Source of the DNA: Parasulfuritortus cantonensis
GTDB lineage: Bacteria > Pseudomonadota > Gammaproteobacteria > Burkholderiales > Thiobacillaceae
DNA length: 64,000 nucleotides
NCBI RefSeq assembly: GCF_004337445.1
Contig: NZ_SJZB01000032.1
Coordinates: forward strand, 1 to 64,000
Reading direction: 5' to 3'
In this document: positions 1 through 64,000 of the stretch, in pieces
Position numbering within the stretch: the stretch's first letter is position 1
Layout: each line of letters begins with the position of its first letter
The notes under the pieces: generated by a model
What the model saw: only the letters and a program-made list of their open reading frames with translations
Database searches by the model: none
Told to the model about the DNA's origin: nothing
Program-made: the position numbers and the translations under genes

Positions 1-753
1 GACCACCGGCGAGGCCGACAGCAGGGCCGCGTCGGCGATCATGAGGGCGCGGGTCTGGCCGCCCGAGAGCTGGGTGACCGAGACCTCGGGGGCGAACTTC
101 TCGCCGGTGAGGTCGTTGGCGCAGGCGATGACCTGCTCGGCCATGGCCTCGGGGTCGGCCACCATGCGGCAGCGGGCGTGCATGTCGATGAACTCGCGCA
201 CCGTCAGGTCGACCACGAAGTTCATGTTCTGGGACAGCTGCGCCACCAGCTTGCGGTCCAGGGCGTAGCGCCGGTCCTCGGCCGGCAGCGCGCCGTCGAC
301 CAGGACCCGGCGCCCGGTCGGCGTGTCGGCCTGGGCCAGGCATTCGATGTCGGCCAGGAGCCGGCTCTTGCCCGAGCCGGTGGGGCCGACGATGCAGACG
401 ATCTCGCCGGCCCGCAGGGTCAGCTCGACGTTCTCCGGCCGACCGCTCTTGTCGCGCCCGCCCATCAGGGTCAGGCTGGCGACCCGCTCGCCGGCGTGCC
501 GGGCCATGGCCGCCACCTCGTCGATCAGGCGGCCGATGTGGGCGAGCATCTGGTCGCGCTCCATGCCGGCGTCGAACACCGCCTCGTCGGGCAGGCGCGC
601 CAGCCAGGTCCCGAGGGGCACCGGCGCCGGCGCGGCGGCCAGGCCCAGGGAGGCGATGAAGTCGGCGACGCAGGCGTGCTCGGCGAGCAGGGCGTCGAGG
701 GGAATCCGGGCCAGCTGGGCGGCGGCGGTCCGGGTCGGGATGGCGGCGTTCAT
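1..753 (-). CDS. ABC-type ATPase, C-terminus beyond window edge
   Basis: Reads leftward from an ATG at 753 and runs off the start of the window, so only about the first 250 residues are present. Visible motifs are a Walker A GPTGSGKS near residue 125, a Q-loop region (QLSQNMNF) and the ABC signature LSGGQ near the edge; Walker B lies outside. About 100 residues precede the nucleotide-binding fold, longer than in a plain transporter ATPase. Its start codon overlaps the stop of the upstream GTPase (ATGA), so the two are translationally coupled and probably act together. It could power transport, but no permease gene is present here and its partner binding-protein-like gene lacks a signal peptide, so a non-transport role is possible. 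Confidence 0.8.
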   Translation of the reverse strand, partial: MNAAIPTRTAAAQLARIPLDALLAEHACVADFIASLGLAAAPAPVPLGTWLARLPDEAVFDAGMERDQMLAHIGRLIDEVAAMARHAGERVASLTLMGGRDKSGRPENVELTLRAGEIVCIVGPTGSGKSRLLADIECLAQADTPTGRRVLVDGALPAEDRRYALDRKLVAQLSQNMNFVVDLTVREFIDMHARCRMVADPEAMAEQVIACANDLTGEKFAPEVSVTQLSGGQTRALMIADAALLSASPVV

Positions 754-1457
754 GGCGCCACCTCGGCGAGGTCGGCGAAGCGCATCTTCTTGACGTTGCC
801 CTTCTGGTGGTTCTCGCCGATGGCGGTCTCGCCGACGCAGTAGGGGCACACCGCGGCCGGCATGGGGAAGCGCAGGCGCTGGCCCTCCAGGGCGTCGGTG
901 GCCGGCGCGCGCAGGACCTCGCGGGCCAGGTCGGCGGCGCCCTGGCCGGTGATGCCGTTGCAGAACAGGGCACGGGCGCCGGGGTTGGCCAGGCGCACGT
1001 GGTAGGCGAACACCTCGCGCTCGACCTGGGAGACGATGTCGCCCTTGGTGATGGCCACCAGGTCGGCCAGGCGCAGCATGGGGCCGATCTTCTTGGGCGT
1101 GTGCACGCCGGCCAGGGCGTCCACCACGCAGATGGCGAGGACGCCGTCGATGTGCGGCGAGCAGCGGTTGCACAGGCCGGCGCTCTCGGACAGCAGGATG
1201 TCCAGGCCCTGGCGCGCGCCCCAGGCCAGGCAGTCCTCGATGTTGGAGACGAAGTAGTGGTCCGGGCAGAGCGCGCCGGCCAGGCCGGTGGCGACCGGGA
1301 AGCCCTTCTGGGCGAAGAGGGCGTCGTCCGAGGTGGACAGGGAGTCGAACTTGGCGACGCCGACCTTGAGGCCGTCGTCGCGCAGCACCTCCGCCAGGCG
1401 CAGGATGACCGAGGTCTTGCCCACCGAGGGCGACCCGGCGACGGTGATCAGCCGCAT
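750..1457 (-). CDS. HypB/UreG-type GTPase (metallochaperone-like)
   Basis: A 235-residue P-loop GTPase starting MRLITVAGSPSVGKTS, with Walker A GSPSVGKT at residues 8-15, a switch-like LLSESAGLCNRC segment and an ITKGD motif corresponding to NKxD. This is the SIMIBI layout of HypB, UreG and CobW-type metal-insertion GTPases. Cysteine pairs at CNRC and near the C-terminus (CPYC) could bind metal. It overlaps the upstream binding-protein-like gene by 10 bases and the downstream ABC ATPase by 4, so the three form one tightly coupled operon. The metal or cofactor handled cannot be read from the sequence. The nearby nitrogenase genes make a metal-related role plausible, but this is inference. Confidence 0.8.
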   Translation of the reverse strand: MRLITVAGSPSVGKTSVILRLAEVLRDDGLKVGVAKFDSLSTSDDALFAQKGFPVATGLAGALCPDHYFVSNIEDCLAWGARQGLDILLSESAGLCNRCSPHIDGVLAICVVDALAGVHTPKKIGPMLRLADLVAITKGDIVSQVEREVFAYHVRLANPGARALFCNGITGQGAADLAREVLRAPATDALEGQRLRFPMPAAVCPYCVGETAIGENHQKGNVKKMRFADLAEVAP

Positions 1458-2488
1458 GCCCGCACCTCCCGGCCGCGCTGCCAGGCGGCGAAGAAGATGT
1501 CCGCGGCGCGCCGGCTCTCGCGGGCGACGTCGTGATGGCGGGCGTAGTCCCAGCCCGGCCACTTCAGGCGCGCCCCGTCCGGGAAGGCGCCGGCGACGTC
1601 CGGGTGGCTGGCGGGATAGCGGTTGTGGGCCAGCACCCGGCCCAGCTCCGGCCCGGCGACGTAGTCCACCAGGGGCGCGACCCGGGCCTCGGCGGCGGCC
1701 TTGACCAGGTAGCCGATGGGCATGGCGATGGCGCCGTCCTCGGGCCAGACCACGCGGGTGCGTTCCCGGCGCGGGCACAGCTCGGCCTGCAGCCAGGGCA
1801 GCACGGCCACGGCGCCGACGTCGCGGCTGTTGGAGCCGGCCTGGGTGGCGGTGCGCACGTTGTGCTGCAGGTGCTTGACGTTGGCGGCGAAGGCCTCCAG
1901 GCCGGCCAGGCCGTATTCCCGCACTAGGTTGAGTAGCAGGTAGCTGTTGTATTCCTGGTAGGGCACGCGTTCGTTCGGGCGCCAGCCGCCGAACACGACG
2001 TCGCCGGCCCAGCGCGGGTGCAGCAGGTCTTCCCAGACCCGGGGCGCCGGGCGCCCGGCCAGGCGCTTCTCGTCGACCAGGAAGACGAACGGGATGGCGG
2101 CGAAGGTGCGGAACACGTGCTCGGGGTCGGCCAGGCCGGCCGCCGCGCAGGCCGGGTGCATGGGGCTCCGGCGCGCCGCCGGGCCGGGCGCGTAATGGCC
2201 GAGCAGGCCGGGCGCCAGGATGTCGTGGTAGAAGGTGGTCACCAGCATGCCGGGCAGGCCCTCGGCGGGCGCCCGGGCGAGGCCGTCGAAGGGCGTGTAC
2301 CACTCGGCGCCGGACAGGAAGCAGCAATCGAGTTCGGTACCGTCGGCGGCGCGCCGTTCGGCGACCGTGCGGTCGAGGCCGGCCTTGAAGGCGCGGCGCA
2401 GGGGGATGGGCATGCGGCCGAGGAAATCCAGCCGGCCCAGGTCGGGCGCGGCTCCGCTGCCTAGGCGGGTGGGGGGGCTGGCGATCAT
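1448..2488 (-). CDS. Solute-binding-protein-like protein without signal peptide
   Basis: 346 residues, starting at the ATG at 2488, which has a clear AAGGAG ribosome site 6-7 bases upstream. The composition and two-lobed pattern (DLLHPRWAGDV, FGGWRPNE, later DGARLKWPGWDYARHHD) resemble iron/Fbp-type extracellular solute-binding proteins. However, neither the chosen N-terminus (MIASPPTRLGS) nor the readable extension upstream has a hydrophobic signal or lipobox. As read, the product would stay in the cytoplasm. It sits between a periplasmic FecB-type gene and a GTPase/ABC ATPase pair. It may be a transporter component with a missed export signal, or a cytoplasmic ligand carrier working with the GTPase. 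Confidence 0.65.
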   Translation of the reverse strand: MIASPPTRLGSGAAPDLGRLDFLGRMPIPLRRAFKAGLDRTVAERRAADGTELDCCFLSGAEWYTPFDGLARAPAEGLPGMLVTTFYHDILAPGLLGHYAPGPAARRSPMHPACAAAGLADPEHVFRTFAAIPFVFLVDEKRLAGRPAPRVWEDLLHPRWAGDVVFGGWRPNERVPYQEYNSYLLLNLVREYGLAGLEAFAANVKHLQHNVRTATQAGSNSRDVGAVAVLPWLQAELCPRRERTRVVWPEDGAIAMPIGYLVKAAAEARVAPLVDYVAGPELGRVLAHNRYPASHPDVAGAFPDGARLKWPGWDYARHHDVARESRRAADIFFAAWQRGREVRACG

Positions 2489-2513
2489 GGGCGGCTCCTT
2501 GCCGTGACGGCGT

Positions 2514-3602
2514 TCAAGGTCTCGGTGGCCGTCCCTGCAAGACCCGGGCCAGCTCATCGTCGGTGAGGGCGTAACCGTAGAATTCTGCGTAGAAGCGGCG
2601 CGTTTCCCGGTCCAGGTCGAGGTCGGCGAATCGTTCCGGATGGAACACTTTGGCGGCCCAAAGTACCTGCAGGGCCGCCTCCGCGGCGCGCGTGCACCAG
2701 GCGTTGATGCCCTTGGGATTGACCAGCACGCGGCCGTCCCGCACGGCCCTGATCCGGCGCCAGCGCGGGTCGGCCAGGATGGCCCGCTGCTGGGCCGCGT
2801 CGAGGCTGACGATGACGTCCGGGTTCCAGGCCAGCAGGTCCTCCAGGTGGACTAGGCCGTCGCCGTGGAGGCCGGCCCGGGCGGCCACGTTGACGCCGCC
2901 GGCCGCCTCGATCCAGGCGTTCACCATGGACTCGGCGCCCTCGGTGTAGAGCGGCATCACCGAGGCGTAGTAGACGCGCGGCTTGGCCGCCTCGGGCAGG
3001 CCGGCGAGGCCGGCCGCGACCCGGGCCAGGTTGCCGCGGTAATAGGCCGCGAAGGCCTCGGCACGGGCGGACTCGGCCGGACCGAGCGCGCGCCCGAGCC
3101 GGAGCGCGGCGGCGATCAGAGCCTCCGGCGTCGTGTAGGACAGGCCCAGCACGGGGATGCCGACCTGCGCCAGGCGCCGGCCCAGGGGCGTGTCGTCGCC
3201 CCACAGGACCACCAGGTCGGGCCGGGCCGCGAGCAGGGCCTCCAGGTTCGCCCCGGCCGGCCGGGTGAACGGCGTCGCCAGGCCGGCGCTGGCCGGCGCG
3301 ACCCGGTTCAGCCAGGGGTTGGCGCGCACCTCCGGAGTGATGGCCACCAGCTTGTCGCGGCCGCCCAGGGCCAGCACCAGTGAGGCGAGCGAGATGCCCG
3401 GCGTGCCCACCCGCTGCGCGGCCCCGGCCACCCGGGCCGGGCCGGCCGGCGCGGCGGCGGGCGCCGGCCCGGCGGCCCGGGGCAACTCGCTCAGGCAGAC
3501 CAGCCCGGCGAGCAGGATGGGCAGGGTATCCAGCAGGCGGCGGAAGCGGCGGTTCCGGCGCGCGGCGGCGCTGTCGGGCGGGATAGGCAACGTTTCGGTC
3601 AT
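2514..3602 (-). CDS. FecB/BtuF-type periplasmic binding protein
   Basis: 362 residues. The N-terminus has a positively charged stretch (RRNRRFRRLL) followed by a hydrophobic helix (LPILLAGLVCL), a signal peptide or anchor. The mature part follows the class III binding-protein pattern: RVGTPGISLASLVLALGG, then ANLEALLAARPDLVVLWG, and later LVHLEDLLAWNPDVIVSLD. This class binds siderophores, haem, cobalamin or metal chelates and delivers them to a FecCD/BtuCD permease. No permease is present; it may lie beyond the left edge. The gene is first in the minus-strand operon that continues through the binding-protein-like, GTPase and ABC ATPase genes, and is divergent from the acyl-CoA ligase. The substrate is unknown. 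Confidence 0.8.
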   Translation of the reverse strand: MTETLPIPPDSAAARRNRRFRRLLDTLPILLAGLVCLSELPRAAGPAPAAAPAGPARVAGAAQRVGTPGISLASLVLALGGRDKLVAITPEVRANPWLNRVAPASAGLATPFTRPAGANLEALLAARPDLVVLWGDDTPLGRRLAQVGIPVLGLSYTTPEALIAAALRLGRALGPAESARAEAFAAYYRGNLARVAAGLAGLPEAAKPRVYYASVMPLYTEGAESMVNAWIEAAGGVNVAARAGLHGDGLVHLEDLLAWNPDVIVSLDAAQQRAILADPRWRRIRAVRDGRVLVNPKGINAWCTRAAEAALQVLWAAKVFHPERFADLDLDRETRRFYAEFYGYALTDDELARVLQGRPPRP

Positions 3603-3761
3603 GGGCGCCAAGGGGGTCCGGGTGGGTCGGCGGGAACGCCCCGCCGTCCCCGGCACCCACGCAAGATGCGGACCAGCCGCCCGGCCGGGAACGGCGCAAA
3701 AACGGAGTAGATCGTCCGAAATTTGCGCAATAATGCGTGGCCTCGTAATGAGGAAATCACC

Positions 3762-5420
3762 ATGGCGATCAAGCTCGTCCCCTCCGCCCCCTCGGCCTAC
3801 CGCTTCCCCCTGCTCATCAAGCACCTGCTGACCACCCCGAGGACGATCGCGCCGGATCAGGAGATCACCTATCAGGGCCGGGTGCGCTACACCTACCGCG
3901 AGCTCGACCGGCGCATCGGCCGCCTCGCCAGCGGGTTGGCCGGGCTCGGCGTCGAGGCGGGCCAGACGGTCGCCGTGATGGACTGGGACAGCCATCGCTA
4001 CCTGGAATGCTTCTTCGCCATCCCCATGATGGGCGCCGTCCTGCAGACCGTGAACGTGCGCCTGAGCCCGGAACAGATCCTCTACACCCTGAACCACGCG
4101 CGCGCCGACGTGCTCCTGTTCAACAAGGAATTCATCCCGATCGTCGAGCAGATCGCCAGCCGGCTCGCCACGGTGCGCACCTTCGTGCTGATGGCCGACG
4201 ACGACCTGCGCCTGGACCTGCCCGTGCCCCTGGCGGCCGAGTACGAGGCCATGCTGGCCGCGGCGAGCCCCGACTACGACTTCCCCGATTTCGACGAGAA
4301 CGCCCAGGCGACCACCTTCTACACCACCGGGACGACCGGCGAACCCAAGGGCGTCTACTTCAGCCACCGGCAGCTGGTGCTGCACACCCTGGGCTGCGCC
4401 GCCTCGCTCGGCCCGGCGCCCCGGCAGGGCCACATCCACCGCGAAGACGTCTACATGCCGTTGACGCCCATGTTCCACGTGCACGCCTGGGGCTTCCCCT
4501 ACCTGGCCACCATGATGGGCCTGAAGCAGGTCTACCCGGGGCGCTACCAGCCCGACGTGATCTGCCGGCTGATCGGCGAGGAAGGCGTCACCTTCTCGCA
4601 CTGCGTGCCGACCATATTCCACATGGTGCTGGGCCACGCCCTCGCCAAGACCACCGACTTCTCGCGCTGGAAGGTGCTGATCGGCGGCTCCGCCATGCCC
4701 GAGGCCATGGCCGTGACGGCGGCCAAGCGCGGCATCGACCTGTTCACCGGCTACGGCATGTCGGAGACCTGCCCGGTGCTATCCGTCGCCCACCTGTCCA
4801 GCGCGCACATGGGCCGGTCGAGCGAGGAACAGGCCATCATCCGGGCCAAGACCGGCCTGCCGCTGCCGCTGGTCGACCTGCGCATCGTCGACCACGCGAT
4901 GCGCGACGTCGCCCACGACGGCAAGAGCACCGGCGAGGTGGTCGTGCGCGCGCCCTGGCTGACCCAGGGCTACGTCGGCGCCGCCGAAGCCTCCGAGGAA
5001 CTCTGGGCGGGCGGCTACCTGCACACGGCGGACATCGGCAACATCGACCCGGCCGGCTACCTGAAGGTCACCGACCGCATGAAGGACGTCATCAAGACCG
5101 GCGGCGAATGGACCTCCTCGCTCCAGCTCGAGGACGTGCTGGCCAAGCACGAAGCGGTCAACGAAGTCGCGGTCATCGGCATCCCGGACGACAAGTGGGG
5201 CGAACGCCCGCTCGCCTTGGTGCTGCTGAACCCCGAGTTCGTCGGCAAGATCACCGAGCACGCCCTGCGCCACTTCGCGGCCCAGGAGATCGAGGCCCAG
5301 GGCATCTCCCGCTACGGCGTGCTGCTCCAGGTGCGCTTCGTCAAGACGCTGGTCAAGACCAGCATCGGCAAGATGAACAAGCGCCTGATGCGAGCCGACC
5401 CGGACGCGCTGACGTTGTGA
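3762..5420 (+). CDS. Fatty-acid/aryl acyl-CoA ligase (AMP-binding family)
   Basis: 552-residue acyl-adenylate-forming enzyme that activates a carboxylic acid with ATP and transfers it to CoA. The P-loop motif TTGTTGEPKGV lies near residue 185, with GYGMSET near 330, HTADIG and DRMKDVIKTGGEW near 430-440, and a C-terminal catalytic lysine region TSIGKMNKR. The ATG at 3762 is preferred over an upstream in-frame start because GAGGAA lies just before it and MAIKLVPS begins the conserved region. It resembles medium-chain fatty acid CoA ligases of the AlkK type (552 residues is normal). It stands alone, divergent from the binding-protein operon. The substrate is not determined by the motifs. Confidence 0.88.
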   Translation: MAIKLVPSAPSAYRFPLLIKHLLTTPRTIAPDQEITYQGRVRYTYRELDRRIGRLASGLAGLGVEAGQTVAVMDWDSHRYLECFFAIPMMGAVLQTVNVRLSPEQILYTLNHARADVLLFNKEFIPIVEQIASRLATVRTFVLMADDDLRLDLPVPLAAEYEAMLAAASPDYDFPDFDENAQATTFYTTGTTGEPKGVYFSHRQLVLHTLGCAASLGPAPRQGHIHREDVYMPLTPMFHVHAWGFPYLATMMGLKQVYPGRYQPDVICRLIGEEGVTFSHCVPTIFHMVLGHALAKTTDFSRWKVLIGGSAMPEAMAVTAAKRGIDLFTGYGMSETCPVLSVAHLSSAHMGRSSEEQAIIRAKTGLPLPLVDLRIVDHAMRDVAHDGKSTGEVVVRAPWLTQGYVGAAEASEELWAGGYLHTADIGNIDPAGYLKVTDRMKDVIKTGGEWTSSLQLEDVLAKHEAVNEVAVIGIPDDKWGERPLALVLLNPEFVGKITEHALRHFAAQEIEAQGISRYGVLLQVRFVKTLVKTSIGKMNKRLMRADPDALTL

Positions 5421-5829
5421 GTGGGGGGCCGCGGGCGCGGGCCGAACCGGTTGGAGTTGGGAGGTCCCAAAAGGCCGAGGTGGTGTGAGGCGCCTGTGCG
5501 CTGGACTTCGGCCTCTTGGCCAATCCGGTCCGTTAGCAGGCGCCTGATGAGCGGCAGCTCTGGTGCGGATTGCAGTCGTTCACGACCTCGGGGGCGGGAA
5601 CGTCAGCTTTCCTCTGAAGCGAACTCACCATTTCGCCTCACACCGGACTGCCACTGCGTGAAAGGCTGTAGGGCCGGTATCTGAGGGAAGCGGTCGCCTA
5701 ATGCATCTGCCAGCAGAAAGCTGGTTGCCCAAAGCCGGCCTTGGGCCTGCGGCCCAAATCAGTTGGTAATAGGACGATGACCTGCCGCTTGGCCTCAATG
5801 AGTACAGAAATCCACGCGATGTCGATCGT
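5421..5829. other. Intergenic region, island boundary
   Basis: About 410 bases between the acyl-CoA ligase stop and the convergent disrupted gene. No convincing gene, hairpin with a T-tract or repeat was seen. Base composition drops from the very GC-rich ligase to more mixed sequence, which marks the left edge of the accessory island. Confidence 0.5.
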
Positions 5830-7866
5830 CTACTCGGCCATTAAGAGCCCTAACGCAGGAACTGCATGCAGTCCGGCATTAGGTAAATATTTCCTAACCC
5901 AACGTTGCCGCTCCTCCCGGTCGAAAACTTCGGGATCATTCGCGAGTATCGCCAAGGCTTGGGGGAAATACTGTGGAGTGCAACCCCAATACAGCGCATT
6001 CCGCACATTAGTGGCCACAGCGTCCTTGTCACCCAGAAGATTAAGCGCACGCTTCGGATTCCAACGCCACAGATATTCACCAGCGAGACTGCCGAGCAGC
6101 GTTTCCTGCCCGAGGAAAACCTCTACTGCAGAGGCAGCGTGAAATCCGAAACGTTCGAAAAAACTCCGACTCTCTCGACCCCCCATAAAGGGCAGGCAGT
6201 CCTTCACGGACAACAGTAAGTCCGCTCTTACCTCCGGTGGCAGAGATTCCGGCCGATGCGCCAGATAGACGAGGTCGTCTTGGCTCAGCCCACGCAGTAC
6301 TTCTGCAGGCTTCAGGTGTCCAACTAGCCAGAATCGAATACGGGAATGCTCGAACTTGTACAGGGGTGGTTCGTTATCCTCTTCCTTGTTTGGTCTTTCG
6401 GCCACTTCCCGCTCTGCCATAACGAAGCTCGGCCACACGTGCGAAGCGGCATCCTTACCAATCTGCTTGCAGCATTCGAGGAGCAACTTTTCAGCCCAAT
6501 TCTGCCCGATCAATTTCCTCCACCAAGTACTTTGGGCCGGCAAGCCGCCTTTCATTGCCTTGACCAGGAACGGGGCGACCATCATCGCCGGCCATGATTC
6601 ACCGGGACAGTCAATTTCTTTGGTCCACTCAACCAACACCTGCCAATACGCCATCAAGCCAGACGACAATTCCTCGGCCTTCCTATCAGGCATCAACTGC
6701 TCAAGCCAATAGGGCACGTCTGTCGCTCCCTTCACCCAACCCGGAAACAACCAACCAGGAACACCATCAACAGCCGTTTCCGGCAACAGACTCCATGACC
6801 AGCACGCACATAGCCAAGCCAGCTGGTCATCGAAGGTTTCCATTGGGTGGGTCCAAGGCTTGACCAACATCAAATCGTCAGACGTATCGAGGTGCCGGAT
6901 CACCTGACTCGCTACGGAATGTAAGGTGCTCGGAATGTCTTCCTGCTTTGCAATTCGTCTTCCGACTGCAATAAACAGCGCCTCGGCGCCGGCCAAGGAC
7001 TGAGCCGAATCGCCGGACTCGTCTCTTAGACGGTTAGCGGCCTTGATCAGTGAATCCATGGGGACTGCGTCCAGTGCAGCATCGATAAGAGTGCGCCGAG
7101 TCGGGTCGAAACAATTCAGCGCCCAAGTGCTTAATGGATCATTAGCGATTTGGGCCATCAGTTTGTCCCTGACCAGCAAACGAACAAAGGTACGGTTTTG
7201 GTAATCGAACGCCCCTCGCGTAACTTCCTTTAGCAGGCCGCTTTCTAGTAGGGCATGCGGATTGCCGAGCGCCATCAAGACAGCGACGTGATCCGCGATT
7301 TCTTTCCGTTCCCGAACAGTCTTTCCGGCAACGATCTCGTCGAGATTTGTTCGAGAAGCAATAGCTCTCGTTCCCCCCGATATTTCTAGCCATTCCCTAA
7401 GTGATAATGTCCCCGCCCAAGGCAGCTTACTTTGCCACCGCAACCCCGACAGCTCTTCCATCGCGTACAGCTTGGCTACCGGTTCTTTCTCGAATAGCAT
7501 CTGAGCCAAATGGGCGCCAGCTTGTGTATCTGTAGCCTTCGGCAGACGCTTCTCCGAGTGGCGGTGCACAAGGTGGCACAGTTGCAGTAAGTCGGACGTA
7601 GTACAGAACCATAGTTCCGCCGGATCAAAGGATTTCAGCCATTCTCGGACAGCCTCCGCACTAAAGTGGGTATCAACATTGCGGCGGTCTAGGCGATGTT
7701 CAACCCAAGAAAGCAACTGCTCCCGCCAGTCAATGATCTTCTTGAGTTCCCATCGTTTAAGTGGATGTCGTAGTGACCAACGCCTCGCCGTAAGGTCGAA
7801 TTTCCGCCCTTCTTTTCCCCAGGCGGTTCTCGCTTCCCAACTAATCCATTCCGCAGAACTTGTTTC
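5830..7866 (-). pseudogene. C-terminal two-thirds of IS-interrupted large protein
   Basis: Open frame for the C-terminal part of an unknown protein. It runs from the target-site duplication beside the IS (7863-7866) to a stop at 5830 and is about 680 residues long. Removing the IS and one TTTC copy joins it in frame to the segment at 9194-9884, giving a 907-residue product. It is rich in Trp and Leu and looks like a helical repeat region (for example SEAVREWLKSFDPAELWF, RRTLIDAALDAVPM). No catalytic motif is recognised. The first in-frame ATG after the IS is at 7716, so a shorter fragment could still be translated. Lower GC than the flanking core genes points to acquired DNA. Confidence 0.75.
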
Positions 7867-7892
7867 TGAACCGCCCCGGGTTCTGTGGAGGC
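7863..7892. repeat. Left IS end: TTTC target duplication and inverted repeat
   Basis: TTTC at 7863-7866 repeats at 9194-9197. The terminal inverted repeat starts TGAACCGCCCCGGG at 7867 and pairs with the opposite end at 9168-9193. A 3-4 bp duplication is normal for the IS3 family. Confidence 0.93.
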
Positions 7893-7905
7893 TGATTGGT
7901 TTAAG

Positions 7906-9143
<1,238 letters not shown>

Positions 9144-9167
9144 GGCTTCATTCTCTCAAGAGATGAA

Positions 9168-9197
9168 GCCTCCTCAAAACCCGGGGCGGTTCATTTC
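9168..9197. repeat. Right IS end: inverted repeat and TTTC target duplication
   Basis: The last 26 bases of the element match the left end with two differences when read on the minus strand. They are followed by the second TTTC copy. Together the two ends define a clean insertion, with no deletion of target sequence. Confidence 0.93.
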
Positions 9198-9884
9198 CTC
9201 GCGTGGTTCAAACATGAAGGAAGCAATAATCAGGATGCCAGCATCCTCCGGGCGCTCCACCAATGCAGCCAAGTCATCGCCCCCTTCATCCTTCTCCAAC
9301 GCGACGATGATCGGCTTCGAGTTCTTCAGCCGTATTGCTACGGCAGCCAGGGTCTCCGCAACTACAACTTCGTAACGTCCAGACGCCCTTAGTTTCTGCA
9401 CGAGTAGCTGCCGGCTCAAATCGTCTGAAACCTTCAGCCAGTTGAAGCCGATCGGCGGGTGCCTAATCCAGGCGGGGTAAGGCCCCAGCCAATCGTCTAG
9501 GGTCTCCTTGCGAAATCCCTCACTGCCCACGTCCTGAAGTGGATCAAGTTCCTCAACTCCAATCTTCCAACCGTCATCGCGCTTCAAATCAAGCGGTGGC
9601 AGTTCAGGAAACTCCAGAAAGTGGAAGTCACTATTGCCAGCCTTCTCATGCAACCCAAGGTCTTCCAAGGTGATTTCTAGGAGTTCCGCCAGGCACTTCG
9701 CCTTGTCTGGGTTGTTGCGCCACCAAGTCGTGGTGCCTCTGTCCAGTTCACCGAGTTTGTTCCCAAGAGAGCGGTTCTTCATTCCCCACTTGGAGCTAGG
9801 GTAATGGTCAAGTAATGCCTTACCCAGTTCATTGAAAGATTCGTACTCTGAAAATTTCTTGGCATCACGGATTGGCCCCGGCAT
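9194..9884 (-). pseudogene. N-terminal part of IS-interrupted 907-aa protein
   Basis: Starts at the ATG at 9884 (MPGPIRDAKKFSEYESFN) and is open to the insertion point, after ...MFEPREE. Joining position 9194 to 7862, after one copy of TTTC, continues in frame as TSSAEWISWEARTAWGKEG and then into the C-terminal segment. The first about 90 residues look like a small helical DNA- or partner-binding domain (SLGNKLGELDRGTTTWWR). The next part alternates beta strands and helices (EVVVAETLAAVAIRL, KPIIVALEKDEGG, AGILIIASFMF), like a nucleotide-binding fold without a Walker A loop. It is divergent from the peptide-radical SAM operon. A defence or sensing role is possible but not shown. Confidence 0.75.
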
Positions 9885-10098
9885 CGCATTTCTCCAACTT
9901 GACGTGATGTGAACTATAGCGATACCGACCCATGATATGCACGGATATTGCACCAATGCACAGCGGGTGCAGATAATGTGGCGGTGGTGAAACTTCCAAT
10001 CTAGTGTTCTCTTCATCAGGCGCATGAGCGACTGACCTGGCGGGAGCCTCCTCTAGCTAACGCAAAGAATTCATCGAGAGGACATAAGGAGAAGTTCC

Positions 10099-10179
10099 AT
10101 GAGCAACAGCAACCCCAACTGGTCCAGCAAGACCCCCAACCCTTCTGGCAAGGGGCGTGGTAACACCCCCCCGCTTTGA
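10099..10179 (+). CDS. 26-aa peptide, candidate modified-peptide precursor
   Basis: A very short gene with strong translation signals: AAGGAG at 10086-10091, seven bases before the ATG. The product is rich in Asn, Pro, Ser and Gly and includes the motif NPSGKGRGN; it has no hydrophobic segment. It is followed after 78 bases by a B12-binding-type radical SAM enzyme and a coupled P-loop kinase. A tiny Asn/Pro/Gly-rich peptide directly before a radical SAM gene is a classical arrangement for a ribosomally made, post-translationally modified peptide. The end of the gene contains a run of seven C (10166-10172). With one C fewer the peptide would extend by some 20 residues and gain cysteines, so the 3' end should be treated with care. 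Confidence 0.6.
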   Translation: MSNSNPNWSSKTPNPSGKGRGNTPPL

Positions 10180-10257
10180 AGAAATAGGTGCTCGCCGGCA
10201 TCCGCCTGAATGCAGCGGGTGCCAGCTACCAGTCAGATAACCTGGAGGAAAGCCGAA

Positions 10258-11601
10258 ATGAGGCGCCGCTTAGTAATCATTGCCCTTCCATGGATGCGCA
10301 AACACGACGATCTTGCGCCACTCGGGCATGCGTCGTTGGTTGCCGCTCTCAGGCTTTGTACCAACGTGGACGTGCGTCAAGTTATCAACCCTGTCAACCA
10401 CGATGGGTTCTCGCTTGACGGCTTGGTAGCCGGTGTCCTGGCGGAATTGGAGGGTATTCCACAGGAGCATGTTGATATTGGGATTGGGGCTTACGTTTGG
10501 AACGACGAATATGTGAAATATCTGCTGCGTAGCCTGCGCAGCCACGGCTTTCAAGGCCGAATTATCATGGGGGGACCGCAGGTTTCATATGCTGGCGCGG
10601 GGATTGATCACATTTATCCTGAAGCTGATGTGTTTGTCCGTGGCCATGCTGAACTGGCACTGTGTGCGCTTGTTCAAGCCCGTGGACGACCCCGAATCAA
10701 AGGCATCCATTACTCAGGCGAGGATGACTTGTGCGAGCAGGCCGAAACGGACATGGTGAGACTGCCATCGCCGTGGCTGAATGGCACGATTCAGCTCGGC
10801 AAACAGTCTTCCGTGCACTGGGAAACACAGCGAGGATGCAACTTCCATTGCTCGTTTTGCCAGCACCGCCAGCCGAATGCACACACAATTGTCTCAAGGA
10901 TGTCCAACTCGCGTGTCGAAGATGAAATCGATTTGTTTTGCGACGTAGGGGTCAAGCGCATATCAGTACTAGACCCCATCTTCAATAGTGACCCTGTACG
11001 TGCGCCTCACATCTTGCAGCAATTCGCTCAGCGAGGTTTTCAAGGTGAGCTGTCGCTGCAGTGCCGGCTGGAGATGGTTGACGACCGGTTTCTGGAAGCG
11101 GCAAAGACACTCAACGTGAGCTTGGAATTTGGACTGCAATCGATACATAAGCGCGAATACCTCGCGGTCGGTCGTCCGAACAACATGCGAAAGGTCGAGC
11201 AGACATTGCAAAAGGTCAGGCGCGCGAACATCAGGCATGAGGTTTCGCTGATCTATGGGCTCCCTGAGCAGACGCTGGAATCGTTTGAATCCTCAGTGGA
11301 CTGGTGTCTGAGACAACGCATCCCCGTAATCAAGGCCTTTCCATTACTGCTGCTCCGTGGCACTGAATTGGAAGCGAAGCGCGATGACTGGTCATTCATG
11401 ACCATGGAGGGGAGGGTGCCAATTGTAGTGAGTGCAAGGAGTTTCAGCCGCATGGAATGGCAGGAAATGGAGCGCATAGCCAGCGCACTGGCCCAAACAG
11501 AAGGAAACCACCCCGACTGTTTGCGTGCCTTGATGAGCCTGTCCGGACGTGCGGACTATCCCTCGAACGTTTCGCAATTGCGCGCGCTGGGTAAAGCATG
11601 A
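10258..11601 (+). CDS. B12-binding-type radical SAM enzyme
   Basis: 447 residues. The N-terminal about 150 residues have the Rossmann-like layout of cobalamin-binding domains (VDIGIGAYVWNDEYVKYLL, GRIIMGGPQVSYAG, EADVFVRGHAE), although the DxHxxG lower-ligand motif is not evident. The radical SAM cluster motif CNFHCSFC (CX3CX2C) lies near residue 205, followed by a TIM-barrel part (VKRISVLDPIFNSD, VSLEFGLQS, EVSLIYGLPEQT). The ATG at 10258 is chosen because GGAGGAA lies 8 bases upstream; an in-frame start at 10210 lacks this. Such enzymes methylate or rearrange unreactive carbons. Here the substrate may be the upstream peptide or a nucleotide. Its stop overlaps the kinase start. Confidence 0.85.
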   Translation: MRRRLVIIALPWMRKHDDLAPLGHASLVAALRLCTNVDVRQVINPVNHDGFSLDGLVAGVLAELEGIPQEHVDIGIGAYVWNDEYVKYLLRSLRSHGFQGRIIMGGPQVSYAGAGIDHIYPEADVFVRGHAELALCALVQARGRPRIKGIHYSGEDDLCEQAETDMVRLPSPWLNGTIQLGKQSSVHWETQRGCNFHCSFCQHRQPNAHTIVSRMSNSRVEDEIDLFCDVGVKRISVLDPIFNSDPVRAPHILQQFAQRGFQGELSLQCRLEMVDDRFLEAAKTLNVSLEFGLQSIHKREYLAVGRPNNMRKVEQTLQKVRRANIRHEVSLIYGLPEQTLESFESSVDWCLRQRIPVIKAFPLLLLRGTELEAKRDDWSFMTMEGRVPIVVSARSFSRMEWQEMERIASALAQTEGNHPDCLRALMSLSGRADYPSNVSQLRALGKA

Positions 11602-12200
11602 TGAATAGATTGGATGAAAGACCTGTATTCATCGTGTTCGAGGGGCTCGACGGAGCCGGAAAGAGTAGTGCCGCTAAGAGAACGGCCTGTCTACTTGGCG
11701 CGCATTACATGACGACGCCAACCCAAGCAGTCCGCATATACCGCGACGAAATTATTGGCAGTTTGAAGGGCAACCAGGAGGCCGCACAACTGTTCTATCT
11801 GGCGACAGTAATGGCCGCATCCGCCGACGTCCGGGCGCTTCTCGCCTCCGGGCAATCCGTTGTGCTTGATCGATATTTTCTCTCCACTCAGGTCTACGCA
11901 GAATTTCGTGGCTCGACACTCGACGTTGATGATGCGGTAGGAAAGCTCTTGTTACCCGCAGACCTGACGGTGTTCCTCGACGCACCTTGGGCTGTGAGAC
12001 AAGACAGAGTGCTTGGACGGGGATGTTCAGCGGCTGACCGCGAAACGTTGAGTGCCTTTGCCCACTCTCAACTTCTCAGTGGTTATGAAAGGCGCGCCAA
12101 TCATCAAGTTACTGGGAGGTTGGTCCGGATCGACTCATCGATTGCGACAATAGATGAGATCGCCTCGATGGTCGTCGCCCACGCTATGCAGCTTGAATAG
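11598..12200 (+). CDS. Thymidylate-kinase-like P-loop kinase
   Basis: 200 residues with the dTMP kinase pattern: Walker A EGLDGAGKSS at residues 15-24, the DRYFLSTQVYAEF segment equivalent to DRY...S..AYQ, FLDAPWAVRQDR, and a short lid RVLGRG. It overlaps the radical SAM stop (ATGATGA) and is certainly co-expressed. A housekeeping tmk would not usually be tied to a radical SAM gene, so this is probably a specialised paralogue. Viperin-type radical SAM enzymes in prokaryotes are often paired with nucleotide kinases, which offers one analogy. Phosphorylation of a modified peptide or nucleotide is the alternative. The substrate is not known. Confidence 0.82.
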   Translation: MMNRLDERPVFIVFEGLDGAGKSSAAKRTACLLGAHYMTTPTQAVRIYRDEIIGSLKGNQEAAQLFYLATVMAASADVRALLASGQSVVLDRYFLSTQVYAEFRGSTLDVDDAVGKLLLPADLTVFLDAPWAVRQDRVLGRGCSAADRETLSAFAHSQLLSGYERRANHQVTGRLVRIDSSIATIDEIASMVVAHAMQLE

Positions 12201-12613
12201 GCGGTCCTTGATCCGGCTTTGAGTGGCAGTTCGCTGGAGCATTGCGGATCATGTCAGACTCAGCGATCGACGCCGCGCTTGGCCGAGCAGCACGCCTAGG
12301 CTTTGGGACAGGTTCCTGAGTACAGCTGCCGGTTGAATGACTCAATTGGCGGCTGCATGACCGGCAGCTCAAGGTTCAGAGTACGCCTTCGCATTCCTTC
12401 CTGATAGCTGCCGTAGCTGGTTCGCCAAACAATCGGACCCCCTTCAAGCTGGAGAGCACGGTTCGGTACTGCCTGACGAAAGTCCGGTAATCTGACGTTT
12501 CATAGAAGGCGATGATCCTGTTTTCAAGGTGCCGCCTTTATTATGCGGGAGCGTTTCCTGTGGCTTGCGTCGCCACCAGGACTAGAGGACACAAATTTAT
12601 CGGAGCAGGACGG
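12201..12613. other. Intergenic region, no gene seen
   Basis: About 410 bases after the kinase. It holds scattered short open frames on both strands with no ribosome site or recognisable product. The last part presumably carries the promoter for the DUF2058 gene, but no convincing -35/-10 pair was identified. Confidence 0.45.
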
Positions 12614-13150
12614 ATGGCTTCTTTGCAGGATCAGTTCTTGAAGGCGGGCTTGGTGGACAAGAAGAAGGTCAAACAGGCCAACCACGAGAAGAGCAATCAA
12701 AAGAAGGCGGAACGACGGACCGGTACGGAAACCGTCGACGTGGCCCGCCAGGCCGCTATCGAAAATCAGCGCAAGCATGCTGAGCGCGCGCGGGAACTCA
12801 ATGCGCAGCGCGACGAGGTTTCTACCCAGAAGGCGATCGCGGCACAGATCGCTCAGATGGTTCAGCAGAATCGCCAGAGCAAGGGGGCTGGCGACATCGC
12901 CTACAACTACACCCACGGCAACAAGATATACCGCATCTATGTTTCGGCCGAAGTGCAGGTGCAACTCGTCGCCGGACACTTGGTGATTGTCTGCCAGAAC
13001 GGCGTCACCGAACTGGTTCCCAAGGTCATTGCGGACAAGATCGCCGAACGGGACGCTTCACTTGTCGTCCGGGTAAACAAGACCACCGATGAAGTGGAGG
13101 TAGATGACCCGTATGCCGACTTCAAGGTTCCGGATGACTTGATGTGGTAG
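12614..13150 (+). CDS. DUF2058 family nucleoid/RNA-associated-like protein
   Basis: 178 residues. The start MASLQDQFLKAGLVDKKKVKQANHEKSNQKKAERR is the signature of DUF2058 (E. coli YaiL type): a highly basic coiled N-terminus, a helical middle (QAAIENQRKHAERARELNAQRDE) and a beta-rich C-terminal domain (YNYTHGNKIYRIYVS, LVIVCQNGVTELVP). The ATG at 12614 matches the family start; an upstream in-frame ATG at 12512 would add an unrelated extension. The family has no established enzymatic role; the basic N-terminus suggests nucleic-acid contact. It stands alone between intergenic stretches and is a common chromosomal gene in beta- and gammaproteobacteria. Confidence 0.85.
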   Translation: MASLQDQFLKAGLVDKKKVKQANHEKSNQKKAERRTGTETVDVARQAAIENQRKHAERARELNAQRDEVSTQKAIAAQIAQMVQQNRQSKGAGDIAYNYTHGNKIYRIYVSAEVQVQLVAGHLVIVCQNGVTELVPKVIADKIAERDASLVVRVNKTTDEVEVDDPYADFKVPDDLMW

Positions 13151-13367
13151 CCCGCAGGGGCAGCTGATGGGGTATGCCGCCGGACGCGTACTCCGAACCT
13201 AACCCGGACGTTCAGCCCCAGCAGTCACTGGGGCCGGACCACGGCCAAAGCCGCCTCCGATTTTGATACCGTTTCGGCGTCAGCCGCCTCTGAGCCAACC
13301 TACAAGGTGGGAGTGGTGTGCGGCCACTTTCGACCCCTTGCAGTCCTTCGCTGACAGGGAAAGTGGA

Positions 13368-13440
13368 CCCTCAACGTAGGACCACCCCGCGGCAATGAAA
13401 CGTTGCGGAATCGCCGTCCGGTGGAGCGCCTTGTTAGTCC
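13368..13440 (-). repeat. Imperfect attC-like inverted repeat
   Basis: Read on the minus strand, the sequence after the small lipoprotein gene's stop runs TAACAAGGCGCTCCACCGG and ends with GGTGGTCCTACGTTGAGGG. The outer AAC/GTT and inner CCACC/GGTGG arms pair around a central loop, as in integron attC sites, and the stop codon sits inside the first arm as in many gene cassettes. The conserved RYYYAAC and GTTRRRY boxes are only partly matched, so this may be a decayed site or chance. Confidence 0.3.
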
Positions 13441-13613
13441 TTAGGCGCTACCGTCAACGGCACATCCAGATTCTGCATTAAGAGACGCAAGACCTCCTTT
13501 GTATTCGGGGGGCTACGGGCATCCACTGTGACCGCAAGTGGCGGAGCGGGCGAAGGGCCACATCCCGTTAGCGCACGCCATGCGACGCACAACAGGCCCC
13601 ACTTCACCTTCAT
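13434..13613 (-). CDS. Small putative lipoprotein (59 aa), cassette-like
   Basis: ATG at 13613 with GGGGAG eight bases upstream. The N-terminus MKVKWGLLCVAWRALTGCG gives a charged start, a short hydrophobic stretch and a lipobox-like LTGC, so lipid attachment at Cys18 and export are likely if it is expressed. The rest (DARSPPNTKEVLRLLMQNLD) is a short soluble tail with no known motif. The stop codon lies within an attC-like repeat, suggesting a former integron cassette. It is too short for confident coding assignment. Confidence 0.4.
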   Translation of the reverse strand: MKVKWGLLCVAWRALTGCGPSPAPPLAVTVDARSPPNTKEVLRLLMQNLDVPLTVAPKD

Positions 13614-13791
13614 CTTGGAATCTCCCCGTAGAGCAATCCAATGTCAGGCCCTGCATCGTGTCGTGCGGACTGCTCCGACCACCCCTGTTTGCTTAGAAAA
13701 TTCTCTCCCCGAGGGTCAACCACCACCGTCCCATGCCGGCCAACCCCATCGCAAACTCCGGCATGAGCCAAACAGTCTTTCTTGGACTAAC

Positions 13792-14757
13792 TCAGTCCCC
13801 TTGGTCCAGCCGCAATGACTTGAGGTAGAAGTCATAGCAGCGGTCCTTCAGCTCGGGATTGGCACGTATCTTCATGGCATCGCGCGGGTGCTGGTTGAGA
13901 AAACCGCTGATGCCGTAGATGTCGTTGAAGCCCCACTCGATCTCTCGGCGCAGGGGCACGAACTCCTCCTGGATCACCTTGTAAACCGGACGCACATCGA
14001 ACTTGGGGTTCTTGAGGAAGTTCAGCAGCAGTTCCAGGTTGCAGTTGCCGGCGCCGCGGCCGATGCCGTTGATCGTGGCATCGAGCAGGTTGACCCCGTC
14101 GATGATGGCTTGCTGGGTATTCGAGAAGGCCAGTTGCTGGTTGTTGTGGGCGTGGAAACCCAGTGGCTTGCTGGGCGCGTGCTGTTGGTACAGCTTCAGA
14201 TAGTAGGTGACCTGCTCCGAGTAAAAGGCACCGAAGGTGTCCACCAGATACAGGTAGTCCAGCTCGGGAGTCTGTTCGATTTCCTGCAGGCCCTCGATCA
14301 GCTCGGACTCGATGGAAGCGGATGCGGCCATGATGTTCATGGTGGTCAGGTAACCCAGGTCCTTGCTGCGCTTGACCAGATCCAGCCCGGCATCGATCTG
14401 GTGTACGTAGCAGGCGGTTCTCACCATGTCCACGGGACTCTGGTCGCGGGGCCGCATGCCGCGCACGTCGACCCGGCCCACGTCGTACATCACCGCCACC
14501 ATGGGCGGCTTGTCGCAGGGGTGGGAATCGAGCACTTCGCGCAGGTCGTCGTCGTCGCAGAAATTCCAGCGGCCGTATTTCTCGCGGGTGTACTCGTCGC
14601 TCTCGGCCAGCTTCTTGCCCAGTTCCACGATGTCCACGCCGGCATCGCAGGTGGCCCGCCACACCGCTTTCACGAAATCCATGGAAAACCGGTAGTTGTT
14701 GATCAGGCCTCCGTCCCGAATGGTGCAATCCAGGACTTTCAATTCTTTGCGGAACAT
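13792..14757 (-). CDS. DRE-TIM metallolyase (aldolase/homocitrate-synthase-like)
   Basis: 321 residues. The family signatures are CTIRDGG (D-R metal/catalytic site, residues 11-17), LDYLYLVDTFGAFYSEQV near 165 and the metal-binding HAHNNQQLA near 200, plus GIGRGAGNCNLELLL. This places it in the HMGL-like group with 4-hydroxy-2-oxovalerate aldolases and homocitrate/isopropylmalate synthases. The DCTIRDGG form is closer to the aldolase-type subfamily than to classical NifV (DTTLRDGEQ). GGAGGTGG lies just upstream of the ATG. Its position beside a NifX/NafY/VnfH group suggests a role in making the organic acid ligand of the nitrogenase cofactor, but this is context only. Confidence 0.75.
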   Translation of the reverse strand: MFRKELKVLDCTIRDGGLINNYRFSMDFVKAVWRATCDAGVDIVELGKKLAESDEYTREKYGRWNFCDDDDLREVLDSHPCDKPPMVAVMYDVGRVDVRGMRPRDQSPVDMVRTACYVHQIDAGLDLVKRSKDLGYLTTMNIMAASASIESELIEGLQEIEQTPELDYLYLVDTFGAFYSEQVTYYLKLYQQHAPSKPLGFHAHNNQQLAFSNTQQAIIDGVNLLDATINGIGRGAGNCNLELLLNFLKNPKFDVRPVYKVIQEEFVPLRREIEWGFNDIYGISGFLNQHPRDAMKIRANPELKDRCYDFYLKSLRLDQGD

Positions 14758-15109
14758 CTGCTTCCACCTCCAGCCAGGTCAAAGCCGCTGCCAGGGTTCT
14801 GAAAGCAGCGGATGAAGTCATTGATTATCCACCAAAGAGGCCGCGGGAATCGGAATGGCTGGATCGGCCGAACGGCGGCAGTCCCGATTCGGCGTGGCGT
14901 GGCGTGGCGTGGTGCCAAGAAAGAGGAAGCGGCTTCTGCCGTCAGGTCCAGACACCGCGCGTTCAGCCATGCCTCGCAAGCACGCGACGCCCGCGGGACC
15001 GAATGCCGGGGATCATCCGTCCGACCACCCCGGCATGAACACTTCCCCTCCTTCCGCTGGCAGGAAACTTGCTCCTCCTCACCGGTATCCATCAGCCGAG
15101 GAGGCCACC
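14758..15109. other. Divergent intergenic region with GGCGT tandem repeat
   Basis: 352 bases between the aldolase gene and the NifB-domain gene. It contains four tandem copies of GGCGT at 14891-14910 and the candidate sigma-54 promoter at 15058-15073. No gene was supported. Confidence 0.6.
15058..15073 (+). promoter_or_regulatory. Candidate sigma-54 (-24/-12) promoter
   Basis: TGGCAG-N5-TTGCT has the exact spacing of a sigma-54 promoter, with GG and GC in the invariant positions; the C of TGGCAC is replaced by G. It lies 37 bases upstream of the NifB-domain gene start at 15110. No VnfA-type GTAC-N6-GAAC pair was found upstream, so the activator is uncertain. Confidence 0.6.
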
Positions 15110-15460
15110 ATGTCCGAATCCCCCCTCCGCGTCGCCGTCGCCGGCAAGGGCGAAGGCCGCATCGACGTGCATTTCGGCCATGCCGACCGTTTCGACATCT
15201 ACGAGGTGGACGGCGCCGGGGCGCGCTTCCTGGAACACCGCGAGGTGGAACATTACTGCCAGGGCGGCTACGGCGACGAGGACAAGCGGGAAGTGATCGT
15301 GCGCGTGCTGGCGGATTGCGTCGCCTGCTTCGTCGCCCGGGTCGGCGACGGGCCGCGCGCCAGGCTGGCCGAGGCCGGCATCGCCGCGGTGGACGACTAC
15401 CCGTACGGGGCCGTGCTGGATTCGCCTAATGCTTGGTACGCGGGGCGCGCCGCCGCTTGA
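15110..15460 (+). CDS. Stand-alone NifB C-terminal/NifX-type cofactor-binding domain
   Basis: 116 residues starting MSESPLRVAVAGKGEGRI, with GAGGAGG before the ATG. The pattern IDVHFGHADRFDIYEV, then RFLEHREVEHYCQGGYGDED and LAEAGIAAVDDYPY, closely follows the C-terminal domain of NifB. That domain and the related NifX/NafY proteins bind FeMo-co precursors such as NifB-co. The radical SAM half of NifB is absent. One difference is that the KIGDCP segment of NifB reads RVGDGP here, losing a cysteine. It has its own sigma-54-like promoter and is convergent with the NafY-like gene, one base between stops. It probably carries or stores a cofactor intermediate. Confidence 0.8.
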   Translation: MSESPLRVAVAGKGEGRIDVHFGHADRFDIYEVDGAGARFLEHREVEHYCQGGYGDEDKREVIVRVLADCVACFVARVGDGPRARLAEAGIAAVDDYPYGAVLDSPNAWYAGRAAA

Positions 15461-15461
15461 G

Positions 15462-16202
15462 TCAGTGCGGCAGGGCCCGCACGGACGGCTGGCCGGCCAG
15501 CCTCAGGCCGGCGTTTCCGGACGCCGGCATGACCCAGCCGCGCGTGCCCATGGCGCGCGCCAGCCAGGGCGGCGGGTGGCCGCGCAGGATGGCCTGCAAC
15601 GGGCGCAGCCGGTCGCGCGCGGGGCCGCCTTCCGGTGCGCACACCGGATGAACGCCGGCGTGCATCAGTTGCGCGGTGGCCTGGTTGCCCAGGACCCGGC
15701 CGTAGACGAGATGGCAGTCGCCGACCAGGGCGACGTGGGCGGCGCCACGCGCCGACTTGGCGCCCGGCTCCGGGGCGTAGCGGTAATCGATGAGACGGAG
15801 TTCCCGAGCGGAAACCTGGTAAACGAGGTAGGCGCGACAATGGCCGAAATGGCCGTCGGCCAGCTCGCCACCGTCGCTGGCGACGGCCACCCGGATGGAA
15901 CCGGGCATGGCGCCGTCGCGGCAAGGGTCGAGGGCCGGCGCCGGGGCGTCGGCGATGACCACCGGGATGCGTCCTTGCAGGTGGCCCAGGGCCTCGCGCA
16001 GGGCGGCGCGCGGCGCCTCGGCCAGCACGCCGCCGGCCGCCGTGCGCAGGCGGCCGACGGTGAGCTGGGCGAACTTGGCGGCGCTGAACGGCACGCCCAG
16101 GGCGTCGACCAGGGCCGCCATCAGGCCGGGCAGGCCCGGACCCGGCAGGGCCCGGGCCGCGAGGCCGATGCGCAGGGCGAGCTCGCGCGCCAGGCCGGCC
16201 AT
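15462..16202 (-). CDS. NafY/VnfX-like cofactor-binding protein with DIMCO_N domain
   Basis: 246 residues. The N-terminal part (GLPGLMAALVDALGVPFSAAKFAQL) resembles the dinitrogenase iron-molybdenum-cofactor N-terminal domain of NafY. Residues from about 120 (SIRVAVASDGGELADGHFGHCRAYLVYQV) are a NifX-type cofactor-binding fold. NafY-type proteins stabilise apo-dinitrogenase and deliver cofactor. It is third in a minus-strand operon with the Fe protein and ferredoxin, starting 9 bases after the ferredoxin stop. That arrangement (H, Fd, cofactor carrier) fits an alternative nitrogenase accessory operon. The C-terminus from about 205 is Pro/Arg-rich and unlike the core fold. Confidence 0.78.
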   Translation of the reverse strand: MAGLARELALRIGLAARALPGPGLPGLMAALVDALGVPFSAAKFAQLTVGRLRTAAGGVLAEAPRAALREALGHLQGRIPVVIADAPAPALDPCRDGAMPGSIRVAVASDGGELADGHFGHCRAYLVYQVSARELRLIDYRYAPEPGAKSARGAAHVALVGDCHLVYGRVLGNQATAQLMHAGVHPVCAPEGGPARDRLRPLQAILRGHPPPWLARAMGTRGWVMPASGNAGLRLAGQPSVRALPH

Positions 16203-16210
16203 GGCCGGCC

Positions 16211-16411
16211 TCAGGCCGCCAAAGGCAGGATGCTGCCTTCCATCGGGCACACCGCGAGGCACTGCGGGTCGTCGTAGTCGCCCACGCACTCGGTACAGCT
16301 CTCGGCTTCGATCCGGTAGCTGCCCTTCACCACCTTGACGGAGCCGGTCGGGCAGACCGGCTCGCAGTCGCCGCAGGCGGTGCACTGGTCGAGGTCGATG
16401 GTCATCGCCAT
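16211..16411 (-). CDS. 2[4Fe-4S] ferredoxin beside the nitrogenase Fe protein
   Basis: 66 residues with two cluster motifs: CTACGDCEPVCP at residues 10-21, and CTECVGDYDDPQCLAVCP from residue 39, in which the longer spacing is typical of nif-associated FdxN-type ferredoxins. GAGGGGAA precedes the ATG. It lies 11 bases after the Fe-protein stop and is clearly in its operon. In Azotobacter the vanadium-system gene vnfH is likewise followed by a ferredoxin gene. It probably donates electrons to the Fe protein or supports cofactor assembly in the cytoplasm. Confidence 0.9.
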   Translation of the reverse strand: MAMTIDLDQCTACGDCEPVCPTGSVKVVKGSYRIEAESCTECVGDYDDPQCLAVCPMEGSILPLAA

Positions 16412-16422
16412 GGCGGTTCCCC

Positions 16423-18387
<1,965 letters not shown>

Positions 18388-18389
18388 CT

Positions 18390-18404
18390 AGTCTTGATAG
18401 GACT
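18390..18404. promoter_or_regulatory. Candidate LysR operator
   Basis: AGTC-N7-GACT is a perfect short inverted repeat within the 139-base gap between the divergent SDR and LysR genes, where a LysR-type protein would bind. It is short enough to arise by chance. Confidence 0.3.
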
Positions 18405-18435
18405 GTTTGAAAAATCCGAACAATGCCGGGATGAC

Positions 18436-19359
18436 ATGAATCAGCTCGAGGCCATGCGCATCTACCTCCGGGTGGCCGAGACCGGCAGCTTCACCCGCGC
18501 CGCCGAGGACCTTGGCCTGCCCAAGTCCTCGGTGTCCCAGGCCGTCCGGCACCTGGAGGGGCTGCTGGGCAGCCGCCTGCTGCACCGCACCACGCGCCGG
18601 GTGCGCCCGACCCAGGACGGCCAGGTCTACTACGAGCGCTGCAAGGACCTGCTGGCCGACCTGGAGGAGTTGCAGGGCCTGTTCCGCTCGGCGCCGGCCG
18701 ACCTGCGCGGGCGCCTGCGCGTCGACATGCCGGTCGGCACCGCCTACGGCATCGTGATCCCGCGGCTGCCGGAATTCCTGGCCCGGCATCCGGGCATCGA
18801 GATCGAGCTGAGCGCCACGGACCGGCGCGTCGACGTCGTCAGCGAGGGCTTCGACTGCGTCCTGCGCGCCGGGCCGGTGGACGACTCCAGCCTGGTGGCC
18901 CGGCCGCTCGGCGGCTACCGCCAGATCAACTGCGCGAGCGCCGGCTACCTGGCCGAGCGGGGCACGCCGCGGGGCCTGGCCGACCTCGCCGGGCACCGGC
19001 TGGTGCACTACGCCGACGCCCTGGGCGACCGCGACGGCGGCTTCGAATACCTCGATGCGGCGAGCGGCGAGACCCGCCGCGTCGCCATGGCCGGACGCAT
19101 CGCGGTCAACAACTCGGATGCCTACCGCGCCGCCTGCCTGGCCGGCCTGGGCATCATCCAGGCGCCCGACTTCGGCCTGCGGCCCTACCTCGACCAGGGC
19201 AGCCTGGTCGAGATCCTGCCCGACTACCGGCCGGCCCCTCTCCCGGTGACCCTGCTGTACGGCAACCGCCGCCACGTCGCCGCCCGGACCCGCGTCTTCA
19301 TGGCCTGGCTGGAGGAGATCATGCGGCCCCACCTGGCCGGGCGGCCGGCCCCGGACTGA
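18436..19359 (+). CDS. LysR-family transcriptional regulator (CrgA/DmlR-like)
   Basis: 307 residues. The N-terminal winged helix MNQLEAMRIYLRVAETGSFTRAAEDLGLPKSSVSQAVRHLE fits the subgroup that begins with short Met-Asp/Asn leaders and includes many regulators of divergent SDR genes. The effector domain (residues 90-300) shows the two-lobe layout with LRGRLRVDMPVG at its start and GLGIIQAPDFGLRPYLDQG later. It would sense a small ligand and control the divergent SDR and itself. It converges with the two-component genes that follow. Confidence 0.88.
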   Translation: MNQLEAMRIYLRVAETGSFTRAAEDLGLPKSSVSQAVRHLEGLLGSRLLHRTTRRVRPTQDGQVYYERCKDLLADLEELQGLFRSAPADLRGRLRVDMPVGTAYGIVIPRLPEFLARHPGIEIELSATDRRVDVVSEGFDCVLRAGPVDDSSLVARPLGGYRQINCASAGYLAERGTPRGLADLAGHRLVHYADALGDRDGGFEYLDAASGETRRVAMAGRIAVNNSDAYRAACLAGLGIIQAPDFGLRPYLDQGSLVEILPDYRPAPLPVTLLYGNRRHVAARTRVFMAWLEEIMRPHLAGRPAPD

Positions 19360-19410
19360 GCCGGCGGCAGCCGCCGCGACCGGGCCCGCCTAGTGGCGGC
19401 AACGGCCCCG

Positions 19411-20049
19411 TCAGCCTTGCATGCCGTTGTTCTTCAGCACCATGCGGACGAGTTCGGCGATCGAGTCGATGCCCAGCTTTTCCCGGATGTGGCAGCGATG
19501 CACTTCCACGGTCTTCTTGCTGATGCCCAGCTCCTCGCCGATCTGCCGGCTCGACATGCCTTCCATCATCAAGTCGAGGACCTCGTGTTCGCGCGGCGAG
19601 AGTTTCGACAGGTGCTGGTTGAAGTACTGCAGGTGGCGTTGCTGGCGATACAGTTCGGCGGCATGGTTGACGGCCTCCTGGACACGCTCCAGGAGGGCCT
19701 GGTCGGAGAACGGCTTCTCGATGAAGTCGAAGGCGCCGGCGCGCATGGCGCGCACCGACATCGGGATGGTGCCGTGGCCGGTCAGGAACAGGATGGGCAG
19801 CGGCAGGTTTTCCGCGCGCAGGCGCTCCTGCAGCTCGAAGCCGCCCATCAGCGGCATGCGGATGTCGAGCAGCAGGCAACCCGGTTGCTCGGGGTCGTAG
19901 CCGTCGAGGAATTCGCGCGCGTTGCGGAACACCTTGACCGGATGGCCGACCGAATCGAGCAGCCAGCGCAGGGATTCGCGCACGCCGTCGTCGTCGTCGA
20001 CGACGTATACGCAGGGTGTCGCGGGCGGGTGGACGAGCTTGTTGGTCAT
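19411..20049 (-). CDS. FixJ/StyR-type response regulator
   Basis: 212 residues. The receiver domain (residues 10-130) has the acidic pair VVDDDDGVRES, the phosphoacceptor Asp in LLLDIRMP, TGHGTIPMSVRAMRAGAFDFIEKP and the conserved Lys. The LuxR-type output domain (145-212) contains LSPREHEVLDLMMEGMSSRQIGEELGIS and KTVEVHRCHIREKLG. This is the FixJ/TodT/StyR class, which typically switches on aromatic-catabolism or respiratory operons. Its start overlaps the stop of the sensor kinase gene (ATGA). The divergent aromatic-oxidation operon at 21812 is the obvious target. Confidence 0.92.
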   Translation of the reverse strand: MTNKLVHPPATPCVYVVDDDDGVRESLRWLLDSVGHPVKVFRNAREFLDGYDPEQPGCLLLDIRMPLMGGFELQERLRAENLPLPILFLTGHGTIPMSVRAMRAGAFDFIEKPFSDQALLERVQEAVNHAAELYRQQRHLQYFNQHLSKLSPREHEVLDLMMEGMSSRQIGEELGISKKTVEVHRCHIREKLGIDSIAELVRMVLKNNGMQG

Positions 20050-21539
20050 GCCGGCTTGTCCGGTACGAGCGGCAGGCTGAAGCTGAACTTGGCGCCCCCG
20101 CCGCTGCCCTTGGTCGCCCACAGATGGCCGCCGTGGGAATCGATGATCGAGCGGCACAGGGAAAGGCCGATGCCCAGGCCTTCCTTCTTGGTGGTGTAGA
20201 ACGCGTCGTAGATGCGGTCCGGGTTGGTCCAGGGCAGGCCGTGGCCGCGGTCCTCGATCGACATGACGACGCTGTGCGCGGCGGTGATGTGGGTGTTCAG
20301 GATGAGCTGGCGCTGGCCGATCGGCGTGTCGACCATCGCCTCGATGCCGTTCCGGGCGATGTTCGAGATCACCTGCTCGATCAGCACCCAGTCGCAGTTG
20401 ACCATGGCGGCCTCGCGGAGCAGGCGATATCGCACCGACACGCGCTGGGCGCGGGCCTCGATGTCGATGAACGGGGCGATCTCCTCGACGATCTTCCGGA
20501 TGTCGACCAGCTCCCGGTGGAAGTTGCTCTTGCGCGTGAAATTGCGCACGGTGCGGATGATCCGCCCGGCGCGTTCGGCCTGGGCGCGTGTGTTCTCCAG
20601 CACTTCGAGCAGGGTGTCGTTGTCCAGCCGGCCCGCCTTGGCGCGGCGGATCGCGCCGCCGAGGAAGTTCATGATCGCGAAGAACGGCTGGTTGAGCTCG
20701 TGCGCCAGGGCCGAGGCCATCTCCCCGGTGGTCGATTGCCGGGCCATGTGGCTGAGCTCCAGTTCGCGCTGGCGGATGCGCTCCTCCGCCTCGATGCGGA
20801 GGGTGATGTCGCGGAAGGTCACCAGCAGGCCGTCGACGTGCTCGTCCTCGAGCAGGTTGACGCAGGTGCCTTCGATGATCCGCCAGCTGCCGTCGCGGTG
20901 CTGGATGTTGTAGCGGAAACAGCCCTCGTTGCCCGAGCAGCGGCCGAGCTGGGCGAGCTGTTCCTGCAACTGCGGGATGTCGTCCTGGTGGACGCGTTCG
21001 AAGATGCCGCGGCCGCGCACTTCGCGCTCGCGGAAGCCGAGGACCTTGCGGATCGACGGCCCGACCCAGCGCACGGTGCCCTCGCGGTCGAGGATGGCGA
21101 TGCCGTCGCCGATATTGGCGATCAGGCGGCGATAGTAGGCCTCGCGCGCGACCAGTTGCTCCTCGGCGCGCTTGCGGTCGCGGATGTCGCGGACCAGGGC
21201 GATCACGCGCGGATAACCGTTCGAGATGATCCGCTTCAGGTTGACCTCGGTCGGCAGTTCGCTGCCGTCCGGCCGGCGCAGCCACCATTCGAATAGCTGC
21301 GGCCCTTCGTCGACGGCGCGGTGGATGTGCATCAGCGCGCCCAGGCTGTCGCAGCCCTTGTCGCGGGCGCTCAGGTCTCCGACCCGCATCTTGCGCAGGA
21401 TCGGCACGGGGAAACCGGTGATGCGGCCGGCCATCCGGTTGGCATCGAGGATTTCGCCACTCTCCTCGTCGTGGATGAAGATCGCGTCGTTCGCGTGGTC
21501 GAAGACGTCTTGATAGTTGGTTGTGCTGCGCATCCGCAT
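20046..21539 (-). CDS. PAS-domain sensor histidine kinase
   Basis: 497 residues without transmembrane segments. Three PAS-like modules (about 8-110, 130-250 and the linked PAC segments LVRDIRDRKRAEEQL and VTFRDITLRIEAEER) are followed by the dimerisation/phosphoacceptor box ALAHELNQP near residue 290 and the ATPase domain (EQVISNIARNGIEAM, EDRGHGLPW, GLGIGLSLCRSIIDSHGG). Cytoplasmic PAS kinases paired with FixJ-type regulators (StyS/StyR, TodS/TodT-like) detect aromatic substrates or redox signals. It is co-transcribed with the response regulator and divergent from the formamidase-led operon. Confidence 0.92.
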   Translation of the reverse strand: MRMRSTTNYQDVFDHANDAIFIHDEESGEILDANRMAGRITGFPVPILRKMRVGDLSARDKGCDSLGALMHIHRAVDEGPQLFEWWLRRPDGSELPTEVNLKRIISNGYPRVIALVRDIRDRKRAEEQLVAREAYYRRLIANIGDGIAILDREGTVRWVGPSIRKVLGFREREVRGRGIFERVHQDDIPQLQEQLAQLGRCSGNEGCFRYNIQHRDGSWRIIEGTCVNLLEDEHVDGLLVTFRDITLRIEAEERIRQRELELSHMARQSTTGEMASALAHELNQPFFAIMNFLGGAIRRAKAGRLDNDTLLEVLENTRAQAERAGRIIRTVRNFTRKSNFHRELVDIRKIVEEIAPFIDIEARAQRVSVRYRLLREAAMVNCDWVLIEQVISNIARNGIEAMVDTPIGQRQLILNTHITAAHSVVMSIEDRGHGLPWTNPDRIYDAFYTTKKEGLGIGLSLCRSIIDSHGGHLWATKGSGGGAKFSFSLPLVPDKPA

Positions 21540-21563
21540 AGTTTCCCGCGACCGGAGCCCGAT

Positions 21564-21589
21564 GCCGATAAGAACTAGTACCTATCGGC
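21564..21589. promoter_or_regulatory. Inverted repeat, candidate operator for aromatic operon
   Basis: GCCGATA at 21564-21570 and TATCGGC at 21583-21589 form a perfect 7-base inverted repeat around 12 bases, in the 272-base gap between the sensor kinase and the formamidase gene. A response-regulator dimer could bind here. No experiment or known consensus supports this directly. Confidence 0.45.
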
Positions 21590-21811
21590 TTAGATAAGTC
21601 GCCCGATTTACCGGTTCTCCTGCCCTGCTTAGCCTTGGAACCACATTCCGGGCCCTCTCGAAAACGCCGTTCCGGCCAGTTTCCGGCGGCATGTCGAGGC
21701 GGGCTTCGGGGGTGCGACCAGGCAGTGCAAACCGAACTTGCCTCTCGGATATTAGCAGGCCCCGACCGGGCCTCGCTGGCCGAAGGCAGCAACCGTTAAG
21801 GGAACCATCCT

Positions 21812-23134
21812 ATGGCTCAGAATGACAGCGTGCCGCAGCAGACGGTGACAGTAAGCAGCTACACCCGGGGCATCGTCGGCCCCGGCAACAAGATGTTGGG
21901 CCCGGTCGCCAGCGGCGGCACCATCCGGGTCGGCACCCCGCCGGGGTGCTGGGGGCCGATGATCACGCCCAAGTTCCAGGGCGGCCACGAAGTGTCCCAG
22001 CCGGTCGCCGTCGACGGCGCCGAGATCGGCGATGCCGTGGCGATCAAGATCAAGACCATGGAAGTCACCTCGCTGGCCACCTCGTCGGGCGTCATGTCCT
22101 TCGTCGAAGGCAGCTACCTGGGCGATCCGTTCGTCGCCAAGCTCTGCCCCAACTGCGGCACCATGAGCCCGCCCACCCACCTCGAGGGCATCGGCGACCA
22201 CGCCGTCCATTGCGACGTCTGCGGCGCCGAGGTGAACGCCTTCCGCTTCGCCAACGGCTACGTGATCGTGCTCGACCAGGACAACCAGGTCTCCCTGACG
22301 GTCGACAAGCGCATCGCCGACAAGCTGGCCGAGCAGGCGAGCGAGAAGTCCTGCCTGCCGGCGGCGGCCGAGCAGCATTCCATCCTGGCCCTGGCGCGCG
22401 CCGACATCGTCGGCCTGCCGGCCCACATGCAGCCGTTCCTCGGCAACATCGGCACCACGCCCTCGAAGGACATGCCCGACTCGCACAACGCCGGCGACTT
22501 CGGCGCCTTCCTGGTCGACGCCCCGCACACCTATGCGATGACCCAGGAGGAGCTGGACACGCACAAGACCGACGGCCACATGGACACCAACTCGGTCCGC
22601 GCCGGCGCCATCGTCATCTGCCCGGTCAAGGTGCCCGGCGCCGGCATCTACATGGGCGACATGCACGCCCAGCAGGGCAACGGCGAAGTGGCCGGCCACG
22701 CCACCGACGTGTCCGGGGTCACCGAAGTCGAGGTCGAGGTCATCAAGGGCCTGGCGATCGACGGCCCCATCCTGCTCCAGCGTCCCGACGACCTGCCGCC
22801 CATGGCGCGGCCGATGAACGCCGCGCAGCGCGCCGCGGTCCAGGCGCTGGCCAAGCGTTACGGCCAGGCCACCATCGAGGAGAACGCCCCGATCACCTTC
22901 ATCGGCAGCGGCCGCACGCTCAACGAGGCCACCCACAACGGCGTCGACCGCGCCGCCCGGACCACCGGCCTGGCGCCGGACGAGATCCTCAACCGTGCGA
23001 CGATCACCGGTTCCATCGAGATCAGCCGCCTGCCCGGCGTCGTGCGCGTCACCTTCATGTGCCCGATGAGCATCATCGACCGCCTCGGCATCGGCCATCT
23101 CGTGCGCGCCCAGTACGGCCTCGACGGCAACTGA
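21812..23134 (+). CDS. Acetamidase/formamidase family hydrolase
   Basis: 440 residues. Typical FmdA-family segments are seen: GTIRVGTPPGCWGPM, the metal/active-site region SHNAGDFGAFLVD, GAGIYMGDMHAQQGNGEVAGHATDVSG and late TFMCPMSIIDRLG. It hydrolyses short amides such as formamide to the acid and ammonia. A cysteine-rich insertion with two CxxC pairs (CPNCG near residue 112, CDVCG near 136) looks like a zinc ribbon. As first gene of an aromatic oxygenase operon, its role may be to remove a formyl-amide group left by ring cleavage of an N-heteroarene. This is inferred from context. Confidence 0.85.
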   Translation: MAQNDSVPQQTVTVSSYTRGIVGPGNKMLGPVASGGTIRVGTPPGCWGPMITPKFQGGHEVSQPVAVDGAEIGDAVAIKIKTMEVTSLATSSGVMSFVEGSYLGDPFVAKLCPNCGTMSPPTHLEGIGDHAVHCDVCGAEVNAFRFANGYVIVLDQDNQVSLTVDKRIADKLAEQASEKSCLPAAAEQHSILALARADIVGLPAHMQPFLGNIGTTPSKDMPDSHNAGDFGAFLVDAPHTYAMTQEELDTHKTDGHMDTNSVRAGAIVICPVKVPGAGIYMGDMHAQQGNGEVAGHATDVSGVTEVEVEVIKGLAIDGPILLQRPDDLPPMARPMNAAQRAAVQALAKRYGQATIEENAPITFIGSGRTLNEATHNGVDRAARTTGLAPDEILNRATITGSIEISRLPGVVRVTFMCPMSIIDRLGIGHLVRAQYGLDGN

Positions 23135-23168
23135 CACCCTTCCCCCTTTCCCACTCAAGGAGTTTTCC

Positions 23169-24374
23169 ATGAATGCACCCGCTGAACTGCGCTGGGCGGC
23201 GAAGTACCCGGAACTGGGTACCGGCCCGATCCCGGTCGAACCCTGCGTCTCTCCCGAATTCTTCGAAAAGGAGCGCCAAAAGGTCTTCATGAAGACCTGG
23301 CTGAAGGTCGGCCGCGTCGAGGAGATCGCCAATCCCGGCGACTTCAAGGTCAAGAAGCTGGCCTTCGCCAAGACCTCGGTCATCCTCATCCGCGGCAAGG
23401 ACGGCCAGATCCGCGGCTACCACAACACCTGCTCCCACCGCGGCAACAAGGTCATCGTCGAGACCGGCGAGGAGACCTTCGGCCGCAACAAGGCCGCCGT
23501 GGTCACCTGCCGCTTCCACGGCTGGGTCTACAACGCCGAGGGCAAGCTGGTGCAGGTGCCCGAGGAGGAGAAGTTCCACGCCTGCTTCGAGCGCGAGAAG
23601 AATTCCCTGACCGCCGTCCACACCGACGTCTGGGAAGGCTTCATCTTCGTCAACCTCGACCCCGCCGAGAGCGTCGTGCCCCTGAAGGAATACCTGGACG
23701 GCATCGGCACCCACCTGGCCGGCTTCCCCTACCACGAGATTTCCGAGTGCTTCAGCTACTACACCTACCTGGACTGCAACTGGAAGGTGGCGCACGACGC
23801 CTTCGCCGAGGCCTACCACGTGGCGACGATCCACGCCGGCTCGTTCCCGAACGTGTTCTCGTCCGGCCTGCAGAACGTCGAACTGTTCGGCCCGCACCGC
23901 ACCACCGCCATCTGCCTGTCGCTGAAGAACGATCCGACGCCGGTGGCGAAGATCGCCAACGCCCTGGCGACCGGTTCCCTGGTGGCCCGGCGCGGCACCT
24001 CGATGCTGCCGCCCTCGGTCAACCCCGAGCGCCGGGAAGACTTCTCGTTCGAGCTCTCGGTGCTCTTCCCCAACCTGCTCCTGCACATCTCCGAAGGCAT
24101 CTGGTTCACCCACCAGTTCTGGCCGATCTCGCATAACCGTACCCTCTGGGAAGGCAAGTACTACGTCCGCCCGGCCAAGACCAACAGCCAGCGCTGGGCC
24201 CTCGAACACGCGCAGTGCCTGCAGCGCAACGCCTGGCTGGAGGACACCGCGACCATGGAAGACACCCAGACCGCGCTCGAATCCGGCGCCAAGCAGTGGA
24301 TGCACCTGCAGGACGACGAGGTCCTGATCCGCCACGGCTACCACGCCCTCGAAGCCTATATGGAAACGAAATAA
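23169..24374 (+). CDS. Rieske non-haem iron oxygenase, alpha subunit
   Basis: 401 residues. The Rieske [2Fe-2S] ligands are Cys88-x-His90 (TCSHRG) and Cys114-xx-His117 (CRFHGW). The catalytic iron site has Glu214, His217 and His222 in AFAEAYHVATIHA, with a late acidic ligand region WLEDTATMEDTQ. Such oxygenases insert dioxygen into aromatic rings using electrons from a ferredoxin and reductase, both encoded later in this operon. The 34-base gap after the formamidase gene and a good ribosome site show co-transcription. No classical beta subunit is present; the following small genes may fill that role. The ring substrate is not determined. Confidence 0.9.
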   Translation: MNAPAELRWAAKYPELGTGPIPVEPCVSPEFFEKERQKVFMKTWLKVGRVEEIANPGDFKVKKLAFAKTSVILIRGKDGQIRGYHNTCSHRGNKVIVETGEETFGRNKAAVVTCRFHGWVYNAEGKLVQVPEEEKFHACFEREKNSLTAVHTDVWEGFIFVNLDPAESVVPLKEYLDGIGTHLAGFPYHEISECFSYYTYLDCNWKVAHDAFAEAYHVATIHAGSFPNVFSSGLQNVELFGPHRTTAICLSLKNDPTPVAKIANALATGSLVARRGTSMLPPSVNPERREDFSFELSVLFPNLLLHISEGIWFTHQFWPISHNRTLWEGKYYVRPAKTNSQRWALEHAQCLQRNAWLEDTATMEDTQTALESGAKQWMHLQDDEVLIRHGYHALEAYMETK

Positions 24375-24385
24375 GGAATCCGATC

Positions 24386-24730
24386 ATGAACGACCTGTCC
24401 CTGCCCAAGTCCTTCGAAGTGCTCGAACCGCTGGTCGCCAGCTGGGCGCTGCCGACCCAGAACGCCCGCCAGCAGAAGCGGATCAGCGCCAGCAAGGGCG
24501 AGCTGCGGGCCTTCTACGAAGCCATGCTGCCGCGCCTCGAAGACATCCTCGCCTACGTCGACAAGTATCCGCTCGGCGAATTGCCGCCCGAGGCCGAACG
24601 CCTGTTCTGCCTGGCCCTGTCGCTGGCCGAGGTGGCGCCGCACATCGAGCTCTACGGCGGCAACCCCAAGGTCCCGCACAGCTTCGACGAAACCCGTTTC
24701 GTGGCCGACCACGGCGCGCTGGCCGTCTGA
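24386..24730 (+). CDS. Hypothetical protein in oxygenase operon (114 aa)
   Basis: Starts MNDLSLPKSFEVLEPLVASW with AAGGA before the ATG, eleven bases after the oxygenase stop. It is entirely soluble and helical (NARQQKRISASKGELRAFYEAMLPRLEDILAYVDKY) with no metal-binding cluster or known domain. The position between the alpha subunit and an NTF2-like protein suggests it belongs to the oxygenase complex or its assembly. Its function is not recognised. Confidence 0.8.
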   Translation: MNDLSLPKSFEVLEPLVASWALPTQNARQQKRISASKGELRAFYEAMLPRLEDILAYVDKYPLGELPPEAERLFCLALSLAEVAPHIELYGGNPKVPHSFDETRFVADHGALAV

Positions 24731-24731
24731 C

Positions 24732-25208
24732 ATGGACACGCCAGCCGCCCTCGCCGACCGCATCGCCCGCCTCGAGGACATCGAGGCGATCCGGGCCATG
24801 GTCGCCACCTACGCCCTGGGCGCCGACCGCAACAACGACCCGGCGATCCTCGGGCCGTTGTTCGCGGACGACGCCGAGTGGGTCTGCGAAGGCTTCGGCC
24901 ACTACCGCGGCCGCCGCGAGATCGCCGACGAACTGGCGCGCATCGGCCGGGAGGCCATCCGCTGGTCCCTGCACTACATGGTCTCGCCCCTGGTCGAGGT
25001 GGCGCCGGACGGCCGTTCCGCCCGGTGCCACTGGTACCTCTGGGAACTGGCCAGGGTGGCGGACGGCGAGGCCAACTGGATCGGCGGCTGGTACGAAAGC
25101 ACGCTGAGCAAGGCGGCAGGCAGCTGGTCGTTCAGCCACGTCAGGCTGCACCTGAAGTTGATGAGTCCGCACGCCGAGGGCTGGAAAACCCTGCCGTCGG
25201 CGAACTGA
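24732..25208 (+). CDS. SnoaL/NTF2-like protein, possible oxygenase partner
   Basis: 158 residues with the cone-shaped NTF2/SnoaL pattern: an N-terminal helix LADRIARLEDIEAIRAMVATYALGAD, then FADDAEWVCEGFGHYRGR and beta strands SARCHWYLWELARV and WIGGWYESTLS. Beta subunits of Rieske oxygenases share this fold, so it may act as a small structural subunit. Alternatively it may be a cofactor-free isomerase or dehydratase on the oxidised ring. It starts one base after the previous stop, so translation is coupled. Confidence 0.78.
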   Translation: MDTPAALADRIARLEDIEAIRAMVATYALGADRNNDPAILGPLFADDAEWVCEGFGHYRGRREIADELARIGREAIRWSLHYMVSPLVEVAPDGRSARCHWYLWELARVADGEANWIGGWYESTLSKAAGSWSFSHVRLHLKLMSPHAEGWKTLPSAN

Positions 25209-25235
25209 ATCCAGATTGAACAGAGGTCTTAGACT

Positions 25236-26501
25236 ATGCGAAAAATTTCCATCATCGGCGGCGGACAATGTGGCCTGTTATTGGGCTTCGCGCTGCTCGA
25301 CAAGGGCTATCCCGTCACCCTGTACACCGACCGCAGCGCGGAACAGGTCCTGAACAGCCGTATCCAGAGCACCGCCTTCATCTTCGACAGCGGCCTCACC
25401 GTCGAACGCGAGCTCGGGCTCAACTTCTGGGAGGACCTGGTCCCCTACGGCGAAGGCATGCACGTCGATTTCCGCGGCCCGGACGGCAGCATCGGCCTGA
25501 CCGTGCAGGGCCGGCTGGACGAGCTGCGCGGCCAGGCGCTCGACCAGCGCACCAAGTTCTCGCGCTGGCTGCAGGAATTCCCGCGCCGGGGCGGCAAGCT
25601 GGTCATCCAGGCGGTCTCGGTCGCCGACCTGGAGAAGATCGCCGCCGAAAGCGACCTCACCATGGTCGCCGCCGGCAAGGGCCAGATCAACTCCCTGTTT
25701 GCCCGCGACGACGAGCGCAGCGCGCACGCCAAGCCGCCCCGCAACCTGGCCGCCATGCTGCTGACCGGCCCGAACCTGCTCGGCGACCGGCCCTGGCAGC
25801 GGGTGCCGTTCCGGCCCCTGCGCTTCAACTTCGTGGCCGGCGCCGGCGAGTTCTTCTCGCTGCCCTTCTACACCCACACCAAGGGCGAATGCCGCAGCTT
25901 CCTGTTCGAGGCGATCCCCGACGGCCCCATGGACCGCTTCCAGGACGCCAAGGACGGTGCCGAGCTGCTCGAGATCGCCCGCCAGGTGACCGCCGAATTC
26001 GCGCCCGACGACCTGCATCATTTCGACGACGCCAAGCTGACCGATACCGATGCCTGGCTCAAGGGCTCCTTCGTGCCGACCATCCGCAAGCCGGTCGGGC
26101 AATTGCCGTCCGGCGCCCAGGTGATGGCCATCGGCGACACCGCGGCGCTCAACGATCCGATCGCCGGGCAGGGCTCGAACAACGCCATCCGCATGGTGCG
26201 CCACCTGGTGGCGAGCATCGTCGGCAACGGCACGGCGGCGTTCGACTCGGCCTGGATGAACGCCACCTTCGAGGCCTTCTGGGACAGCTCGGCGCAATAC
26301 ACCACGGCCTTCACCAACGCCCTGCTCAACCCGCCCGGCCCCGCCGTCATGGAGGTGCTCGGCGCCGCCTCCGTGCATGCCCCGGTGGCCGACGCCTTCA
26401 TGCGCGGCTTCGACAATCCGCGCAACTACTGGCCCTGGATCGCCGACCTGGAAGAGGCGAAGCGCTTCATCGCCGGAAAGGTGGAACGCTGTGCCGCATG
26501 A
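25236..26501 (+). CDS. Styrene/indole-type FAD monooxygenase (StyA-like)
   Basis: 421 residues. The FAD-binding motif IIGGGQCGLLLGFALLDKG starts at residue 5, TMVAAGKGQINSLF and the C-terminal GDTAALNDPIAGQGSNNA are typical of styrene monooxygenase oxygenase components, and the size is right. These enzymes epoxidise vinyl or indole double bonds using reduced FAD supplied by a separate reductase, which follows and overlaps by 11 bases. Indole oxygenases (IifC type) are close relatives. Finding it together with a Rieske oxygenase and a formamidase in one operon is unusual. Confidence 0.9.
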   Translation: MRKISIIGGGQCGLLLGFALLDKGYPVTLYTDRSAEQVLNSRIQSTAFIFDSGLTVERELGLNFWEDLVPYGEGMHVDFRGPDGSIGLTVQGRLDELRGQALDQRTKFSRWLQEFPRRGGKLVIQAVSVADLEKIAAESDLTMVAAGKGQINSLFARDDERSAHAKPPRNLAAMLLTGPNLLGDRPWQRVPFRPLRFNFVAGAGEFFSLPFYTHTKGECRSFLFEAIPDGPMDRFQDAKDGAELLEIARQVTAEFAPDDLHHFDDAKLTDTDAWLKGSFVPTIRKPVGQLPSGAQVMAIGDTAALNDPIAGQGSNNAIRMVRHLVASIVGNGTAAFDSAWMNATFEAFWDSSAQYTTAFTNALLNPPGPAVMEVLGAASVHAPVADAFMRGFDNPRNYWPWIADLEEAKRFIAGKVERCAA

Positions 26502-27030
26502 TGCCGCCATCCACGCCTGGCAGGGCGAACGCTCGGACGCCGACCCGCGTGCCCTGCGCCAGGCCCTGGGCTGTTTCGCGACCGGCGTGACGGTCGTCAC
26601 GACCGTGACGCCGGACGGCCGCAAGGTCGGGGTGACCGCGAGTTCGTTCAACTCGGTGTCGATGGAGCCGCCCCTGATCCTGTGGAGCCTGTCCAGCCGC
26701 TCGCCCAACCTGTCCGCCTTCCGCGACGGCAGCCACTTCGCCGTCAACGTCCTGGCCGCCAGCCAGGTCGACCTGTGCAACCGCTTCGGCCGCCCGCTCG
26801 ACGACAAGTTCGCCGACCTGGAGGTGGCCGCCGGCCTCGGCGGCAGCCCGCTCCTGCCGGGCGCGGTGGCGCAGTTCGAGTGCGCCTGCGAGGCCACCTA
26901 CCCGGGCGGCGACCACCTGATCATCCTGGGCCGGGTCCTGCGCTTCCGCTGGTCCGAGGAGACGCCGCTGCTGTTCTGCCAGGGTCGCCTGGGCGCCGCG
27001 GCGCCGGCCGCGCCGGCCCTGGCCGCTTGA
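26491..27030 (+). CDS. Flavin reductase (StyB-like) for the FAD monooxygenase
   Basis: 179 residues starting with GTG at 26491, inside the end of the monooxygenase gene and preceded by AAGGTGG. The flavin reductase (DIM6/NTAB) fold is clear: ALGCFATGVTVVTTVTPDG, GVTASSFNSVSMEPPLILWSL and HFAVNVLAASQ. It reduces FAD with NADH and releases it to the StyA-like partner. An alternative in-frame ATG far upstream would lie within the monooxygenase and is not used. The C-terminal tail is Ala/Pro-rich and ends early. Confidence 0.9.
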   Translation: MPHDAAIHAWQGERSDADPRALRQALGCFATGVTVVTTVTPDGRKVGVTASSFNSVSMEPPLILWSLSSRSPNLSAFRDGSHFAVNVLAASQVDLCNRFGRPLDDKFADLEVAAGLGGSPLLPGAVAQFECACEATYPGGDHLIILGRVLRFRWSEETPLLFCQGRLGAAAPAAPALAA

Positions 27031-27040
27031 GGAGAAAGAC

Positions 27041-27823
27041 ATGCAAGGACTGAAAGACAAAGTGGCCATCGTCAGCGGTGGCTCGACGCTGATCGGCGCC
27101 GCGGTCGCACGCGCCTTCGTCGCCCAGGGCACGCGGGTGGTGGTCGCCGACATCGACCAGGAAGGCGGCCGCGCCCTGGCCGCCGAACTGGGCGAGGCGG
27201 CCCGCTTCGTGACCACCGACGTGGCCGACGACGCGGCCATCGAGGCCTGCGTGGACGACACGCTGAAGGCCTTCGGGCGCATCGACTTCCTGGTCAACGT
27301 GGCCGCCCTCTACGCCGACCAGGGGCCGCTTTCCCCGCGGGCCGACTGGGAGAAGGCCTTCGCCGTCAACCTGTTCGGCGCCGCGATGTTCCTCAACGCC
27401 TGCCGGCCGCACATGGCGCCGGGCAGCGCGGTGGTCAACTTCGGCTCGACCAGCGCCAGCGTCGCCCAGGCCGGGCGCTGGACCTATCCGGCGAGCAAGG
27501 CCGCGGTGCTGCAGCTGACCCGCAGCGCGGCATTGGACCTGGCCGGCGCCGGCATCCGCGTCAACGCGGTGTCGCCGGGCTGGACCTGGTCCGGCATCCT
27601 CGACCAGATCTCCGGCGGCGACCGGGACAGGGTCGAACGCGTCGCCCGCCCCTTCCACATGCTCGGCCGCATCGGCGATCCCGCCGAGGTCGCGGACGCC
27701 GTCCTGTTCCTGTGTTCCGGCCATGCCCGCTTCATCACCGGAACCAACCTCGCGGTCGACGGCGGCTACACCGCCCTCGGCCCCGAGCAAGCCCTTTCCC
27801 CCATCACGGAGCTCCTGTCATGA
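27041..27823 (+). CDS. Short-chain dehydrogenase in aromatic operon
   Basis: 260 residues. SDR motifs are SGGSTLIGAAVARAF (cofactor), NVAALYADQG in place of NNAG, catalytic Ser in NFGSTSASVAQ, YPASK (YxxxK) and a C-terminal TNLAVDGGYTALG. In this operon it would oxidise a cis-dihydrodiol or an alcohol made by the oxygenases; in indole clusters an SDR (IifB type) plays this part. GGAG lies just upstream. The start of the porin gene overlaps its stop. Confidence 0.88.
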   Translation: MQGLKDKVAIVSGGSTLIGAAVARAFVAQGTRVVVADIDQEGGRALAAELGEAARFVTTDVADDAAIEACVDDTLKAFGRIDFLVNVAALYADQGPLSPRADWEKAFAVNLFGAAMFLNACRPHMAPGSAVVNFGSTSASVAQAGRWTYPASKAAVLQLTRSAALDLAGAGIRVNAVSPGWTWSGILDQISGGDRDRVERVARPFHMLGRIGDPAEVADAVLFLCSGHARFITGTNLAVDGGYTALGPEQALSPITELLS

Positions 27824-28995
27824 CCCACGCTATCTTCAAGCCCAGGCCCGCGACGGCCGTCCTCGGCGCCCTGACCCTGCTCTGCGCCGCCTCCGCGCAG
27901 GCGACCAACGGCACCATGCCGCACGGCTATGGCATCAAGGCCCAGGGCATGGGCGGCGTCGCCATCGCCCTGCCCCAGGACGGCCTGGCGGCCGCCAACA
28001 ACCCGGCCGGCATGGCCTTCGTCGGCAACCGCCTGGACCTCGGCCTGGCCGTGGTCATGCCCAAGCCGGAAGCCAGCTTCGGCGGCGTGCAATACGACGG
28101 CGACGGCGACAAGGCGATTCCGATCCCCGAGTTCGGCTACAACCGCGTCCTGGACGACCGCCAGTCGGTCGGGGTGTCCGTCTACGGCAACGGCGTCAGC
28201 ACCAAGTACGACACCTCCATCCTGGGCGGCCCCGGCAGCGGCGACGACGGCGCCCAGCTGACCCAGATCATCGCCTCGCCGACCTATGCCTACCGCATCA
28301 CGCCCCGGCAGGCGATCGGCATCTCCGCCGACCTGGCCTACCAGCGCTTCCGCGTCCAGGGCGTGCCGGACAGCACGGGCGTCGAGGGGCAGGGCTACGA
28401 CAGCTCCACCGGGGTGGGCTTCAAGGTCGGCTGGCTGGGCCAGGTCTCCGAGCAACTGACCCTGGGCGCCATGTATTCCTCCCGCGTCCGCATGGGCAAG
28501 CTGGACAAGTACCGGAACCTGCTCGCCAATTCCGGCCAGTTCGACGTGCCCGAGCGCTACGGCGTCGGCTTCGCCTGGCGCCCGACCCAGGACCTGACCA
28601 TCGCCGGCGACGTCCTGCGCATCAACTGGGGCGACATCGATTCCCTGGGCAACGCCCTGACCGATGCCGAGCCCGGCTTCGGCTGGCGCAACCAGACCGT
28701 CTCGCGCCTCGGCGTCGCCTGGCAGGCGCGCCCGGACCTGGTCCTGCGCACCGGCTACAGCCATGGTACCCAGATCGTCAGTTCGGACAGCGCCACCCTC
28801 GACTACCTGGCCCCGGTGACGCCGCAGCGGCACCTGAGCCTGGGGGCGACCTGGACGCTCGACGCCCAGAACGAGATCTCCTTCGTCTACGCGCGGGCCT
28901 TCGGCAGCAAGGTCGACGGCACCGGCCCGAGCACGGGCGTCAGCGTCGACATGGCGCAACACTGGGTCGGGGTCGCCTGGGGGCGGCAACTGTAA
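27820..28995 (+). CDS. FadL/TodX-type outer-membrane hydrocarbon porin
   Basis: 391 residues. The signal peptide AVLGALTLLCAASAQA is followed by TNGTMPHGYGIKAQGMGGVAIALPQDGLAAANNPAG, the N-terminal hatch and NPA signature of FadL-family channels. Beta-strand repeats run to the C-terminus, ending in the outer-membrane motif VGVAWGRQL. These channels let aromatic hydrocarbons and fatty acids cross the outer membrane; TodX and TbuX are examples in aromatic operons. It overlaps the SDR stop (ATGA) and is part of the operon. Confidence 0.9.
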   Translation: MTHAIFKPRPATAVLGALTLLCAASAQATNGTMPHGYGIKAQGMGGVAIALPQDGLAAANNPAGMAFVGNRLDLGLAVVMPKPEASFGGVQYDGDGDKAIPIPEFGYNRVLDDRQSVGVSVYGNGVSTKYDTSILGGPGSGDDGAQLTQIIASPTYAYRITPRQAIGISADLAYQRFRVQGVPDSTGVEGQGYDSSTGVGFKVGWLGQVSEQLTLGAMYSSRVRMGKLDKYRNLLANSGQFDVPERYGVGFAWRPTQDLTIAGDVLRINWGDIDSLGNALTDAEPGFGWRNQTVSRLGVAWQARPDLVLRTGYSHGTQIVSSDSATLDYLAPVTPQRHLSLGATWTLDAQNEISFVYARAFGSKVDGTGPSTGVSVDMAQHWVGVAWGRQL

Positions 28996-29047
28996 CGGTC
29001 TGCTCGGCCGGGACGGGGCGCATGCCCGTCCCGGCCAGGAGGAAATC

Positions 29048-29380
29048 ATGAAAATGCTATGCAACACGGGCGACGTCCCGGCCGGCGAAAGTCGCCGCAT
29101 CGAACTGCCGGGCCGGCCGCCGCTGGCCGTCTTCAACCTCGACGGCAGCTTCTACGTGACCGACGACACCTGCACCCATGGCGACGCCTCGCTGTGCGAC
29201 GGCGAGATCGACACCGACGACGGGGTGGTCGAGTGCCCCTACCACCAGGGCGCCTTCGAGATCGCCACCGGGCGTCCGGCCGGGGCGCCGTGCACGGTCG
29301 CCCTGCGCGTCTATCCGGTCGAGATCCGGGGCGAGGCGGTCTACGCCGCCGTCGAGGAGGTCGAGACGGCATGCCCCTGA
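29048..29380 (+). CDS. Rieske-type [2Fe-2S] ferredoxin
   Basis: 110 residues with Cys-x-His (TCTHGD, near residue 43) and Cys-xx-His (ECPYHQGAF, near 63), the Rieske ferredoxin pattern of three-component ring-hydroxylating dioxygenases. It passes electrons from the reductase encoded next to the oxygenase encoded at 23169. GGAGGAAATC precedes the ATG. It overlaps the reductase start by 10 bases. Confidence 0.92.
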   Translation: MKMLCNTGDVPAGESRRIELPGRPPLAVFNLDGSFYVTDDTCTHGDASLCDGEIDTDDGVVECPYHQGAFEIATGRPAGAPCTVALRVYPVEIRGEAVYAAVEEVETACP

Positions 29381-30387
29381 TCACGGTGAATGACGGCGAG
29401 GCCGCCTTCGTCTGCGAGCCCGGCGATACGCTGCTGCGTGCCGGCCTGCGCAGCGGGGTCGGCCTGCCCTACGAATGCGGCGTCGGCGCCTGCGGCTGCT
29501 GCCGCGGCGAGGTGGGGACCGGCGAGGTGATCGACCACTGGCCGGCGGCGCCGGGGCTTTCCGACCGGGATCGGCGCAAGGGCCGGATATTGGCTTGCCA
29601 GTGCAGCCCGGTCGGCGACGTCCAACTGCGCCTCCGGCTCGACCCGGCCGCGGTCCCGGCGATTCCGCCGCGGCGCCGGACGGCCACGCTGGTCGCCGTC
29701 AACGACGTCACCCACGACATCCGGGAGTTCGTCTTCAGGAGCGAGGAGGCGGCCGCCTTCCTGCCCGGCCAGTTCGCCTTCCTGTCCCTGCCCGGGGTCG
29801 AGCGCGAACGCGCCTACTCCATGGCCAACCTGGCCAACGACCGGGGCGAGTGGCGCTTCTACATCCGCCGGGTGCCGGGAGGCGACGCCACCGGCAGGCT
29901 TTTCGATACGCTCAAGCCGGGCGCCGAGGTCGGCCTCGACGCTCCCTACGGGCAGGCCTACCTGCGGGCCGAGAGCCCGCGCGACATCGTCTGCATCGCC
30001 GGCGGCTCGGGCCTGGCGCCCATGCTCTCGGTGACCCGGGGCTACGCCGCGCGCACGGCCCGGGACGGCCGCCGCCTGGACTTCTTCTATGGCGCCCGGA
30101 CCCCCGCCGACGTCTGCGGCCAGGCCGAGCTCGCCATGCTCCCGGGCTATGGCGAGGACCTCGGCTTCCAGGTCGCCGTCTCGGACGCGGAGGCGGCCCA
30201 GGCCGCCGGCTGGACCGGCCGGACCAGCCTGGTGCACGAACTGGTCGAGGCGACCCTGGGCGACCGGCTGGGGCAGTGCGAGTTCTACCTGGCCGGCCCA
30301 CCCGGCATGATCGAGGCGCTGCTGCAACTGCTGCAGACCAAGCACCGCATCCCGCCCGAACGCATCCACTTCGACCGCTTCTTCTGA
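29371..30387 (+). CDS. Plant-type ferredoxin/FAD oxidoreductase (oxygenase reductase)
   Basis: 338 residues. The N-terminal [2Fe-2S] domain has CGVGACGCC plus a later Cys in ILACQC. It is followed by an FAD-binding domain (ERAYSMANLANDRGEW, GRLFDTLKPG) and an NAD-binding domain (CIAGGSGLAPMLS, LAGPPGMIEALL). This is the standard layout of oxygenase reductases such as BenC or the naphthalene dioxygenase reductase. It completes the electron chain NADH-reductase-ferredoxin-oxygenase. It is the last gene of the operon, converging with the vnf operon 25 bases later. Confidence 0.92.
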   Translation: MPLITVNDGEAAFVCEPGDTLLRAGLRSGVGLPYECGVGACGCCRGEVGTGEVIDHWPAAPGLSDRDRRKGRILACQCSPVGDVQLRLRLDPAAVPAIPPRRRTATLVAVNDVTHDIREFVFRSEEAAAFLPGQFAFLSLPGVERERAYSMANLANDRGEWRFYIRRVPGGDATGRLFDTLKPGAEVGLDAPYGQAYLRAESPRDIVCIAGGSGLAPMLSVTRGYAARTARDGRRLDFFYGARTPADVCGQAELAMLPGYGEDLGFQVAVSDAEAAQAAGWTGRTSLVHELVEATLGDRLGQCEFYLAGPPGMIEALLQLLQTKHRIPPERIHFDRFF

Positions 30388-30412
30388 CCGCCGGGGCGGC
30401 CGCGGCGGACGC

Positions 30413-30676
30413 TCAGTCGAGCGGGGCCGGCACCACCCGCACGGGTTCGTTCAGCTTGGCCATGAGCAGGCGGCGGACGCCGCCCAGGGTCTGGCCGGCC
30501 AGGCTGCAGGTGGTGCATTTGCCGGACAGGCGCAGGAAGACCCGGTCGCCCTGGACGTCGACCAGTTCCAGGTCGCCGCCGTCGCGCTGGATGCCGGGAC
30601 GGGCGGCCTCGACGGTCTCCCGGATCAGGCGCAGGCGTTCGGCGGGGTCGAGTTCGGTGACGGTGGCGTCGGACAT
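30413..30676 (-). CDS. NifU C-terminal-like (Nfu) scaffold protein in vnf operon
   Basis: 87 residues. The Nfu-domain pattern IRETVEAARPGIQRDGGDLELVDV is followed by the cluster-binding CTTC (Cys54, Cys57) in LSGKCTTCSLAGQTLGG. Such proteins hold a transient [4Fe-4S] cluster and pass it to targets such as the Fe protein or assembly scaffolds. It overlaps the end of the upstream TIM-barrel gene by 52 bases in another frame and is last in the vnfENX operon, where a NifU-type accessory is sensible. Confidence 0.87.
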   Translation of the reverse strand: MSDATVTELDPAERLRLIRETVEAARPGIQRDGGDLELVDVQGDRVFLRLSGKCTTCSLAGQTLGGVRRLLMAKLNEPVRVVPAPLD

Positions 30677-31536
30677 GATGGGCCTTCCTCTCGTTGACGC
30701 GCCTGGTGCTGGCGCAGGCTCAGGTTGTCGGGTCGCTGGTAGACCCGGTCGTACAGTTCCAGGGCGGCCGTCAGGGCCGCGAGCGGCGCCTCCCCGGCCG
30801 CCTGCTCGACGACCAGCCAGCCGTCGTAGCGGCTCGCGGCCAGGTGGCGGCGCAGGGCCGGATGGTCGACCGCGCCGCTGCTGCCGAGCGGCGCCAGGCC
30901 GGGCTCGTCGGCGACGAACAGGTCCAGGCGGCCGTAGATGGCGGCGAACACGGCATGGCCGGATTCGCCGTTGGCGGCCAGGGCGGCGGCGTTCAGCTGC
31001 AGGCCCAGAGCCGGGTGGTCGATGGCGTTGGCGAGCATCCGGCATTCCTGGGCGGTGTGGCAGAACTCGCCCGCCGCGGCCGCCATGGGTTCCAGGCACA
31101 GCACGGTGCCGTGCGCCTCGATGCGCGGCAGCACGCGTTCGAGGACGGCGGCCAGGCGGGTCCAGGCGCGCGGCTTGGCGAGCCCGCCGCGCCGGCGCCC
31201 GGCCGCCAGGGTGAGGGTGCGGCCGCCCAGGTCGCGACAGACCGCCGACAAATGCACGATGTGGGCCTCGGCGCGCTTGGCCTCGGCCTGGTCGCCCAGG
31301 AGGTTGAGTTCGGGGCGGCCGCGGAACAGGCCGCCCAGCCCGACCACGGCGAGCCCGGCCCGGGCCGCGCCACGCCGGTAGCGTTCCACCTCGGCGGCGG
31401 CGAGGCCGTACCAGGTGTCGCGCCAGGCGTGGTCGGGCACCACCGTCAGGCCCCCGATGCCCAGGCCGGCCAGGGCGGGCAGGAGGTCGAGCTGGCCGGC
31501 GGCCGGCAGGCCCAGGTTGCTGGCGGCGAGGCGCAC
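30625..31536 (-). CDS. Xylose-isomerase-like TIM-barrel protein in vnf operon
   Basis: 303 residues, predicted from a GTG start at 31536, seven bases after the vnfX stop. The ribosome site is weak and translational coupling is likely. The pattern (MRLAASNLGLP, LGRRTLTLAAGRRR-like strands, GTVLCLEPMAAAAGEFCHT, GWLVVEQAAGE) fits the sugar phosphate isomerase/AP endonuclease 2 barrel, with the metal ligand Glu in CLEP. It is rich in Ala/Arg and the C-terminal 40 residues overlap the NifU-like gene. The reaction is unknown. Its place in a cofactor-assembly operon suggests small-molecule ligand metabolism. Confidence 0.72.
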   Translation of the reverse strand: MRLAASNLGLPAAGQLDLLPALAGLGIGGLTVVPDHAWRDTWYGLAAAEVERYRRGAARAGLAVVGLGGLFRGRPELNLLGDQAEAKRAEAHIVHLSAVCRDLGGRTLTLAAGRRRGGLAKPRAWTRLAAVLERVLPRIEAHGTVLCLEPMAAAAGEFCHTAQECRMLANAIDHPALGLQLNAAALAANGESGHAVFAAIYGRLDLFVADEPGLAPLGSSGAVDHPALRRHLAASRYDGWLVVEQAAGEAPLAALTAALELYDRVYQRPDNLSLRQHQARQREEGPSCPTPPSPNSTPPNACA

Positions 31537-31543
31537 GGGGGGA

Positions 31544-32077
31544 TCAGGCCCGGGCCTGCCAGGACTCGTCCTCGACCCAGGGCTCGCGGGCCATGGCCGC
31601 GAAGCGGTCGGGCCGGCGCGTCTGCGCCCGGTTGGCGGCGCGCACCACCCAGGACATGCCGCCGTGGTCGAGGGCCGCGGCGATCTCGCGCAACAGGCTC
31701 TCGATGTCCTGGCCGTTGCGCGCGATGACCGGCTGGATGCCGGCGCCCATCAGGCGCTTGAGCGACGAGTTGCCGATCGCCACGGCGTAGACGGCGGCGC
31801 ATTCCTGGAGGAACTCCAGCTTGGCGGTGACCTTGTCCTCGCGTTCCTGGGGGTCTTCCGGAATCACCGGCTCGCCCAGGTAATTGGGGTCGTCGGGACT
31901 CAGTTCGGGCACGGCGTAGTCCTTGAGCTGGCCGCGCATCTCGCGGCGCGCGAACTGGCCGACGCCGAGCAGTTCGGCACTGTCCGGGCCGACGTCGTAG
32001 AGGACGAAGGTCTCGGCGGCGCCGAAATGCAGGTCGACGTGGGTACGGTCACTGGATGCGAATGCGACTTTGATCAT
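31544..32077 (-). CDS. vnfX: VnfX/NifX-type cofactor carrier
   Basis: 177 residues. MIKVAFASSDRTHVDLHFGAAETFVLYDVG is the NifX fold that binds NifB-co and related precursors. A variable insert (PEDPQEREDKVTAKLEFLQECAAVYAVAIGNSSLKRLM) and a basic C-terminal extension are as seen in NifX/VnfX. It follows vnfN by 15 bases. The E-N-X order matches both Mo and V systems; the VnfA context favours VnfX. It shuttles cofactor intermediates between NifB and the EN scaffold in the cytoplasm. Confidence 0.87.
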   Translation of the reverse strand: MIKVAFASSDRTHVDLHFGAAETFVLYDVGPDSAELLGVGQFARREMRGQLKDYAVPELSPDDPNYLGEPVIPEDPQEREDKVTAKLEFLQECAAVYAVAIGNSSLKRLMGAGIQPVIARNGQDIESLLREIAAALDHGGMSWVVRAANRAQTRRPDRFAAMAREPWVEDESWQARA

Positions 32078-32092
32078 GGCGGTTCTCCGGTA

Positions 32093-33487
32093 TCAGCAGC
32101 AGGGGTCGGCGCGGAAGCAGCCGGCGGCGTCGGGACCGCGCGGGGCGTCCGTGCGGTAGATGGAACGGTAGGGCGCGATCTCGTTGCGCTGGCCGGCGAG
32201 CAGGTTGGCCAGCTCGAACAGGCTGTCCCGGCTGCCGGCGTAGCCGACCCGGGCGCGGGCATGGGCGCCGTACTGGTCGTGCAGCGGGAAGCCGGCGCGC
32301 ACCAGCGGCTTGGCCAGGCGCAGCGCCGAGGGGGCGGCGTGGGAGTTGCCGACGAGCAGGTCGACGCCCAGGCTGCGGGCCATGGCCTCCAGGTCCTCGA
32401 GGTCGCCCACGACGACCTCCTCGGCCGCGACCCGCTGCAGCGACGGGGCCTGGGCGGCCGCCACCGCGACCGGCGTCGCGGCGCCGAGGCCGGCCAGGTA
32501 GTCGGTCCAGGCCAGGAGCAGGTCGGGGTCGGCGGCGACGGCGACGCGGGCGCCGCCGAGCGGGAAATGGCAGTCGACCATGGCGTCGGCGAGCTGGGCG
32601 CGCGCCCGTTCGATGCGTTCCGGCACCGGCCGGCCGGTGATGTCGACCAGAGCCTGGGTGAAGGCGTCGCAACGGGCCAGGCCCATCAGGCTGTCGAAGC
32701 GGTAGTCGGGCACCCCGGTGCGCGCCTTGAGCAGGTCGGCGGCGCGCGCCATGGAGGCGCCGATCACCAGGGTCGCGGCCGACTCGCCCAGGCCGGCCAG
32801 CTCGCCGCGGCCGATGCCGCCGGTGGTCAGGTCGCTGTAGCCGCCGGCATCCAAGTGGCCGTCCAGCGCGGTGCCGAGGTCGGGCAGGATGCGCGCGCGC
32901 AGGCCGAAGGCGGCGAGCCAGTCGCGCACGGCGTCGACGTCGCCCGGACTGAGCATGGAAGCGGCCAGGACGTTGACCTGGTCGCGCAGCCGGCCGGCCT
33001 GGCGGGTCTCCGGCACCAGGTTGACGATCATGGCCTCGACCGCCAGGGCGTAGCCCGACTCCAGGCAGCCCTCGGTGTCCGGAGTGTTGACCGGCACCAC
33101 CGCCAGGCCGGCGAACTCGGGCCGGCCGGCGCGGAACTCGGCCAGGCAGCGCAGGATGTCGACGCCCTGGGTCTCGGCCAGGCCGGTGGTGACCAGGCCG
33201 ACCACCTCGGGGGCGTGCCGGGTGGCCACGGTGGCGAGCGCCTCGACGACGTTGTCGTCCGCACCCATGACCGTGACCGTATGGTCCATGGCCGTGGTCT
33301 GCAGGGGGATGGGCTCGCGGAAGTGGCGGGTGAAGAACACCTTGCTGAAGGCGGTGCAGCCCTGGGCGCCGTGCTCGAGCGGCACGGCGCGCGCCAGGCC
33401 CATGAAGGCGAGGCTGGCGCCCATCGGCTGGCTGACCCTGAGCGGGTTGACGGTGAGGGCCTTGTTGGACTGGCGGATGGTGGGCAT
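32093..33487 (-). CDS. vnfN: Nitrogenase cofactor scaffold subunit VnfN/NifN
   Basis: 464 residues, homologous to the nitrogenase beta subunit. LEHGAQGCTAFSKVFFTRHFREPIPLQTTAMDH carries the cluster-ligand Cys44. VGLVTTGLAETQG and GYSDLTTGGIGRGEL, and near the end LVGNSHAAPSALRLAKPLVRAGFPLHDQYGAH, are NifN landmarks. It forms the EN tetramer on which NifB-co is matured to the final cofactor. It starts 16 bases after vnfE. The C-terminus ends with a short Cys-containing tail (CFRADPCC) that may touch metal. The NifN-like Mo form cannot be excluded on sequence alone. Confidence 0.9.
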   Translation of the reverse strand: MPTIRQSNKALTVNPLRVSQPMGASLAFMGLARAVPLEHGAQGCTAFSKVFFTRHFREPIPLQTTAMDHTVTVMGADDNVVEALATVATRHAPEVVGLVTTGLAETQGVDILRCLAEFRAGRPEFAGLAVVPVNTPDTEGCLESGYALAVEAMIVNLVPETRQAGRLRDQVNVLAASMLSPGDVDAVRDWLAAFGLRARILPDLGTALDGHLDAGGYSDLTTGGIGRGELAGLGESAATLVIGASMARAADLLKARTGVPDYRFDSLMGLARCDAFTQALVDITGRPVPERIERARAQLADAMVDCHFPLGGARVAVAADPDLLLAWTDYLAGLGAATPVAVAAAQAPSLQRVAAEEVVVGDLEDLEAMARSLGVDLLVGNSHAAPSALRLAKPLVRAGFPLHDQYGAHARARVGYAGSRDSLFELANLLAGQRNEIAPYRSIYRTDAPRGPDAAGCFRADPCC

Positions 33488-33503
33488 GGCGGCCTCCCGG
33501 GGT

Positions 33504-34901
33504 TCAGGCGACCAGGGCCAGGCGGGGCGCCGTCCAGGACGGCCGGGCGCGCACCTGGGCCCAGATCGGGTTGGCGATGGCGTGGCCGAGCTGGCGCGCC
33601 AGCTCGACGATGCCGGCGTAGCCCTCGTAGCCGAAGTCGCGTTCGTGGTTGATGTCCAGGAAGGGCAGCTTGGACTTCAGGGCCGGATACAGGTAGCGGC
33701 CGCCGGCGATCAGGATGTCGACGCCGTAGTCGCGGCAGGTGGCCATCAGGGCGGCCTGGTCGTTGTCCTCGATCATGCGGGCGTCGGCGCCCATGAGGGC
33801 GCGGATGCGCGCCCGGTCCTCCTCGGTGGACTTCTCGGTGCCGGTGGCGACCACGTCCATGCCGAGGTCGTGCAGGGCCGAGATCACCGACCAGGACTTC
33901 ACCCCGCCGGAGAAGATCAGCGCCCGCTTGCCGGCCAGGCGTTCGCGCCAGGGCGCCAGGACGGCCCGGGCGGCGGCCTCCTCGCGGGCGATCAGCGCCT
34001 CGGTGCGCCGGGCCAGGTCGGGGTCGCCCAGGCGGGCGGCGATGTCGCGCAGGGCCTGGGAGGTGTCGGCGATGCCGTAGAAGCTGCCCTCGAAGAAGGG
34101 CGTGCCGTAGTCGTCCTCAAGGCGGCGGGCGACGTTGAGCATGGCCTTGGCGCAGACCACCATGTTGAGTTCCGCCCGATGCATGGTCTGGACCTCGTGG
34201 AAGCGCACGTCGCCGGCCAGGGTGCACAGGATGCGCAGGCCGAGCTCGTCGAACAGGGGCGCCACCTGCCAGAACTCGCCGACGATGTTGTATTCGCCGA
34301 TCAGGTTGATGTCGTGCACCCGAATGCCCGGGCGCTGGGCCGATTCCGGCACCGGGTCCGGCTCGCGCGTGCCGATGACGTGCTTGTACAGGGTCTCGCC
34401 GGCGATCCGGTTGCCGAAGTTCTTGCTGCCGTAGAAGCCGGCGCAGTCGACCGGCACCACCGGCACCCCGAAGCGTTCGGCGGCGGCCTTGGCCAGGGCC
34501 TCGATGTCGTCGCCCTGGAGGGCGGTGATGCAGGTGTGGTAGACGAACACGGCGGCCGGGTCGTACTTGTCGACGGCCTCCTTGACGGCGTGGAACAGCT
34601 TCTTCTCGCCCCGGCCCATGACCACGTCGATGCCGGACAGGTCGGTGGTCATGCCCATGCGGTACAGGGTGGCGCCCGAGGACCGGGTGCCGCGGGCGTC
34701 CCAGGAGCTGCCGGCGCAGCCGATCGGGCCGTGCACGATGTGGGCGGCGTCGGCGATCGGCAGGAGGGCGATCTGGGCGCCGTCGAAGGCGCAGCCGCCC
34801 TGGGTGGCGCCGGGCTTGCCCTTGGCGCAGCCGGTCTTGCCCTTGGCATTGTGCGCGCAGGCCGGCTCGTCCATCAGGGCCTGAATTTCGCTGGGGGTCA
34901 T
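33504..34901 (-). CDS. vnfE: Nitrogenase cofactor scaffold subunit VnfE/NifE
   Basis: 465 residues, homologous to the nitrogenase alpha subunit. The cluster ligands expected in NifE are in place: Cys37 (GGCAFDGA), Cys62 (GPIGCAGS) and Cys124 (YHTCITAL). [17 protein letters not shown] and [20 protein letters not shown] are typical. It forms the scaffold with VnfN. A short Cys/Lys-rich N-terminus ([17 protein letters not shown]) precedes the fold. The gene heads the operon E-N-X-TIM barrel-Nfu and has its own sigma-54 promoter and activator-site pair, just downstream of vnfA. Confidence 0.92.
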
Positions 34902-34934
34902 GGCGGTTCTCCGATTCCTCGATGCAACCGCCTT

Positions 34935-34950
34935 CGCAAGGCCCGTGCCA
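34935..34950 (-). promoter_or_regulatory. Sigma-54 promoter of vnfENX operon
   Basis: On the minus strand TGGCACG-N4-TTGCG matches the -24/-12 consensus, 34-49 bases upstream of the vnfE ATG. It is nearly the same sequence as the vnfH promoter at 17358. Confidence 0.9.
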
Positions 34951-35026
34951 GTCGTCCCGGCGGGGCGGGAAGCCCGCCCCGGCGCCGTTTCCGGCCGGAT
35001 CCGGGAAACCGGCGCCCGAACGCGCG

Positions 35027-35069
35027 GTTCGCGCCGGTACGATTTTCAGCGATGTGTACGCGCCGGAAC
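35027..35069. promoter_or_regulatory. Paired VnfA-type activator sites for vnfE
   Basis: GTTC-N6-GTAC at 35027-35040 and GTAC-N6-GAAC at 35056-35069 share the same six-base core (GCGCCG) in opposite half-site order. Their starts are 29 bases apart, the same as at vnfH. They lie 77 bases upstream of the -24 element, immediately after the vnfA stop, a normal position for a sigma-54 enhancer. Confidence 0.7.
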
Positions 35070-35071
35070 GC

Positions 35072-36634
<1,563 letters not shown>

Positions 36635-36643
36635 GTCCATTCC

Positions 36644-37063
36644 TCAGGCCGCTTCCCGGCCGTGCCAGGTGCCGGCCAGCGCGCGCCGGCGCAGCAGGTA
36701 GCGGAAGTTCACGGCACGGGCATCGGTCAGGACGTGTTCCGACAGGGCCTCGACGGCATCCTGGTATTCCCGCGCCAGTGCCCGGTAGAAGGCCACGACG
36801 CGCACGCCGTAGGGGGTGAGCGAGGTGCCGCCGCCGCGGCGGCCGCCGACGTTGCGGACCACCAGCGGGCCGGGCGCCTGGCGGTTCATGGCGTTGACCT
36901 CGTCCCAGGTCCACTTGTAGGACATCGCCATGGCGCGCGCGGCGCCCGAGATGGAGCCGCAGCGCTCGATGCTCTCGAGCAGGCGGACCCGCGTCTCGGT
37001 CAGGAACACCCCGGATGCGGTATTCACCGAAAAGGTACATTGCAAACAAGGAAGGGTAGCCAC
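36644..37063 (-). CDS. ModE-like HTH regulator without molybdate-binding domain
   Basis: 139 residues from a GTG at 37063 preceded by GAGGAG; a TTG 15 bases upstream lacks such spacing. LTETRVRLLESIERCGSISGAARAMAMSYKWTWDEVNAMNRQ and GGRRGGGTSLTPYGVRVVAFYRALAREYQ match the N-terminal winged-helix and dimer region of ModE. The C-terminal MOP domains that bind molybdate are missing, as in some stand-alone ModE-type proteins. It lies 9 bases upstream of vnfA in the same operon. Because alternative nitrogenases are shut off by molybdenum, a Mo-linked repressor here makes sense, but how it would sense Mo without MOP domains is open. Confidence 0.85.
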   Translation of the reverse strand: MATLPCLQCTFSVNTASGVFLTETRVRLLESIERCGSISGAARAMAMSYKWTWDEVNAMNRQAPGPLVVRNVGGRRGGGTSLTPYGVRVVAFYRALAREYQDAVEALSEHVLTDARAVNFRYLLRRRALAGTWHGREAA

Positions 37064-37091
37064 CGTTCTCCTCGCCAAAAAAGGTTTTGAG

Positions 37092-37122
37092 CCGTTCGAT
37101 ATGTCACTGTACTACATAACGG
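37092..37122. promoter_or_regulatory. Candidate ModE-type operator
   Basis: CCGTT at 37092 and AACGG at 37118 bound an imperfect inverted repeat with internal ATGT and ACAT, resembling the CGTTATAT/ATATAACG arms of ModE boxes. It lies about 30 bases upstream of the ModE-like gene. Arm spacing is not ideal, so this is only a candidate for autoregulation. Confidence 0.4.
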
Positions 37123-37589
37123 TCACGTAGCAGGAACCGTACCAGCTCGCGGTGGGAAGGGCGGTCGGGGTGCCGCCCCGGACGTCGGGGCGCGATGCCC
37201 GGCAGGGCCGGGTGGGAAACCTTCGGAGACCAGACTAGTCTACCGTCCTACATCAATATCAAGTTGTTCTGAGCGTAGATAATACATATATAACAAACAC
37301 TTACTTTATAATCACTGCTGCTTGCAATGCGGAATCAAGATCATATGACACAAATAAATCCAAAAATCGATGGTTTTTTAATGTTGTTAACTTGAACGTC
37401 ATTTTTGACCCCTGCTTTCACGTCGCAAGACAGCGGCGCGCCGCCTGCCGCAAGCACCTTCACATCAATCGGAAATTTCGGCTCCCCTTTGTTAACTAGT
37501 GCGGACGTGCTATTTGTTTATCGCCGCACTCCAAATCCATATTAAATAGCGCGCTCTGATTATTTATTGCGGAGTCTCTGCGCTCAATG

Positions 37590-37619
37590 CTATAAATGGC
37601 GTGTTCTCGCCATTTATAG
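37590..37619. promoter_or_regulatory. Perfect palindromic operator of hipBA
   Basis: Two 12-base arms, CTATAAATGGCG and CGCCATTTATAG, flank a 6-base loop and end 7 bases before the hipB ATG. The position over the ribosome-binding region and the HipB context suggest the toxin-antitoxin autorepression site. Confidence 0.75.
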
Positions 37620-37626
37620 GGCAGCC

Positions 37627-37893
37627 ATGCGCACTATCGTCCACTCTCCGGAAGACATTGGCCTGCTTGTCCGCGCCACCCGTATTGCCCAAGGCATCCG
37701 CACGCAGGATCTGACAGGCACCGCCTCGGTACGCTTTCTGACCGACTTGGAAGCAGGGAAGCCCACCGCGCAAATCGGCAAGGTGTTGGCCGTACTGGAA
37801 GGACTGGGTATCCACGTCTATCTCGACATTCCCGACGATGTAACCCTGCCCGAGAATCTTTCCGACATACGCGGCAGGCGGATTTCGCGATGA
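37627..37893 (+). CDS. hipB: HipB-type antitoxin
   Basis: 88 residues with a Cro/HTH_3 fold: SPEDIGLLVRATRIAQGIRTQDLTGTASVRFLTDLEAGKPTAQIGKVLAVLEGLG, then a short tail (VYLDIPDDVTLPENL). It binds the palindrome just upstream and neutralises the HipA kinase. No strong Shine-Dalgarno precedes the ATG; the operator itself covers that area. Its stop overlaps the hipA start (ATGA), the usual HipBA organisation. Confidence 0.88.
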   Translation: MRTIVHSPEDIGLLVRATRIAQGIRTQDLTGTASVRFLTDLEAGKPTAQIGKVLAVLEGLGIHVYLDIPDDVTLPENLSDIRGRRISR

Positions 37894-39185
37894 GCACACG
37901 CGAACTGGTCGTCTGGCTGGACAGCGTGCGCGTCGGCAACCTATACGATGAAGGTAGCCATTGGTCATTCGCGTATACCGCCGAATGGCTGTCCGATCCA
38001 CGGGGCTTCGATCTCTCTCCAGGATTGAAGCGGGCCGACTCACCCGTCGTTGACGGCAGCAACCAACGCCCTGTGCAATGGTTCTTCGACAACCTGTTGC
38101 CCGAGGAAAACGCCCGCCTCGCTCTGGCCAAGGCCGCCAACACGGACGTGGCCGATGCCTGGGGCTTGCTGGCCTGGCTGGGCGCCGAATCGGCCGGCGC
38201 GCTCACCCTGTTGCCACCCGGCGCCACCACCGGCGCGCCAGGCCAAGTCCCCCTGTCGGATGCCGAACTGGACCGCCGCATTCGTGACCTGCCGCGCCAA
38301 CCGCTGCAAATGGGCGCGCCCAAGCGCATGTCCCTGGCCGGTGCCCAGGAAAAGCTGGCGGTCATCCTGACGGGTGACCAACTCTATGAACCCAGTGGCG
38401 GCAGACCCTCGACCCATATCCTGAAGCCTAACACCACCGCGTACGGATATCCCCATAGCGCCGTCAATGAATGGTTCTGCATGCAGTTGGCGGCGGCCTT
38501 GAAACTGCCGGTCCCTGAAACCCGCTTGTTGCACGTTCCCTCTGCGGTCTATTGCGTGGCCCGCTTCGACCGGCGCATCGATCCCGGTTCCGGCGAAACG
38601 CGTCGTCTGCATACCCTGGATGGCGCTCAACTGCTCTCGCTCTCGGGGCATTACAAATACGCCGAGAACAACCTGGATTCGCTACTCGCAATCATCGGTC
38701 ACTGCCGAGCCAAGGTGCAGACCCGCCGCGACCTGTTCCGTTGGCTGGTGTTTAATGTACTGATCGGAAACGGGGATGCCCACCTCAAGAACCTGTCGTT
38801 CTATCTCGATGCCGGCGGCGTGCGGCTTGCACCGCATTACGACCTGGTCAGCACCGCCATCTACAGCACGCCGGACCTGGATCCACAGCCGCCCCACTGG
38901 CCGGAAGTGGCCTTGTCCATGCCCCTGGGCACCGCGAAGCAATTTGCTGAAATCCGGCGCGGAGAGGTCCTGCAGGCAGCCGAAACGCTGGCCATTCCAG
39001 CCAGGCTGGCGGCGGGCTATCTCGATGAACTGTTACGCCATATCCCGACACGGGCGGATGCGGTCCTGGAAAGCTACCGAGTGCTGGAAGGGATACAGGG
39101 AGAGATGCGGCACGGGGAAGAAAGGACCTTGAGGGCAATACGGCATATGGCGATTGCAGAGATGTCACGGCAACTGGCAGCCTGA
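37890..39185 (+). CDS. hipA: HipA-type serine/threonine kinase toxin
   Basis: 431 residues. The N-terminal HipA_N region (VWLDSVRVGNLY, NLLPEENAR), the SLAGAQEKLAVIL segment, and the kinase catalytic loop NVLIGNGDAHLKNLSF (N-G-D-A-H-x-K-N, near residue 285), with YDLVSTAIY as the metal-binding DxV/DFG-like site, define HipA. HipA phosphorylates glutamyl-tRNA synthetase in E. coli and causes growth arrest or persistence. All catalytic residues are present and the length is normal, so it is probably functional with HipB as its antitoxin. Confidence 0.92.
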   Translation: MSTRELVVWLDSVRVGNLYDEGSHWSFAYTAEWLSDPRGFDLSPGLKRADSPVVDGSNQRPVQWFFDNLLPEENARLALAKAANTDVADAWGLLAWLGAESAGALTLLPPGATTGAPGQVPLSDAELDRRIRDLPRQPLQMGAPKRMSLAGAQEKLAVILTGDQLYEPSGGRPSTHILKPNTTAYGYPHSAVNEWFCMQLAAALKLPVPETRLLHVPSAVYCVARFDRRIDPGSGETRRLHTLDGAQLLSLSGHYKYAENNLDSLLAIIGHCRAKVQTRRDLFRWLVFNVLIGNGDAHLKNLSFYLDAGGVRLAPHYDLVSTAIYSTPDLDPQPPHWPEVALSMPLGTAKQFAEIRRGEVLQAAETLAIPARLAAGYLDELLRHIPTRADAVLESYRVLEGIQGEMRHGEERTLRAIRHMAIAEMSRQLAA

Positions 39186-39340
39186 TCCGTCGCCTGTTAC
39201 TGCCTTGGTTCGACTCACTACGGACGGAGCCGGGGTCCACGACCCAATCCATTCAATGGCCACTCAGGCGGTGATTTCGCGGTAGCATCAACAAAAGAAA
39301 GAAATGCCGTTCGTCGGCCAATACTCACGGAGGTAGTGTC

Positions 39341-39937
39341 GTGCTTAGATTATTTTTGCCTGTGGTTTTGCTGCTCGGAGTCACAGCCTGTAGTGCAAGC
39401 GGGCCTTCGGAAAGCGAGATTCTCAAGGCGCTTTCCGGCTATACAAACGCCAAAGGGTGCGCCACATCCGTGTTGTTCAAGACCTTCCCCGTAAAAGGAT
39501 CATTTGCTGCGAGCAATCAAGGCATCTTGGATGCGTTCATCCACGTCGGGCTGATCGAGAAGACAGGTGGCGAATTTGCCCCGACCGCCCGAGGTAAGGC
39601 GGCCTACGACCCGAAGGTATCAGGCTTCTGCTATACGGATCACTACTTGGTGAAAGATGTCTCGGTAGTCAAGGAGGAGCCGAAGAGCAGCTTGCCGCCA
39701 GCCTTGTCCGGTGCGTGGTACGTGTCATTCAAGATTGCGCCGCAAAGCGTGGCCGACTGGGCAAAGGACCCACAACTACTCAAGGAAGCCAGCCTGGCAA
39801 CGGTCGAGACGGTTGCAGGCACCCAGCAATTCACGGTACGCATGGCCAGGAAGGTGGGCGAGAACAAGCTCATCATCGCTGACCCCAGGTTTTCCTTCAC
39901 GCCTGGCATCCACTTCAACATGGGGTGGAGTTTATAG
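39341..39937 (+). CDS. Lipoprotein of unknown function
   Basis: 198 residues starting with GTG at 39341, with GGAGG upstream. MLRLFLPVVLLLGVTACSASG is a clear lipoprotein signal, with lipid attachment at Cys17. The mature part has a small winged-helix-like stretch (ESEILKALSGYTNAKGCATSVLFKTFPVKG...GLIEKTGGEFAPTARGKAAYDP) and a beta-rich C-terminal domain (TQQFTVRMARKVGENKLIIADPR). It is not linked in an obvious operon with the flanking toxin or helicase genes. The function is not recognised. Confidence 0.8.
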   Translation: MLRLFLPVVLLLGVTACSASGPSESEILKALSGYTNAKGCATSVLFKTFPVKGSFAASNQGILDAFIHVGLIEKTGGEFAPTARGKAAYDPKVSGFCYTDHYLVKDVSVVKEEPKSSLPPALSGAWYVSFKIAPQSVADWAKDPQLLKEASLATVETVAGTQQFTVRMARKVGENKLIIADPRFSFTPGIHFNMGWSL

Positions 39938-40102
39938 CAGGCAAGCTGGCCAGCACGATAGTTGTGGTTTCGTTCCAGGATTTCGACTGCGAATGCGTCC
40001 GGATGCGGTCATCCCCGGCAGGGGGCGGCATCTTGAGGATGTTGGACCGATAGCCTGGCAGGACTGCTTTGACGTACGCAGGATGCCCAAGACAGAGCCT
40101 CC

Positions 40103-43100
40103 ATGAACAACACGAATAAATATGCGGCCTATTGGCGTCACTCGCTCGCCGACGCTGAACTTGGAAAAGGCGCTTGGAAAAGGGCTGAGCTCGACAAGGA
40201 ATTCACAGCGCGGCCATCGGACTCGCTGACGAATGGCGTCCTCGACGAGGACACATTGGCTGCCCTTTTCAAAGGCGAGCCCGACCACATCGAGGCGGTT
40301 GATCTCATCATCAAGCCTTGGGCATTCGTGCAGCAGTTTGCGCATGGCAAACGTCCCGGAGGCGGCCTGCCCGAGATCGTTACCCCGTTGTCCTGCACAG
40401 TTCGTGCCAATCGCTCTGGCGAGATGCTGCCGTCCGGCAAGACAGTAATTGCACGCGATATTCTCGATCCAGTCGATAGAGGCGCATTTGCCATCGGCCA
40501 GGTGTCGGCGATGGACGAATACCTGACCCGGCATGGTCATTCAATCAATCCTGAAGATGACCGCCCACATGCCGTGATATGGAAGGAATACCTGAACTAC
40601 TGCACTCAATTCATGAATGCAGTCATCGGAGATTGGCCCCAGGACACCGACAAGCATGTGAAGGCAGGTACTTGGTATCTGAAGAAGGTGGACAACACGG
40701 GTTCGCCCAGCAAACACATCATCGCTGTCTACGATGACATCTGCCAGACGACGCCCGACGCCCCGCTGTTTGCCACCTATGCGCTTGACCGCACCACACC
40801 GGATGAGCCGTGTCGTGCGTCCGAGGCCACCTTTGGCAAGCGGCTCGGCCATTCGGGGGACGAACACCCATTGGCCGATGCCCAGCGCGACGCGCTTACC
40901 CATCTGGTGGTTTCCGTCCCTGGTGAAATCGTCGCGGTCAATGGTCCTCCCGGCACCGGGAAAACGACGATGTTGCTCTCGGCCGTGGCCTCCCTGTGGG
41001 CTCAAGCCGCTTTGGAGCAGGGCGACCCGCCTGTCATTGTCGCGGCCTCGACGAACAACCAGGCCGTAACCAACATCCTTGACGCGTTCGGCAAGGATTT
41101 CAAGGCTGGAAATGGCCCCTTTGCTGGAAGATGGTTACCCGACATCAAGAGTTTCGGTGCGTATTTCCCTTCATCCAGCAAGCTCGGCGAGGCCGCCGCC
41201 AAATACCAGACTCCGGGGTTTTTCGACACCGTTGAAGCCCCGGATTATTTTGCGTCGGCGAGCAAGGCGTTCATCACTGCCGGCAAGCAAGCTTTTCCAA
41301 GCCTGGCCAAGACAGATGTGTCCAGCATCGTCGAGGCGCTACACGCCGAACTACGCGCGGAAGCGGCCAAGCTCTCTCGAATGGCATCTACTTGGACCAG
41401 GTTTCAGGCGGAAAAGCGCAGTGCTCGGAATACGCTCGGCACCGATCCCTACACCACCTTGGGCCATCTCAAGAACGAAGCGGCGCGTGACGAAGCCTTG
41501 CTCAATGATGTTCGAAAGACGCTTAAGCACTGGAATGACCACCTCGCCAGCGAGTCCTTCTGGCTGACATTTTTCAGTTGGATTCCCGCCGTCGAGAAGA
41601 AACGCGTTGCCATGGCCCGGAGAGAACTTGGCACGATGGGCATCGCCATTGATGACGACATCCGCTCTGTGGACTCAATCAGCCATCAACTGAAGGGCCA
41701 CGCTGCGGAGTTGGCCACGGCGGCGAGTAACAGCGCTGCCTGCGCCATGTCGGCTCAACGGGTCATTGACGCCTTTGAAGCGGCCTATCGTCACTGGAAA
41801 GGCTCCGTCAGAGAGATTGATAGCGAAGAGCACCCCATCAGGACATTGGCGGATGCCGACCGGAAAGCCGATACGACCATCCGTTTCCGGATGTTTCTAC
41901 TGGCGACGCACTATTGGGAGGGCCGCTGGCTGCTGGAAATTGAGAAACTGGGTGCCCAGCTCGAAGAGTTGAAAGGCAAGAGAGGCCGGCAAGTCATCAT
42001 GGACCGGTGGCGGCGGCGCATGATGCTGACACCCTGCGTCGTCAGTACGTTCTTCATGCTCCCGACACACCTTAAGTGCCGTCGCCGCGAGGGAGAAGGA
42101 TTCACCGACGAATACCTTTACGACTTCGCTGACCTGCTCATCGTCGATGAGGCCGGACAAGTTTTGCCCGAAGTGGCGGGAGCCTCGTTCGCTTTGGCGA
42201 AACGGGCATTGGTCATTGGCGACACGCTGCAAATCGAACCCATCTGGGCAATGCCAGGCCCCGTTGATGTCGGCAACCTCATTTCCGCAGAAATCATGTC
42301 GCCAGCATCGCCTCGTACAGAATTTGAGCGTCTGCGCGAGCTTGGCATTACGGCATCCTCCGGCAGTGTGATGAAGATCGCCCAGAACGCATCCCGCTAC
42401 CACTATGACCGCGACCTGGCACGCGGCCTTTTCCTGTATGAACACCGACGTTGCCTCAGCGAAATCATTGATTACTGCAACCAGCTTTGTTACCACGGGA
42501 AGCTGATTCCGAGCCGAGACGAGAACAAATATCCATCGAAGGTTGACCTCCCTGCCATGGGATATCTGCATATCGACGGCATGTGCACGCAGGGAAAATC
42601 GGGAAGCAGGCAAAACAAGGTTGAAGCCGAAACGATAGCCGCGTGGATCTCCGAGCATCGCGAAATGCTTGAGCAAGCCTACGGGGAACCGCTGCACAAA
42701 GTCATCGGCGTGGTTACGCCTTTTGCTGGCCAAGCTGGACTCATCTCCGCCGAATGCAAGAAACGAGGTATCGCAGTCGGTCCCGGCGAGTCGTCGATGA
42801 CCATCGGCACTGTTCATGCGCTCCAAGGTGCGGAGCGATGGGTCATTGTGTTCTCCCCGACGTATTCGAAACACGCGGATGGCCGCTTCATCGACCGCAA
42901 TACGAGCATGTTGAATGTGGCGGTTTCCCGGGCCAAGGACAGTTTCCTCGTCTTTGGGGACATGGACATGTTCAATCCCCGGTTGAAGCAACAGCCTCGG
43001 GGGTTGTTGGCCTCGCATCTTTTCCGCAGCATGGGTAATGAATTGAGCTACCCAGCAATTCAACGCGCGGACATGGCTGACTTGGGCGCGACCATTCAGG

Positions 43101-43594
43101 TGCTGCACGATGCCGAAGAGCACGATGCATTCCTGCTTGAAGCCATTGAATCGGCAAAGCGAGAGGTGTTGATCGTGACGCCCTGGTTCAAGCAAGAAAA
43201 ACTTTCGGCCTCCGGCGTTCTTGACCCAATGCTCGCAGCGATATCGCGCGGCGTGAAGATCGCGATCTACACCGATCTGGAATTCAACCGTGGAAACAAA
43301 AGCGCGCAGGACCAGGAAGCGAATGAACGCACCTTGATGGAAGCCAGGGAGGCCCTGGAATCCTCCGGAATTCAACTGGTGATCGTCAACAAAGTCCACA
43401 GCAAGATCGTTGCCTGTGATGACGATCTTCTGTGCATGGGGTCATTCAACTGGTTCGGTGCGGCCAGAGAAGGGGATTACAAACGGCATGAAACGTCGCT
43501 CGTCTACAAAGGAAGCGCGGTCAGCAACGAAATCGTGATCAACCGCAACAGCCTTCAGGCGCGGCAGGACAAATTCACCGACAAACGGACTTAA
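40103..43594 (+). CDS. mkoC: SF1 helicase-PLD nuclease fusion (Mokosh type II-like)
   Basis: 1163 residues. After an N-terminal about 250-residue region comes a COG1112/UPF1-type helicase: Walker A GPPGTGKTT near 281, Walker B LLIVDEAGQ near 680, then LFLYEHRRC, MTIGTVHALQGAE and NVAVSRAK. A long helical insert separates motifs Ia and II. The C-terminal about 150 residues are a phospholipase-D-type nuclease with HSKIVACDD...GSFN near 1099 (HxKx4Dx6GSxN), only one such motif, implying a dimer. A single protein joining this helicase to a PLD nuclease is the defining layout of type II Mokosh anti-phage proteins (MkoC). Its location in a toxin-antitoxin island by a tRNA supports defence. Confidence 0.82.
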   Translation: MNNTNKYAAYWRHSLADAELGKGAWKRAELDKEFTARPSDSLTNGVLDEDTLAALFKGEPDHIEAVDLIIKPWAFVQQFAHGKRPGGGLPEIVTPLSCTVRANRSGEMLPSGKTVIARDILDPVDRGAFAIGQVSAMDEYLTRHGHSINPEDDRPHAVIWKEYLNYCTQFMNAVIGDWPQDTDKHVKAGTWYLKKVDNTGSPSKHIIAVYDDICQTTPDAPLFATYALDRTTPDEPCRASEATFGKRLGHSGDEHPLADAQRDALTHLVVSVPGEIVAVNGPPGTGKTTMLLSAVASLWAQAALEQGDPPVIVAASTNNQAVTNILDAFGKDFKAGNGPFAGRWLPDIKSFGAYFPSSSKLGEAAAKYQTPGFFDTVEAPDYFASASKAFITAGKQAFPSLAKTDVSSIVEALHAELRAEAAKLSRMASTWTRFQAEKRSARNTLGTDPYTTLGHLKNEAARDEALLNDVRKTLKHWNDHLASESFWLTFFSWIPAVEKKRVAMARRELGTMGIAIDDDIRSVDSISHQLKGHAAELATAASNSAACAMSAQRVIDAFEAAYRHWKGSVREIDSEEHPIRTLADADRKADTTIRFRMFLLATHYWEGRWLLEIEKLGAQLEELKGKRGRQVIMDRWRRRMMLTPCVVSTFFMLPTHLKCRRREGEGFTDEYLYDFADLLIVDEAGQVLPEVAGASFALAKRALVIGDTLQIEPIWAMPGPVDVGNLISAEIMSPASPRTEFERLRELGITASSGSVMKIAQNASRYHYDRDLARGLFLYEHRRCLSEIIDYCNQLCYHGKLIPSRDENKYPSKVDLPAMGYLHIDGMCTQGKSGSRQNKVEAETIAAWISEHREMLEQAYGEPLHKVIGVVTPFAGQAGLISAECKKRGIAVGPGESSMTIGTVHALQGAERWVIVFSPTYSKHADGRFIDRNTSMLNVAVSRAKDSFLVFGDMDMFNPRLKQQPRGLLASHLFRSMGNELSYPAIQRADMADLGATIQVLHDAEEHDAFLLEAIESAKREVLIVTPWFKQEKLSASGVLDPMLAAISRGVKIAIYTDLEFNRGNKSAQDQEANERTLMEAREALESSGIQLVIVNKVHSKIVACDDDLLCMGSFNWFGAAREGDYKRHETSLVYKGSAVSNEIVINRNSLQARQDKFTDKRT

Positions 43595-43629
43595 CCCTTG
43601 CCACCTCTCGAAATGAGAAAAGGAATTTC

Positions 43630-43938
43630 ATGATGACTTTATCGGCAGTTGACGCACGACTCCGAGCAGTTGATCAGGCTATCGCCAACAATGGCCTGAG
43701 TGGGTTCCAGCCCAGCGAGTTCGGCCGCAACGTGTTCGAGCAATGGATCGGTGGCCACTGGACCACGGATGAGGCCGTGGCACTTGTCATTCAGCACTAC
43801 CGGGATAACCCGATCCAGGACAGCGACAATGCTGCCCGAGAGAACCGGATGGGCCTGACGGACAGCCAGCAGCTTCGCTTGGCCGAAGCCGATATCACGG
43901 CCTTGCGGATGGCGGACCTCGATGTTGATCCTGCTTGA
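43630..43938 (+). CDS. VbhA-like antitoxin-domain protein
   Basis: 102 residues. AVDQAIANNGLSGFQPSEFGRNVFEQWIGGHWTTDEAVALVIQHYR resembles the VbhA/Fic-antitoxin helical domain, although the inhibitory S/TxxxEG motif reads LSGFQ here and is degenerate. No Fic toxin gene is nearby. AAAGGA precedes the ATG pair at 43630/43633. Its end overlaps the nucleotidase gene by 17 bases, so the two are co-translated. It may regulate a neighbouring enzyme instead of a Fic protein, or be an orphan antitoxin. Confidence 0.65.
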   Translation: MMTLSAVDARLRAVDQAIANNGLSGFQPSEFGRNVFEQWIGGHWTTDEAVALVIQHYRDNPIQDSDNAARENRMGLTDSQQLRLAEADITALRMADLDVDPA

Positions 43939-44485
43939 TCAGGATGGCGTGCTGGCCGATTTCGAACGTGGTTTCCACGAAGCCTGGGATACCCGCATGG
44001 GTAACCTGCACCCAGCATTGCCGCTTGAGCAGCGGCGCGCCTTCTACGTCCGGGATGATTACCCGGACACCTACCGCAATGAAGTGGAGGCCGTCTATCA
44101 TGCTCAAGGTTTCTATCGTGACCTACCAGTCATCTCAGGCGCTATCGAAGCCATACAGGCGCTTCTGGAGTTTGGCCATGACGTGCGCATCTGCACTTCA
44201 CCGTTGAACCAGTACCGCTTTTGCCTGCCCGAGAAATACGAATGGGTTGAGCGAAACCTTGGCCCTGATTTCGTGCATCGAATGATCGTCACCAAGGACA
44301 AGACCGTCATCCTTGGCGACGTATTGGTGGACGACAAACCGTCCGTCACCGGCACGCGCACACCCGCTTGGCAACACGTGATCTTCGACCAGCCCTACAA
44401 CCGTCAGGCCGACGGACCGCGAATGACGTGGGAGAACTGGAATGCGGTATTGGGAACAGTCAGGACTTTTGATGGCAAGCACTAG
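43922..44485 (+). CDS. 5'(3')-deoxyribonucleotidase-type HAD phosphatase
   Basis: 187 residues. MLILLDQDGVLADFERGFHEAW is the HAD motif I (DxDG) of the NT5C family, VRICTSPLNQYRFC gives motif II, and VILGDVLVDDKPSVTG gives motifs III-IV with the acidic pair. Family members dephosphorylate deoxyribonucleoside monophosphates. It overlaps the VbhA-like gene and is followed nine bases later by a histidine phosphatase. In a defence island, nucleotide dephosphorylation could starve phage replication, but a metabolic role is equally possible. Confidence 0.88.
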   Translation: MLILLDQDGVLADFERGFHEAWDTRMGNLHPALPLEQRRAFYVRDDYPDTYRNEVEAVYHAQGFYRDLPVISGAIEAIQALLEFGHDVRICTSPLNQYRFCLPEKYEWVERNLGPDFVHRMIVTKDKTVILGDVLVDDKPSVTGTRTPAWQHVIFDQPYNRQADGPRMTWENWNAVLGTVRTFDGKH

Positions 44486-44494
44486 GTTTTTCAA

Positions 44495-45145
44495 TTGAAA
44501 ACCATCATTTTCGTCCGTCATGGGGAGAGTGTATCCAACGCCGGGGGAATTACGATGGCACACGATGCGATCCCTCTGAGCCCGCATGGGCGAATGCAGG
44601 CCGCAACACTTTCGGCGGTCTTATCTGTTTCACCCAGTCGAACCTTGGTGTCCCCCATGGTGCGAACAGGACAGACAGCTGAACCATTTTGCGCTCGCTG
44701 GGGCATACAACCCGAACAATGCTCCGCGCTGGCCGAATTTTCCGTGATCGATCCGGTATTGATTGACGGACTGAGCGGTGAAGAACGAAAACCTTTCGTG
44801 ACCGCGTACTGGAACGCCCAGGACCCAAAGCTACGACAGGGGCCGATGGCCGATACGTTTCGTGAGTTCAACGAGAGAGTCAGCGAATTTATTAGGCTCA
44901 TGCCGGACCTGCCGGATCGAACGGTAGTATTTGGTCATGGGATTTGGTTTGGCTTGCTGCACTGGCGATTACTGGGATATGGCGCCGACAGCGCCAGCGA
45001 CATGGCCCGATTCCGGCGCTTCCAACAAGGACTTCCCATGCCGAATTGCGCCACCTTCTTGCTGAAGAACAACGAGGGGGTGCACTGGTGCATCACAGCC
45101 GATGAAGCCATAAACAAGGCAATTGCGGCAATCCCACGAATCTAG
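44495..45145 (+). CDS. Histidine phosphatase (RHG branch)
   Basis: 216 residues from a TTG at 44495 with only a weak AGG upstream. The signature IIFVRHGESVSNAGG starts at residue 4, with the second Arg in SPMVRTGQTAE and the second His in VVFGHGIWFGLL. The histidine phosphatase superfamily acts on phospho-sugars, nucleotides or proteins; the substrate cannot be read here. The 9-base gap to the nucleotidase gene suggests one transcription unit at the end of the island. Confidence 0.85.
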   Translation: MKTIIFVRHGESVSNAGGITMAHDAIPLSPHGRMQAATLSAVLSVSPSRTLVSPMVRTGQTAEPFCARWGIQPEQCSALAEFSVIDPVLIDGLSGEERKPFVTAYWNAQDPKLRQGPMADTFREFNERVSEFIRLMPDLPDRTVVFGHGIWFGLLHWRLLGYGADSASDMARFRRFQQGLPMPNCATFLLKNNEGVHWCITADEAINKAIAAIPRI

Positions 45146-45170
45146 CTCACTCAGACCGAGTTATCGCGAA

Positions 45171-45302
45171 AGTTCGCCCCCCGAACTGACCGAGCCGTTC
45201 TACCCGGAAGGTGAAGACCGGCATTGCGAACTGTTCAGGTGCCCGGTCGGCGAGTTGTTTGAATGGATTCCTGAAGCCAAGCAGCCTGAGGGCAAACCTT
45301 AG
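45171..45302 (+). pseudogene. Possible C-terminal gene fragment
   Basis: A 43-codon stretch ending in TAG at 45302 reads as normal protein (ELTEPFYPEGEDRHCELFRC, then PVGELFEWIPEAKQ). It has no start codon or ribosome site of its own. It looks like the tail of a gene whose 5' part was lost, close to the tRNA-Arg integration point. The family is not recognised. Confidence 0.35.
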
Positions 45303-45405
45303 CTCAAGGCGAAATAACTACACTCATGGCACAGAACGCGGGGGCCCAAACAGAAGGCGTACCGCGCGGCCCGAAAGAAGTTGGCGCGGGTTGGCACAAG
45401 AGGCG

Positions 45406-45436
45406 AATGGGTTAGTGCTAGCGTCACTAACCCATT
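45406..45436. terminator. Hairpin downstream of tRNA-Arg
   Basis: Perfect 12-base arms AATGGGTTAGTG and CACTAACCCATT flank a 7-base loop, eight bases beyond the CCA end of tRNA-Arg on its transcribed strand. There is no clear T-tract, so it may terminate weakly or mark the island junction. Confidence 0.5.
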
Positions 45437-45443
45437 GATTTAT

Positions 45444-45520
45444 TGGCGCGCCCGAGACGATTCGAACGTCCGACCCCTGCCTTCGGAGGGCAGTACTCTA
45501 TCCAGCTGAGCTACGGGCGC
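45444..45520 (-). tRNA. tRNA-Arg (CCG anticodon)
   Basis: A 77-base cloverleaf read on the minus strand. The acceptor stem GCGCCCG pairs with CGGGCGC, the D-arm is AGCTCAGCTGGATAGAG, the anticodon loop CTCCGAA gives anticodon CCG, the T-arm contains GTTCGAATC, and CCA is encoded. Its 3' end faces the defence-type island at 37-45 kb, as expected for a tRNA used as an integration site. Confidence 0.95.
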
Positions 45521-45672
45521 GTGGAGCGACAACCGGGCATTGCAATAGGCCAAGGACCGGCTTGCGAATGCCCCGGAAGGGCGCGAAGGATACCATAGGC
45601 GCCTTCCGGTTGGCATTGTTTTACTTCTATAATGCGGCGGTTTTGCAATCCCGCTGCAAAGGATAATAGAAA

Positions 45673-46473
45673 ATGACGGACCACCACGAAATGACCCCCA
45701 CGACGGTCAAGGATTTCCTGCTCGCCCTGCTGGGCGGGCTGGCCGCCCCACTCTTGGCGATCAGCATGATCGTCGGCCTGGTGGTCAGCATCCAGGCCAG
45801 GCAGACCGACAGCAACCCGGCCGACGTCAGTGACCAGGAAGTGCGCGAGCGCATCCAGCCGATCGGCAACTCCGTGGCCATCGACCCCAACAAGCCGCAC
45901 ATCGACATGACCGGCGAGCAGGTCTACACCGAAGTCTGCTCGGCCTGCCACGGGTCCGGCGCGCTCGGCTCGCCCAAGTTCAAGGACACCGCGGCCTGGG
46001 GCAAGCGCATCACCCAGGGCTACGACACCCTGCTCCTGCACGCCTTCAACGGTATCCGCAAGATGCCTCCCCGCGGCGGCGAGCCCGACCTGACCGACCT
46101 CGAAGTCGCCCGCGCCATGGTCTACATGGCCAATGCCGGCGGCGCCAAGTTCGAGGCCGTCCTGCAGAAGGAAGTGGAGCCGACCGCCGCCGAGCTGGCG
46201 CGCGGCAAGACCGTCTACGCCGAGAACTGCGCGAACTGCCACGACACCGGCGTGACCGGCGCCCAGAAGCTGACCGATCCGGCCTGGGCCGGCCTGATCA
46301 AGCAGGGCAAGGATTACCTGTACACCGCCGCCATCAAGGGCACCTTCGGCGGCCCGGCCAAGGGCGGCAACGACCAGTTGTCCGACGCCGACGCCAAGGT
46401 CGCGGTCGACTACATGGTCAACGAAGCCAAGGCCGCCCTGGCCAAGGCGCCGGCGGCCGCCGCCAAGAAGTAG
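45673..46473 (+). CDS. Membrane-anchored diheme cytochrome c (c5-like)
   Basis: 266 residues. One N-terminal transmembrane anchor (FLLALLGGLAAPLLAISMIVGLVVSI) is followed by two CxxCH haem sites, CSACH near residue 92 and CANCH near 188. Methionine ligands are provided in KMPPRGG and a later segment. Each half resembles cytochrome c5/CytC553-type modules (AFNGIRKMPPRGGEPDLTDLEV). It carries electrons in the periplasm, probably between the bc1 complex and terminal oxidases or denitrification enzymes. The C-terminal tail is Ala/Lys-rich. A strong terminator follows. Confidence 0.92.
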   Translation: MTDHHEMTPTTVKDFLLALLGGLAAPLLAISMIVGLVVSIQARQTDSNPADVSDQEVRERIQPIGNSVAIDPNKPHIDMTGEQVYTEVCSACHGSGALGSPKFKDTAAWGKRITQGYDTLLLHAFNGIRKMPPRGGEPDLTDLEVARAMVYMANAGGAKFEAVLQKEVEPTAAELARGKTVYAENCANCHDTGVTGAQKLTDPAWAGLIKQGKDYLYTAAIKGTFGGPAKGGNDQLSDADAKVAVDYMVNEAKAALAKAPAAAAKK

Positions 46474-46490
46474 GCGCGACGCCGGCAAAG

Positions 46491-46520
46491 AAAAAGCGCG
46501 ACCCCGGTCGCGCTTTTTTT
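46491..46520. terminator. Bidirectional intrinsic terminator
   Basis: AAAAAGCGCGACC and GGTCGCGCTTTTTTT form a 13-base GC-rich stem with A/T tracts on both sides. It lies between the cytochrome gene and the convergent rep gene and serves both. Confidence 0.93.
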
Positions 46521-46538
46521 GTCCCCGGGCGGCGCCGC

Positions 46539-48524
46539 TCAGCCGCCCAGCATGGCCTTGAGGTCGGCCAGCCGGCGCTTGCCGGCGGCCTTGGCCGCCT
46601 CGGGGGCGAGGGTGTCGCCGGCCCGCTTGACGTCGCCGTCGTCCAGTTCGGCCAGGAAGCGCGAGGGGTCGCAGGGCAGCCATTCCTGGCCGCGCTTGCG
46701 CCGCTTGCACCAGGTCAGGGTCAGGCTGCGCTGGGCCCGGGTGATGCCGACGTACATCAGGCGGCGCTCCTCCTCCAGGCGGCTGCCTTCCAGGCATTCC
46801 CGGTGCGGCAGGATCTCTTCCTCGACGCCGACCAGGAACACGTGCGGGAACTCCAGGCCCTTGGCCGCGTGCAGCGTCGATAGCCGGACGGCGTCGACCT
46901 CGTCCTCGCTGCGGCCTTCGAGCAGGCTCATGAGGGCGACCGTCTGGGACAGCTCGACCAAGCTCTTGCCCTCCTCCTCGCCCTTGCGGGTCAGCCAGTC
47001 GACGAACTCGCGCACGTTCTCCCATTTGCCGCGCGCGGCGCGCTCGTCCTCGGAGTCGTACAGCCAGGTCTCGTAGCGGATGGCGCCGAGCATTTCGTCG
47101 AGCACGGTCCCGGCCGCCTCGCGCTCGGCCCGGAAGGCCAGGCGGTTGATGAACTCGCCGAACTCGAGCAGCGGGTGCAGTTGCTTGGCCGCCAGGGCGG
47201 CCTTGGCGCCTTCCTCGAACATGGCCGCGAACAGGCTGACGTGGCGCTCGGCCGCGTAGTGGCCCAGGCGTTCCAGGGTCGACGGCCCGATGCCCCGGCG
47301 CGGCGTCGTGGCGGCGCGGATGAAGGCGGGGTCGTCGTCCGGGTTGGCGATCAAGCGCAGGTAGGCGGTGATGTCCTTGATCTCGGCGCGGTCGAAGAAG
47401 GACTGCCCACCCGACAGCAGGTAGGGAATCTTGGCGGCCCGGAACGCCTCCTCGATCACCCGCGCCTGGTGGTTGCCGCGGTACAGCACGGCGTAGTCGG
47501 CGTAGCGGCCGCGAACCTGGAAGCGGTGGGCGTCGATGCGCACGGCCACCGTCTCCGCCTCGTGGCGGTCGTCCTTGCACTCGACGGTCTGGATCGGATC
47601 GCCATGGCCCAGTTCGCTCCACAGGTTCTTGTCGTGCAGGCGGCTGTTGTGCCGGATGACCCGGTTGGCGGCATCCAGGATGCGCCGGCTGGAACGGTAG
47701 TTCTGGGTGAGCGGAATCAGCTTCAGGTTCGGGTAGTCCTCGCCCAGCCGGCGCAGGTTCTCGACGTCGGCGCCGCGCCAGGCGTAGATGGCCTGGTCGT
47801 CGTCGCCCACGGCGGTGAAGCGGCCCATGGGCCCGGCCAGGAGCTTCATCAGTTCGTACTGGGCGCCGTTGGTATCCTGGTATTCGTCGACCAGCAGGTA
47901 GCGCAGGCGGCCCTGCCAGCGGGTCAGGACGTCGGCCTCGCTGCGGAACAGATCGACCGGCAGGCGGATGAGGTCGTCGAAATCCATGGCCTGGTAGGCC
48001 TTCAGGGTCGCCTGGTAGGAATGGTAGGCGCGCGCCACCTGGGCGTCGGCCTCGTCCTCGGCGGCCTGCTCGGCCCCGGCCGGGGTGAGCAGGGCGTTCT
48101 TCCAGTTCGATATCCGGCCGGCCGCCCGGCGCAACACCTGCTTGTCCGTGGTCTTGATGATCTCGGCCAGGATGCCGGCCGCGTCGGCGGCGTCGAGCAC
48201 CGAGAACTGCGGCTTGTAGCCCAGGGCGCGGGCCTCCTGGCGCAGGATGGCCAGGCCGAGCGAGTGGAAGGTCGAGATGGTCATGCCCTTGGCCTGCTTG
48301 CCGTCGAGCAGCTCGCCGACCCGCTCGCGCATCTCGCGCGCCGCCTTGTTGGTGAAGGTGATGGCGGCGATGTGGCGGGCGTCGAAGTCGCATTCCCGGA
48401 CCAGGTAGGCGATCTTGCGCGTGATCACCCGGGTCTTGCCCGAGCCGGCGCCGGCCAGGACCAGCAGGGGCCCGTCCAGGTACTTCACGGCTTCGCGTTG
48501 GGGGGTATTGAGATTGGATAACAC
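46539..48524 (-). CDS. rep: ATP-dependent DNA helicase Rep
   Basis: 661 residues, an SF1A helicase of the UvrD/Rep type: Walker A AGAGSGKTRVIT near residue 25, motif Ia ITFTNKAAREM, motif II VDEYQDTN, motif III GDDDQAIYAWRGA, motif IV LTQNYRSS, motif V STLHAAKGLEFPHVF and motif VI LMYVGITRAQ. The start MLSNLNTPQREAVKYLDGPLLV and the short C-terminus, without UvrD's long tail, favour Rep, which restarts and clears replication forks. It is divergent from apaH and convergent with the cytochrome gene. Confidence 0.93.
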   Translation of the reverse strand: MLSNLNTPQREAVKYLDGPLLVLAGAGSGKTRVITRKIAYLVRECDFDARHIAAITFTNKAAREMRERVGELLDGKQAKGMTISTFHSLGLAILRQEARALGYKPQFSVLDAADAAGILAEIIKTTDKQVLRRAAGRISNWKNALLTPAGAEQAAEDEADAQVARAYHSYQATLKAYQAMDFDDLIRLPVDLFRSEADVLTRWQGRLRYLLVDEYQDTNGAQYELMKLLAGPMGRFTAVGDDDQAIYAWRGADVENLRRLGEDYPNLKLIPLTQNYRSSRRILDAANRVIRHNSRLHDKNLWSELGHGDPIQTVECKDDRHEAETVAVRIDAHRFQVRGRYADYAVLYRGNHQARVIEEAFRAAKIPYLLSGGQSFFDRAEIKDITAYLRLIANPDDDPAFIRAATTPRRGIGPSTLERLGHYAAERHVSLFAAMFEEGAKAALAAKQLHPLLEFGEFINRLAFRAEREAAGTVLDEMLGAIRYETWLYDSEDERAARGKWENVREFVDWLTRKGEEEGKSLVELSQTVALMSLLEGRSEDEVDAVRLSTLHAAKGLEFPHVFLVGVEEEILPHRECLEGSRLEEERRLMYVGITRAQRSLTLTWCKRRKRGQEWLPCDPSRFLAELDDGDVKRAGDTLAPEAAKAAGKRRLADLKAMLGG

Positions 48525-48580
48525 GGCTGGGGCAGGCCCGGTAAAATCGGGGCCAAGTTTACCATTCGGGGGAAACCGGC

Positions 48581-49408
48581 TTGGCCACCTATGCGATCGG
48601 CGACATCCAGGGCTGTTTCGAGGCGTTCAAGGAACTCCTGGTCGCGATCGCCTTCAATCCGGCCGAGGACCGCCTCTGGCTATGCGGCGACCTGGTCAAC
48701 CGGGGCGAAGACTCGATCGGCACGCTGCGCTGGTGCATGGCCCACGACGACCGCATCGTCGCCATCCTGGGCAACCACGACCTGCACCTGCTGGCCGTCG
48801 CCGAGGGCTTCGTGCCGCCCCACCGCAACGACACCCTGACCGAGATACTCGAGGCCCCGGACCGCGACGCCGTGCTCGACTGGCTGCGTCGGCGCCCCAT
48901 GCTGCACCGCGAGGGCGACTGGCTGATGGTGCACGCCGGCCTGCTGCCGGAATGGACCCCGGACCTGGCCGAGTCCCTGGCGCGCGAGCTGGAAACGGTG
49001 CTGCGCGGCCCCGGCTACCGCGATTTCCTGGCCCGCATGTACGGCAACGAGCCGCGCCGCTGGCACCCGGGCCTGGCCGGCCAGGACCGCCTGCGCCTGG
49101 TCGCCAACGCCATGACCCGGCTGCGCTACCTGCATCCGGACGGCGACATGGAATTCCAGCACAAGTGCGCCCCGGCCGACGCGCCGGCCGAGCTGATCCC
49201 CTGGTATGCCATGCCGGACCGGCGCTCGCGCCGGGTCCACGTCCTGTTCGGCCACTGGTCCACCCTCGGCCTGCTGGCCGGCGAGGACGTGGTTTCGCTG
49301 GATACCGGCTGCCTGTGGGGCGGCCAGCTCAGCGCGATCCGGCTTGAAGACAGCCGTCTGTTCCAGGTGCGCTGCCAGGCGCGCCGGCAACCAAAGCCGC
49401 ACGGATAG
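48581..49408 (+). CDS. apaH: Bis(5'-nucleosyl)-tetraphosphatase, symmetrical
   Basis: 275 residues from a TTG at 48581 with GGGGGAAA upstream; ATYAIGDIQGCFEAF directly follows, as in other ApaH proteins. Calcineurin-type motifs are GDIQGC, GDLVNRGED, GNHD, and H in MVHAGLLP and FGHWSTLGLL. It splits Ap4A to two ADP and affects stress responses and RNA capping. The 3' end overlaps the convergent plsC-like gene by 80 bases. Confidence 0.93.
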   Translation: MATYAIGDIQGCFEAFKELLVAIAFNPAEDRLWLCGDLVNRGEDSIGTLRWCMAHDDRIVAILGNHDLHLLAVAEGFVPPHRNDTLTEILEAPDRDAVLDWLRRRPMLHREGDWLMVHAGLLPEWTPDLAESLARELETVLRGPGYRDFLARMYGNEPRRWHPGLAGQDRLRLVANAMTRLRYLHPDGDMEFQHKCAPADAPAELIPWYAMPDRRSRRVHVLFGHWSTLGLLAGEDVVSLDTGCLWGGQLSAIRLEDSRLFQVRCQARRQPKPHG

Positions 49409-50126
49409 CCGACTCCGCCCGGGCGGCCAGTTCCTTGCGGCCGAGGCCGCGGGCGGCGATCGCCGGCAGGAATTCGATCTCGGCCACCAGGCCGGATGCC
49501 CGGGTGATGTTGCGCACCGAGGTAAGCAGGCTCATGTCGCCGAAATAGGCGGCCGCCGTCGAGTGCCCGCCCTGCGCGTCGAGGTAGCGGATGCGCGCCG
49601 GCCAGACTGCCGCCTCGGCCGCCACGGCGGGCTGGAACAGGCCCGGATAGAACGGCAGCAGACCGCCGCCGTCGCTCGTGGTGCCCTCCGGGAACAGGGC
49701 CAGGCAATCGCCGTCGCGCAGGTGCCCGGCCATCAATTCGTTCATGCGCCGGGCGTCCGACTTGCGGGTGCGCTCGAGGAACAGGGTGCCGCCCGCCTTG
49801 TCGGCCAGCCAGCCGATCACCGGCCAGTCGCGCACCTCGGCCTTGGAAATGAAACGGGCCGGCAACAGGCTGTGGATGACGTGGATGTCGAGCCAGGAGA
49901 CGTGGTTGGCGACGATCAGGGCGCCGCCGCCGCGCACCGCCGGCGGCCGGCCCTTGACCGCGATGCGCACGCCGACCACGGCGAGCAGGCCGGCGGCCCA
50001 GCGCACCAGGCGCTTCTCGCGCTCGCCCCGGTCCAGGAACGGAAACAGGAACAGCACGGTGGCGACGCCGGCCAGGAGGTGGCCGGCCAGGCGGATCTGG
50101 CGCAGGTTGGCGGCTAGGCTGGGCAT
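49329..50126 (-). CDS. plsC: 1-acyl-sn-glycerol-3-phosphate acyltransferase (PlsC family)
   Basis: 265 residues. Acyltransferase motifs are NHVSWLD (NHx4D, near residue 78), the substrate-binding FLERTRKSDARRM and LFPEGTTSDGG. An N-terminal hydrophobic helix (AGHLLAGVATVLFLFPFL) anchors it to the inner membrane. It acylates lysophosphatidic acid in phospholipid synthesis; ornithine-lipid acyltransferase (OlsA) is a close alternative. The long C-terminus overlaps apaH on the other strand. Confidence 0.88.
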   Translation of the reverse strand: MPSLAANLRQIRLAGHLLAGVATVLFLFPFLDRGEREKRLVRWAAGLLAVVGVRIAVKGRPPAVRGGGALIVANHVSWLDIHVIHSLLPARFISKAEVRDWPVIGWLADKAGGTLFLERTRKSDARRMNELMAGHLRDGDCLALFPEGTTSDGGGLLPFYPGLFQPAVAAEAAVWPARIRYLDAQGGHSTAAAYFGDMSLLTSVRNITRASGLVAEIEFLPAIAARGLGRKELAARAESAIRAALVAGAPGSAPGTDGCLQAGSR

Positions 50127-50179
50127 GGCTCGGGAACGGGCTGGCGGTCGGCGGAGCTTAGCCCGGCAGCGTGACGATA

Positions 50180-50210
50180 CGGTAACCGGTCCGTGACAGA
50201 CCGGTTACCG
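50180..50210. terminator. Stable hairpin after the SlyB-like gene
   Basis: Twelve-base arms (CGGTAACCGGTC and GACCGGTTACCG) flank a 7-base loop immediately after the stop of the SlyB-like gene on the minus strand. There is no strong T-tract, so termination is likely but not certain. Confidence 0.6.
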
Positions 50211-50217
50211 GGTGCGC

Positions 50218-50673
50218 TCAGTGGGTGACGCGGGATTCGCCGCCGGATTCGAGCAGGCGCACGCGGTCGCCGACCCGGAAGCTCTCGCCGGTGTCTTCCT
50301 GGACGATGGCGATGGTGCGGCCGGAGTCGAGGCGGACCGTCAGTTCCAGGCCGTTGGTCTTGGTGGCGTGTTCCTCGATGGCCTTGCCGGCCACGCCGCC
50401 CGCCACCGCGCCGAGCACGGCACCGACGATGGCGCCCTTGCCCTGGCCGATGTTGCTGCCGGCGACGCCGCCGACCACGGCACCGGTCGCCGTGCCGACG
50501 CCGGACTTGGAGCCTTCGATCTTGACGTTGCGCACGCTCTCGACGACGCCCATCTTGACCTCGTAGACGCGCCGGGCGTCACTGCGTTGATAGTCGTCGC
50601 TGCCCAGGCCGCTGGCGCAACCAGTGGCCAGCAGGGCCACCATGGCCAGGGCGGGGAAGGTATAGCGGTTCAT
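50218..50673 (-). CDS. SlyB-like outer-membrane lipoprotein with glycine zipper
   Basis: 151 residues. The lipoprotein signal MNRYTFPALAMVALLATGCASG places the lipid on Cys19. A glycine-zipper segment (GTATGAVVGGVAGSNIGQG, then AIVGAVLGAVAGGVAG) is followed by a beta domain (LELTVRLDSGRTIAIVQED, GDRVRLLESGG). This is the SlyB/PcpRxlB family, which strengthens the outer membrane under stress. Ten bases separate it from the kinase gene upstream, but there is no functional link. Confidence 0.9.
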   Translation of the reverse strand: MNRYTFPALAMVALLATGCASGLGSDDYQRSDARRVYEVKMGVVESVRNVKIEGSKSGVGTATGAVVGGVAGSNIGQGKGAIVGAVLGAVAGGVAGKAIEEHATKTNGLELTVRLDSGRTIAIVQEDTGESFRVGDRVRLLESGGESRVTH

Positions 50674-50683
50674 GTTTCACTCC

Positions 50684-51616
50684 TTATAACGAATAGCCGT
50701 ATTCGGCCTTGAATCGATCCGAAATCTCCGCGAAATCGAAGCTGTGGTTCTGCCCGCCCCGGCTGGCAATCTTGACGCTGCCCAGAAGGCCGGCCAGGCG
50801 ACCCGCCGTATCCCAATCATAGCCGCTCAGCATGCCGAACATCAGGCCCGCCCGATAGGCGTCGCCGCAGCCCGTCGGGTCCATGATCGCATGCGGCCGG
50901 GCGGGCGGGATGTCGTGCACCTTGCCGCCGGCATAGATGCGCGAACCCTGCGCGCCCAGGGTGACGACCAGGGCCTTGACCTGGTCCGCCAGGACCTCGA
51001 GCTTGCGGCCGGTACGTTCCTGCAACAATTCCGCCTCGTAGTCGTTGACCGCCACGTAGTCCGCCAGTTCAACGAATTGCTGCAATTCGACGCCGCTGAA
51101 CATCGGTAGGCCCTGGCCCGGATCGAAGATGAACGGGATGCCGGCCTCGTGGAACTGGCGGGCATGGTCCAGCATGCCCTGGCGGCCATCCGGGGCGACG
51201 ATGCCGAGCTTGATGCCAGCGGCATCGGCGACCCGGTTCTCGTGGGCGTGGTTCATGGCGCCGGGATGGAAGGCGGTGATCTGGTTGTCGTCCAGGTCCG
51301 TGGTGATGAAGGCTTGGGCGGTATAGCTGCCCGGCACCGCGCGAACGTGCTCGCGACCGATGCCGAGGCCGTCCAGGCGTTCGGCATAGGGACCGAAATC
51401 GTCGCCCACCGTGGCCATGATCACCGGCTCGCCGCCGAGCCGCTTCAGGTTGTAGGCGATGTTGCCGGCGCAACCGCCGAATTCGCGGCGCAATTCCGGC
51501 ACCAGGAAGGCGACGTTCAAGATGTGTATCTGGTCGGGCAGGATGTGGTGCTTGAAGCGGTCATGGAACACCATGATGGTGTCGAAGGCCATGGAGCCAC
51601 AGATCAGAGTACGCAT
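50684..51616 (-). CDS. PfkB-family sugar/nucleoside kinase
   Basis: 310 residues. PfkB signatures are GGCAGNIAYNLKRLGGEPVIMATVGDD (first motif, near residue 47) and the ATP/catalytic motif DPTGCGDAYRAGLMFG near 245, with Asp248-type base in GCGD. Many betaproteobacterial homologues are annotated as adenosine kinase or carbohydrate kinase; the VNDYEAELLQ segment fits either. It phosphorylates a ribose-containing small molecule in the cytoplasm. Confidence 0.88.
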   Translation of the reverse strand: MRTLICGSMAFDTIMVFHDRFKHHILPDQIHILNVAFLVPELRREFGGCAGNIAYNLKRLGGEPVIMATVGDDFGPYAERLDGLGIGREHVRAVPGSYTAQAFITTDLDDNQITAFHPGAMNHAHENRVADAAGIKLGIVAPDGRQGMLDHARQFHEAGIPFIFDPGQGLPMFSGVELQQFVELADYVAVNDYEAELLQERTGRKLEVLADQVKALVVTLGAQGSRIYAGGKVHDIPPARPHAIMDPTGCGDAYRAGLMFGMLSGYDWDTAGRLAGLLGSVKIASRGGQNHSFDFAEISDRFKAEYGYSL

Positions 51617-51766
51617 AGTCCGGTTCCGTATGTAAGCGACCGGGGGATTTTCGCCTTTTCGCGCCGTTTTGTCCCGAAAACCGGCGTCGTCGCGCTTGAC
51701 TGCGGTCCCGATTCGGGCTTTAATTCGCGGCTCTTCGGTCGGGAAATCCGGCCGCGCAGCAAGGCT

Positions 51767-51842
51767 GGCCAGGTAGCTCAGTTGGTAGAGCAGCGGATTG
51801 AAAATCCGCGTGTCGACGGTTCGATTCCGCCCCTGGCCACCA
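51767..51842 (+). tRNA. tRNA-Phe (GAA anticodon)
   Basis: A 76-base cloverleaf. The acceptor stem GGCCAGG pairs with CCTGGCC, the D-arm is TAGCTCAGTTGGTAGAGC, the anticodon stem-loop GGATTGAAAATCC gives GAA, the T-arm contains GGTTCGATTCC, and CCA is encoded. A terminator and then an IS remnant and island follow on its 3' side. Confidence 0.96.
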
Positions 51843-51858
51843 CCTATTCAGGCACTTG

Positions 51859-51884
51859 GGCCACTCTTCGGGGTGGCCTTTTTG
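51859..51884 (+). terminator. Intrinsic terminator of tRNA-Phe
   Basis: GGCCACTC and GGGTGGCC pair around TTCG and are followed by TTTTT, a standard Rho-independent terminator 17 bases after the tRNA. Confidence 0.9.
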
Positions 51885-51972
51885 CTTTCCGGCGTCACGA
51901 TGGACCCGCCGTCCGCGTGTCGCCCTATTGATCCCCATCGCCTTATCCTGACGAAGCCATCCGGTGGAAGTG

Positions 51973-52203
51973 TGAACCGCCCCGGGTTCCGTGGCGGCTG
52001 TTCTGTTCAAGCCAAGTGCCTTCCACGATGGCGCCGGCGAGCCGACGGCAATGGTTGACCTCACGGCGGGGCATGGCCGATGAGTTCGAGCAGTCGGTGG
52101 TGGTCGAACCAGGCCACCCATTCCAAGGTGGCCAGTTCGACGGACTCCGGGCTCTTCCAGCGCGCCCGGCGGTGTATCCGCCCGGTCTTGTAGGGGCCGT
52201 CGA
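51973..52203 (-). mobile_element. IS3-family end remnant with transposase tail
   Basis: Starts with the same terminal repeat as the intact IS (TGAACCGCCCCGGGTT). It keeps the last about 50 codons of orfB on the minus strand ([20 protein letters not shown]) and then breaks off near 52203. Base changes relative to the complete copy show it is an older, decayed insertion of a related element. Confidence 0.85.
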
Positions 52204-52499
52204 GGCCGCACCGCACCCATCTGGCCCATGGCCACTGGCACATTCATTCATGCCGACGCCGGGAGGCACATGCACTTCCACAGTGGCATCGGGCATGGTG
52301 TGTGGTAACGGTCGACCGGCACGAAGGAGCCAGTCGGGTCGAAATACTTGCCGCGGCCCGCCGAAGCACGGCGTGTGCTGAACCTGCCGAATGGCCTATA
52401 CGCAAGCCAGTCCGGTCGAGGAGGTCGCACTACGGTCTTGCCCATCACGGGTGATAAGCCTACAAAAAAGCATGGATAACAAACATATGGAGACACGAC

Positions 52500-53225
52500 A
52501 TGGGAACTTGGACGCTTGAAAGCGTCTTGCACTCCACGCGACTGCACGATACCGCCGAGTTGTTCGGAAACCACTACATCGTCAATTTCCGGCTGCGCTA
52601 CACGCCTGCTGTCCTCGGTGGTTTCAAGGAAGTGCCCAAGCTGGACTGGCACGAAATCATCATGATGAACGAACATCACAAGGGCGAGTCTTGGGTGTTC
52701 GAGGCCAACATGTATCAACACAACCCGCTGTCAAAGACGCTGGAAATCTGGGCCAAACGCTACGTCGAGGCCTACGACAATGCCGCTGGCCAGCCGGACA
52801 CCACGATCAAGGGCAGTTCCAAGCTGATGGACAAGAATGGTCGGCCCGTGCCGGTGGCTGCCTTGGAGCGCGGCCTTACCGACGACGGCGACAAAGCGGA
52901 CGCGGTGAGGGACTACCTCAAGAGACACGGCGGCGTGATGTTTATCGAGATCGACGATATCCCCTCCATCAACCACCCCAAGAACGGCGAGCACAAAGAA
53001 CGTCTGCTCATCTTCAATTGCGGCGTGGTTGGCGGCGGCCCCCGTACCAAGGCGATCCAATACCTGAATGTGGATGCGGCACGGCCGAAAATCAATTGGA
53101 CACGCCGTTTTGACCTATCCCATACCCTGACCCATCTCAACACCACCGGCTTCAGACGGGTGCTACCGCCGCCGCTGGTATCGATGCCCAGAGCGCCGGT
53201 GTTCGTCAGCGGCGAATGCTGGTGA
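52500..53225 (+). CDS. Uncharacterised 241-aa cytoplasmic protein
   Basis: Starts MGTWTLESVLHSTRLHDTAELFG with GGAGA before the ATG. It has no signal peptide or membrane segment. Charged and aromatic motifs recur (NFRLRYTPAVLGGFKEVPKLDWHEIIMM, GESWVFEANMYQHNPLSKTLEIW, GGVMFIEIDDIPSINHPKNGEHKERLLIF), giving the look of a beta-rich domain conserved across a family. A link to type VI secretion accessory proteins is possible from general resemblance but no marker gene is nearby. The function is not recognised. Confidence 0.75.
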   Translation: MGTWTLESVLHSTRLHDTAELFGNHYIVNFRLRYTPAVLGGFKEVPKLDWHEIIMMNEHHKGESWVFEANMYQHNPLSKTLEIWAKRYVEAYDNAAGQPDTTIKGSSKLMDKNGRPVPVAALERGLTDDGDKADAVRDYLKRHGGVMFIEIDDIPSINHPKNGEHKERLLIFNCGVVGGGPRTKAIQYLNVDAARPKINWTRRFDLSHTLTHLNTTGFRRVLPPPLVSMPRAPVFVSGECW

Positions 53226-53704
53226 GCGCTTGGCAGACGCCGGGCGGGCAGAGAGCCGGCGCGGGGATGCGCCGGCCTGATGCGAGGCAGCCGGACGCCA
53301 CGCCATTGGTCCGGCGGTCCAGGTTCCGCGCGTGCATGCCTTTCCCGCCTGAAGGCGCGATTACTTGATGTGACCCCAGTCCTTCAGCCCTGACACCGCG
53401 TTTTGGCTCTCCCGCCCGCTGCCCAGCATCCGGGCGCGGTTGTAGTGCGGCCGGCGAAAGGGAAGTCGGCCTCTCATTCGACGCCCCAGACGACCCGTCG
53501 ACCTGCAGCGAGCCATGAGCGGCCACACCGTCGAAGTGGTACCGCCTCGGCCGTCACGAAGGAACCGCGCGTGGATCGACGCTCGAGGCCGGCGGGCAGC
53601 CCCCGATTTTCGCCCACCTCGGAGACAGGACGATGGATCATAGGGCAACACGCCGTCCCCGACCCCGGCCGTCCCCGATCACGCCCGCAAGGAGCTTTCC
53701 CACC
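53226..53704. other. Intergenic region, possible decayed gene
   Basis: About 480 bases with overlapping open frames on both strands. The minus frame ending at 53361 closes with a plausible peptide tail (NAVSGLKDWGHIK) that may be the end of a decayed gene, but no start or family is recognised. A ribosome site AAGGAG at about 53690 belongs to the next gene. Confidence 0.4.
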
Positions 53705-54451
53705 ATGGACATCCCACGGATATTCAACATCACCGAGAGCGCTCACCGCATCCACAACCCGATCACCCCTGACAAGCTCGCCGCGCTCGGCGCCGCGCTG
53801 CGTCTGCAACCGGGGACCCGGGTGCTCGACCTCGGCAGCGGCTCCGGGGAAATGCTGTGCACCTGGGCACGCGACCACGGCGTCGTCGGCACCGGTGTCG
53901 ACATGAGCCGGTTGTTCAGCGAGCAGGCGAAACGCCGCGCCGAAGAGCTCGGCGTCGCGGATCGGGTCGAGTTCATCCACGGCGACGCCGCCGGCCATGT
54001 CGCCGCCGAGAAGGTCGGCGTGGCCGCCTGCGTCGGAGCGACCTGGATCGGCGGCGGCGTCGCCGGGACGATCGCACTCCTGGCGCGGAGCCTGCGCGCC
54101 GGGGGCATCATCCTCGTCGGCGAGCCCTACTGGCGGCAGCTGCCGCCGACCGAAGCGGTCGCCAAGGGCTGCCTGGCCAACGCCCTCTCCGACTTTCTCA
54201 TGCTGCCGGAGCTTCTCGCGTCCTTCGGCCAGCTTGGCTACGACGTCGTCGAAATGGTTCTGGCCGACCAGGACGGCTGGGACCGATACGAGGCGGCGAA
54301 GTGGCTCACCATGCGCTACTGGCTGGAAGCCAATCCCGACGACGAGTTGGCACAGGAAGTCCGTGCCCAGCTGAGCTCGGAACCGGTGCGCTACGCCACC
54401 TACACGCGCGATTACCTGGGCTGGGGCGTGTTCGCACTGATGGCGCGCTGA
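53705..54451 (+). CDS. Class I SAM-dependent methyltransferase
   Basis: 248 residues starting MDIPRIFNITESAHRIHNP. Motif I VLDLGSGSGEMLCTWA is near residue 40, an acidic SAM-ribose contact lies in GVDMSRLF, and FIHGDAAGH and LLARSLRAGGIILVGEPYWRQ follow. The pattern resembles small-molecule methyltransferases of the UbiE/arsenite or COG2230 type. The substrate cannot be deduced. Upstream in-frame starts lack a ribosome site. It is a single gene in the island. Confidence 0.85.
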   Translation: MDIPRIFNITESAHRIHNPITPDKLAALGAALRLQPGTRVLDLGSGSGEMLCTWARDHGVVGTGVDMSRLFSEQAKRRAEELGVADRVEFIHGDAAGHVAAEKVGVAACVGATWIGGGVAGTIALLARSLRAGGIILVGEPYWRQLPPTEAVAKGCLANALSDFLMLPELLASFGQLGYDVVEMVLADQDGWDRYEAAKWLTMRYWLEANPDDELAQEVRAQLSSEPVRYATYTRDYLGWGVFALMAR

Positions 54452-54686
54452 CGCGTCGGCTCGCGGCCCGGTTCCGGCGGCGCCGGGGTGAGCACCGTGG
54501 CCCGGAGGCGGGAAATCGTTGCGCCGGCAGGAACCAGCATTTTTTTCTAGGCTTGGTTTGGCCAGATCAGTTGGTTGCAGTAAATTTCTAGGGCCACATC
54601 CGCAAAAATCATCAGGGAGTCCATGGACTCAACTAGGTTAAAGACAATGGAGGCATCCGGCGTAGTCGGACGGCGAAGGAGTATTT

Positions 54687-57446
54687 GTGGATAAGTCCAA
54701 TTTCACCCCTGCACAACTTGAAGCGATTAATCACGTCACTGGAAACTTGCAGCTGATCGCTTGTGCTGGATCAGGCAAAACTGAGGTTGTAGCTCAGCGA
54801 GTAGTGAATCTACTCCGGCCAAAGATAAGCGGCGGGGCAGGTTGTTTCCCGGAAAACATCGTCGCGTTCACATTTACAGACAAGGCCGCGGCCGAGCTCA
54901 AGGAGCGCATTCACACGCGGTGTCGTGAAGCGCTAGGAGATGTGACGGGGTTGGCCGATATGTATGTCGGCACGATCCACGGTTTCTGCCTTGAGTTGCT
55001 GAAATCCGAAGTGCCCGAGTATATGAAGTACGAAGTACTCAACGAGGTACAGCAGTCGCTGTTCGTGGATCGTCATTCTAGAGCCTCGGGGCTAACGCAG
55101 AGCACCACGCTCACCGGAATTGCGCTCAAGCGTTACACCGATACCCGCCACTATGTGTCCTCCCTCTCCATCTTGCGCGAGGACAAGGCAATCGATCAGC
55201 CCAAACTACTGGGCAACACGGTAGCGACCGGGCTCCAGACCTATGAGCACCTGCTGCACGACAAAGGCTACCTCGACTACTCGAGCATCCTCCGCGAGGC
55301 GGTCAACGAATTGCACAGCAATGGTGCCCTGCGCAAACGCCTGGAGGAGCGCATCCGGCATGTGATCGTGGACGAATACCAGGATGTCAATCCGATCCAG
55401 GAGGCCGTCGTCAGCGAACTGCACACGCTTGGTGCCGACATCTGCGTGGTCGGCGATGACGACCAGACGATCTACCAGTGGCGCGGCAGCGACGTGCGCA
55501 ACATCCTCAGTTTCGATCAGCGCTATAAAGATGTGACGCCGGTCAAGCTGGAAGAAAACTTCCGCTCGAGCGACGGCGTCGTGGCGGTTGCGCGTGACTT
55601 TATACAGCAACTCGTGCGGCGCCTGCCTAAGCAAATGAAGCCAACGGCGGCACAGGACTATGAGGCAGGCGACATCGTCGCGCTTGGATTCGACTCGCCG
55701 GAGGATGAAGCCCAATATATCGCGCAGACCTGCAAGACACTGCATGGCCTGGCAATCCGCGAGGGCAAGGAGACGCGCGGGATTTCGTGGTCGGACATGG
55801 CTATCCTGCTGCGCTCGGTTCGGCGCGATGGCGGCGCCATCATGGCAGCGCTGAACGAGGCTGGCGTGCCCTACGTCATCACCGGCATGGACAACCTCTT
55901 CGCCAAACCGGAGGCGGAGGCAGCGCGACAGTTGTTCTACTTTCTTGCCGGGGAAATCAACGAGAATGCTTTGCGACCCTATTGGCAGGCCGCTGATCTA
56001 GGGATCACGAAGCAGGCACTCGAGCAGGCGATCCAGTCGGCTGCGCAAGCCAGACAGGATATGCAGAACGCCCAGGTCGGGCAGTTCAAGGTGTACAACC
56101 TACAGCGCCAGTACATGGCCTTCCTCGAGAATGCCAGCATCCGGGAGGAGAATGTTCCAGACGGCCGGGGTGAGGTGGTGTTCTACAACCTCGGCAAGTT
56201 CAGTCAGGCGATCTCGGACTTCGAGAGTATTCACTTCCACTCGAGCCCGGTCGAGAAATACCAGAGCTTCGCCGGGTTCCTGCGTTATCACGCCGAGAAT
56301 GCGTATCCGGAGGGCTGGCAGGACAACGCTTTCGTCGGCCCGGACGCAGTCCGGATCATGACGGTGCACCAGGCCAAAGGGCTGCAATGGCCGGCCGTGT
56401 TCATACCGCAACTGGTGAGGAACCGCTTCCCGGCCAAGGGTGGCGGCGGGCGGACGGCCTGGCATCTGTTACCGGCAGACGCCTTCGACAACGCGGCACG
56501 CTACAAAGGGGGCGTCGAGGACGAGCGCCGGCTTTTCTACGTAGCGCTGACTCGGGCGCAGAAGTTACTCCACCTGAGTTGGGCACCACATGCCGGCAAC
56601 ACCCACGCCCAGCAGCCGTCTGATTTCTTCACCGAGGTGCTGGCATCGAAGTACGTCAAGCGCCGTCGGCAGGACTATGCGAATCGTGAGCATCTCCCCG
56701 CCGAGCCGAAGGCATCGGTCGCCAACGTCACCCTATCGTTCTCGGACCTCAAGTATTTCTTTGCCTGTCCCTATCAGTTCAAGCTGCGCATCCTCTACGG
56801 GTTCAACGCACCGCTGGACGAAGCACTAGGTTTCGGCAAGTCGCTGCACGACGCGTTGGCGGAGGTGCATGCCCGCGCGCTGCAGGGCGAGCAGATCAAG
56901 CCGGACGAGGCTGCTGCACTCATCGCCCGGCACCTGCGTGCACCCTACGCCTACCCGACCCTGCGCGAGCAGCTCGAGGGAGCAGCCGAGCGGATCGTCG
57001 AGGGCTACATCAAGAAGAACGCCGCCGAGTTCAAGAACCTCGAGTTTTCCGAGAAGGCGATCGAGATCGCCCTCGGCGATGGCGTCTCGGTGGCCGGCCG
57101 CATCGACCTCGTCCGCCGGATCGACAATGGCGAGGTGACGATCGTCGACCTTAAGTCGAATGACCGCGCCCAAGCCGAGGCGGTGACGGAAACCCAACTC
57201 CACATTTACGCGCTCGGCTACCAAGAGCTCACTGGCCGACCGGCGGATTACGTCGAGATCTACGAGTTGGACGAACAGAAGCAGAAGCGCCGCTCGGTGG
57301 ACGACGATTTCATCGCCGACGTGAAGCGCGACGTGCAGGCGGCAGCGACAGCCCTGCGCAGCAATGCCCTGCCTCCAATAGCCCACAAGAAAACCTGCGG
57401 CCAATGCGACTACTGCAACCTATGCTCGGCCGCCGTCGTGAAGTGA
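54687..57446 (+). CDS. UvrD-type helicase fused to Fe-S PD-(D/E)XK nuclease
   Basis: 919 residues from a GTG with GAAGGAG upstream. The SF1 helicase motifs are complete: ACAGSGKTEVV near 26, DEYQDVNPIQ, GDDDQTIYQWRGSD, EENFRSS, TVHQAKGLQWPAVF and LFYVALTRAQ. From about residue 690 a nuclease domain follows (CPYQFKLRIL, GKSLHDAL, AGRIDLVRR, TIVDLKSND with the D-x-K pair, QLHIYALGY) and ends in CGQCDYCNLC. With the earlier Cys, this gives a four-cysteine [4Fe-4S] site as in AddB, Cas4 and RecB-like exonucleases. It is not a RecBCD or AddAB subunit pair, as no partner is present. Solo helicase-nucleases of this kind occur in defence and plasmid-related islands. Confidence 0.88.
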   Translation: MDKSNFTPAQLEAINHVTGNLQLIACAGSGKTEVVAQRVVNLLRPKISGGAGCFPENIVAFTFTDKAAAELKERIHTRCREALGDVTGLADMYVGTIHGFCLELLKSEVPEYMKYEVLNEVQQSLFVDRHSRASGLTQSTTLTGIALKRYTDTRHYVSSLSILREDKAIDQPKLLGNTVATGLQTYEHLLHDKGYLDYSSILREAVNELHSNGALRKRLEERIRHVIVDEYQDVNPIQEAVVSELHTLGADICVVGDDDQTIYQWRGSDVRNILSFDQRYKDVTPVKLEENFRSSDGVVAVARDFIQQLVRRLPKQMKPTAAQDYEAGDIVALGFDSPEDEAQYIAQTCKTLHGLAIREGKETRGISWSDMAILLRSVRRDGGAIMAALNEAGVPYVITGMDNLFAKPEAEAARQLFYFLAGEINENALRPYWQAADLGITKQALEQAIQSAAQARQDMQNAQVGQFKVYNLQRQYMAFLENASIREENVPDGRGEVVFYNLGKFSQAISDFESIHFHSSPVEKYQSFAGFLRYHAENAYPEGWQDNAFVGPDAVRIMTVHQAKGLQWPAVFIPQLVRNRFPAKGGGGRTAWHLLPADAFDNAARYKGGVEDERRLFYVALTRAQKLLHLSWAPHAGNTHAQQPSDFFTEVLASKYVKRRRQDYANREHLPAEPKASVANVTLSFSDLKYFFACPYQFKLRILYGFNAPLDEALGFGKSLHDALAEVHARALQGEQIKPDEAAALIARHLRAPYAYPTLREQLEGAAERIVEGYIKKNAAEFKNLEFSEKAIEIALGDGVSVAGRIDLVRRIDNGEVTIVDLKSNDRAQAEAVTETQLHIYALGYQELTGRPADYVEIYELDEQKQKRRSVDDDFIADVKRDVQAAATALRSNALPPIAHKKTCGQCDYCNLCSAAVVK

Positions 57447-57473
57447 TATCAAAAAAGGCGCAAAACTCAAACA

Positions 57474-57570
57474 TGAACCGCCCCGGCTTCTGTGGAGGCC
57501 GATTGGTTTTTTGTGGCTTTCCCGGCGGTGTCGGAAAGCCGGCGGTAGTAGGTCATCTCAGCCCCGTTTG
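57474..57570 (-). mobile_element. IS3-family terminal remnant
   Basis: Again begins TGAACCGCCCCGG and stays similar to the left end of the intact IS for about 95 bases, in the same orientation as the copies at 7867 and 51973. The homology stops after the sequence equivalent to the last codons of orfB. It may mark where the accessory DNA between tRNA-Phe and ovoA was joined. Confidence 0.75.
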
Positions 57571-57900
57571 GAGGGATATTTAGGGCATTCAACCGCCACC
57601 TTCCAAAGCAGCAAATCTGAACACCTGAACTAAGTTCCGAGGCGATGTTGGGGCGACAGGCAGCTACGTCCGCTCAGGCCGGCGAGCACCGAGGCGTTTG
57701 GCTCACCCGATGACTGCCGCACTCAGCACCCAAGTGGAACCACGGATATCTTTGCAGCAGGTGCGGCTCAATGGGTGAATTCACAGGATTGAAAAGTTGT
57801 CCTTCACACCGCCGAGGACTCCAGCGGGTACAGTCCGCCCCAGGTTGCCAACCAGCGAGTTAGATTGTCGCCCCGTCGGCACCCTCCCCCATCGAACGGT

Positions 57901-57928
57901 TTGAATTTCACGAAGTCAGGGCTATAAA
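57901..57928 (+). promoter_or_regulatory. Candidate sigma-70 promoter of ovoA
   Basis: TTGAAT and TATAAA are separated by 16 bases and lie 15-30 bases before the two possible ovoA start codons. The spacing is acceptable for the housekeeping sigma factor. Confidence 0.45.
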
Positions 57929-57942
57929 ACGCCCTCCCACGT

Positions 57943-60071
57943 ATGATCGAACCGGCCATGTCCCCAACCCTTTTCCAGCGCACCCCCGGCCTCAGCGGCG
58001 ACGACCCCGAGGCCAAGCGCCGCGAGATACGCGACTATTTCCACGCCACGCTCGACCGCTACGAGTCGCTGTTCGAGACCCTGGCCGAGGACGCGGCGTA
58101 TTACGTCAAGCCCATCCCGCTGCGCCACCCGCTGATCTTCTACTACGGCCATACCGCCACCTTCTTCGTCAACAAGCTGGTGCTCGCCGGCCTGCTCGAA
58201 ACGCGCCTGGACCCGCACATGGAGTCCGTCTTCGCCGTCGGCGTCGACGAGATGAGCTGGGACGACCTCGACGAGGCCCACTACGACTGGCCGGCGGTCG
58301 CGGCGGTGCGCGACTATCGCCGGCGGATGCGCGAGACCGTGGACAGCCTGATCGACCGGCTGCCGCTCGGCCTGCCCATCACCTGGGACAGCCCCTGGTG
58401 GCCCGTCCTCATGGGCATCGAGCACGAGCGCATCCATCTCGAGACCTCATCGGTGCTGATCCGCCAGCACGCCCTGAAATACGTCCGGCCCCATCCGGCC
58501 TGGCCGCACTGTCCGGACGCAGGCGAGCCGCCGGCCAACGAACTGGTGCCGGTGGCCGAGGGCACGGTGACCCTGGGCAAGGACTGGGCCGACGATCCCC
58601 ACTACGGCTGGGACAACGAATACGGCCACCATGCCGCCAACGTGCCGGCCTTCCAGGCCGCGCGCAGCCTGGTCTCCAACCGTGAGTTCCTCGAATTCGT
58701 CGAGGCCGGCGGCTACGGCGACGACGCCTGCTGGACCGAGGAAGGCCTGGGCTGGCGCGACTTCAGCCAGGCCCGCCAGCCCAGCTTCTGGCTGCGCCGC
58801 GAGGACGGCTGGCACCTGCGCCTGATGCTGGAGGAGGTGGCCATGCCATGGAACTGGCCGGTGGAGGTGAACTACCACGAGGCCAAGGCCTTCTGTAATT
58901 GGCAGGCCGGGCGCCTGGGCCGGCCGGTGCGCCTGCCTACCGAGGACGAATGGTATCGGCTGTACGAGGTGGCCGGCCTGGCCGAGGTGCCTGTGGACGC
59001 GCCGGCCAACGCCAACCTGCACCTAGACCACTGGGCCTCGTCCTGCCCGGTCGACCGGTTCGAACAGGGCGATTTCCACGACGTGGCGGGCAACGTATGG
59101 CAGTGGACCGAGACGCCGATCTATCCGTTCGATGGTTTCAAGGTCCACCCGCTCTACGACGACTTCACCGTGCCGACCTACGACGGGCGCCACAACCTGT
59201 TCAAGGGCGGCAGCTGGATCGCCTGCGGCAACGAGAGCCTCAAGGCCGCGCGCTACGCCTTCCGGCGCCATTTCTTCCAGCATGCCGGCTTCCGCTACGT
59301 CGTGGCCGACGCGCCCGAGGCGCCGGTGGCGTCGCATTACGAGACCGACAAGCTGCTGTCCGAATATGCCGAGTTCCATTACGGCGACGAATACTTCGGC
59401 GTCGCCAGCTTCCCCAAGGCCCTGGCCGACCTTGCGGTCGAGGCCATGGCCGGCCGACCCATGCGACGCGCGCTCGATTTGGGCTGCGCGGCAGGCCGGG
59501 CCACCTTCGAACTGGCGCGCCATTTCGACCGGGTCACCGGCATCGACTTTTCCGCACGCTTCATCAACCTGGGTGTGCAGATCGCCGCGCAGGGGCATTG
59601 CGCTACGTCCTCGCGGACGAGGGCGAGCTGGTGTCGTATCGCGAGCGCCGCCTGGCCGACCTGGGCCTGGACGCGGTGCGCGACAGGGTTTCGTTCTACC
59701 AGGGCGACGCCTGCAACCTGAAGCCGATCCACAGCGGCTACGACCTGATCCTGGCCGCCAACCTGATCGACCGCCTGTACGATCCGGCGAAGTTCCTCGG
59801 CACGGTGCACGAGCGCATCAACCCGGGCGGCCTGCTGCTGATCGCCTCGCCCTATACCTGGTTGGAAGAACACACCCCGCGCGAGGCCTGGCTGGGCGGC
59901 TACAAGAAGGACGGCGAGAACCACACCACCCTGGACGGCCTCAAGGACCTGCTCGGGGCGCATTTCCGCCTGGTCAGGGGGCCGCTCGACGTGCCCTTCG
60001 TGATCCGCGAGACGCGGCGCAAGTTCCAGCACACCCTGTCCGAGGCGACCCTGTGGGAGCGCTTGCCTTGA
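57943..60071 (+). pseudogene. ovoA: 5-histidylcysteine sulfoxide synthase OvoA, frameshifted
   Basis: The N-terminal frame gives a DinB/FGE-type sulfoxide synthase: iron-binding HERIHLE (Hx3HxE) near residue 160 and formylglycine-enzyme-like AFCNWQAGRLGRPVRLPTEDEW and FKGGSWIACG. A methyltransferase begins at about 505 (ALDLGCAAGRATFELA). Around 59595 the frame shifts: after AAQG the reading continues correctly only in another frame (LRYVLADEGELVSYRERRLADLG) to a stop at 60071. One missing base in the G-rich run accounts for this. Joined, the product is about 709 residues, the normal OvoA length with its 4-mercaptohistidine methyltransferase. It is either a true mutation or a sequencing error. 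OvoA starts ovothiol synthesis. The start may be 57943 or 57958. Confidence 0.88.
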
Positions 60072-61237
60072 GCTTCGACTTCGACCGCGTCGTCCCGCGC
60101 GCCGACACCGCCTCGGTGAAGTGGGACGCGCGTCCCGGCTATTTCGGCAGCGCGGATGTCTTGCCGATGTGGGTCGCCGACATGGATTTCGCCGCGCCCG
60201 ACGAGGTGGTCCAGGCCCTGGCCGCGCGCGCCGCGCATCCGGTCTACGGCTACACCCTCTATCCGGACGGCCTGTTCGACACCCTGGCCGGCTGGCTCCA
60301 CCAGCGCCACGGCTGGACCATCGAACGCGACTGGGTGCTCTGGGCGCCGGGCGTGGTGCCTTCCCTGTTTGCCGCCGTGCAGGCGTTCGCCGGTCCGGGC
60401 GAGGGTGTCGTGTTGCAGCCGCCGGTCTATCACCCGTTCTTCTCGGCCATCACGGATACCGGCCGGGTCATCGTCGAAAACCCCTTGCGCCTGGCCGACG
60501 GCCGCTATGCCATGGACCTCGACCATCTGGAACGCTGCGCGGCGGCCGGCGCCAGGCTGCTGCTCCTCTGCTCGCCGCACAACCCGGTCGGCCGGGTCTG
60601 GCGGCCGGACGAACTGCGTGCCGTCCTGGACATCGCCCGCCGCCACGACATGACCGTGCTCTCGGACGAGATCCACCACGACCTGGTCTACCCCGGCGAG
60701 CGCCATCACCTGCTGGCCACCCTGGCCGGCGACCCATCCGGCATCGTCACCGCCGTGGCGCCGAGCAAGACCTTCAACATCCCCGGCCTCGGCCTGTCGG
60801 CGCTGGTCGTGCCTGACCCGGAACGGCGCGCGGCGCTGAAGCGGGTGTTCGGCCAGTTGCACGTCAGCGCCAGCAATCCGTTCAGCGTCGCGGCCTTCGA
60901 GACCGCCTACCGGGTCGGCGCGCCCTGGCTCGATGCGCTCATGGCCTACCTGGCCGGGACGCGCGATTTCGTGCTCGACTTCGTGGACCGGCGGTTGCCG
61001 GGCATCAGGGCGATCCGCCCCGAAGGCACCTACCTGGTCTGGCTGGACTGCCGCGGACTGGGTCTCGACGACCGGGCGTTGGCCGACTTCTTCGTCCGCA
61101 CGGCCCGGGTGGGCATGAACCCCGGCCACACCTTCGGCCGCGGCGGCAGCGGGTTCATGCGCCTGAACGTCGGCGCACCGCGCGCCGTGGTGGCCGAGGC
61201 CCTGGAGCGCATCGCGGCGGCCGTCGCCGGCCGCTGA
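60068..61237 (+). CDS. ovoB: PLP-dependent C-S lyase (PatB/MalY type), ovothiol lyase
   Basis: 389 residues from a TTG overlapping the ovoA stop (TTGA). Fold type I aminotransferase/lyase features are MWVADMDFAAPDEVVQAL, HPVYGYTLYPDGL, LLLCSPHNPVGRVW, SDEIHHDLVY and the PLP lysine in APSKTFNIPGLG. PatB/MalY enzymes cleave C-S bonds of cystathionine-like substrates. The direct coupling to ovoA points to the second step of ovothiol formation, cleavage of the sulfoxide to 4-mercaptohistidine. Confidence 0.85.
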   Translation: MSFDFDRVVPRADTASVKWDARPGYFGSADVLPMWVADMDFAAPDEVVQALAARAAHPVYGYTLYPDGLFDTLAGWLHQRHGWTIERDWVLWAPGVVPSLFAAVQAFAGPGEGVVLQPPVYHPFFSAITDTGRVIVENPLRLADGRYAMDLDHLERCAAAGARLLLLCSPHNPVGRVWRPDELRAVLDIARRHDMTVLSDEIHHDLVYPGERHHLLATLAGDPSGIVTAVAPSKTFNIPGLGLSALVVPDPERRAALKRVFGQLHVSASNPFSVAAFETAYRVGAPWLDALMAYLAGTRDFVLDFVDRRLPGIRAIRPEGTYLVWLDCRGLGLDDRALADFFVRTARVGMNPGHTFGRGGSGFMRLNVGAPRAVVAEALERIAAAVAGR

Positions 61238-61299
61238 CCGTCCAGGCCGGGGCAAGCGCGCGCCGGCCCGGGCCAGCCCGGCCATTCCTGGCCGCCCCG

Positions 61300-61411
61300 C
61301 ACGGCCCCGATCCGCCCCACCCATGGCCAGGTTCGCCGCCGCCGTGCGCGTCTCCACGCCCAGCTTCCCGAGCACGCGCTCCAGGTGCTTGTACACCGTG
61401 CGCGGGGAGGG
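61300..61411 (-). pseudogene. LuxR-type HTH fragment
   Basis: On the minus strand TVYKHLERVLGKLGVETRTAAAN is the recognition half of a LuxR/FixJ-type helix-turn-helix. An in-frame stop lies a few codons upstream and no receiver or other domain is attached. It is the tail of a lost regulator gene. Confidence 0.6.
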
Positions 61412-61470
61412 TTGCGCTCACGACGCCAGGGGCGGCCCGCGCTCCGCTCAGAGGCCGGCGCCCGCCCGCC

Positions 61471-63249
61471 TCAGCGACCGGGCCCGAGCCATTTCAGCAG
61501 GGTCTCGAACAGCAGGTCCGGTTCCACCGGCTTGGCGATGTGGTCGTTCATGCCGGCGTCCAGGCAGCGCCGGCGGTCCTCGTCGAAGGCGTTCGCCGTC
61601 ATCGCCAGGACCGGCGTGGCCGCGTTCAAGGTGCCGGCGCGGATCGCCCGGGTCGCGTCGAGGCCGTTCAGGTTGGGCATCTGCATGTCCATCAGGATCA
61701 GGTCATAGCGGTTCTGCTCCGCGAGGGCGACCGCCTCGACGCCGTCCCCGGCCAGGTCGACCCAGAAACCGACGTCCTCGAGCAGGCCGCGCGACACTTC
61801 CTGGTTGATCGGCTCGTCCTCGGCCAGCAGGACCAGCGCACCGCCGTGGCGCGCCCGCAACTGGGCCTCGGCCGAGGCCGGTGGGTGCCGGACCGGTTCG
61901 GCGAGGCCGGCGCAGCAGCGCTCCAGGGGCACCGCGAACCAGAAGGTGCTGCCCGCGCCCGGGCGGCTTTCCACCCCGATCTCCCCGCCCATCAGGCCGA
62001 CCAGGCGCTTGCTGATGGCGAGGCCGAGGCCGGTGCCGCCGAACCGGCGCGTGATCGAGTTGTCCGCCTGTTCGAAGGTGCCGAACAGGCGTCCGATGTC
62101 CTCGGCGGCGATGCCGATCCCGGTATCCGTGACCCGCCAGCGCAGCGTCACCCGTTCCGCGTCGGCCGCGGCCAGTTCGGCCCGCACGCTGATCGTGCCG
62201 TGGTCGGTGAACTTGACCGCGTTGCCGACCAGGTTGAGGAGCACCTGGCCGAGGCGGATGGGGTCGCCGAGCACCTGCAGGCCGGCGATGGCCTCGGTCA
62301 GGGTCACGTCGAACGCGAGCCGCTTCTCCTCGGCCTTCTCGGCGAGCAGGCTGCGCACGTTCTCGACCACGCTGCCGACCGAGAAGCCGACCTTGTCCAG
62401 GCTCAGGCGCCCGGCCTCGATCTTCGAGAGGTCGAGGATGTCGTTGATGACGGTGAGCAGGTGCACGGCCGCGATGCCGATCTTGTCGAGGTAGCCCTGC
62501 AGCGTCGGGTCGCCGGTCCGGCGCCGGGCCAGGCCGGCCATGCCCATGATCGAGTTCATCGGGGTGCGCAGCTCGTGGCTCATGTTGGCCAGGAAGGTGC
62601 TCTTGGCCCGGCTCGCCGCCACCGCCTCCTCGCGGAGCCGGATCTGCTCCTCCTGGGCGGCCTGCAGGCGCTGCTCCGTCTTGACGCGCTTGGCGATCTC
62701 CCGGGTCAGCTGGATGGTCCGGTTGGCCAGCTTGTCGTACATGCCCATGACCGTGTCGATGAGCACCCGGGTGGCGCCGGACATCTCCATGTTGGCGATC
62801 TCCTTGGCTTGCGCCAGGGACACGCCGGAAGGCAGCGCCAGGACCACCTTGGCCATGCGCTTGTCGGACTCGATGATGTGCATGGCCAGCCAGTGGGTCA
62901 GGAAGGTGACGATCTCCTCGATGACCTCGTCGCTGGATTCCTCGGATTCCTTCGCCTTGATGTCGAGCACCTTGGCGATGAAGTCCTCGTGCGCCTTCTT
63001 GTGCCATTCCTCCCAGGGATCGCCGGAGAAATGCCGGTGCCAGATGCTCTCCTCGGTGGAGAAATGATAGGCGGTGTAGGCCTTCAGCTCGTCGAAGACC
63101 TTGTTCAGGGTGGGCGCCTCGGACTGGAAGGCGATGTGCCCGACCAGGATGTTGAGCAGGTCGACCAGCTTGCGGTGCTGGTCGTCGATCTCCTGAATAC
63201 CGCAGGAAAAATTCTCGTTCCAGGGAAATATTTCGACCAGCTCCGGCAT
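61471..63249 (-). CDS. Bacteriohemerythrin-hybrid histidine kinase
   Basis: About 592 residues from the ATG at 63249 (GGGAG upstream); an in-frame ATG at 63279 is possible. An N-terminal hemerythrin domain ([54 protein letters not shown]) carries the His/Glu/Asp di-iron ligands. A coiled linker precedes the kinase core with phosphoacceptor [27 protein letters not shown] and GTGLGLAIS. It ends with a receiver domain ([21 protein letters not shown]). The di-iron site suggests oxygen or redox sensing, with no membrane segment. The output partner is not in the window. Confidence 0.92.
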
Positions 63250-63335
63250 GCCAGGCTCCCGCGATTTGCTGTAACTCATTATTCCACAGGAAGATTGCCG
63301 CCAGCATCCCCGCTCCGGCGCCGGCTTGCCGCGGC

Positions 63336-64000
63336 CTAGAGGTCCTGGCCCCGGTCCTTGCCGGCGCCGCTCAGCATGTGGTTCAGGTAGGCGCGCAGGG
63401 TGGCCGGCTTGAGCGGCTTGTGCAGGACCGGCAGCCCGGACGCGTCGATGGCCTGGATGGTGGTCGACGCCGTGTCGCCGGTGATCAGCGCGGCCGGGAT
63501 GGTGAGGCCGAACTGGGCGCGCAGCTCGGCGATCGCCTCGATCCCGGTCCGGCCCTGGCACAGGCGGTAGTCGCTCAGGATGGCGTCCGGGGTGCGGCCG
63601 AGTTCGAGCAGGTCCTGCTTCACCTCGCAGGCGTCGGCGCCGGCCGCCAGGTCGATGCCCCATTGCTCGAAGACCAGGTTCATGGCCTCCAGGATCGCCT
63701 CGTCGTCGTCGATCAGGACGACCAGGGGCGTCCGGCCGGCCGGGGCGACCGGCTCGGCGCCCGCCAGGCGGTCGTCCGCGTGGGCCAGGGGCGGCTCGCA
63801 GCGGGCCACGCGGATGCTGAAGCAGGAGCCCTTGCCCAGTTGGGAACGCACGTCGACCGGGCTGCCGAGCAGGCGGGCCAGGCGCCGGACGATGGCGAGG
63901 CCCAGCCCCAACCCCTTGTCGCGCGCCCGTTCCGGGTTCTCGAGCTGGAAATATTCCTCGAAGATGCGTTGCCGATAGGATTCCGGGATGCCCTTGCCGG
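63336..64000 (-). CDS. Hybrid histidine kinase C-terminus with receiver domain, partial
   Basis: Open to the right edge, so the N-terminus and most of the kinase are missing. Visible parts are the ATP-binding G1/F/G2 boxes ([34 protein letters not shown]) and a receiver domain ([14 protein letters not shown], phosphoacceptor Asp in AILSDYRL, Thr in [15 protein letters not shown]). This order, kinase followed by a short receiver, fits sensors that feed a separate phosphotransfer or response regulator. It is in line with the hemerythrin kinase downstream, though spaced by 86 bases. Confidence 0.88.

Follow-up and report, generated by a model that had tools for sequence, protein, structure and literature searches.

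In the 64-kb stretch of DNA analyzed here (hereafter, the window), a 26-codon gene lies directly in front of a gene for a radical SAM enzyme, which in turn overlaps a gene for a P-loop kinase. The initial annotation read this arrangement as a possibly undescribed system that either modifies the encoded peptide or makes a nucleotide-based defence product. The locus therefore raises the question of whether the enzyme acts on its small neighbor or on a nucleotide, and whether the three genes form a unit at all.

Organization of the locus

The genes described in the initial annotation were all recovered, and its coordinates were correct. The 26-codon gene (10099–10179, plus strand) encodes MSNSNPNWSSKTPNPSGKGRGNTPPL and is preceded by a strong ribosome site, AAGGAG at 10086–10091. 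When both strands of the window were scanned, it was the sole ATG-initiated open reading frame of 20–40 codons with AAGGAG at that spacing. The radical SAM gene (10258–11601, plus strand) starts 78 nt further downstream, behind GGAGG at 10244–10248, and its stop codon (11599–11601) overlaps the kinase gene (11598–12200, plus strand), whose ATG lies at 11598, so that the two genes share 11598–11601.

A large, interrupted gene lies divergently beside these genes, as had been noted. The interruption is an IS3-family insertion sequence (7867–9193, minus strand) with the target duplication TTTC, which carries orfA (8811–9143), orfB (7906–8754) and an ALIL pseudoknot (8740–8856), all on the minus strand. 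The 5′ part (9194–10025, minus strand), seen as an open reading frame, is in frame across the insertion with the 3′ part (5830–7866, minus strand), and the two flanks rejoin as one open frame of ~954 codons. Neither the 5′ part nor the rejoined gene had a match or a recognized domain in Pfam, NCBIfam or PADLOC. Elsewhere in the window, a gene for a NifH-like nitrogenase iron protein (16423–17310, minus strand) suggests that the host may be a nitrogen fixer.

The radical SAM enzyme has a predicted cobalamin-enzyme fold

We examined the radical SAM enzyme by profile searches, alignment and structure prediction. It matched the Pfam Radical_SAM model with 58.5 bits, and the cysteines of its CX3CX2C motif (C194, C198 and C201; 10837–10860) were conserved in all sequences of a 39-sequence alignment. 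The Pfam B12-binding model gave 23.4 bits, which is below that model's cut-off of 32.1. The best NCBIfam match was the KedN5 family, at 88 bits and thus far under the KedN5 cut-off of 700 bits. In PADLOC, the PDC-M51A model (PDLC04689) matched with 548 bits, aligning residues 2–417 of the enzyme to positions 4–417 of the 420-position profile.

The predicted structure (pLDDT 93.9) was closest to CysS, with a Z score of 33.9 over 413 residues, and also resembled AprD4 (29.2), MgmA (27.7), TsrM (24.6), TokK (24.0) and OxsB (23.2); the matches to cobalamin enzymes spanned 373–418 residues with Z scores of 23–34. Viperin, in contrast, matched the SAM domain only (~206 residues, Z ~15). The pVip models of PADLOC gave the enzyme just 12–13 bits, and a search with the PDC-M51A profile yielded no cross-match to viperins. 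Judged by its fold and cysteines, the protein joins an N-terminal B12-binding-type domain to a CX3CX2C radical SAM domain, as first annotated, and a viperin-type radical SAM domain was not found. In its predicted structure, the enzyme has the fold of cobalamin-dependent enzymes, not of viperin, and on the strength of this fold it may bind and use cobalamin.

This fold accommodates different chemistries. OxsB acts on nucleotides, CysS and TokK methylate pantetheinylated substrates rather than nucleotides, and AprD4 shows that a cobalamin–radical SAM fold need not mean methyl transfer. OxsB, CysS and TokK have the two-domain fold in common with the window enzyme over more than 400 residues, but their genomic contexts are unlike that of the window enzyme and OxsB carries an extra N-terminal region.

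The kinase is set apart from housekeeping dTMP kinases

The kinase was confirmed to be of the dTMP kinase type, scoring 48.6 bits with the Pfam Thymidylate_kin model (cut-off 27). Its predicted structure (pLDDT 93.8) had dTMP kinases as best PDB matches, and it shares the fold and the P-loop and DRY motifs with bacterial dTMP kinase (Tmk). However, it scored 55.3 bits with TIGR00041, the model for bacterial dTMP kinases, under the cut-off of 83.25 bits. In PADLOC, it matched PDC-M51B (PDLC04690) with 207 bits and, as the second match, VakA, a model filed with viperins in PADLOC-DB, with 57.5 bits. A kinase tree separated housekeeping dTMP kinases from PDC-M51B and VakA by a branch with support of 100/99, although the VakA branches were long and the tree included just two viperin-linked kinases.

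Kinases adjoining plasmid viperins of Pseudoalteromonas and Nostoc scored as VakA with 188–227 bits. Furthermore, the PDC-M51B profile gave them 69–70 bits, compared with 25 bits for the housekeeping Tmk profile. From their sequences, PDC-M51B kinases appear closer to viperin-associated kinases than to housekeeping dTMP kinases.

As a separate observation, the host assembly contained no dTMP kinase above the TIGR00041 cut-off, only the weak match of PDC-M51B, while all of eight other genomes of the class had one above it. As the assembly is 88% complete, the missing housekeeping enzyme is probably a gap.

The enzyme and kinase form a catalogued defence candidate with a scattered distribution

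Together, the radical SAM enzyme and the adjoining kinase correspond to PDC-M51A/B, a phage-defence candidate in PADLOC-DB 2.0.0. Both matches cover nearly the whole profile and the gene order is the same, radical SAM enzyme and then kinase; the two models do not include the peptide. No paper naming PDC-M51, and no published mechanism or test, was found in the literature searched, so we treat PDC-M51 as a candidate. The description of the system as undescribed was thus only partly right, since the pair is already catalogued.

The enzyme proved rare near the host. At E ≤ 1e-40, three of the 369 genomes sampled from the class carried it, and among 300 genomes sampled from the order no other one did. 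An alignment-query search of 84,980 species genomes returned 45 loci from Euryarchaeota, Poseidoniales, Myxococcota, Planctomycetota, Bacteroidota, Ignavibacteriota, Fibrobacterota and Pseudomonadota, most relatives being 31–51% identical to the window protein; single-sequence scans of genomes and viral contigs had returned no loci. A tblastn search against plasmids and phages also gave no match. Eighty viral loci taken up as possible relatives were rejected as generic radical SAM enzymes with 21–28% identity.

In the tree of the enzyme, phyla were mixed, and the window protein adjoined marine archaeal ones with support of 81/80. To account for the kinase, the tree requires some nine gains or losses. 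Among 46 loci checked, the kinase lay downstream in 17 and upstream in one; 24 had none in the DNA examined, which suggests that the kinase is either not needed or provided in trans, and in the remaining four the DNA ended too soon. On these sequences, the distribution has the pattern of a horizontally spread unit from which the kinase can be absent. Defence genes also occur beside PDC-M51, namely an AbiLi/AbiLii-like gene (L037) and a gene for a HEC-06/Orf5-like DUF262-type protein (L055).

Two further neighborhoods were observed. In marine archaea (L013, 191–4308; L019, 312–4601), PDC-M51A without a kinase comes after two genes, a large CHAT-protease-like one (weak match to SAVED_CHAT) and a conserved one of ~206–210 aa. 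In gamma- and alphaproteobacteria, an unnamed family of ~230 aa lies upstream of PDC-M51 (L012, 5323–6030; L037, L042, L043 and L049).

PDC-M51 shares partners with viperin loci

A HicA-like gene adjoined PDC-M51 in four loci (L038, L039, L045 and L021). It was directly upstream of the radical SAM gene in three Pseudomonas loci (PADLOC HicA-like model, 75 bits in L038), and in Massilia it lay at the stop codon of the kinase gene. The possibility that the L021 match was an alternative frame of the kinase gene was rejected, as a separate gene starts at the kinase stop. A HicA-like gene (67.7 bits) likewise overlaps the viperin gene in Sulfitobacter. Small RelE/ParE/DUF4258-like genes adjoined ten more PDC-M51 loci (ParE-like in L012, L027, L043, L049 and L051; DUF4258 in L028, L029, L034, L046 and L047). 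In the window, the HicA-like, ParE-like and DUF4258 profiles had no match between 5000 and 13500.

Based on the kinship of the kinases and the HicA-like gene, PDC-M51 has partners in common with viperin loci, but its radical SAM enzyme is a different one. Kinase-linked prokaryotic viperins (pVip with VakA) likewise pair a radical SAM enzyme with a member of this kinase subfamily, and some of their loci add a HicA-like gene. The PDC-M51 enzyme, in contrast, carries a cobalamin-binding-type domain at its N terminus and, at 13 bits with pVip, is no viperin.

A related arrangement was seen on an Acinetobacter plasmid (L200, 3992–5496), where a PDC-M51B/VakA-type kinase (84 bits) overlaps a weakly viperin-like radical SAM gene (43 bits) beside AAA ATPase and PIN genes. 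This pair could possibly represent a third radical SAM–kinase defence type.

Proposed function of PDC-M51

Because PDC-M51 shares these partners, we lean towards the view, by analogy, that it works like a kinase-linked viperin locus and makes a modified nucleotide. The cobalamin-dependent radical SAM enzyme would alter a nucleotide or nucleoside, whether by methylating, dehydrating or rearranging it. The dTMP-kinase-like partner would then phosphorylate the product or supply the substrate, and the triphosphate form would poison phage nucleic-acid synthesis. What the sequences and models show is the identity of the genes, their folds, their overlap in an operon, a broad horizontal spread, the kinship of the kinase to viperin-associated kinases and the shared HicA-like neighbor; the substrate, the product, the antiviral effect and the use of cobalamin are inferred. 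Several points weigh against this model: 24 of the 46 loci show no such kinase; the B12-binding match is below its cut-off, which leaves cobalamin binding to be judged from the fold; CysS, the closest fold, and TokK methylate pantetheinylated substrates; the window locus has no HicA/RelE-like gene; and the VakA branches are long in a tree with two viperin-linked kinases. The earlier suggestion of a nucleotide-based defence is thus supported indirectly by the PDC-M51 match, the kinship to viperin-associated kinases and the HicA-like neighbor, but its comparison with viperin does not extend to the radical SAM enzyme itself.

The small toxin-like genes could also be read differently. The enzyme might modify RNA (e.g. 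tRNA) or protein, with the HicA/RelE/ParE-like genes as toxic effectors in an abortive-infection or toxin–antitoxin-like system and the kinase as an accessory. RelE-, ParE-, DUF4258- or HicA-like genes occur at 14 of the 46 loci, the kinase is often missing, and the RNA- and protein-modifying reading gains further from MiaB and RimO, which are also structural neighbors of the enzyme model (Z ~21). However, the profiles found no such small gene at the window locus, no conserved domain for binding RNA or protein was observed, and the kinase, a relative of those linked to viperins, turns up repeatedly across the tree. We regard this alternative as unlikely.

A nucleotide product need not be aimed at phages. 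PDC-M51 could instead be a pathway resembling those of the nucleoside antibiotics oxetanocin, albucidin and 4′-thiothymidine, directed against competing microbes. Among the structural neighbors, OxsB is the cobalamin radical SAM enzyme of oxetanocin biosynthesis. The albucidin and 4′-thiothymidine clusters also include radical SAM enzymes (PMC7074753, PMC12691670). Against this, genes for an exporter or for other biosynthetic steps do not recur around PDC-M51 loci, which are compact two-gene units, horizontally scattered and found beside defence genes. An antibiotic role is accordingly still less probable than RNA or protein modification.

The mini-protein belongs to a separate family

We then asked whether the peptide gene belongs to PDC-M51. 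Within 1.5 kb of the radical SAM gene, an N/G-rich mini-ORF was found directly upstream in only 2 of 47 loci, the window and G566 (L012), with three of the 47 loci ending within 400 bases upstream. The upstream ORF of G566 encodes MSKKIKPKDNATNQKNANKGTDGTNRQYDQAQGNRGK, whose motif is unlike that of the window peptide. A precursor peptide conserved beside its maturase was therefore not seen, and the homologous radical SAM loci do not bear out the co-conservation of peptide, enzyme and kinase.

The window peptide nevertheless has many relatives elsewhere. Its DNA pattern had 34 exact matches in viral contigs (L149–L182), and in one of these (L158) the peptide gene sits between gp32-like and recA-like genes. 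Members elsewhere (L141, L191, L192, L193, L195 and L196) include ones within type I R-M operons in G711 and G681, one beside an E2–E1 fusion and a JAB protease in G127, and one beside a TIR protein gene on a Vibrio plasmid. A second match in the host genome (C6:92758) was rejected because it does not share the reading frame of the Fic-like gene that contains it.

Across 32 distinct coding sequences, the core P-S-x-T-G-N-P-S-G-G-G-R-G-N-x-P was kept while third codon positions varied freely; Ser was encoded by both TCN and AGY, and Arg by six codons. Positions left free by the search pattern were also kept, with P in 30, S in 31 and G in 29 of the 32. As the peptide core is kept while the codons vary, selection acts on the protein, which upholds the expectation that the peptide region is conserved. 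The sequences thus point to a conserved, real mini-protein of a separate, widespread family, (W/Y)PSxTGNPSGGGRGNxP. Pfam, NCBIfam and PHROGs had no family for the peptides searched, and the motif was not found as text in the literature searched. A tblastn search of the consensus against plasmids and phages gave no match, probably owing to the low-complexity filter.

Being small, directly upstream and equipped with a strong ribosome site, the 26 codons could act as a regulatory leader whose translation controls expression of the radical SAM and kinase genes. We consider this very unlikely, since conservation across unrelated contexts is seen at the amino-acid and not the nucleotide level, most family members do not precede radical SAM genes, and the gap had no Rfam match. 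Least credible of all is a RiPP-like pathway in which an active product arises when the enzyme modifies the 26-residue Asn/Gly/Pro-rich peptide: despite the short distance and strong ribosome site, and the small N/G-rich ORF at the second PDC-M51 locus, 45 of 47 loci (a few of them cut off upstream) lack such a peptide, the two upstream peptides are of different kinds, family members turn up in phages and in type I R-M and E1–E2/JAB loci that lack the enzymes, and we know of no role for a nucleotide kinase in RiPP pathways. With this, the peptide-modification half of the original proposal fails. The best reading is that the peptide gene encodes an independent passenger mini-protein, not the substrate of the enzyme. 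Our impression, from a handful of loci, is that the family recurs near defence genes.

Taken as a whole, the locus may hold two things, an overall picture to which we give slightly less than an even chance. The first would be a second class of antiviral-nucleotide synthase, in which a B12 radical SAM enzyme takes the place of viperin beside a VakA-type kinase and a HicA-like partner and makes an analogue unlike ddh-nucleotides. The second would be the separate, unnamed PSxTGNPSGGGRGNxP family, recurring in phages and several unrelated defence loci. As far as this analysis shows, two things are new: the viperin-like interpretation built on a cobalamin enzyme, and the mini-protein family as an independent entity. 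If the nucleotide proposal is true, a catalogue entry without an explanation gains concrete, testable chemistry, and prokaryotes have evolved antiviral nucleotide analogues at least twice, with different radical SAM enzymes and related kinases. Cobalamin would gain a role in immunity, and the product could prove to be a novel chain terminator. The mini-protein family is small, strongly conserved and present in phages and defence loci, and its function is easy to test.

Two minor observations concern other small proteins. In four genomes, a homologous 110-aa protein is encoded divergently from the peptide (L191, 5339–5770; L192, 4294–4662; L193, 5134–5469; L194, 5153–5992), and in three of the four a gene for a zinc-ribbon membrane protein is convergent to it; the divergent gene of the window had no detectable relationship to the 110-aa protein. 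A second mini-protein motif, GTxGxNxQxxxAQGNRGKQLNPN, was found in G566 (L012, 6600–6713), in phages and in a Klebsiella integron (besides L012, the loci with the motif are L140, L143, L144, L147, L148, L197 and L198). It can form a stand-alone peptide or, in Vibrio, a linker inside larger proteins, and on a Treponema plasmid it lies upstream of a viperin operon.
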